Shown: positions 1-23,390 of the stretch, one piece after another | Numbering within the stretch: the first letter of the stretch is position 1 | Layout of the letters: each line of letters begins with the position of its first letter | IMG/VR virus record: IMGVR_UViG_3300009068_000198 | Span: 1-23,390 of that record | Length of the DNA: 23,390 bases | DNA from: a virus | Direction: 5' to 3' (one strand) | The notes under the pieces: generated by a model | Database searches by the model: none | Seen by the model: the letters and a program-made list of their open reading frames with translations, nothing else | Told to the model about the DNA's origin: nothing | Position numbers and translations under genes: made by a program

Positions 1-544
1 CATAACTTTTTGGACCATTAATAGTTTTAAAATAATCACGTATTTGATTTACAGCACTTTTAATATTAGCATATGGGTCTATTAACTGAGCATCTATGAT
101 AGATTCTATATTTTTAAGTACTTTTGAATCGGTAACTTTAATTTTGAATTTTTTTATTGCTAATTTAAGATTGCTTAAATCTTTAGTAAGAAATTCATTA
201 ATAGATGTGCTTTCGGTAGAAACTGGTTTTTTAGCTATTGGTACCTCTACTTCTCCTGATGTAATTCCTTTTTCAATACAATTAAGCATTCTAGAAGTTA
301 TATTAAAAGCTGCGCAATTATTACATCTAGATGACTTAGCTTCTTCCATGGAATCTAATTGCCATTCAGACGCTTTTGCTTTCCAAAATTTAATATTTGG
401 ATTGTTAGGGTTTAATGGACCATATCCAGCTTTGTCAATAGCAATTTGTCTATGCTTTAAGTTAACTTCTACATTTTGAGTAGCTACTGGACACTTTGGA
501 GCTTCCTCTTCAACTTCTTTTAATATGTGTTTTAATTTAATCAT
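1..544 (-). CDS. Conserved Cys-rich phage protein, 3' end outside window
   Basis: This partial reading frame starts with ATG at 544 and runs 181 codons to the window edge without a stop. The N-terminus reads MIKLKHILKE, a lysine-rich LKE opening like that of its neighbour. Residues 18-85 form the recognisable core: KCPVATQNVEVNLKHRQIAI, then GYGPLNPNNP, a KFWKAKASEW segment and a CNNCAAFN motif, with a further Cys at about residue 90. From memory, this core (AIDKxxYGPLNP, then FW, then RCxNCAAF) recurs in marine T4-like phages as a protein of unknown function. The paired cysteines suggest a metal site, but I cannot assign a role. The C-terminal part (about 115-181) is Lys/Ile-rich and probably helical. 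It follows the ParB-like gene by 1 nt on the same strand. The start lies behind AAAATAAAATAAG, with no Shine-Dalgarno. Confidence 0.8.
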   Translation of the reverse strand, partial: MIKLKHILKEVEEEAPKCPVATQNVEVNLKHRQIAIDKAGYGPLNPNNPNIKFWKAKASEWQLDSMEEAKSSRCNNCAAFNITSRMLNCIEKGITSGEVEVPIAKKPVSTESTSINEFLTKDLSNLKLAIKKFKIKVTDSKVLKNIESIIDAQLIDPYANIKSAVNQIRDYFKTINGPKSY

Positions 545-545
545 C

Positions 546-1463
546 TTATTTTATTTTTAAAAAAGATTCTTTAAGCATAGATTCTAATTTTTTATTAACA
601 GATTCTTTTTTAACGTCTTTTTTCTTTGGATTTATCAAATTAACATCTCCTTGTTTTAAAGCTACACCCCATTTATCTGATCCGCTTTTTTCTGGTTGAG
701 GCATAAAATCTCGTTTCGGAGCCCAACTTTCTGGTTTAGACTTTTTAATCATTATACTAACATTTTTTACAATATGCTTAGCAATTTGAGTATCATCATC
801 ATACCCATAATTATTCCATACGTCACGAGCTTTGTCTTCTAAATTATCTAATACATAGCCATAAGTATTTCGTGAAGTAAACGATAATAAATTACCTGCT
901 TTAAGATTTGCTGAAATAGTAACTGTTTCTCCAGCATCAGCTGCTATCGCGGTATGCACTGCCTTTAAAATATCTTTAGCATCTAGTTTTCCCGTAACAT
1001 TAATACATTTTAATTTTGCATCTGGGTTTGCAGCGTATACTTGAGACCATCTATGATGCCCGTCAATAATAAATTCTCCATTATAAGTAATGATAGAACC
1101 GCCTACATCTGCACTTCCCTTTAGAAACGATTCTAACGAACCATATTGATCAGTACAAATATTTTTTAAACTTTCTTCAGCTCCAATTTCATTTTGAGTT
1201 GGTTTAAGGTCTTTTGCCGCAATTAGTGTCGAAGCAACACTAAACTTTTCGTCATTAGGTTGTCCATCAGTTTGACCTGCTTTAAGCACTGCCATAATTT
1301 TAGGATCTTTTGAATATTGCTGTAATAGGGTAACATATGCAGGTACTGAGTCTGTTTTAAATGCCGTAGATAAATCATCTAATTTATCTTGAGTTTCATC
1401 CTCTTTTAAAATACCTGCCAATTTTTGTAATCTAACCGATTCTTTTATTAATTCTTGTTTCAT
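546..1463 (-). CDS. ParB/Srx-like DGHHR-domain protein
   Basis: A 305-aa protein. The N-terminus (KESVRLQKLAGILKEDE, residues 8-24) is a segment often seen at the start of T4-like marine phage proteins. Residues about 85-170 resemble a ParB-like fold: a PTQNEI segment (88-93), then the sequence GEFIIDGHHRWSQVYA, whose DGHHRW (134-139) is the signature of the ParB-like/sulfiredoxin-like superfamily that binds or hydrolyses nucleotides. The middle (about 170-250) is Ala/Asp/Lys-rich with no motif I know. The C-terminus is Lys-rich and repeats the KKESV and MLKES elements. Whether it is a nuclease, a CTPase or a structural protein cannot be read from the sequence. It begins 17 nt after the stop of the 319-aa gene, from which it is separated by four TTTTA units (plus-strand reading), and it lacks a Shine-Dalgarno. 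Confidence 0.75.
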   Translation of the reverse strand: MKQELIKESVRLQKLAGILKEDETQDKLDDLSTAFKTDSVPAYVTLLQQYSKDPKIMAVLKAGQTDGQPNDEKFSVASTLIAAKDLKPTQNEIGAEESLKNICTDQYGSLESFLKGSADVGGSIITYNGEFIIDGHHRWSQVYAANPDAKLKCINVTGKLDAKDILKAVHTAIAADAGETVTISANLKAGNLLSFTSRNTYGYVLDNLEDKARDVWNNYGYDDDTQIAKHIVKNVSIMIKKSKPESWAPKRDFMPQPEKSGSDKWGVALKQGDVNLINPKKKDVKKESVNKKLESMLKESFLKIK

Positions 1464-1482
1464 TTTATTTTATTTTATTTTA
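1463..1482. repeat. Pentanucleotide tandem repeat (TTTTA)x4
   Basis: Four perfect copies of TTTTA (TAAAA on the minus strand) occupy the whole spacer between the 319-aa gene and the ParB-like gene. The stop codon of the first and the first base of the ATG of the second lie inside the array. The A-rich minus-strand reading immediately before the ATG may act as the Bacteroidota-type, non-Shine-Dalgarno initiation region. Unit gain or loss would change only the spacing, not a reading frame. Confidence 0.8.
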
Positions 1483-2439
1483 CCAAAATCTACAACTCCA
1501 ATATCTAGCCTTCCATCTTGGGCCTGGATTAGTATCACATTTATGTCTAGCTCTAAACGACTTCCTTCTTGCTGGATTACTTTTTTTAATTTTCATTCCA
1601 GGTTCGCCAAATCCTACTTTTACAACATTTCCTTTGTCATTTCTAACATAAACAGCACGCTTTCTAGGGCCTCCAGGAGTATAAAACGGTTTGCCTAACT
1701 TAACCTTTCTACCTCTATATTCAGCTTCGATTAACGTCTCAATATCGTTTTTTTTTGACTCAATATAAAGTTCGGTTGGAGATGCTTTAGGCTGTTTCAT
1801 TTTTTTATCATAATCGCCCATGTTAACTCCTTTTTGTTGAGCTTTACTTCCAAATGCCATGTCTTCTAACTCTTTTTCAGACTGTCTAAAATCTTCAATT
1901 TCATTTTCAAACCAACCAGCAGCTAACGCTGCATTATTCATAGCTTGTGCTATGTCATCTTGATCAACTTCTGGAAATTTTTCAAATCCTAATTCATAAA
2001 ACTCATCCCAATCATCATCATTAGCTAACGCCTTTAATTTCTTTTTATTTGAATTAAAAAATGTTTCAACTTCATCTTTTAACGAAACCTCTTCACTTTC
2101 ACGTAAATTTACAGATTCTTTTACAATTTTGCGAACTGCCATTCTAACAATATGCTCTTGAATTTTATGATCTAATAAATCATAAATTTCTTCTGGTTCG
2201 TTAGATAAAATTTTATGAAATGCTTTATCCGCTGCATCCGCTTCAGATTCTGCTTGTTTTAATTTTTTTGCTTGAGCAATTAATGCAGGTTTTGCCTTTT
2301 CTCTTTTAACTGGATCTGTTGCATTAACAAACGCAGTTTTAAGAGCAAGCATTTTAGTTTCTTCTTCTTGCATTGCAAACATTTTAGCTTGCAATACTTC
2401 TGTTGCTTTTTTTAATTCTTTTGAAATATTTGGTGTCAT
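1480..2439 (-). CDS. Conserved phage protein with C-terminal RRKSFRARHxC / KARYWSC domain
   Basis: A 319-aa protein in two halves. Residues 1-110 are highly charged and Ala/Lys/Glu-rich, predicted helical or coiled-coil, and end in VRKIVKESVNLRESEE, which resembles the KESVRLQKL segment of the next gene. An acidic stretch (DDDWDEFYELGFEKF) follows at about 141-155. The C-terminal 80 residues are distinctive: YRGRKVKLGKPF (241-252), AVYVRNDKGNVVKVGFG (262-278), RRKSFRARHKC (291-301) and PGPRWKARYWSCRFW at the very end. I recognise this basic, aromatic C-terminal block as recurring in T4-like marine phages, always without a firm function as far as I know. The basic surface and two Cys (301, 316) could suit nucleic-acid or metal binding. 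The gene begins 4 nt after the stop of the GAF-like gene. Confidence 0.8.
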   Translation of the reverse strand: MTPNISKELKKATEVLQAKMFAMQEEETKMLALKTAFVNATDPVKREKAKPALIAQAKKLKQAESEADAADKAFHKILSNEPEEIYDLLDHKIQEHIVRMAVRKIVKESVNLRESEEVSLKDEVETFFNSNKKKLKALANDDDWDEFYELGFEKFPEVDQDDIAQAMNNAALAAGWFENEIEDFRQSEKELEDMAFGSKAQQKGVNMGDYDKKMKQPKASPTELYIESKKNDIETLIEAEYRGRKVKLGKPFYTPGGPRKRAVYVRNDKGNVVKVGFGEPGMKIKKSNPARRKSFRARHKCDTNPGPRWKARYWSCRFW

Positions 2440-2443
2440 CTTA

Positions 2444-3058
2444 TTATTGATTTAAATGCGTCATTAATACGCCGCTCATCGCTGCTGCGTGATTTGAAAT
2501 ATGATTTATAGATTCTGCATCTAATATATGTTTTCTTTTAGTGTAACCTATGCCTAAATATCCAATAAACTTGCCGTCTATTGTTTTAATAGCAAAAAAG
2601 TAACCTGATTTACAACCATGCTCTTCAGCAATATATTTCAATCCAAAAGTAGATATTTTTTCATCTTTAAAATCAGATATTTCAATTATATCATTTTCTA
2701 ATAACTCATTAATTGATTTAGAAAATAAATTAACTGGAATATTTTGAAAATTAGATTGAATAGAGCTTATTCCAGCATTTACCGTCTCGTAAAATATAGA
2801 AAATTTAGCAATTGATCTTCCGGTTGGATAAAAATGACCTCCATTATGAAATTGTGCAATCCAAACTCGATCTGCTTTAAATTCATCTTTGATATGATCT
2901 ATTTTATCAGTTACTAATTTTGAAACTTCCAAAGCTTTTTCTACCATATCGGCAGGCTTTTTCTTTTTATCTAAATAGTTTTTAACTAGCATTATTAATA
3001 TAGGCCCTGCTACCCCAGTTAAAAATGCAACTATAATTGGACTAAGTGATTGAAACAT
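2444..3058 (-). CDS. Membrane-anchored GAF-like domain protein
   Basis: A 204-aa protein. Residues 6-27 are a hydrophobic segment (SPIIVAFLTGVAGPILIMLV) followed by KNYLDKKKK, which fits a single N-terminal membrane anchor with a cytoplasmic body. A short helical linker (37-60) leads to a domain from about 62 to 200 that reads like a GAF sensor fold: RVWIAQFHNGGHFYPTG, SIAKFSIFYE, then GYFFAIKTIDGKFIGYLGIG. The FHNGG and IGYLGIGY strands are the most GAF-like parts. No catalytic motif is visible, so it probably binds a ligand or a partner. It overlaps the zinc-ribbon gene by 17 nt, suggesting translational coupling. It is the only start here with a plausible Shine-Dalgarno (CGGAAGACAATG), though that stretch also codes for the upstream protein. 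A link to lysis timing or host signalling would be speculation. Confidence 0.75.
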   Translation of the reverse strand: MFQSLSPIIVAFLTGVAGPILIMLVKNYLDKKKKPADMVEKALEVSKLVTDKIDHIKDEFKADRVWIAQFHNGGHFYPTGRSIAKFSIFYETVNAGISSIQSNFQNIPVNLFSKSINELLENDIIEISDFKDEKISTFGLKYIAEEHGCKSGYFFAIKTIDGKFIGYLGIGYTKRKHILDAESINHISNHAAAMSGVLMTHLNQ

Positions 3059-3668
3059 TGTCTTCCGTGTTAGGGTTTTTTAATTTATTAATAAAGTTTT
3101 CTTTAAACTGTTTAAATTCATTTTCAATTTTTTCGGCAATTTCATCTCCTGTCATACCACCTTCCCAATGTTCAGTAGTACCGTCAGCATTAATAAAAGC
3201 TAATGGATTTCTAAACGCAGCTGCTAATTCAATAGATTCTTGTTCAGCATCCTTTAACCAAGCTTCTGCACTTTTCAACATTCTTTCTCTTTCATATTCT
3301 TCAAATTTTCCTTCAATACGCAATTCATGTTCAAAAGCAACTTGACAGTCAAAACAATGACCTTCTAATTTCCAAAACTTTTCATCTAACCTAGGATTAT
3401 CCATCGGCTCATTGCATTTAGGACAATATGAAGGCATTCTTGAAGCGGCAATAAGTGAACGAATTTCATCCATTTTACCTTTCTTAATTTTAAAACCTTC
3501 TCGTTGTTCCCATTCAATACCATCGCTATCAATCCAAACATCACCTACTGTATGTTTTTCTTGAACAGTTTTAGTATCAGCAAACCCAACTGTTTGTTTA
3601 GTTTGTGTTTTATGCGTGCCATCAAGCATTTTCTTAATAGCGTCTATATTACGTAACTTAGTACTCAT
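3042..3668 (-). CDS. Zinc-ribbon phage protein of unknown function
   Basis: A 208-aa protein. Residues 1-40 are polar and low in complexity. A short beta-rich segment follows (GDVWIDSDGIEWEQREGFKI, 42-61). A four-Cys zinc ribbon spans residues 82-108: CPKC (82-85) and CFDC (105-108), about 20 residues apart, with an acidic/aromatic loop containing KFWKLEGH between them. The remainder is helical and acidic (FEEYERERMLKSAEAWLKDA), then NPLAFINADGTTEHWEGG. Similar zinc-ribbon proteins occur in marine myoviruses with no established function. The start has the AATAAAATACAATAATG context and no Shine-Dalgarno. The 3' end overlaps the GAF-like gene by 17 nt, so the two probably share a transcript. 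Confidence 0.78.
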   Translation of the reverse strand: MSTKLRNIDAIKKMLDGTHKTQTKQTVGFADTKTVQEKHTVGDVWIDSDGIEWEQREGFKIKKGKMDEIRSLIAASRMPSYCPKCNEPMDNPRLDEKFWKLEGHCFDCQVAFEHELRIEGKFEEYERERMLKSAEAWLKDAEQESIELAAAFRNPLAFINADGTTEHWEGGMTGDEIAEKIENEFKQFKENFINKLKNPNTEDNVSIT

Positions 3669-3678
3669 TATTGTATTT

Positions 3679-3686
3679 TATTTATA
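3679..3686 (-). promoter_or_regulatory. TATAAATA box (T4 late-promoter-like)
   Basis: The minus strand reads TATAAATA ten nucleotides before the ATG of the zinc-ribbon gene, identical to the T4 late -10 consensus. In AT-rich spacer DNA this may be chance, and it differs from the RATATTTAT element found before the virion genes. Confidence 0.3.
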
Positions 3687-3720
3687 ATAATTATTTTACT
3701 TTCTAAAAGATGTCACTAAA

Positions 3721-6243
3721 TTATTTTTTAAATGATGAACTCATGCCTTTAATTATAAAAGATCCAGTAAGCTTAAATGGCTTTTTAGAAATTTTCGGAT
3801 CACGAATTACAATACCTTCATGCTCTGATACAGGCCCTAATGGAGAATTTAATTTTTCTAATACAGCATCTCCTAATTTCATAGTAGCCATATAAATTAC
3901 ATACCCGTCAACTGCAGATTTATAATCTTTAGGATCTTCAATATATTCAGGCAATGGAGTTCCTTCTGAAATTTTAATTAATACATCTTTTGACAATGCA
4001 GAAATTTTCTTACCGTCGACAGTTTTAATTTCATTATCTGGAATAGTTGCTTGAGCTAACCATTGAGAAAGAGTTTTAGTTTCTTTTTTGTCTCCGTAAT
4101 TAACTGTATATTTTTTATTTAACGCTACGGTTAAGTCTGGATTGCCATCTAATGTGGTTGGAATAGAACCTAAAACTTCATATCCATTTTTATTGGCTAT
4201 TGGAACTAAATTATTTAGTAAATCTTGCAAAGCTGGTTTGGAATATTTAATTTCTTTAGTAGCTCTTCTTTTAGGAGTTACTTGTTCAATTTCTAATAAT
4301 CCATGAACTGCTAAGAAATTTTTATTATAAGACAATACATTAGTTGATCCAGCTACATATTCCAAGTTAAACATGATATTTGGGTTATCCCAAAGACCTA
4401 ATTTTTTAAGAGCTGGAGTAATTGCTGATAAAGAGTTATTGAAAATATCTAATACAGTTCCACCTACTTTAATCATTCCATGTCCAGCGCCAAATCGATC
4501 TTCTAATTCTGCTTTGGTAATACCTTTTACGTCTAAAGGTTTATTAGAACCTCTATCCATTACAAACACTTTTTTACCATCTAATGTAATTAAACGAATT
4601 GAAGCATTTACTCCATCAATTTTAACTGACGCAGGTCCTTTCTTTAAATAATCAACAGATTGTGCAAACACTTTAACTAAATCTTTTCCTGATTTTACTC
4701 CGTCGATATTAAAGGGATGCTGCATATGACCTCCCGCTCCTCCACACATTAATAATTGATACCCCATATCTAAGGTATTTTTTGAATTAAGTATATCTTC
4801 AACTAATTTCGATAATGAAATTGATGACTTTATATTTTTTGATTCATTTATTGAATGATTTATTATTTCAAGATTTTTATAATGGCCTATAATATGTGGA
4901 TCGATATCATGCATGAATCCTTCGAATATTGAGTACTTATGATCTAAATGCATTGTTCTAGAACGCAAATGAGCGTTGAGAATTTCCTTGAAATAGTATT
5001 GGTAATTAGTTTCAGTAATTACTCGAACTGAATCTCTATATAAATTAAATTCAGTTTTTGAATTTTCTGACACCCAATATCCATTATCAATCATTTTTTT
5101 CTTAAATGATTTTTTATCGCCAAACCCATAACGGTTTCCAATTTCGGACTTATTAATTTTTAGCTTAGGATCTTTATTATAAGACTCAGTAACTTTTTTA
5201 CTTATTAATTTTCGTACATCATCACGTTTAGAAGGATTATCATCTCCGTATTTTGGATTATTATACGTTTCACTTCCATATCTTTCTAATTTAGTCTTTT
5301 TTATTTTTTGCACGTTAGTGGGATCTTTCATAGCGTTATTTTCAGACATTTTTTTACTAACACTATTAGGAATACATTTTGAATTTGGAAATTTAGATTT
5401 ATATTCTTTTAAGGTAATACCATGTTTACATATCATATGACTACCTGTAAGCTGCTGTTTTTGTTCGTTACATATTTCACAGGTAACAAATTCTTGAATA
5501 TTTTCTTGAGTTAATGGTTTTGTTAAATCTAACGATTCACTCCACCATTTTTTAGTAAAGATTGAAGTTTGATTTTCTGATACTTTACTTTTTAAATTCT
5601 TTTTTTTCATAATTTCTGCAATAAATGAAGATTTAGATTCATTTATGTTTTCTAATTTATCAAATATCATTTTAGCAGTTTTTTCATTATACCAACCAAA
5701 CGCTGCTTTGAATAATTTAATTTTTTGAGATCTTGGAACTGATGTATCTCCTAAGGCTTTTCGTAAACTAGTTCCTGACATTTCTCCATATCCTGGAACT
5801 TTTATTAAAACGTGAGGTGCTACTACTAAATACCCATGTTTATCAAACCCTTGTAAATTTGCTTTATGTTTACTGTATTCTTGAAAATATGAATCACTTC
5901 CATCTTTTTTAGTTCCTATTTTAAATCTAGGATTTTCTTTCATATCTTTTGCACCTACTAAAAATACTAACGCAGTATCTTCAGGTTTAAGTTGTGATGT
6001 AATCTCCTCCGCTTTATATGGATTCTTTACCTGTACAAGCCTATCACTAAACCCGTAATTACTTATTATATCGCGTTTCTCTTTGAAAGAAAAGGGCGAT
6101 TTAACCGGGTCTACGACATTCGAAGTTACTATATAACAATTTTGAGCTCCGAATTGAGATTCTAACCATTTGAATGCTTCTGCATGATGTTTTCCAAATG
6201 GCTGAAATCTGCCTGGATATAATGCTATTATGTTTTTAATCAT
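3721..6243 (-). CDS. NMNAT-like nucleotidyltransferase / HNH insert / KxDG ligase-like trifunctional protein
   Basis: An 840-aa uninterrupted frame with three parts. Residues 1-195 form a class-I adenylyl/cytidylyltransferase (Rossmann) domain: ALYPGRFQPFGKHH (7-20) with the HxGH-type motif, SPFSFKEKRDII (49-60), and GEMSGTSLRKAL (153-164) as the ISSTxxR motif. This type includes NMN adenylyltransferases. Residues about 220-490 look like a homing endonuclease: a MucR-like zinc finger (C255, C258, H269, H274), a NUMOD-like segment near 322-355, and an HNH core LDHKYSIFEGF (433-443) with NLEIINHS (457-464). Residues about 496-840 are a covalent nucleotidyltransferase (RNA/DNA ligase or capping) domain: VKIDGVNAS (540-548, predicted adenylated K541), FNLEYV (625-630, motif III), EGIVIRD (809-815, motif IV) and KLTGSFIIK (824-832, motif V). 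The ligase part with GGAGGHMQHPF recalls a family common in marine phages. It starts 12 nt after the 129-aa fibre gene. No intein splice residues are visible. Confidence 0.85.
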   Translation of the reverse strand: MIKNIIALYPGRFQPFGKHHAEAFKWLESQFGAQNCYIVTSNVVDPVKSPFSFKEKRDIISNYGFSDRLVQVKNPYKAEEITSQLKPEDTALVFLVGAKDMKENPRFKIGTKKDGSDSYFQEYSKHKANLQGFDKHGYLVVAPHVLIKVPGYGEMSGTSLRKALGDTSVPRSQKIKLFKAAFGWYNEKTAKMIFDKLENINESKSSFIAEIMKKKNLKSKVSENQTSIFTKKWWSESLDLTKPLTQENIQEFVTCEICNEQKQQLTGSHMICKHGITLKEYKSKFPNSKCIPNSVSKKMSENNAMKDPTNVQKIKKTKLERYGSETYNNPKYGDDNPSKRDDVRKLISKKVTESYNKDPKLKINKSEIGNRYGFGDKKSFKKKMIDNGYWVSENSKTEFNLYRDSVRVITETNYQYYFKEILNAHLRSRTMHLDHKYSIFEGFMHDIDPHIIGHYKNLEIINHSINESKNIKSSISLSKLVEDILNSKNTLDMGYQLLMCGGAGGHMQHPFNIDGVKSGKDLVKVFAQSVDYLKKGPASVKIDGVNASIRLITLDGKKVFVMDRGSNKPLDVKGITKAELEDRFGAGHGMIKVGGTVLDIFNNSLSAITPALKKLGLWDNPNIMFNLEYVAGSTNVLSYNKNFLAVHGLLEIEQVTPKRRATKEIKYSKPALQDLLNNLVPIANKNGYEVLGSIPTTLDGNPDLTVALNKKYTVNYGDKKETKTLSQWLAQATIPDNEIKTVDGKKISALSKDVLIKISEGTPLPEYIEDPKDYKSAVDGYVIYMATMKLGDAVLEKLNSPLGPVSEHEGIVIRDPKISKKPFKLTGSFIIKGMSSSFKK
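4770..5590 (-). mobile_element. Probable homing-endonuclease insertion inside the nucleotidyltransferase-ligase gene
   Basis: This in-frame segment encodes roughly residues 218-490 of the 840-aa protein. It separates two enzyme domains with a zinc-finger, NUMOD-like and HNH arrangement typical of phage homing endonucleases. Catalytic candidates are H432, D434, H435 and N457. The edges are approximate. Both flanks carry a similar INESK...KSS peptide (residues 200-206 and 465-474), sharing ATAAATGAATC in DNA, which could be a trace of how the insert arrived. No terminal HN/C-S-T intein signature was found, so the insert probably stays in the protein. Confidence 0.6.
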
Positions 6244-6255
6244 TTTTTATAAATT

Positions 6256-6645
6256 TTATCCTAACGATGCTGTTTTCCAAGAGGTACCGTTGTGTACATA
6301 CAATTTATTTGTAACTGTATCAAAAAATATTGACCCAGCTGATATACTGCTTGATGCTATTGGAATTAATGTTGAAGTTCCTTGTAATGATCCTGTTATA
6401 CTTCCTGATACCCTTAACGAACCAGTAATGACTACATTTTGATTTAAAGTATTTACAAAAGATGCTGTTTGAGCATTTGATGCTGTTCCGAATAGTGAAC
6501 CTGTAAATGAACCTGTAAATGAATTTGCCGCAACGCGTATTATTAAAGATCCAGTACCATTGTATAATTGACCAGATGATGATACCTGCATCAAATTTTG
6601 ATACGACGCTGATATAGCCTGACTTGATAAATTTTGTATTGCCAT
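6256..6645 (-). CDS. Short tail-fibre-like structural protein
   Basis: A 129-aa protein dominated by Gly/Ser/Thr repeats of the kind found in phage fibres: SFTGSFTGSLFGTASNAQTA (about 42-61), then VVITGSLRVSGSITGSLQGT (about 71-90). The C-terminus, IFFDTVTNKLYVHNGTSWKT, is a beta-hairpin module often seen at the ends of phage fibre or adhesin proteins. It lacks a membrane segment or enzymatic motif. It follows the 962-aa fibre gene on the same strand and carries its own RATATTTAT element 16 nt before the ATG, so it is probably a late virion gene. Its exact place in the fibre or baseplate is unknown. Confidence 0.75.
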   Translation of the reverse strand: MAIQNLSSQAISASYQNLMQVSSSGQLYNGTGSLIIRVAANSFTGSFTGSLFGTASNAQTASFVNTLNQNVVITGSLRVSGSITGSLQGTSTLIPIASSSISAGSIFFDTVTNKLYVHNGTSWKTASLG

Positions 6646-6661
6646 TATTTACTTCTTTGTA

Positions 6662-6670
6662 ATAAATATC
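6662..6670 (-). promoter_or_regulatory. Putative phage late promoter element (GATATTTAT)
   Basis: The minus strand reads AAGATATTTATTACAAAG, ending 16 nt before the ATG of the 129-aa fibre gene. It matches the RATATTTATWWNAAA pattern shared with four other virion-gene starts in the window. Confidence 0.5.
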
Positions 6671-6691
6671 TTGATAAAAATTAAATGTGAT

Positions 6692-9580
6692 TTATGCGAT
6701 AGGGAATTGAGGAGGAGCCTGATTTACAGGAGCTCCTATTGCTGAAGAAGCTGATGCTGTTAAATTTCTACTAGACATAACTGCAAAATTTGCAAATTTT
6801 GCTTTGAATTCAAATTCAGTTCCAGCATCAACTGCGTTACGATACATTTTGAAAAATGCATAATCTAAATTAACATTATTAAGTATATCTTGCGATCCAG
6901 TTGGTATAGTAATTATTGCTTTAAACGGAGCTGATACTGATTTAGCTCCAATAGTTGTAATATTAAACGGAATAGTAGCAGATGCGCCTAAACCTAAGAT
7001 AGCGCCAGCATTTGGTGCGTATGTAATTGAGCCTGATACTCCCCCTACATAACCAACATCTGTAGCAGCTGGATCTTGATTACCAGATAGCCCAAAATAC
7101 GCGTAAGAGCTGGTAACAGGTCTCCATACCGTAAAACGCAATGCTAACACTAAATTAGCGGGAGTTGCGCCGCCATAATTTGATACTTTTTCTACAATTA
7201 TATTACCAAATACAGTTACTGTATTTTCAAATGGCAATGAATAATAAGACAAATCGGATATAATTGATTCGTAATTTAGCCATCGCTCAGATAAAGGCTG
7301 AGTAGCGGATCCTGAATTAATTGCACTTGCAACGTTAGTACTGTTATATGATTGAGTCCAATGTTGAAGATACACAGAGTCCATTGAAGTATATACTGAC
7401 GGAGTGTAATATATTGACGGATACATAATTTCCATAGGATCTGTTTGGTGATATAAAATACGACCAATATTTTTACCGTCAGTTAATCCTATTGCAGTAT
7501 TCATCATATATTGCGCATTTGCATCTGAAGATCCAGTTAATGCAATAAATGCTGATGCTGTTACATTACCCACAGTATCTAAATGAAAGTTGGTTCGAAC
7601 TCCATCATAATTTAAAATTTCTAATTTATTATTTGACGCACTTAAAAATGTATTATTATTACCAATAAAGAAATTAGATGCTGAGATTCGTAAATTGTTA
7701 TTTGATCCTGATATAAATGTACCACCGACATTTCCTAAAAAGAAGTTAGATGCTGAAATTTGTAAATTTCCATTTGAACCTGATATAAATGCACCAGCTG
7801 CATTTCCTAAAAAGAAATTAGATGATGAAATTTGCAAATTTCCATTTGAACCTGATATAAATGCAGCGCCGACATTTCCTAAAAAGAAGTTAGACGATGA
7901 AATTTGTAAGTTACTGCCCGAGCCCGATATAAATGCACCATTATTATTTCCTAAAAAGAAATTAGATGATGAAATTCGTAAATTTCCGTTTGAACCTGAT
8001 ATAAATTGACTTGCATTTCCTAAAAAGAAATTAGATGCTGAAATTTGTAAGTTACTGCCTGAGCCTGATATAAATGCGCCAGCTGCATTTCCTAAAAAGA
8101 ATGAATTAGTTCGAACATCTAATAATCCAGAACCTGAAGTAGTGTATTTGAAATAAGAAGATGAATTTGCTACTAATTCTAACCCCACCCCAGAATATGA
8201 TTCTGCAGAACCTAATATAGACTGAACAGACCCTGAATACATTACAAATCCTCCTGCTCCTCCTACACCGATTGCATTTTGAAATCCAGTATATCCAATA
8301 CTGCGTAACATTGATGAATTTCCCTTTCCAGAAATATGAACTCCAGTGCCTGTCGATCCGGCTACATATAAAGAACCTGTTAGTAAATTATCATCTCCTC
8401 CAATATATGTATTGCCTCCTAAAAATAAATTATCTAAAGATTCAATTACTTGTTTAGAAGCTAAACCTATAGGATTGATAAATTCAAATTTGAAATCTAA
8501 TCTATCATTTCGATGTACAGTCGGTAAAAAGAAAGAAGCTGTAACTACATCTGCATTAAATCCAAATTCAGTAGCTTGATCAGATATATCAGTTTCATTT
8601 GAAAGAATATATTCTCCAATTCCAGCACTTCTGTAATATGAACGAATTTTAGCAACTTCTCCTACTTGAGGTTGTAAATTACTAAAAAATACAGTAGCTA
8701 GATTATTTGAATTTTGAGTGATTTGTGCGCCAGAGGCTGACATTTCATATACTATATCAGCTGATGTAATATTAACAGTTTCAGGTTCGAATCTAGATAT
8801 ACTATCTTGAACTTCTAACGAAATTGGATCGTTTAACACAATTATACCAGCATCTGACACTGTAAAACTAGAACTATAATGTTCAATTATCGTGCCTGAA
8901 TATCCATTATTTAATATATTAGAATTAATACTAACAGTTCCAGATCTAGATCCAGCATCAAATCCAATAGTAGCATTTGAAGCTGTAACGACAACAGCTG
9001 TGTTATTATTATAATAATAAATTAAATTTCCTAACGTGTTTGATTTAAATCTAGATCCTCCTGGGTAACTTAAATTTGTATAAGAACCTGTAGAAGCGTC
9101 AACAATAATTTCAGGAAGTACGTCGAATATAATTTCAGAATCATTTCGTTTAGATATATCTATATAGACAGAGGTGGCCCATCGTAAATTAATTTGTGAA
9201 GTATCTAAAAAATATCCGTCAATGTCATTATTAATAGTACTACATAAAATAATATAAGCTGTACCTGACGGTGTTGATTCGTTAACATAAACTGTTACAA
9301 TAGCAGTTTGCTCGTCTGACTCTAAATCTAATGCAGTTTCGTAATATAATGCCTCGCCATTAGAATCTAAAATTTCAATGTATATACTACTTCCTTCTTG
9401 AAATATAAGTGGATTGCCTTTGAAATGAAATGTATTTTTACCAGCAGTAAATTCTGTCGGTAAATTTGAAACTCTAAAATAGTCAGGCGAGTTACTGCTA
9501 GTATCTTCTACAAGAACTGACAAATCAGCTAATCCTTGATACTCAATTTCATTAGTTATTAACTCATAGTTTACCGGCAT
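6692..9580 (-). CDS. Large tail fibre / baseplate-associated protein with 24-aa repeats
   Basis: A 962-aa structural protein. The N-terminal 160 residues are beta-rich, with FHFKGNPLIFQEGSSIYIEI at 51-70 and then LDSNGEALYYE, a pattern I associate with baseplate-attached fibre proteins of marine phages. Residues about 160-390 are Ser/Thr/Asn-rich beta domains. Residues 385-455 hold a Gly-rich segment (LFLGGNTYIGGDDNLLTGSL). Residues 492-656 are seven tandem repeats of 23-24 aa, of the form SNFFLGN...FISGSxxNLxIS, probably a trimeric beta-helical shaft. The C-terminal 300 residues (YPSIYYTPSVYTSMDSVYLQ onward) are not repetitive and may be the receptor-binding tip. The gene starts with a RATATTTAT element 21 nt upstream and no Shine-Dalgarno. 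It follows the homing endonuclease by 29 nt. Confidence 0.82.
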   Translation of the reverse strand: MPVNYELITNEIEYQGLADLSVLVEDTSSNSPDYFRVSNLPTEFTAGKNTFHFKGNPLIFQEGSSIYIEILDSNGEALYYETALDLESDEQTAIVTVYVNESTPSGTAYIILCSTINNDIDGYFLDTSQINLRWATSVYIDISKRNDSEIIFDVLPEIIVDASTGSYTNLSYPGGSRFKSNTLGNLIYYYNNNTAVVVTASNATIGFDAGSRSGTVSINSNILNNGYSGTIIEHYSSSFTVSDAGIIVLNDPISLEVQDSISRFEPETVNITSADIVYEMSASGAQITQNSNNLATVFFSNLQPQVGEVAKIRSYYRSAGIGEYILSNETDISDQATEFGFNADVVTASFFLPTVHRNDRLDFKFEFINPIGLASKQVIESLDNLFLGGNTYIGGDDNLLTGSLYVAGSTGTGVHISGKGNSSMLRSIGYTGFQNAIGVGGAGGFVMYSGSVQSILGSAESYSGVGLELVANSSSYFKYTTSGSGLLDVRTNSFFLGNAAGAFISGSGSNLQISASNFFLGNASQFISGSNGNLRISSSNFFLGNNNGAFISGSGSNLQISSSNFFLGNVGAAFISGSNGNLQISSSNFFLGNAAGAFISGSNGNLQISASNFFLGNVGGTFISGSNNNLRISASNFFIGNNNTFLSASNNKLEILNYDGVRTNFHLDTVGNVTASAFIALTGSSDANAQYMMNTAIGLTDGKNIGRILYHQTDPMEIMYPSIYYTPSVYTSMDSVYLQHWTQSYNSTNVASAINSGSATQPLSERWLNYESIISDLSYYSLPFENTVTVFGNIIVEKVSNYGGATPANLVLALRFTVWRPVTSSYAYFGLSGNQDPAATDVGYVGGVSGSITYAPNAGAILGLGASATIPFNITTIGAKSVSAPFKAIITIPTGSQDILNNVNLDYAFFKMYRNAVDAGTEFEFKAKFANFAVMSSRNLTASASSAIGAPVNQAPPQFPIA
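7613..8107 (-). repeat. Seven tandem 69-72 bp coding repeats in the fibre gene
   Basis: The repeat unit encodes SNFFLGN-x(3-4)-FISGS-x(3)-NLxISx. The plus-strand word TTTCCTAAAAAGAA recurs mostly every 72 bp, with one 69-bp unit (the copy containing NASQFISGS). Copies differ mainly at the Gly/Ala/Asn tips and at the Gln/Arg position. It is a coding repeat, not a CRISPR array: the units are contiguous, without spacers. Confidence 0.9.
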
Positions 9581-9601
9581 ATTGTTTGATATCTATTTTA
9601 A

Positions 9602-9610
9602 ATAAATATC
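9602..9610 (-). promoter_or_regulatory. Putative phage late promoter element (GATATTTAT)
   Basis: The minus strand reads TTTAGATATTTATTTAAAAT, 21 nt before the ATG of the 962-aa fibre gene. It overlaps the stop codon of the upstream endonuclease by one base, so fibre transcription could start independently of that gene. Confidence 0.55.
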
Positions 9611-10416
9611 TAAACGTAATATATCTTTGAATTTCCATTAGTCTTAGTAATTTCAATTAATTTATCTACTACATCTCGCATTGAATCGATATGTGATATA
9701 TTTAATCGAATAAATGTACAATGTAAATAATCTTCAATATGGTTCTGACGAATTAAATCTCTATCTTTAAGAGTTCCGTCTTTATTAAAATGATTTGGCT
9801 CGTCAAATTCAAATACAATATTATATTCTTTATTATATCCGTCGACCCAATAACCTAGCTCCGCAATATTATATTCCCCAATGTTCATTCCATGTTGTAT
9901 AAAAATTCCAGTTTCTGATGCTATTACATCAAATAACACACATGCATGTGTATTGAAATTTGGGCTAAATTTATTTGATAATCCTTTACTACTACGCTGC
10001 AATATTTGAGTATTACGAATTTTATCTATACTTTCTTTTTTATGTTTTTTACCTAACCAATTTTTACTAAAATTTGGATTATTGTTATTTAATTTTTGAC
10101 GATCGCTTACTCGCTTACGATATTCAGGATTTTGAACTGCCAATAATTGACGTTCTTTCATCTTTTTAAGATGTTCTGGATTTTTCATTGGATTATTATT
10201 TCCAGATTTAATCTTTGAATTTAACTGTTGTATTTTATATGTATGCCAGTCAGTACACAATTTACAGTCTTTATAAGTTTCTTTATAAATTTTTATCGTA
10301 ATACCGCTACATTTATTTAAGTGTTTTTGTGTAATTTGTCTAAGCTGTTTATTACACTCTAAACAAGTAATTAGTTCATTTCGATCAAACGGATTGGTTT
10401 CGATGTTTATGCTCAT
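9610..10416 (-). CDS. Free-standing homing endonuclease (zinc finger, NUMOD3-like, Vsr-like nuclease)
   Basis: A 268-aa protein. Residues 14-40 form a MucR/ROS-like zinc finger (C18, C21, H32, C36, then GIT) that aligns with the finger in the endonuclease insert of the 840-aa protein. Residues 70-136 carry NUMOD3-like DNA-binding segments: GNNNPMKNPEHLKKM, and NNPNFSKNWLGKKHKKESI. The C-terminal domain (about 155-245) looks like a Vsr/DUF559-type PD-(D/E)XK-related nuclease: AELGYWVDGY (185-194), VFEFDEPNHF (201-210), KDRDLIRQNHI (217-227) and CTFIRL (233-238). Candidate catalytic residues are E203, D205, H209 and D220, an arrangement reminiscent of EDxHD homing endonucleases. It sits alone between the DNA-repair and fibre genes and overlaps a 50-aa ORF by 32 nt. 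Its recognition site is unknown. Confidence 0.8.
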   Translation of the reverse strand: MSINIETNPFDRNELITCLECNKQLRQITQKHLNKCSGITIKIYKETYKDCKLCTDWHTYKIQQLNSKIKSGNNNPMKNPEHLKKMKERQLLAVQNPEYRKRVSDRQKLNNNNPNFSKNWLGKKHKKESIDKIRNTQILQRSSKGLSNKFSPNFNTHACVLFDVIASETGIFIQHGMNIGEYNIAELGYWVDGYNKEYNIVFEFDEPNHFNKDGTLKDRDLIRQNHIEDYLHCTFIRLNISHIDSMRDVVDKLIEITKTNGNSKIYYV

Positions 10417-10537
10417 GATATTTTTCTCTAGCTAATTTAGACAATCGTTCTTTATTACGGTCATAATACTCCCGAACCCAAAGTTGTTGAGCTAGTTTCT
10501 TTTCTTCTTCTGTAATGTATTTCTTTTTACGTCCCAT
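10385..10537 (-). CDS. Small basic protein overlapping the homing endonuclease
   Basis: This 50-codon frame starts with ATG at 10537 and ends with TGA at 10385-10387. The product begins MGRKKKYITEEEKK and continues with VREYYDRNKERLSKLAREKY. It is strongly basic and helical, with the YYxxNKExxxKxxREKYxxxK pattern often found in the N-terminal parts of HNH/AP2-type phage and viral endonucleases. It overlaps the start of the 268-aa endonuclease by 32 nt in a different frame, and it fills the otherwise empty gap after the Mre11-Rad50 gene. It could be an independent small DNA-binding protein or the remnant of an older homing endonuclease. No Shine-Dalgarno is seen. Confidence 0.55.
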   Translation of the reverse strand: MGRKKKYITEEEKKLAQQLWVREYYDRNKERLSKLAREKYHEHKHRNQSV

Positions 10538-10545
10538 TGTCTATT

Positions 10546-10554
10546 ATAAATATA
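10546..10554 (-). promoter_or_regulatory. Weak match to the RATATTTAT element
   Basis: The minus strand reads TATATTTATAAT, only 8 nt before the ATG of the 50-aa ORF. It matches the core (ATATTTAT) but not the preferred purine at the first position, the spacing, or the downstream AAA. If active, it would drive the small ORF and the endonuclease. Confidence 0.25.
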
Positions 10555-10569
10555 TAACTATTGAAAAAA

Positions 10570-13500
10570 CTATTGAAAATTTACATATGAAAAATCTCCT
10601 TGTTTTACTATTTCAATTTGCTTGTCTGCCATATCTTTAGACGAGTCAATATGACTAATTAAAATAATAAATGAAAACATCGATCGTAAATAATCTAATA
10701 AACTATAAAATTCAGAAATTACTGTAGCATCTAAATTTCCTAGGCCTTCATCAATAGCTAGGAAATTAGGTCTAGGCAATGACGAAACGTTTATTAACGA
10801 AGTTCTAATAGCTAAAGACGATATGAATTTCTCCATACCAGATGTCAACTCAATTGGCCAGAAATTATCCTGATCATATACAATATAACAATTGATATTT
10901 TTGCCATCCATTTCAAGCATTAATTGAAAATCAACTAACTGACTTAGTATATTATTAATTTCTTGCTCAATAAATGGCACTGCTGTTGTAATTAAATCAT
11001 ATGGAACCCCATCTCGATTAACTGCTTGTAAATAATATTCATAAAACTTATACTGTTTTGTCAAGTCTTTTAATTTAATAATAGACTCTTCAGCTTTTTC
11101 TTTTAATTTTTCAGACACTAACATATTTGAGTGACATGCTAATATTTGATCGTTTAAAATACTTAAATCATCTTTTAACTTTGATACACCTTCATTCAAA
11201 TTATAAATAGCATCTTTAATTATTTTGTTTTCTTTAATAGCAGCTTCCTTTTTAAAATACTCACTTATCTGATAATTAACTTCACTTAACTTAGCTGACA
11301 ATTGATGCTGTTTAGAATCAATTTGATGTAAATTAGATTCTATAGAAGATTTTTCTGATTCTTTTAAATGTATATCTTTTTGTAGTTTATTATAATTTTC
11401 TTTTTCTTTAAGTGAAGGCGTTAATTCAACAATCTTATCTTTAACTACATTTAATTTATCTACAATTTCTTGAGCAGATTTTTTATCTTCTTCAATTGAA
11501 GCTTTAGTAGTAATAGCATCTTTAACAAATACATTGTTCATACAAAATGAACAATTTTCATCATACTCTAAATCATTAAGTTTTTCCATTTTTTCTAACT
11601 TATGACTTACTTCTGCTTTTAATTTTGCTACTTGACCAACTAAAGTTTTTTCAGATTCTTTAACTGAATCTAAAACATCTATTCTCGCTTCAATTTCTGT
11701 AATATTATACTTTGATAATTCATCTTTTAAAGTAGATATAATACCATCAACTTCAATTAATTCTTGCTGCTTGTCAGTAACTTCTCCATTTAAAGATGTT
11801 ATTAATTTTTCAACTTTAGATTTTAATTCATTTAGTGAATCTATATTTTCAATTGAAGCGTCAATTGGAACTAAATCTGAAGTCAATGATAAAATCTTAT
11901 CATTTAATTCATTAATTTTCAATTCTAACTCTGCTTTATCAATTTGATAATTTTTATGTTCTTTTGAATATGTATCAATGTCTGTAATTGCGTGAGCTAA
12001 TTGAGTTCCAAAGTCTTGTCTCTGATACTCTTTAACTAGCGTAGCTACTTCTTTAATATCGTCGTTTGCAATTCTATATAAGTCCTCAAATATATTAATA
12101 TCTAGGAACTGAGCTAGTAAATCTTTACGATCTTTTTGAGCCATATCAATAAACCCAGAATTGTTATTTTGTACTGACAATGCAGTTAAAACAAAATCTT
12201 CATAAGTTCCTAGCAATTGTCTAATATGATCATTTGTCTCACTTCGCTCTTTTCCATTTAACGATTCTTTATTTCCTAAATCATCTACAGAATAAAAATC
12301 TACATCAACTCTTACATGGTTACCTCTTCCTTTAGTTCCTTTCTTTTCAATAAAATAATTCTTTCCGTCTAATTCAAAGTTAAATGTACATTTGAATGAA
12401 TCAGATTTATTATTCATTACAGATGCAGCTTTAGAAGTTCTACCACATTTATCAAATATACAATATGTAATAGCATCTAACATTGTAGACTTTCCCGAAG
12501 CGTTTGGAGCAAATATTCCATACACGCCTTTCATATTTGTAAAGTCAATTACATTGTCTATTCCGTAACTAAACATATTTGAAAACTCAAATCGTTTTGG
12601 AATCCAAGATACATTTCGATTTACTTCTAAATTAGGTAGTCCTGAATTAACTGTTCTATTTACGTGACGAACTCCATCTAACATTTCATCGTCTAATGCA
12701 AATTTATTTTCTAAATATTTTGAAATTAATTCATTTTGGTATTCAACATCACGAACATCGCCAATATTAATTTTTTGTACTCTAGATTTATTAACAGTAA
12801 AGTCATTTATCTTTTGTATCGTAAATTCTTCTATATTAAATTTAGTCTTAATGTCAGCAATAATTGCTTTTAAATCTGCTGGCTCTGTATTTTGTACTTT
12901 AATTCGAAGACGAATTGTTTTATTTTCTAAAGACTTTGAAATTGGAGAATACTGACTATTATCAATTTCCAAAGTATAATAACAAATATCATTTTCAATT
13001 TCTACAAATTCTGCTTGACAAGTTTTTGTATCCCATACTAACATACCATGCACTAAAGCCTCTGCATAATTTTGTTGAATTAATGAACCTGGATATGCGA
13101 TTGTTTTTGCTGCATCTAAATATTGATTAGGTTTATGTATATCTCCTAACAATGTAAGTTTATATCCAGCAAATGTATCAATATCAACATTGTCATTTAC
13201 TAATCTAAAACCAATATCAGTCATTGCATTATTTACAGCTCCATGATGAAGTGCAATTTTAAAATCTCCTTCAAATGAATCAGCTTTTATAAAATCTTTA
13301 GGTTTATCGAAAACAGACATAACTACAAAGTGTTTGTCGGCTAAATGATATACCCCAGACTCTTTGAGATAATGTAGATTTGTATGATTTAGTGCGTTGA
13401 CAATTGGAGTTAATGCATCTAATCTAGATTTGTTATTTAAGTTGCAATCATGGTTACCTGTAATTAAAATTGTAGGTGCTATATCAGCAAACATTTTAAA

Positions 13501-13728
13501 GAATTCTTGAACTGATTGCACTAACTCAGGTGTCATGTCAGTTTTAGCGTGAACAATATCACCTCCTAAAAAGATAATATCATTAGGTTCAATTGTACTT
13601 TTAATTGCATCTATCGTTCTTTGAAATACCGTTTGATACTCTTTATGTCGCTTTAAATTTCTAATATGAATATCAGCAATGTGATATATTTTATTAATAG
13701 TGTTTATTCCAATATTAATTTGTTGCAT
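10570..13728 (-). CDS. Fused Mre11-Rad50 (gp47-gp46 / SbcD-SbcC) recombination nuclease-ATPase
   Basis: A single 1052-aa frame containing both subunits of the MR complex, which processes DNA ends for recombination-dependent replication and host-DNA breakdown in T4-like phages. The Mre11 part (1-375) shows DIH (19-21), GGDIVH (55-60), GNHD (91-94), HH (161-162) and GDIH (195-198). The last motif is normally GHxH, so D196 replaces a metal-binding His. The Rad50 part (about 378-1052) has Walker A APNASGKST (407-415), Q-loop Q520, a coiled coil (about 560-900) broken by a CSFC zinc hook (C726, C729), an ABC signature LTSGMEKF (961-968), Walker B FLAIDEG (989-995), D-loop GNLD and H-loop H1026. 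T4 encodes gp47 and gp46 as separate proteins in this same order. The ATG overlaps the primase stop as TAATG, implying coupled translation. Confidence 0.96.
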   Translation of the reverse strand: MQQINIGINTINKIYHIADIHIRNLKRHKEYQTVFQRTIDAIKSTIEPNDIIFLGGDIVHAKTDMTPELVQSVQEFFKMFADIAPTILITGNHDCNLNNKSRLDALTPIVNALNHTNLHYLKESGVYHLADKHFVVMSVFDKPKDFIKADSFEGDFKIALHHGAVNNAMTDIGFRLVNDNVDIDTFAGYKLTLLGDIHKPNQYLDAAKTIAYPGSLIQQNYAEALVHGMLVWDTKTCQAEFVEIENDICYYTLEIDNSQYSPISKSLENKTIRLRIKVQNTEPADLKAIIADIKTKFNIEEFTIQKINDFTVNKSRVQKINIGDVRDVEYQNELISKYLENKFALDDEMLDGVRHVNRTVNSGLPNLEVNRNVSWIPKRFEFSNMFSYGIDNVIDFTNMKGVYGIFAPNASGKSTMLDAITYCIFDKCGRTSKAASVMNNKSDSFKCTFNFELDGKNYFIEKKGTKGRGNHVRVDVDFYSVDDLGNKESLNGKERSETNDHIRQLLGTYEDFVLTALSVQNNNSGFIDMAQKDRKDLLAQFLDINIFEDLYRIANDDIKEVATLVKEYQRQDFGTQLAHAITDIDTYSKEHKNYQIDKAELELKINELNDKILSLTSDLVPIDASIENIDSLNELKSKVEKLITSLNGEVTDKQQELIEVDGIISTLKDELSKYNITEIEARIDVLDSVKESEKTLVGQVAKLKAEVSHKLEKMEKLNDLEYDENCSFCMNNVFVKDAITTKASIEEDKKSAQEIVDKLNVVKDKIVELTPSLKEKENYNKLQKDIHLKESEKSSIESNLHQIDSKQHQLSAKLSEVNYQISEYFKKEAAIKENKIIKDAIYNLNEGVSKLKDDLSILNDQILACHSNMLVSEKLKEKAEESIIKLKDLTKQYKFYEYYLQAVNRDGVPYDLITTAVPFIEQEINNILSQLVDFQLMLEMDGKNINCYIVYDQDNFWPIELTSGMEKFISSLAIRTSLINVSSLPRPNFLAIDEGLGNLDATVISEFYSLLDYLRSMFSFIILISHIDSSKDMADKQIEIVKQGDFSYVNFQ

Positions 13729-14675
13729 TATCCAAATAATTTATACTCAATAAATTTACTGAAAGTTAACGGTTGAGTTTCCTTAATTAACTTACACATT
13801 TTTTCAAATCCTATTTCTGCAGGATCTTTTTCTTCTAAATCTACAAAATACACTTCTACTCCATTGTTCATGAAATATTCAGCATGCTCTAAAGCTTGCT
13901 TTTGTGCATCTTTATCTAGACAAATATATAACTGACTAACTTTATTTTCAATAATTTTTTTACGCAAGTCTTCTGAAATTGTTTTGCCAAATAATGGAAT
14001 TGCATTTCGTCTAACTGAAATTGCATCAAACGAACCTTCCACTAAAACTAACGGAAGAGACCAGTTAATAAACAATTCAAATCCAACACAATTTTTAGAT
14101 ACTTCAGGATTTTTATGTTTAAATGATTCAGCTTCGTAATAAGCTCTTCCTACAAAATAATTTAACTTTCCAAATTCATCATAGGAAGGAATTATAATCT
14201 TTTTAGCATATTCACCTGATTCGCAATATCCAATATTATACTTTACAATTTCTGAAAGTGTAATCTTTCGTTTTGATCTTAAATAATGTATTGCATTTTT
14301 ATATTCAATAGACTCGGAAGTTTTGAATAAGGGAATATACTCTTTAGGCAGGTCTATTGCCGTCGTACTTTGAAAGGTACTGTCGATCTGATTGTTACTG
14401 TATTTTGGCTGGATGGAAAGTACTTTGTAAAGTTCAGCTATTTTATCGCGACCTACATTAAGTGCTTTAAATAAAGATGTTAGCTTTTTTCCTGATTTAT
14501 TACAAACCCAACAATGCCATGGATTTTCTCCTTTATCATTTGTTACGGATTGAACTTCTAACTTCTTTTGTCTTGATTGACAGAAAGGACAATGATGTGC
14601 TATGTTACCTTTATTAGTAACTTTTCCTTTTCCAAGTATACTTTCAATTAATTGCGTTAGTCTAGTATCTATCAT
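13728..14675 (-). CDS. DNA primase (DnaG/T4 gp61 type)
   Basis: A 315-aa primase that would make RNA primers for lagging-strand synthesis at the phage fork. A CHC2-type zinc finger lies at residues 28-58: HCPFC (C29, C32) and HCWVC (C55, C58). The catalytic core (about 130-290) contains IIIPSYDEFG (160-169) and GRAYY (176-180). Its TOPRIM part has LVLVEGSFDAIS (209-220, catalytic E213), then LFGKTISEDL (228-237) and ICLDKDAQKQAL (251-262, metal-binding D254 and D256). The length is close to T4 gp61 (about 340 aa) and much shorter than bacterial DnaG, with no obvious C-terminal helicase-binding domain. No helicase gene is in the window. The stop overlaps the start of the Mre11-Rad50 fusion by one base (TAATG). 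A Bacteroidota-type promoter sits just upstream. Confidence 0.93.
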   Translation of the reverse strand: MIDTRLTQLIESILGKGKVTNKGNIAHHCPFCQSRQKKLEVQSVTNDKGENPWHCWVCNKSGKKLTSLFKALNVGRDKIAELYKVLSIQPKYSNNQIDSTFQSTTAIDLPKEYIPLFKTSESIEYKNAIHYLRSKRKITLSEIVKYNIGYCESGEYAKKIIIPSYDEFGKLNYFVGRAYYEAESFKHKNPEVSKNCVGFELFINWSLPLVLVEGSFDAISVRRNAIPLFGKTISEDLRKKIIENKVSQLYICLDKDAQKQALEHAEYFMNNGVEVYFVDLEEKDPAEIGFEKMCKLIKETQPLTFSKFIEYKLFG

Positions 14676-14681
14676 CTACAT

Positions 14682-14712
14682 CAAATATAAGATAATCTTT
14701 TGAATTGTCAAA
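14682..14712 (-). promoter_or_regulatory. Candidate Bacteroidota-type promoter (TTTG-N19-TATATTTG)
   Basis: On the minus strand TTTG (14712-14709) is followed after 19 nt by TATATTTG (14689-14682), matching the Bacteroidota consensus TTTG ... TAnnTTTG. The primase ATG comes only 6 nt later, so a transcript from here would be leaderless or nearly so. It lies in the 38-nt gap after the endonuclease I-like gene. Confidence 0.4.
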
Positions 14713-14713
14713 A

Positions 14714-15118
14714 TTAATTTAACCAATCTTCAGGAATTACCTTATCTGCGTACTGAAACCCATGTTTATCACACCAGTCTGCATATGATGTTTTAGACCC
14801 TTTAGAAATTTTAGTTTTTGAATTTTGAAATAAAAATCTAATGTCTAATTCAGGATATTGCTTTTTAATTAATATATGTTTTTTTCTATCATCTACCAAA
14901 AATCTTCCTTTAGTTTCTATAAAAATTCCATTAGGAAGTTTAAAGTCTGGATGATATTTGTGTTTGGTTTCTGGTTTAATGAATTCAATGATATGTTGCT
15001 CATACTCGCCATCAATTCCTTGATTTTTAAGAGAAGCATCTATATCCATTTCTAAACCACTACGGAAACCGTACTTAGCTGCGACGGCTTTTTTGCTATA
15101 TGGATTTTTTCTTGCCAT
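14714..15118 (-). CDS. T7 endonuclease I-like Holliday junction resolvase
   Basis: A 134-aa protein that reads as a close relative of T7 gp3 (endonuclease I), which resolves four-way junctions and branched DNA. The alignment is clear along its length: FRSGLE (18-23), YHPDFKLPNGIFIETKGRF (55-73), DDRKKHILIKKQYPELDIRF (76-95), SKTKISKGSKTSYADWCDKH (100-119) and ADKVIPEDW (124-132). All catalytic residues map: E23 (T7 E20), D58 (D55), E68 (E65) and K70 (K67). The basic C-terminal tail of the T7 protein is absent. T4-like phages normally use the unrelated endonuclease VII (gp49), so this enzyme in a T4-like DNA module is a notable substitution. It lies 14 nt after the 597-aa tail gene and before the primase. 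No Shine-Dalgarno is seen. Confidence 0.95.
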   Translation of the reverse strand: MARKNPYSKKAVAAKYGFRSGLEMDIDASLKNQGIDGEYEQHIIEFIKPETKHKYHPDFKLPNGIFIETKGRFLVDDRKKHILIKKQYPELDIRFLFQNSKTKISKGSKTSYADWCDKHGFQYADKVIPEDWLN

Positions 15119-15132
15119 AACTATACTTTGTT

Positions 15133-16926
15133 TTAAATGTCAAAACGAACAATAATAGTAGTATCAACATTATCTCGCTTTTGAATTGGTGTTCCTAATT
15201 TTCCTATCGCTAATAATTCGCCGGCATCATTATATAATCCAACTGTTGTCATATAAGGTGCAAATAAATTATTAGAAACTATAGTTTTTGGTATTTCTGA
15301 ATTTACGTCATTATTTAATCTAATAGTAGGATTTGTAGTAAAATTAAATTCATCTTCTTTTAGTTTACAAATATACTCATGTTCATAAAGAGTTACTGTT
15401 GAATTATATTCTAATTTGAAATTAGTATCATCAAGATAATTAGAGGTAGGAGTGAATGTAATGCCTCCTTTTAAAAAATAAATAGAATTGCTAAATGTAT
15501 TAATTGATCCTGTCGAACAATATTTAGGTCTAGGATCTGATACTACAATTAATCCATGCTCATAAAATACATTTCCAACAACATTGGTATTTGTAGTCAT
15601 TGCATATGAACTAGAATCTGCTAATTGAGTAATTTCCGATTGCGTTAATCCTTTATTAAAAATAAAAAATTCATCAAAAGTTCCTTTAAATGAATTATAT
15701 CCATTTCCACTTGAATTTAAGCCTAACGAACCTATAAATAAATCAGCGTTGTTATAAAAATTACCGTCTGAAGGTAATGTATGCTGCTGTACTAATGCAC
15801 CGCTAATATACAATTGAAATAATGAACCTGTTTTTTGTAATACTACATGATTTTCTGTATTTGTAGAAAAACTGCTAGATAATGTTGTTATAACACTTCC
15901 GTTAGAATTTTTACAAATCAATTGTTGATTCATAGTACCAGAGCCACTGTAAAAATATATGTCAAATGGATATTGACTTGCGTTGTAATTTATGTCTCCG
16001 GTATATACTATATTACCAATCATGTATTGACCAATACCCGTAGTTCGTTTTGAAATTATTTGTTGAATCTCTGGAGTAGATGAATATTTTCCTACCCAAA
16101 ATGATAATGCAAAATCATCAGTTTGTTTAAAATTAAATGAATCGTCATTTGGAATTCTAATATAAGATGCTGTTCCGAAAAATGCGTCATTTCCCCAAGG
16201 AAAAATAGAAGCTATTGTCGATGTATAGTAATTGTCTGAAAATGTAGAATTGTTAATAATTGCATTTCCTTTTGCAGTTAAATTAGGATTAATCGAATCG
16301 AGTTGAAAATCAATTAAACTTCCTATTTGCTGTGAAGTGCTTAAATCAAAATTTGGCGCGTAATTAGGACAATATGTCATAGCATCAAATCCTAAATGTA
16401 ATACTTGATTTGATATTGAACTGCTTAATTCAGAGTCAATTAAATTTCCTTTTCCATCATCTATTAACGACATTGACGTAGCATTAATTCCGGTATTTCT
16501 GAAATTTAATTTAACTGAACCTGGTTTAATAATTTCTCCAAATTTTCTTTGAGGTATTGAATAAACTGTAGCTTCATTAAATAAAGTTCTTTCAATAGCA
16601 TATGGATCTGCATATCCAAAAGTTTCAGCTGGAATTCCAGCTCTTTTATAATATAAATGATTTAAGCTATACCAGATAACTGAAGCTTCTTTATTATTTG
16701 CTGAATTGATTAAAAATGATCCAGAATCTAAATTTGTTTGTACCGTATCTAAAGTAACTTTATTTCCTGAATATACTGCAGGATTAGGCTTAATTGCATA
16801 TAATACGTCTAATCCGTCATTTTGTAAACTACCTGTATCGGTATATCTCCAAGATTTATAAACCTTGAATGGCGTAACAGTTCGTTCTTGACCGTTAATT
16901 TTTTTAAATGCTACTGGCTTTCCCAT
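15133..16926 (-). CDS. Tail/fibre protein with LamG-like domain, paralogue of the 461-aa protein
   Basis: A 597-aa virion protein. Residues 1-160 form a domain ending in KPGSVKLNFRNTG (134-146) and SLIDDGKGN (153-161). Residues about 175-440 contain a Laminin-G/concanavalin-like fold: SYIRIPNDDSFNFKQTDDFA (254-273), then LSFWVGKYSS, then HVVLQKTGSLFQLYISGALV (360-379) and GTFDEFFIFNKGLTQSEI (415-432). Such domains usually bind glycans. The C-terminal module (about 450-597) includes YEHGLIVVSD, CKLKEDEFNFTTNP, TTVGLYNDAGELLAIGKL and PIQK. The segments flanking the LamG domain match the 461-aa neighbour, so the LamG domain looks inserted into a duplicated copy. It is preceded by a 28-nt hairpin with a RATATTTAT element at its centre, and is probably expressed late. 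Confidence 0.82.
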   Translation of the reverse strand: MGKPVAFKKINGQERTVTPFKVYKSWRYTDTGSLQNDGLDVLYAIKPNPAVYSGNKVTLDTVQTNLDSGSFLINSANNKEASVIWYSLNHLYYKRAGIPAETFGYADPYAIERTLFNEATVYSIPQRKFGEIIKPGSVKLNFRNTGINATSMSLIDDGKGNLIDSELSSSISNQVLHLGFDAMTYCPNYAPNFDLSTSQQIGSLIDFQLDSINPNLTAKGNAIINNSTFSDNYYTSTIASIFPWGNDAFFGTASYIRIPNDDSFNFKQTDDFALSFWVGKYSSTPEIQQIISKRTTGIGQYMIGNIVYTGDINYNASQYPFDIYFYSGSGTMNQQLICKNSNGSVITTLSSSFSTNTENHVVLQKTGSLFQLYISGALVQQHTLPSDGNFYNNADLFIGSLGLNSSGNGYNSFKGTFDEFFIFNKGLTQSEITQLADSSSYAMTTNTNVVGNVFYEHGLIVVSDPRPKYCSTGSINTFSNSIYFLKGGITFTPTSNYLDDTNFKLEYNSTVTLYEHEYICKLKEDEFNFTTNPTIRLNNDVNSEIPKTIVSNNLFAPYMTTVGLYNDAGELLAIGKLGTPIQKRDNVDTTIIVRFDI

Positions 16927-16938
16927 ATATAGTAGATA

Positions 16939-16966
16939 GGCTCTTTAATATAAATATCAAAGAGCC
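16939..16966 (-). promoter_or_regulatory. Hairpin enclosing a putative late promoter element
   Basis: A near-perfect inverted repeat: GGCTCTTT at one end and AAAGAGCC at the other. Between them the minus strand reads GATATTTATATT, which itself pairs for about four more positions (one G-T wobble), giving a stem of about 12 bp. The GATATTTAT element (16950-16958) lies 23 nt before the 597-aa gene start. There is no T-run after the stem, so a classical intrinsic terminator is unlikely. A processed or regulated leader, or an operator over the promoter, is possible. Confidence 0.55.
16950..16958 (-). promoter_or_regulatory. Putative phage late promoter element (GATATTTAT)
   Basis: The minus strand reads TTTGATATTTATATTAAAG, at the centre of the hairpin and 23 nt before the ATG of the 597-aa gene. 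It fits the RATATTTATWWNAAA pattern exactly. Confidence 0.55.
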
Positions 16967-16994
16967 TAAATATTGTTTGTTTTTTATAAAACCA

Positions 16995-18380
16995 TTAAAA
17001 ATCCAATTTTACTTTTATCAAAGCTTCATTTGAAAATGATTTTTGAACTGGCTGACTTAGTTTTGCAACTGCTAACAATTCTTGACGATCATTATACATA
17101 CCAATTGTCGTGATGTATGTTTTAGGGTCGGTAATAAATGTTGGTTGAACAAATTCACCTACAGATCCTGTTACAAATGAAGGATTATTTGAAAAATTAT
17201 ATTCTCCATTTTTAACTCTTACAAAATAATGAGTTGATGTTATAGCTTCTTCATTTCTTGCTTGGAATGCGTTAGCTGAAGAGTTGATTGACATAGCTCC
17301 TGAAATTGAAGTGTATAATTTCCATGCATTATCGCCGGCAATATTTGAACCAGTCACTGTATTAAATGACATTGAAGCGTCTAATGCATTACCATTTAAA
17401 ATTACAATACCCATGTCAGGGTATACTAATCCATAATACCTAGGAGCAGATGCATTGAAAACGCCACCACCAATTGAACCAGATACAACGTTATATACTC
17501 GACCTGCAGAAGTTAAATTAGTTTGCTGACTTTGACCTGAATCGTCGATTAATGAAATTACTCTATTAGATCCTGAAGGAACTACGTTTGATCCGGTAAA
17601 TACATTATTTGCATATTTACTACCAGTTAATTCACATAATGATAATTGCCAATTACCTGGATCTAATTTATCTTTAATACGAGCTCTATTAAAATTAATA
17701 GCATAAATTTCATTTGAACTCTCTCCGCTAGCAAATGTAAATGAAGTATCTCCTGGATTTAATAGCAATAACTTATATTGAGAATATACTGCTCTAGAAG
17801 GAGAATCATTTAATGTGCCGCCTGCTGAAGATCCAGAACCTAATCTGTGACCAAATGCTACTGAAAACTGAGCTTCTGAAGTTGCACTATTACCGTTATA
17901 CACTTCATAATAGTATTGTTTTGATGCGCTGGTTTGAAGTGATCCAGTATACATTACAGATAGTGTTGCTGCGTTACCTGAAAACAATCCTGTAGTAACA
18001 AGAGTTTTTTGATTATTAATAACGTCTGTACCAACATCAAATCTAGTAAATATTCTTCCTGAAGCTGCTATTGTAGTTTGTAGTGATTGCTGCGCAACTA
18101 TATCTCTAGCGATTGCTTGAGCTCGAGTTTGAATTTCGTCTTGAAGTTGAGCTACGCTAACGCCAGGTAATACTGCTGGGCGTCCTCCTGCTAGTGTTAG
18201 TGGTTCGTCTGCCATAAAGATAGGGCCGCTCCCTCGTACAACAGGGCCTTGAACGACTGGGCCTATTGGACCTGTCGTTCCCGGTGTCACGTTTGGACGT
18301 GACATTGTTGTTGGATCTGTCGTTACCATACGTGATGGTACAACTTGAGTTGACCTGGGATTAAATCTAGATGTTGCCAT
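16995..18380 (-). CDS. Tail/baseplate structural protein with C-terminal YND-ELLA module
   Basis: A 461-aa virion protein. Residues 1-60 are Pro/Gly/Thr/Val-rich (NVTPGTTGPIGPVVQGPVV at 30-48), a flexible, faintly collagen-like arm. Residues 74-105 are helical. The centre has YSQYKLLLLNPGDTSFTF (199-216), IYAINFNRARIKDKLDPGNW (225-244) and VISLIDDSG (274-282), a pattern I recall from marine phage structural proteins. The C-terminal module (about 313-461) has YYGLVYPDMGIVILNG, FVRVKNGEYNFSNNP, ITTIGMYNDRQELLAVAKL and PVQK. It matches the end of the 597-aa protein next door. The start lies in an A/T-only context (AAAATATAAT before ATG), 22 nt after the 225-aa gene, with no RATATTTAT element of its own, so it is probably cotranscribed with that gene. 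Confidence 0.8.
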   Translation of the reverse strand: MATSRFNPRSTQVVPSRMVTTDPTTMSRPNVTPGTTGPIGPVVQGPVVRGSGPIFMADEPLTLAGGRPAVLPGVSVAQLQDEIQTRAQAIARDIVAQQSLQTTIAASGRIFTRFDVGTDVINNQKTLVTTGLFSGNAATLSVMYTGSLQTSASKQYYYEVYNGNSATSEAQFSVAFGHRLGSGSSAGGTLNDSPSRAVYSQYKLLLLNPGDTSFTFASGESSNEIYAINFNRARIKDKLDPGNWQLSLCELTGSKYANNVFTGSNVVPSGSNRVISLIDDSGQSQQTNLTSAGRVYNVVSGSIGGGVFNASAPRYYGLVYPDMGIVILNGNALDASMSFNTVTGSNIAGDNAWKLYTSISGAMSINSSANAFQARNEEAITSTHYFVRVKNGEYNFSNNPSFVTGSVGEFVQPTFITDPKTYITTIGMYNDRQELLAVAKLSQPVQKSFSNEALIKVKLDF

Positions 18381-18402
18381 ATTATATTTTTATATTTTTT
18401 TA

Positions 18403-19080
18403 TTATAGAGTGTTTACAATTGAAGTACCAATTGCCGTTGCTAATTGAGTTTTCTTAACAGTTAAATTAACTGTCGCTCTACCACCTGTTTCATTTCCAA
18501 TAATTGTAATAGTAGCTGACACGTCAGATACCAATTGTTGTTTAGCAATGATATTAAAGCTGAATCCAGTTGCTGATATAGTTTGAGCTGCTTCAGCATC
18601 TCCAATAAATCTAGGAACTGTTGGACTAACACCCGCAGCTACTGGCGCAACTACTTGAAGCTGCGCAGCATCTGAATCAGATAAAATTGCTGTATATCCT
18701 AAAGTAGCGTTTCCATTAGTAAAGTTTGTAGTCGTTGGAGTGATTACAAAATTTTGACCTGGGGAAGTTAATGTAATTGAAGATTGAGCTACTGATATTA
18801 CAGGAATTCTTGAAGTTCTTTTAGGAAGAGTTAGAAGTTTATAACGCATACTATTAGACTCATCTGCTGTCGCCTCGACTAAAGGCATATTTTCTATAAT
18901 TATGCCATAATAATCTGATCCTAGCGGGTGAGCTGGATTCCATAAGTCGTAATCAATTTCATCATCTGCTAATGCAAATTGAGTAATTTGAAATTCGTCT
19001 TTTCCTCGAGCTAATAATTCTCTACCTTTTTTAGTAAGAATAGCGTCTACGGTAATTGTACTATTGTTTAAATATCCCAT
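18403..19080 (-). CDS. Conserved phage structural protein (LTKKGRELLA family)
   Basis: A 225-aa protein whose N-terminal half is a recurrent virion protein in T4-like marine phages: VDAILTKKGRELLARGKDEF (11-30), then QITQFALADDEIDYDLWNPA (31-50), HPLGSDYYG (51-59) and IENMPLVEA (62-70). The C-terminal half (about 95-225) is beta-rich, with Ser/Thr/Ala patches and an Ig-like feel (TVKKTQLATAIG near the end). No enzymatic motif is visible. From position and family memory it is a tail or baseplate component, but I cannot say which. It lies between the 1374-aa baseplate-like gene and the 461-aa tail gene. It has an AATATTTAT element 25 nt before its ATG and no Shine-Dalgarno. Confidence 0.8.
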   Translation of the reverse strand: MGYLNNSTITVDAILTKKGRELLARGKDEFQITQFALADDEIDYDLWNPAHPLGSDYYGIIIENMPLVEATADESNSMRYKLLTLPKRTSRIPVISVAQSSITLTSPGQNFVITPTTTNFTNGNATLGYTAILSDSDAAQLQVVAPVAAGVSPTVPRFIGDAEAAQTISATGFSFNIIAKQQLVSDVSATITIIGNETGGRATVNLTVKKTQLATAIGTSIVNTL

Positions 19081-19105
19081 TATATGTTGTGTTTATACCT
19101 TTTTA

Positions 19106-19114
19106 ATAAATATT
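19106..19114 (-). promoter_or_regulatory. Putative phage late promoter element (AATATTTAT)
   Basis: The minus strand reads TTTAATATTTATTAAAAAGG, 25 nt before the ATG of the 225-aa structural gene, in the 53-nt gap after the 1374-aa gene. Confidence 0.5.
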
Positions 19115-19133
19115 AAAATTTTAGATTTTTAAG

Positions 19134-22100
19134 TTATATCGTTCTAGACCTAACACCCGTTGCCGATTGATCTACTGTTGTAATTTGATTATTTGAAAAT
19201 ATTATTTGATTTGGACTGACTCTTGTTACTTTAACTACAGGCCCTCCGTCTACTGTCGAAGGAGAATCAATATTAATACCAGGCCCTGTTAATTTAGATC
19301 CATTATATCTAGCATTGTTCCATCCAGCTGCTAGTAATAGATTTATCTCAGCATATTTCAAACTAGAAGAATAAGCGTTATCTACTGAAGCTGAAGCTGC
19401 TGTGCTATAAAATCGTTGATCTAACGTTAATAAATATGTCGACGGTATAGAATTCAATATAATTCTATTTGAATTTCCATATGGAGCAGATAATCTTGGT
19501 GTTGGATAATAAGATCCAGATTCAGTTACTCTATAACTGCCTATATATCTATTCTGTATCCAATTCGTGCCTAATCTATCTACATCAACGGCATTGTCAA
19601 TTTCTCCAATTTTAAAGACATCAATCGTACTTAAAACGTTGCGCGAGTATGTAATTTCTCCAATTCTAACACTATCAATTGTACTTGAAACATTTAAAGT
19701 GTATGTAAATGTATCATCAAAATTTGTTGCTACTTTCTGAAAAGATGATGATAGTGATGGGCTTACTGTAAAGATAGCAGCGTTAATTGAATTATATTCT
19801 GAAGTTAAAGTAGGTTGAGTATCTTCAATAACTGCGTTAATTAAACTATATTCTGAAGTTAAAGTTGGTTGAACATCTTCAATAGCAGCGTTAAGTAAAT
19901 TATATTCTGAAGTTAAATTAAAATTATACTTTCCATCGATAACTGCATTTTTAACTAAATCTTCAATTACTGGTTTATTAATTAATTTAACTTTACTTCT
20001 CTCTAATACATTTGGTTCAATAACTAAACCAACAATTGCATTAGATCTTTGAGGAAGAAGTTGTTTAATATATCTAAATAAAGTAAAGTCATATATTTCT
20101 AAAGCTCTAAAATAAGATTCAAAATCATTTCGATTCTCATACTTTTTCCAATACTGAATTGCAAAAGTATTTAAATCTGTATAATGACTATTATAAACAT
20201 CTTCTGGATTTCCAATATAATCATCAATTTCAAAATATCCTAATTGATTAAAAATATCTTCATTGATTGCAGTTTGTGGTGAAAAGTAAACTCCTAAACG
20301 ATTTGAATCTAAAGAATACCTGTCGTATGAAGACTTTTCAACTCTTGTTTTAGTGTTTAATCTTTTATTTAAATCTATAGAAGAAGACTCAATACGAACT
20401 TTATTTGTATATAAACTAGAACCTCCTAACGAAGGAGATGGAGTGTAATATGTTTCTTCAAATCCTTCAAATTTAATAGATCCAGAATTTGTATATCCTA
20501 TAAAATATAATGATCCTATATTTTTATTTTGTTTAGGATGTACAGAAGGTTGATAGAATGACCCACTTAATATTGAAGTATTTGCTAATGTAAACCTCTG
20601 TAATAAATGATCATAAGGTTTACCAGCTTCAGTACCTGTACTTAAAGCAGCTTTGTCTACATTATATGTATAAGTAGATGGCGACGCTGCATGCTCTATA
20701 ATAGTAGCATCATTTAACGATCCAGACCAAAGTCTAATTTCATGTAAATGACCATTAAATCGTGTTGCTGTTGTAATTGAATTTCCATTTGGCAATGTAA
20801 TTGAAGGTGCATATGAACTACTAAAACCAAAATTAGCAGGGTATACGTCGTAATCAATAGGAAATATAAATTCAGTAGTGCTGAAACTGGCTGATTTAAT
20901 GTATATTTTATTACCGTATAACGTCTTTGCAACCTTTAATGATGCTAAACCATTAGATTCTTGTATTACAACAGAATGCCATGAATTGTCAAATATTTCT
21001 AAATTAGATGCTGAAATTGCATTACCAGTTGCTGTTGAAAATAACGTTAAAGTTCCTTCATTATCATCATTAGTTTCTTTTGATAATACTAAAGTATATG
21101 AATCAAGCGTGCTTTGATTTGTAATCTTTGTTATTCCATAATAGCTACCAACGTTATATGTATAATTTGAATCAGTTTTAAATCTAAATTCTAATACATT
21201 TGCTGGTGCAATATATGTTATTCCATTATCATATTGAGAAATTGGCATTTCAATAGTACCTTGAGATCCTGACAAATAATATGCATAATGGTATACGTCG
21301 TGAACATATTCTGGAAAATGATCGTTATCCGTAAATGTCGAAGGACCTCCATATTCTTTAATTGTTAATATTGTTGAAGGAATACCAAAACAAGAAAGAA
21401 GCGCTTTAATTGATCGAGAAGTTCCTTTTGATTTTAAAATGTAAGGCAAATTATTAACTAATCTTCTCCAAATTTCTTTTGTGTTATTTTCGTCTGATAT
21501 TGAAGTAATTCCATTTATATCACTTTGCAGTGCATTGCCGTTTGCATCTACGCCTAAAGAATATCTCCATAATTCAGATGTTGATTTGCCATTTAATAAC
21601 TCAAAGCCCATTGAAGACGCCACGTGATGTAATAAGTCATTTGGCATACCATCTTTAGGATGTTCTTCACGAGTATGTATTGAAGTTAAATTTTTAATGT
21701 ATGTCCATAAAATATCAAAATGCTGTGACATCATATTGATAAAAAGAACATACTGCTCACCATCTTCTGAATTTTGTATATGCGCTGGAATTGTATTTTG
21801 AAGTGCATGCACATTATACCTGTCATATATCGTAGCAATTTCTAACAATCCTTCATAATAGGTTTCAGCGGTTACTGAATCAATTGATTCTTGAATAGCA
21901 AAATATTCGTATGGATCTGCATTCCATTGTATTGTTGCAGCTGACCATAACTCATAAGCTTCTAGCCATGTTGAAGTTGAATTAAAAGGTAATGATTTTT
22001 TCGGCCATGGAGCTATGGAACTAGTTACTCCATATGAAGTAATAGCATCATCAAATGAATATAATTTAGATTCATTTGATTCGAAAAATAAATATTTTTC

Positions 22101-23258
22101 AAAATCGTCAAATGCACTGACTACTTTATTTCTCTTGCTATATAAATCAGTTAAATTAGTATTTACTACAGGTCCTGGATTAACGATGTTAAGTATTACG
22201 TCTATTTGTTGAGTATAATATTCAATTAATTCTAATTTATACTTAAAGTTTTTAACTCTTTCAACTGCAGATCCATAATGTACAAAATTATCAAAATATC
22301 TATAATTAATATTTAATTTAATTCCAGATAGTGAACCTGAAAAATAATTATCAATAATTTGTTGCGATGTCGTTGCATTTGTTGCTAATAAATCATTCCA
22401 AGATCGAAATGACGTTGCAACTGAACCTCCCTCATATTGATCTAAATCAAAATTTGGACCAGCTAATGTAGTTACTGGTTCAGGAATATATTTAGGTATG
22501 ATTGATATCGAATCTAAAAACGGAGTAATTATTTCTTCTGAAATAAATACTTTAGATTTTTCGCCATGTCTTGCAGGTAGCGGTTCGTATAACTTAATAA
22601 ATATTTCAGGAGTAGTCGAATTATCAATTTCAAATCGAAAATTAACAATTTGATACGTTTCATTGAATCCAAAATTTAAAACAAATGAATCAAATATATC
22701 ATTTAATAAAAGATCTGACCATCTATCTCTTAAAGCTTGTAATTGAGTTACTAATGTTAAACTTTCACCGTCAGATAATTGCAATCTCAATTCTCTTCTA
22801 GAAGGTGAAATTTCTTTAATAAAAACTTTTTGCGAATCAAATCCACCTAAGACATTATCAAATATATTATATACTAATTTGTACTGTCCTTTGTTAATTC
22901 CTAAAGTTTCTAATTCTTTAACAGCATCAATTGCTAAATGCTTATACGCTACAGCAACTGCATCTTCTCGAATACTTACTTCGTCAAATAAATCTTCACG
23001 ATTGCTGCGATTACGTACCCGTGGTGACCGCTGAGTATTGTTATCTTCAATCGTAAATATTGCATTATGATTACCAGTTAAATATATCCCATCTGGAGTA
23101 TAAACGTGTAATTCTAAATTTGGTCTACTATTGTCTTTGAAAGTAACCGAAAAATTTCGGATATCTAAAAGCTGTCGATCAATAGACTCTATTCTAGACA
23201 CTTCAGTAGTGCTAGTTGCATTTAATAAGTCCGTTTGATTTGTATATACTGATAACAT
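19134..23258 (-). CDS. Large baseplate/tail protein with gpI-like and LamG-like regions
   Basis: A 1374-aa virion protein, the largest in the window. The N-terminal 260 residues are beta-rich (VYTPDGIYLTGNHNAIFTI; FIKLYEPLPARHGEKSKVFI). The middle resembles phage tail protein I/baseplate wedge proteins: LFINMMSQHFDILWTYIKNL, a PNDLLHHVASSMGFEL segment, then RLVNNLPYILKSKGTSRSIK continuing as ALLSCFGIPSTILTIKEYGG (about 593-636). The LPYxLKxKGT...FGIP...KEYGG pattern is characteristic of these families. Residues about 680-860 look like a LamG/concanavalin domain (SWHSVVIQESNG; GHLHEIRLWSGSLNDATIIE). Near 1113-1166 there are three 18-aa repeats beginning LTSEYN, and a second pair (STIDxxxIGEI) follows. 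The gene is preceded by a GATATTTAT element 21 nt upstream. It probably nucleates or caps the baseplate and carries a glycan-binding domain, which is inference. Confidence 0.82.
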   Translation of the reverse strand: MLSVYTNQTDLLNATSTTEVSRIESIDRQLLDIRNFSVTFKDNSRPNLELHVYTPDGIYLTGNHNAIFTIEDNNTQRSPRVRNRSNREDLFDEVSIREDAVAVAYKHLAIDAVKELETLGINKGQYKLVYNIFDNVLGGFDSQKVFIKEISPSRRELRLQLSDGESLTLVTQLQALRDRWSDLLLNDIFDSFVLNFGFNETYQIVNFRFEIDNSTTPEIFIKLYEPLPARHGEKSKVFISEEIITPFLDSISIIPKYIPEPVTTLAGPNFDLDQYEGGSVATSFRSWNDLLATNATTSQQIIDNYFSGSLSGIKLNINYRYFDNFVHYGSAVERVKNFKYKLELIEYYTQQIDVILNIVNPGPVVNTNLTDLYSKRNKVVSAFDDFEKYLFFESNESKLYSFDDAITSYGVTSSIAPWPKKSLPFNSTSTWLEAYELWSAATIQWNADPYEYFAIQESIDSVTAETYYEGLLEIATIYDRYNVHALQNTIPAHIQNSEDGEQYVLFINMMSQHFDILWTYIKNLTSIHTREEHPKDGMPNDLLHHVASSMGFELLNGKSTSELWRYSLGVDANGNALQSDINGITSISDENNTKEIWRRLVNNLPYILKSKGTSRSIKALLSCFGIPSTILTIKEYGGPSTFTDNDHFPEYVHDVYHYAYYLSGSQGTIEMPISQYDNGITYIAPANVLEFRFKTDSNYTYNVGSYYGITKITNQSTLDSYTLVLSKETNDDNEGTLTLFSTATGNAISASNLEIFDNSWHSVVIQESNGLASLKVAKTLYGNKIYIKSASFSTTEFIFPIDYDVYPANFGFSSSYAPSITLPNGNSITTATRFNGHLHEIRLWSGSLNDATIIEHAASPSTYTYNVDKAALSTGTEAGKPYDHLLQRFTLANTSILSGSFYQPSVHPKQNKNIGSLYFIGYTNSGSIKFEGFEETYYTPSPSLGGSSLYTNKVRIESSSIDLNKRLNTKTRVEKSSYDRYSLDSNRLGVYFSPQTAINEDIFNQLGYFEIDDYIGNPEDVYNSHYTDLNTFAIQYWKKYENRNDFESYFRALEIYDFTLFRYIKQLLPQRSNAIVGLVIEPNVLERSKVKLINKPVIEDLVKNAVIDGKYNFNLTSEYNLLNAAIEDVQPTLTSEYSLINAVIEDTQPTLTSEYNSINAAIFTVSPSLSSSFQKVATNFDDTFTYTLNVSSTIDSVRIGEITYSRNVLSTIDVFKIGEIDNAVDVDRLGTNWIQNRYIGSYRVTESGSYYPTPRLSAPYGNSNRIILNSIPSTYLLTLDQRFYSTAASASVDNAYSSSLKYAEINLLLAAGWNNARYNGSKLTGPGINIDSPSTVDGGPVVKVTRVSPNQIIFSNNQITTVDQSATGVRSRTI
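19590..19916 (-). repeat. 54-bp coding repeats in the 1374-aa protein
   Basis: Two families with the same 54-bp (18-aa) period. The plus-strand word TTCTGAAGTT occurs at 19797, 19851 and 19905, giving three units of type LTSEYNxxNAAIEDxQPT. The word TTTCTCCAAT occurs at 19601 and 19655, giving two units of type STIDxxxIGEI. Both lie near the C-terminus and probably form a repetitive spacer or shaft. Confidence 0.8.
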
Positions 23259-23279
23259 TTAATACTTTTAGGCTTTTAT

Positions 23280-23288
23280 ATAAATATC
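23280..23288 (-). promoter_or_regulatory. Putative phage late promoter element (GATATTTAT)
   Basis: The minus strand reads GTAGATATTTATATAAAAG, 21 nt before the ATG of the 1374-aa baseplate-like gene. Confidence 0.55.
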
Positions 23289-23328
23289 TACTTCAAATAT
23301 TCTAGTAGATTATTTACTAGTACATACT

Positions 23329-23390
23329 TTAAGTATTCCATTGTCTAATAGACTGACTAGTAACTGACAATCTTCCATATTCTTCTAAAC
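23329..23390 (-). CDS. Possible 3' end of an upstream gene
   Basis: One minus-strand frame is open from the window edge to a TAA at 23329-23331, giving the last 19 residues LEEYGRLSVTSQSIRQWNT. It would leave a 70-nt spacer before the 1374-aa gene, similar to other gaps here. The fragment is too short to identify, and a competing 22-codon ORF (23310-23378) overlaps it in another frame. Confidence 0.3.
   Translation of the reverse strand, partial: LEEYGRLSVTSQSIRQWNT

Follow-up and report, generated by a model that had tools for sequence, protein, structure and literature searches.

The question raised by this locus is what a phage protein is for that holds a nucleotidyltransferase-like domain, an HNH-type endonuclease and a KxDG ligase in one reading frame. 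The frame encodes 840 amino acids at 3721-6243 on the minus strand and runs uninterrupted from ATG to stop; it lies in a 23,390-base IMG/VR virus record, the whole of which is referred to here as the window. A sequence-only reading had divided the frame into these three parts, and all of the motifs it quoted were found in the single open frame. Because the motif residues are invariant among homologues, their occurrence is judged to be far beyond chance.

The N-terminal domain (residues 1-197; 5653..6243, minus strand) carries GRFQPFGKHH at residues 11-20 and MSGTSLR at residues 155-161, and when scanned alone it matched PF01467 with 22.8 bits (cut-off 21). Its AF2 model (pLDDT about 85) gave the Rossmann-type nucleotidyltransferase (NTase) that had been expected, with NadM 2r5w as the top Foldseek match (E 1.6e-4, prob 1.0) and 2qjt likewise (E about 2e-4); the modelled fold thus supports the earlier assignment of an NMNAT-like nucleotidyltransferase. 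GRFQP and the following HH (H19-H20) were invariant across 14 relatives. The domain shares with NadM and the NMN adenylyltransferases the NTase fold and the GRFQP and SGTxxR motifs, but it differs from them in having GxHH in the place of HxGH and in lacking a Nudix domain, and it falls far below the equivalog cut-offs, scoring about 17 bits against the NCBIfam NMNAT equivalog and subfamily models whose cut-offs are at least 127. Since GxHH replaces the canonical (H/T)xGH signature, which is absent from this NTase family, NAD synthesis by the domain is not assured by its sequence.

The C-terminal domain (residues 499-840; 3724..4749, minus strand) contains the motifs KIDG (541-544), NLEYV (626-630), EGIVIR (809-814) and KLTGSFIIK (824-832). 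Residues K541, D543, G544, E628, H506, H509 and H647 were identical in all 137 homologues of this domain, and E809, G810, K824, T826 and G827 in all 136 that cover these positions. No matching family was found in Pfam, PHROGs or NCBIfam, and direct sequence searches of the PDB gave no meaningful match. The AlphaFold model was good (pLDDT 87); its best structural matches in the PDB were RNA and DNA ligases, at E 0.009 or weaker and with low TM-scores, and in a viral structure library they were uncharacterised fusions followed by viral DNA/RNA ligases. Profile comparison revealed clear homology to a family from the phage Mel-JY01 (Prob 97.6, E 3.6e-12). The profiles of the single families showed no significant match to the T4 Rnl1 family, but the merged profile of the two did (hhalign E 6.2e-4; score 36.8, where the highest of 60 column shuffles reached 25.1), and motif I (Rnl1 K99) and motif III were aligned in register. 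The KxDG ligase assignment is upheld by this Rnl1-like core and by the invariant motifs, which indicate that the domain is probably a divergent, active Rnl1-like covalent nucleotidyltransferase. Motifs IV and V are also present. Compared with T4 RNA ligase 1 (Rnl1, gp63), however, identity is very low, the Rnl1 C-terminal domain is not recognised, and the domain is fused to other modules and has an extra invariant GGAGGHMxH segment. DUF6267 (PF19782) was rejected as its parent, since the hhalign score of 25.8 was not significant against a shuffled maximum of 26.2. When a cellular origin was sought in genome contigs, the one match was a MAG fragment. One homologue (L016:5959-7830) is broken by an in-frame stop within the KxDG domain into frames of 401 and 222 amino acids.

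Relatives of the protein numbered 31 in the first scan, and 335 stretches matched a profile built from its C-terminal domain. The NTase is followed by KxDG in one frame in 47 of the 61 distinct proteins tabulated, many of the rest being fragments. The same fusion in dozens of assemblies rules out that separate genes were misassembled, and the sequence-only reading was right to treat the two domains as parts of one gene. The arrangement is not constant: in L031 the order is reversed with the KxDG domain N-terminal, in L118 and the cyanophage S-SM1 the NTase and its partner are adjacent separate genes, and ligase genes without a fused NTase occur in L063, L064 and L118. Such recurrence supports a functional link between the two domains and not a fixed two-domain enzyme. 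A comparable pairing is seen in the T4-GC190 and DUF6267-cytidyltransferase proteins of S-SM1 and S-PM2, where a CTP_transf_like NTase likewise adjoins or is fused to a K-x-D-G protein in T4-like phages. These differ from the window protein in having the canonical TxGH, the homology of DUF6267 to the window KxDG domain is not significant, and the order in S-PM2 is reversed, with the DUF6267 domain (carrying KWDG) preceding the NTase in one protein. The DUF6267-type proteins of S-SM1 (L137:22295-24419) and S-PM2 (L135:33486-35261) show KWDG and EGFV patterns and are possibly a second ligase-like family.

That the two domains stay together, in either order or as neighbours, and that they combine NadM-like and Rnl1-like folds with invariant ligase motif residues, would also be expected of one bifunctional enzyme. 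This had been proposed from the sequence: the NTase would make a dinucleotide such as NAD for the KxDG domain, or both would act in turn on RNA ends. On such a model the linker would serve as a flexible spacer and any xE sites in it would be incidental. The region between the domains speaks against this. In the window the variable linker comprises residues 198-249 (5497..5652, minus strand) and has predicted prohead-protease-type sites after E202, E210 and E223, with a further one after E251 at the edge of the insert. Among relatives both its length and its content vary widely, and it holds unrelated modules: a LETM1-like one, short shared CWxGYKQ, GYMS and SLKPNxW elements and, in L026 (L026:6001-8274), a Thoeris inhibitor Tad3 domain (E 2.6e-30) together with DUF5661. 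Tad3-like sequences were seen in 58 phage records, nearly all of those listed being hypothetical or unannotated. In the marine relatives L333, L340, L335 and L328, polyproteins of 1250-1410 amino acids have a zeta-toxin/AAA_33 kinase upstream of the NTase, followed by the KxDG ligase, a possible RNA repair (kinase-ligase) or NadR-like set; the L340 polyprotein has the leader MNKLTKWLVESILTE/A (slashes mark cut sites or junctions). Judged from these sequences, the linker accommodates interchangeable modules.

The module boundaries share a signature as well. Of 57 distinct proteins, 51 have [LIVM]xE/GG at the junction before the KxDG domain; those that depart from it are the insert carriers, a copy with an insert scar and L031, whose KxDG domain is N-terminal. 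Many modules of other types, the patterns of which were defined by eye, also start just after [LIVM]xE. As the IMG/VR sequences are related and the counts are not independent events, enrichment was assessed in 17 dissimilar linkers to reduce the effect of kinship: [LI]xE occurred 62 times against 32.3 expected, and none of 2000 shuffles equalled this count. Over the fuller set, [LI]xE was depleted in the NTase (9 vs 28 expected) and neutral in the KxDG domain (80 vs 83.5), and controls with E swapped for D, K, Q, N, S or T gave z values from -2.3 to 2.6. Some [LIVM]xE also lie outside the linker, within the insert and at a few positions of the folded domains. The predicted sites at module boundaries resemble the cut site of the T4 prohead protease gp21, which cleaves after L/I-x-E (PMC9026906). 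Enrichment specific to linkers, the high variability of the linker with its unrelated modules, and the ligase genes that lack a fused NTase all weigh against the bifunctional enzyme, which we regard as unlikely. The proposed coupling of dinucleotide synthesis to ligation in a single enzyme is therefore disfavoured; because the linker is hypervariable, [LIVM]xE stands at module boundaries and stand-alone and reversed versions exist, it is more likely that the parts are separated on packaging.

The genomic setting is that of a T4-like phage. The window encodes gp47-/gp46-like parts, a primase, tail-fibre-like proteins and a T7-type endonuclease I. The gp47- and gp46-like subunits are apparently fused in a 1052-aa ORF (10570-13728, minus strand), and L118 and L029 carry ORFs close to it in size. 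The endonuclease (14714-15118, minus strand; PF05367, E 8e-59) is of T7 type in a T4-like phage, and the 962-aa fibre-like ORF at 6692-9580 (minus strand) has many near-identical repeats (SGSNGNLQISSSNFFLGN). The contig, which has neither protease nor capsid gene of its own, is too short to show them. In longer related records the homologue adjoins T4-like head genes, and the Gp23 capsid and S77/gp21 prohead protease were detected in 8 of 14 of these. The gene order there is tail fibre, homologue of the 840-aa frame, a 202-aa gene, two small putative membrane proteins, large terminase, portal, protease, scaffold and capsid, the names terminase, portal and scaffold being assigned by the location and length of the genes. 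Mel-JY01, a cultured Microcystis phage, likewise has its homologue directly upstream of the terminase.

T4 internal proteins are targeted via a 10-residue N-terminal sequence (PMC9026906), which in ipII/ipIII reads MKTYQEFIAE/A. Capsid proteins of phages related to the window have QLVTE/A or QLITE/S near the N-terminus, likely the equivalent of the gp23 cut. The stand-alone KxDG gene of L118 begins MNLIKILLSE/GG, a 10-residue leader like the T4 capsid-targeting sequence, and the starts MIKLKSLLKE/A, MIKLKHLLKE/D and MIKLTELMNE/Y occur on neighbouring genes of L116 and L118. Slightly longer leaders, ending in ITE/D, LTE/D, TE/G or SE/A, precede the NTase in L092-L124, and leader-like peptides lie inside the fusions of L094 (MKLKSLINE/GG) and L106 (MKLKDLIVE/GG). 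It is plausible that leaders became inter-module sites after in-frame fusion of capsid-targeted proteins. Taken over all N-termini in these contigs, leader-type sites at positions 8-13 are only modestly enriched (41 vs about 25 expected), and the window protein has no N-terminal leader but begins directly with the NTase. Two of its neighbours are candidates for co-packaging. The ParB-like protein at 546..1463 (minus strand) has the leader MKQELIKESVRLQKLAGILKE/D, and the protein at 1480..2439 (minus strand) has a C-terminal half that in L116 is a separate gene with the leader MIKLKSLLKE/A. The ParB-like protein opens with the motif R(L/F)xKLAG(L/I), which is also C-terminal on proteins near protease and capsid genes in L131-L134 and is a possible head-core targeting signal in the lineage with these records.

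Related cytidyltransferases have been reported in virions. T4-GC190 was reported in virions of the cyanophage S-SM1 (PMC3037559); it begins MKKFSAFLNE/A, and this pattern is kept in 80 of 80 IMG/VR homologues. A cytidyltransferase was also reported in S-CREM2 virions, for which the authors suggested injection and did not exclude contamination (PMC10665884). These detections concern relatives whose NTase is more distant from that of the window.

Taken on its architecture, conservation, module exchange, site pattern and leaders and on synteny in relatives, all read from sequence, the 840-aa protein is in our view probably a multi-enzyme polyprotein that would be packaged in the head, processed by a protease and injected. 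A modular polyprotein encoded in the head-gene neighbourhood would be packed into the prohead, where a gp21-type protease would cut it at the [LIVM]xE sites between modules, and the released enzymes would enter with the DNA at the start of infection, as do the T4 internal proteins and Alt. The two constant modules, the NMNAT-like NTase and the Rnl1-like KxDG ligase, would be joined by a linker that takes further, exchanged modules. With T4 IPI-III and Alt the family shares a T4-like head neighbourhood (in relatives) and [LIVM]xE sites, and the stand-alone member in L118 and the related virion-reported cytidyltransferase have 10-residue leaders of the same geometry. Unlike these proteins, it would have several enzymes per polyprotein with sites between the modules, and the window copy lacks a leader, its packaging being presumed. 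The polyvalent proteins of phages and plasmids (Iyer et al. 2017, PMC5512222) likewise join disparate enzymatic domains in one polypeptide and are thought to be injected; they contain a fused metallopeptidase, whereas a prohead protease acting in trans at [LIVM]xE is proposed here, and their domains differ. These injected multi-domain proteins and the injected T4 anti-restriction proteins (PMC12373910) are precedents for the polyprotein.

The third part of the frame is a zinc-finger/HNH insert of about 249 residues (250-498; 4750..5496, minus strand). A C-x2-C...H-x4-H zinc-finger-like stretch starts at residue 255 and an HNH-like stretch (HLDHKYSI...NLEI..HSINESK) at residue 432. The motifs noted earlier are thus present, and the HNH residues are conserved across four copies of the insert, whereas none of the Pfam HNH models matches it; its AlphaFold model is of low confidence (pLDDT about 30-50). 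That this part is an insert, as had been claimed, was borne out by homologues 88-97% identical that do not have it: the closest relatives, L003-L005, read NIQESLLKE/GGAGGHM where the window carries the insert, which ends LLMC/GGAGGHM. Similar blocks occupy the identical site in L001, L002 and L121, the last of which also has the target sequence again, in diverged form, ahead of its insert; part of the block persists in L122, and in L081 nothing but a tail-like scar, DTLDMEHQLLVC. An intein was rejected, as the junctions have no Cys/Ser start or HN/C/S/T end, as was a group I intron, for which there was no Rfam match, and a search of phage records with the insert gave no match. A 268-aa endonuclease-like ORF at 9610-10416 (minus strand) shares the zinc-finger module with the insert (35% over 79 residues) and differs in its C-terminus, which by eye is PD-(D/E)xK/Vsr-like.

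As the simplest reading we infer an in-frame homing endonuclease, a nuclease predicted from its motifs, which would have entered at the conserved start of the ligase and changed LKE/GG to LMC/GG. This change costs the window copy its junction Glu, so that nuclease and ligase might remain connected there. The same loss (LLMC/GG, LLLC/GG), together with the in-frame position of the block in several divergent copies, could mean that it is not a selfish element and instead serves the polyprotein as a third functional module, which remains joined to the ligase and is delivered with it, for example to cut competitor DNA. We consider this quite improbable, given that the block is missing in near-identical relatives, partly deleted in L122 and reduced to a scar in L081, and is invariably found at one conserved site, as homing predicts. 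Least of all do we favour a structural or assembly factor with partly or wholly co-opted enzyme folds, like T4 Rnl1 (gp63) promoting tail-fibre attachment: the gene does lie between tail-fibre and head genes, the HxGH motif of the NTase is altered and T4 RnlA is annotated as a tail-fibre attachment catalyst, but all six nucleotidyltransferase motif residues are invariant, which argues for catalysis, and the exchange of modules such as Tad3 better suits counter-defence.

The function of the injected polyprotein is a matter of speculation. RNA ligases serve phages in mending cut tRNA, and phages also rebuild NAD that NADase defences have depleted (PMC9503650); the enzymes could, early in infection, restore what host immunity has damaged, be it nucleotides (the NAD pool) or RNA ends (cut tRNA). 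Of these we put RNA repair first, at a little short of an even chance, and NAD restoration, which we hold to be rather doubtful, second; both themes would accommodate the kinase and Thoeris-inhibitor modules. In a broader form we tentatively suggest, as something that may well not hold, that T4-like phages of a widespread class deliver a counter-defence cassette punctuated by prohead protease sites, in which constant NMNAT- and Rnl1-like enzymes and interchangeable extras (a Thoeris inhibitor, a zeta/polynucleotide-kinase-like kinase) arose by in-frame fusion of capsid-targeted proteins and would be cut in the head and co-injected to undo NAD and RNA damage inflicted by host immunity.

No earlier paper on DUF6267, Mel-JY01 or Tad3 was found in the open-licence literature, to which the search was confined, so novelty is unproven. 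Cytidyltransferases have been reported in cyanophage virions with no account of how they enter or what they do there. The leaders, together with the [LIVM]xE junctions, suggest that they are targeted to the capsid in the T4 manner, and the uncatalogued Rnl1-like ligase that recurs as their partner is suggestive of a role. Uncultured T4-like phages are many and most of their modules have no known function; if the proposal is true, modules bounded by protease sites would offer a way to search these phages for injected counter-defence proteins.

Follow-up and report, generated by a model that had tools for sequence, protein, structure and literature searches.

A probable single-chain Mre11-Rad50 nuclease of the R555 type in a phage contig, with a 3' end that appears to have been exchanged through a mobile element

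Fusion of Mre11 and Rad50 (MR) in one polypeptide is rare and has already been described: Yoshida, Claverie and Ogata (2011) reported the Mimivirus R555 fusion and twelve others, including one from Bacillus phage 0305phi8-36 (PMC3175470). In the parts of that paper drawn on here, metagenomic (GOS) homologues of R555 adjoin phage primases and T7 gp3-like endonucleases, and phage owners are suggested for some of them; R555 itself has an aspartate in place of P. furiosus His206 in motif V, and a linker of 9-12 residues is judged to be enough (PMC3175470). Two phenomena from other genes are also pertinent, each taken from a portion of the paper cited. In fungal mitochondrial hybrid genes (Allomyces, Glomus atp6 and others), an endonuclease ORF brings a divergent 3' end (PMC3630166), and in Aeh1 nrdA/mobE and T4 gene 60/mobA the coding region is split in a functionally critical region (PMC2988022). 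The R555 kind of fusion is the closest known thing to the gene found in our window (the whole stretch of 23,390 bases analysed, which is the entire source record, i.e. a 23-kb fragment), and the 2011 paper came close to predicting it. The novelty implied in the preliminary description of this DNA is thus not sustained, as such fusions were already published in 2011, one of them from a phage, together with the inferred phage relatives of R555 (PMC3175470, parts cited above). Published fusions, which that description had itself named as evidence against its claim, largely exist for the kind of protein, although this phage lineage is not named among them.

The uninterrupted frame of 1052 codons reported earlier is present. 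It begins with an ATG codon and lies on the minus strand, which had not been named. Its parts are as follows.

10570..13728, minus strand: Mre11-Rad50 single-chain gene, 1052 codons plus stop, unbroken in 102 of the 108 related viral contigs among the matches listed
12811..13698, minus strand: Mre11/SbcD nuclease and capping region, residues 11-306 (Pfam Metallophos; model against SbcD 7dog)
12646..12747, minus strand: helix-loop-helix, residues 328-361, probable Rad50-binding element of Mre11
12610..12645, minus strand: linker joining the two enzymes, approximately residues 362-373, without regular structure in the model
10573..12606, minus strand: Rad50/SbcC part, residues 375-1052, with coiled-coil arms at about 546-903 (AAA_23; model against SbcC 7yzo_D)
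11542..11553, minus strand: zinc-hook motif CSFC, residues 726-729 (across 33 rows, C729 is invariant and C726 nearly so)

The five phosphoesterase motifs are followed, in the expected order and on one chain, by the Rad50 set through to the H-loop, as had been claimed. The motifs are given their customary names; their positions were computed. The Mre11 motifs are I, D19-x-H21; II, GD 56-57 with H60; III, GNHD 91-94; IV, LHHG 160-163; and V, GDIH 195-198. The Rad50 motifs are Walker A (404-415, GIFAPNASGKST), the Q-loop (Q520), the signature (TSGME 962-966, as against LSGGE), Walker B (FLAIDE 989-994) and the H-loop (H1026). Motif V departs from GHxH in that D196 replaces the first metal-binding histidine, and this aspartate is found in 33 of 33 rows. 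The catalytic residues were invariant or nearly so across family members, in alignments of 14 and of 33 sequences, and the motif set is therefore not due to chance. Pfam matches above the cut-off were obtained for Metallophos (residues 13-198, E 3.8e-9) and AAA_23 (383-612, E 3.4e-15), a match to phrog_77 (SbcC-like) covers residues 378-1050, and the coiled coil comprises about 170 residues per arm. The sequence thus supports the earlier proposal of one chain with the nuclease preceding the ATPase, in which the 1:1 ratio is fixed.

An AlphaFold2 model of the MR protein was built from 33 family members (pLDDT 80.7, pTM 0.45; at so low a pTM, the model does not fix how the two parts lie relative to each other). 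Model residues 11-306 matched SbcD 7dog (Z 24.6, 272 residues, rmsd 3.3) and residues 375-1052 matched the E. coli SbcC head 7yzo_D (Z 29.2, 349 residues, rmsd 3.4). The best match among predicted viral structures was a Tupanvirus protein of 1379 aa (26% identity, E 3.0e-75); DNA repair proteins of other giant viruses came next, the top matches being 1200-1400 aa in length. SMC-like defence complexes (Lamassu, JetABC) were also present among the fold matches. The preliminary description had placed an internal linker at about residues 340-378. The model instead gives helices at 328-342 and 347-361 and a first Rad50 strand at 374-383, leaving only about 362-373 as linker. The Rad50-binding role of the helix-loop-helix is proposed by analogy with the T. 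maritima text in the cited part of PMC3175470.

The window is a single metagenomic contig, and an assembly error or sequencing slip might in principle have removed the stop separating two ordinary genes. The relatives, drawn from separate assemblies, refute this, and we give that explanation practically no credence. Protein scans of IMG/VR yielded 108 different contigs after the removal of four same-contig duplicates (in the scan with family alignment A1, the best 80 of at least 561 related stretches were kept). Besides the 102 contigs intact over the junction, these comprised, among the matches listed, two split (L024, L059) and four partial, namely three tabulated cases and L031, which was too short for the test; a locus was called intact if a single frame held at least 150 of residues 1-199 and at least 230 of residues 214-600. 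Residues 345-410 were covered by a single frame in 151 of 155 loci among the matches listed; the sequence ends in two of the other four (L029, L170), and two are divergent and were not reached by the alignment (L057, L059). At the Mre11/Rad50 junction, none of these 155 listed loci, the four included, showed a stop, and thus no relative had the stop near residues 360-380 that the preliminary description had named as evidence against its claim. In the phage records, the isolate genome of the Microcystis phage Mel-JY01 carries the gene intact, LR756501 has one frame of 1202 residues matching residues 11-1026, and LR756508 (locus L034) is split. The scan of bacterial and archaeal genomes gave three loci, all intact and all on short MAG contigs, which are probably phage-derived. 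The fusion is real and is not an assembly slip.

The order of the two enzymes is that of T4, as stated earlier; by contrast, the accompanying suggestion that loss of the intergenic stop would suffice is not supported, because genes 46.2 and 46.1 lie between 47 and 46 in T4, and the loss of one stop would not yield a fusion from a T4-like layout. In six phages with separate genes, the nuclease preceded the ATPase in every case, and the genes overlapped only in Vibrio VCPH (1/6). One ORF lies between them in S-SSM7 and in Bacillus Goe24, and three in Moorella phage MTATph1, and a gap of 118 bp separates them in Enterococcus EFP01; the Mre11 homologue was assigned by position and size in Goe24 and by the label "exonuclease" in EFP01.

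Two genes upstream of the MR gene recur in its relatives.

13728..14675, minus strand: primase gene, its stop and the start codon of MR sharing one base (TAATG)
14714..15118, minus strand: T7-type endonuclease I gene (Phage_endo_I, E 8.1e-59)

In the loci with at least 1500 bases upstream, the primase precedes MR in 129 of 130, and endonuclease I lies upstream in 84 of 130, in both cases among the matches listed. The single-chain MR frame is conserved in a large group of environmental phages, with an adjoining primase and often an endonuclease I. A single-chain MR protein might serve another purpose than replication or repair, such as the destruction of host or rival DNA; T4 gp46/gp47 are also annotated for host DNA degradation, and the defence complexes among the fold matches point the same way. 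However, the top sequence and fold matches are SbcCD/MR and the neighbouring primase is constant in the listed loci, and we consider such a use distinctly unlikely. We favour, with good confidence, the reading of 13728-10570 (minus strand) as a single-chain Mre11-Rad50 (SbcD-SbcC) end-processing nuclease of the R555 type from a tailed phage, with a 3' end exchanged in association with the element described below. Two chains would pair through their Mre11 parts, giving the usual complex of two nucleases and two ATPases; each helix-loop-helix (328-361) would hold the root of the coiled coil, with the linker of about 12 residues, a length near the 9-12 residues of the 2011 paper, leading to the Rad50 head. 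ATP would close the Rad50 heads and so gate the metal-dependent Mre11 nuclease at DNA ends, and the product would be single-stranded 3' ends feeding recombination-dependent replication and repair.

The 3' end of the gene is a hybrid, as can be seen by comparison with an uninserted relative, L003, taken as reference, the protein of which is 85% identical to that of the window.

10570..10746, minus strand: replacement 3' end in use, approximately residues 995-1052 (last ~58 codons); identity to L003 stops at about 10747
9701..10746, minus strand: inserted element, comprising the replacement 3' end, a small ORF and a homing-endonuclease-like ORF (blastn against L003)
10385..10537, minus strand: small ORF of 50 codons within the element, overlapping the next ORF; a similar frame occurs in L028
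9610..10416, minus strand: homing-endonuclease-like ORF of 268 aa, its last ~30 codons being the displaced original MR 3' end, in frame
9610..9700, minus strand: displaced original MR 3' end, from the H-loop to the stop (83% DNA identity to L003)

The DNA of the window is about 82% identical to that of L003 as far as the Walker B codons and then divergent until the stop at 10570; identity returns at 9700, in the H-loop codons, and extends past the old stop and into the gene that follows. The element adds a net ~0.96 kb relative to L003, of which ~0.9 kb has no match there. An accident of assembly is ruled out for the hybrid end by L028, which has the same layout with an ORF 75-77% identical; in L007 the new 3' end is similar and the old one has left a scar, but the ORF is absent. 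The 268-aa ORF is likely to encode a homing endonuclease, to judge from its sequence: it has below-cut-off matches to the zinc-finger-like ROS_MUCR and to NUMOD3, and shares its C-terminal domain with a protein of L175, the NUMOD3 motifs of which exceed the cut-off (L175 being the sole locus among the 13 pattern matches obtained in a search for relatives of this domain). Its predicted structure had a pLDDT of 34.5.

It appears from these alignments that, in this aquatic phage, a mobile element beside the MR gene has swapped the last stretch of the gene for a divergent copy. Instead, the gene might have duplicated its own end in tandem, with divergence following later, but this seems rather unlikely: both copies do encode the same stretch, and all copies are short, making the origin hard to trace, but the copy that now ends the gene agrees with L003 at only 24 of 54 residues and is closer to other lineages (30/54 with L007, 27/53 with both L056 and L058), whereas the displaced copy retains 24 of 29 codons of L003 as the same residue or stop. 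We consider it very improbable that the exchange broke the enzyme and left a dead gene. The divergent end does meet the conserved body at the Walker B/D-loop, yet Walker B, the D-loop aspartate and the H-loop are retained, the frame is open, and the two cores are strongly constrained in comparison with L024 (dN/dS 0.034 and 0.055). In the exchange that we propose, the ORF product, as a homing endonuclease, would target the H-loop codons, and the element, by bringing its own 3' end for the MR gene, could spread while its host gene survives.

A second site of interruption is found in relatives, inside Mre11 rather than at the junction.

13096..13131, minus strand: loop after motif V, residues 200-211, intact in the window and the re-split site in relatives; the model places it between strands 191-195 and 210-212

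In L024 (residues 214-600 being 95% identical to those of the window), the frame breaks after residue 204 and the second half starts from about 210; L034, L059, L126 and L136 share this breakpoint. A DNA pattern derived from the tail peptide, and therefore biased towards split cases, found 37 more contigs, of which 19 had the halves apart by a strict test, two were intact (L145, L146) and 16 contained one half or too little sequence. The other pattern scan gave 12 contigs after the removal of four duplicates, eight intact and four split. Of these four, L124 and L130 were labelled as split by hand, and L124 ends within the tail, so that its stop is unseen. The split halves bear matching extensions of ~25-30 and 15-20 residues, a tail (...LQEY...GW...) and a head (...K.xR...P...Y.GS...). 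Over 19 marine loci the N core had a median dN/dS of 0.079, the C core one of 0.054 and the tail one of 0.147, based on 118, 111 and 52, respectively, of 171 pairs, with the exclusion of near-identical and saturated pairs. In a quick tree for residues 214-600 (79 rows; support from SH-aLRT only, and several long branches), the split label changed six times, with at least five changes forced by well-supported branches.

The ORFs inserted at the split site differ, and the place of breakage is therefore constant whereas the cargo is not. One family accounts for 25 of the 28; it has a weak likeness to glycosyltransferases (DUF354, E 0.0014-0.046, in three of four members scanned, and heptosyltransferase, E 0.0072, in one member, all under the cut-off). 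Two further ORFs, both on the same contig, resemble Vsr/MTES_1575 and have PHROG "homing endonuclease" matches, and one is TnsA-like with an HNH-type PHROG match. L136 and L059 have no remaining insert, and L126 has an apparent remnant. That the split holds a group I intron, or another RNA of known type, was rejected, as no intron family was matched in L024 or L034 and the one other match, to sR14 (E 0.46), is chance-like. An intein was thought unlikely because the extensions, judged by eye, look far too short. No account of mobile elements in MR genes was found among the titles and abstracts listed in the literature searches, which does not disprove that one exists.

Taken more widely, the fused MR gene of aquatic phages may be a hot spot for mobile elements at the codons of two active sites, a reading for which we see the chances as about even. 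At the H-loop, the element would swap the 3' end while the gene is kept working (window and L028, with the scar in L007). At motif V, re-opening would produce a third MR architecture beside the separate and fused ones, consisting of a nuclease core of ~240 aa and a capping-plus-Rad50 chain of ~865 aa, with conserved matching extensions and under purifying selection. On this reading, the target of the elements would be the very end-resection enzyme that homing itself is believed to need. The mobile-element cases constitute natural experiments, in which a Rad50 head carries a divergent piece from the D-loop to the C-terminus and, in the relatives, the nuclease domain is cut right behind a metal-binding motif; the tolerance of MR to breaks and swaps is directly testable. 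A natural single chain with a 1:1 ratio would also be handy for MR biochemistry and cryo-EM.

T4 gp47/gp46 and E. coli SbcD/SbcC are the same two enzymes in the same order as in the window, but encoded by separate genes. The Tenacibaculum phages PTm1, PTm5 and pT24 and the Sphingomonas phage PAU combine a metallophosphoesterase part with a Rad50-like part in a single chain of ~1300 aa, only 22% identical to the window; their records read metallo-phosphoesterase or DNA repair, with the fusion unnamed, and no primase was seen beside the fused gene of PTm1. As in the fungal atp6-type hybrids, to the extent that these are covered in the cited part of PMC3630166, a divergent 3' end is used and the native end is displaced downstream of the ORF; the window differs in that the gene is a phage MR gene and the displaced end is joined in frame to a putative endonuclease ORF. 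The relatives of the window resemble Aeh1 nrdA/mobE and T4 gene 60/mobA, as presented in the cited part of PMC2988022, in being split in a critical region, but the target is Mre11 motif V, the inserts are mostly glycosyltransferase-like and the gene of the window itself is unsplit. The closest likeness is to the R555 type, as set out in the parts of PMC3175470 used here: the nuclease precedes the ATPase in one chain, the length of the helix-loop-helix, the capping region and a short linker are retained, motif V has an aspartate, and the metagenomic homologues lie next to a phage primase and a T7-like endonuclease. The full-length genes and their neighbourhoods confirm the 2011 inference, drawn from short sequences, that single-chain MR of the R555 kind is largely phage-owned. 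Set against the R555 type described in those parts, the window is a phage contig with the full gene, a coiled coil of about 170 residues per arm and a divergent 3' end linked to a mobile element, and its relatives are re-split inside Mre11; this combination of a hybrid 3' end and recurrent re-opening within Mre11, not at the junction, is a variant worth following.

The break in the fused Mre11-Rad50 (MR) gene of relatives L024, L034, L059, L126 and L136, and of most of the loci L138-L174, lies at a single site, directly after the fifth phosphoesterase motif of Mre11 (motif V). Both halves of these split genes bear conserved extensions, and the tree indicates that splitting is recurrent, with six changes. 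In a group of marine phages, the ORF lying between the two halves (L140:6548-7483 and 24 similar insert ORFs) is a glycosyltransferase-like gene, not a nuclease gene.

The MR gene is unsplit, with a longer motif V loop, at L002, L003, L119, L123, L128, L129 and L131-L133. The loops of L002 and L003 resemble the extension of the N-terminal half of the split forms (tail) followed by that of the C-terminal half (head), and these two intact genes are possibly re-joined.

In both the window and L028, another locus with a relative of the MR gene, a homing-endonuclease-like ORF is joined in frame to the gene's original 3' end, which has been displaced:

Window 9610-10416, minus strand: homing-endonuclease-like ORF
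L028:2695-3516: its counterpart

At L007:4530-4801, the 3' end of the MR gene is of the replaced type and a scar of the former end is present, but the endonuclease ORF is absent.

Another ORF of the window differs in length from its counterpart in L003:

Window 3721-6243, minus strand: 840-aa ORF with a cytidyltransferase-like N-terminus

Residues about 241-491, largely absent from the 652-aa L003 version, look by eye like an in-frame inserted zinc finger and HNH nuclease.

Fused MR genes were also found on short contigs (L118, L119 and L120) that had been binned into MAGs of Nitrosopelagicus, Chloroflexi and Gammaproteobacteria; these contigs are probably of phage origin. Among annotated phages, Tenacibaculum and Sphingomonas jumbo phages (AP019524, AP019525, LC168164 and JQ362498) have MR fusions about 1300 aa long, labeled in their records as metallo-phosphoesterase or DNA repair.
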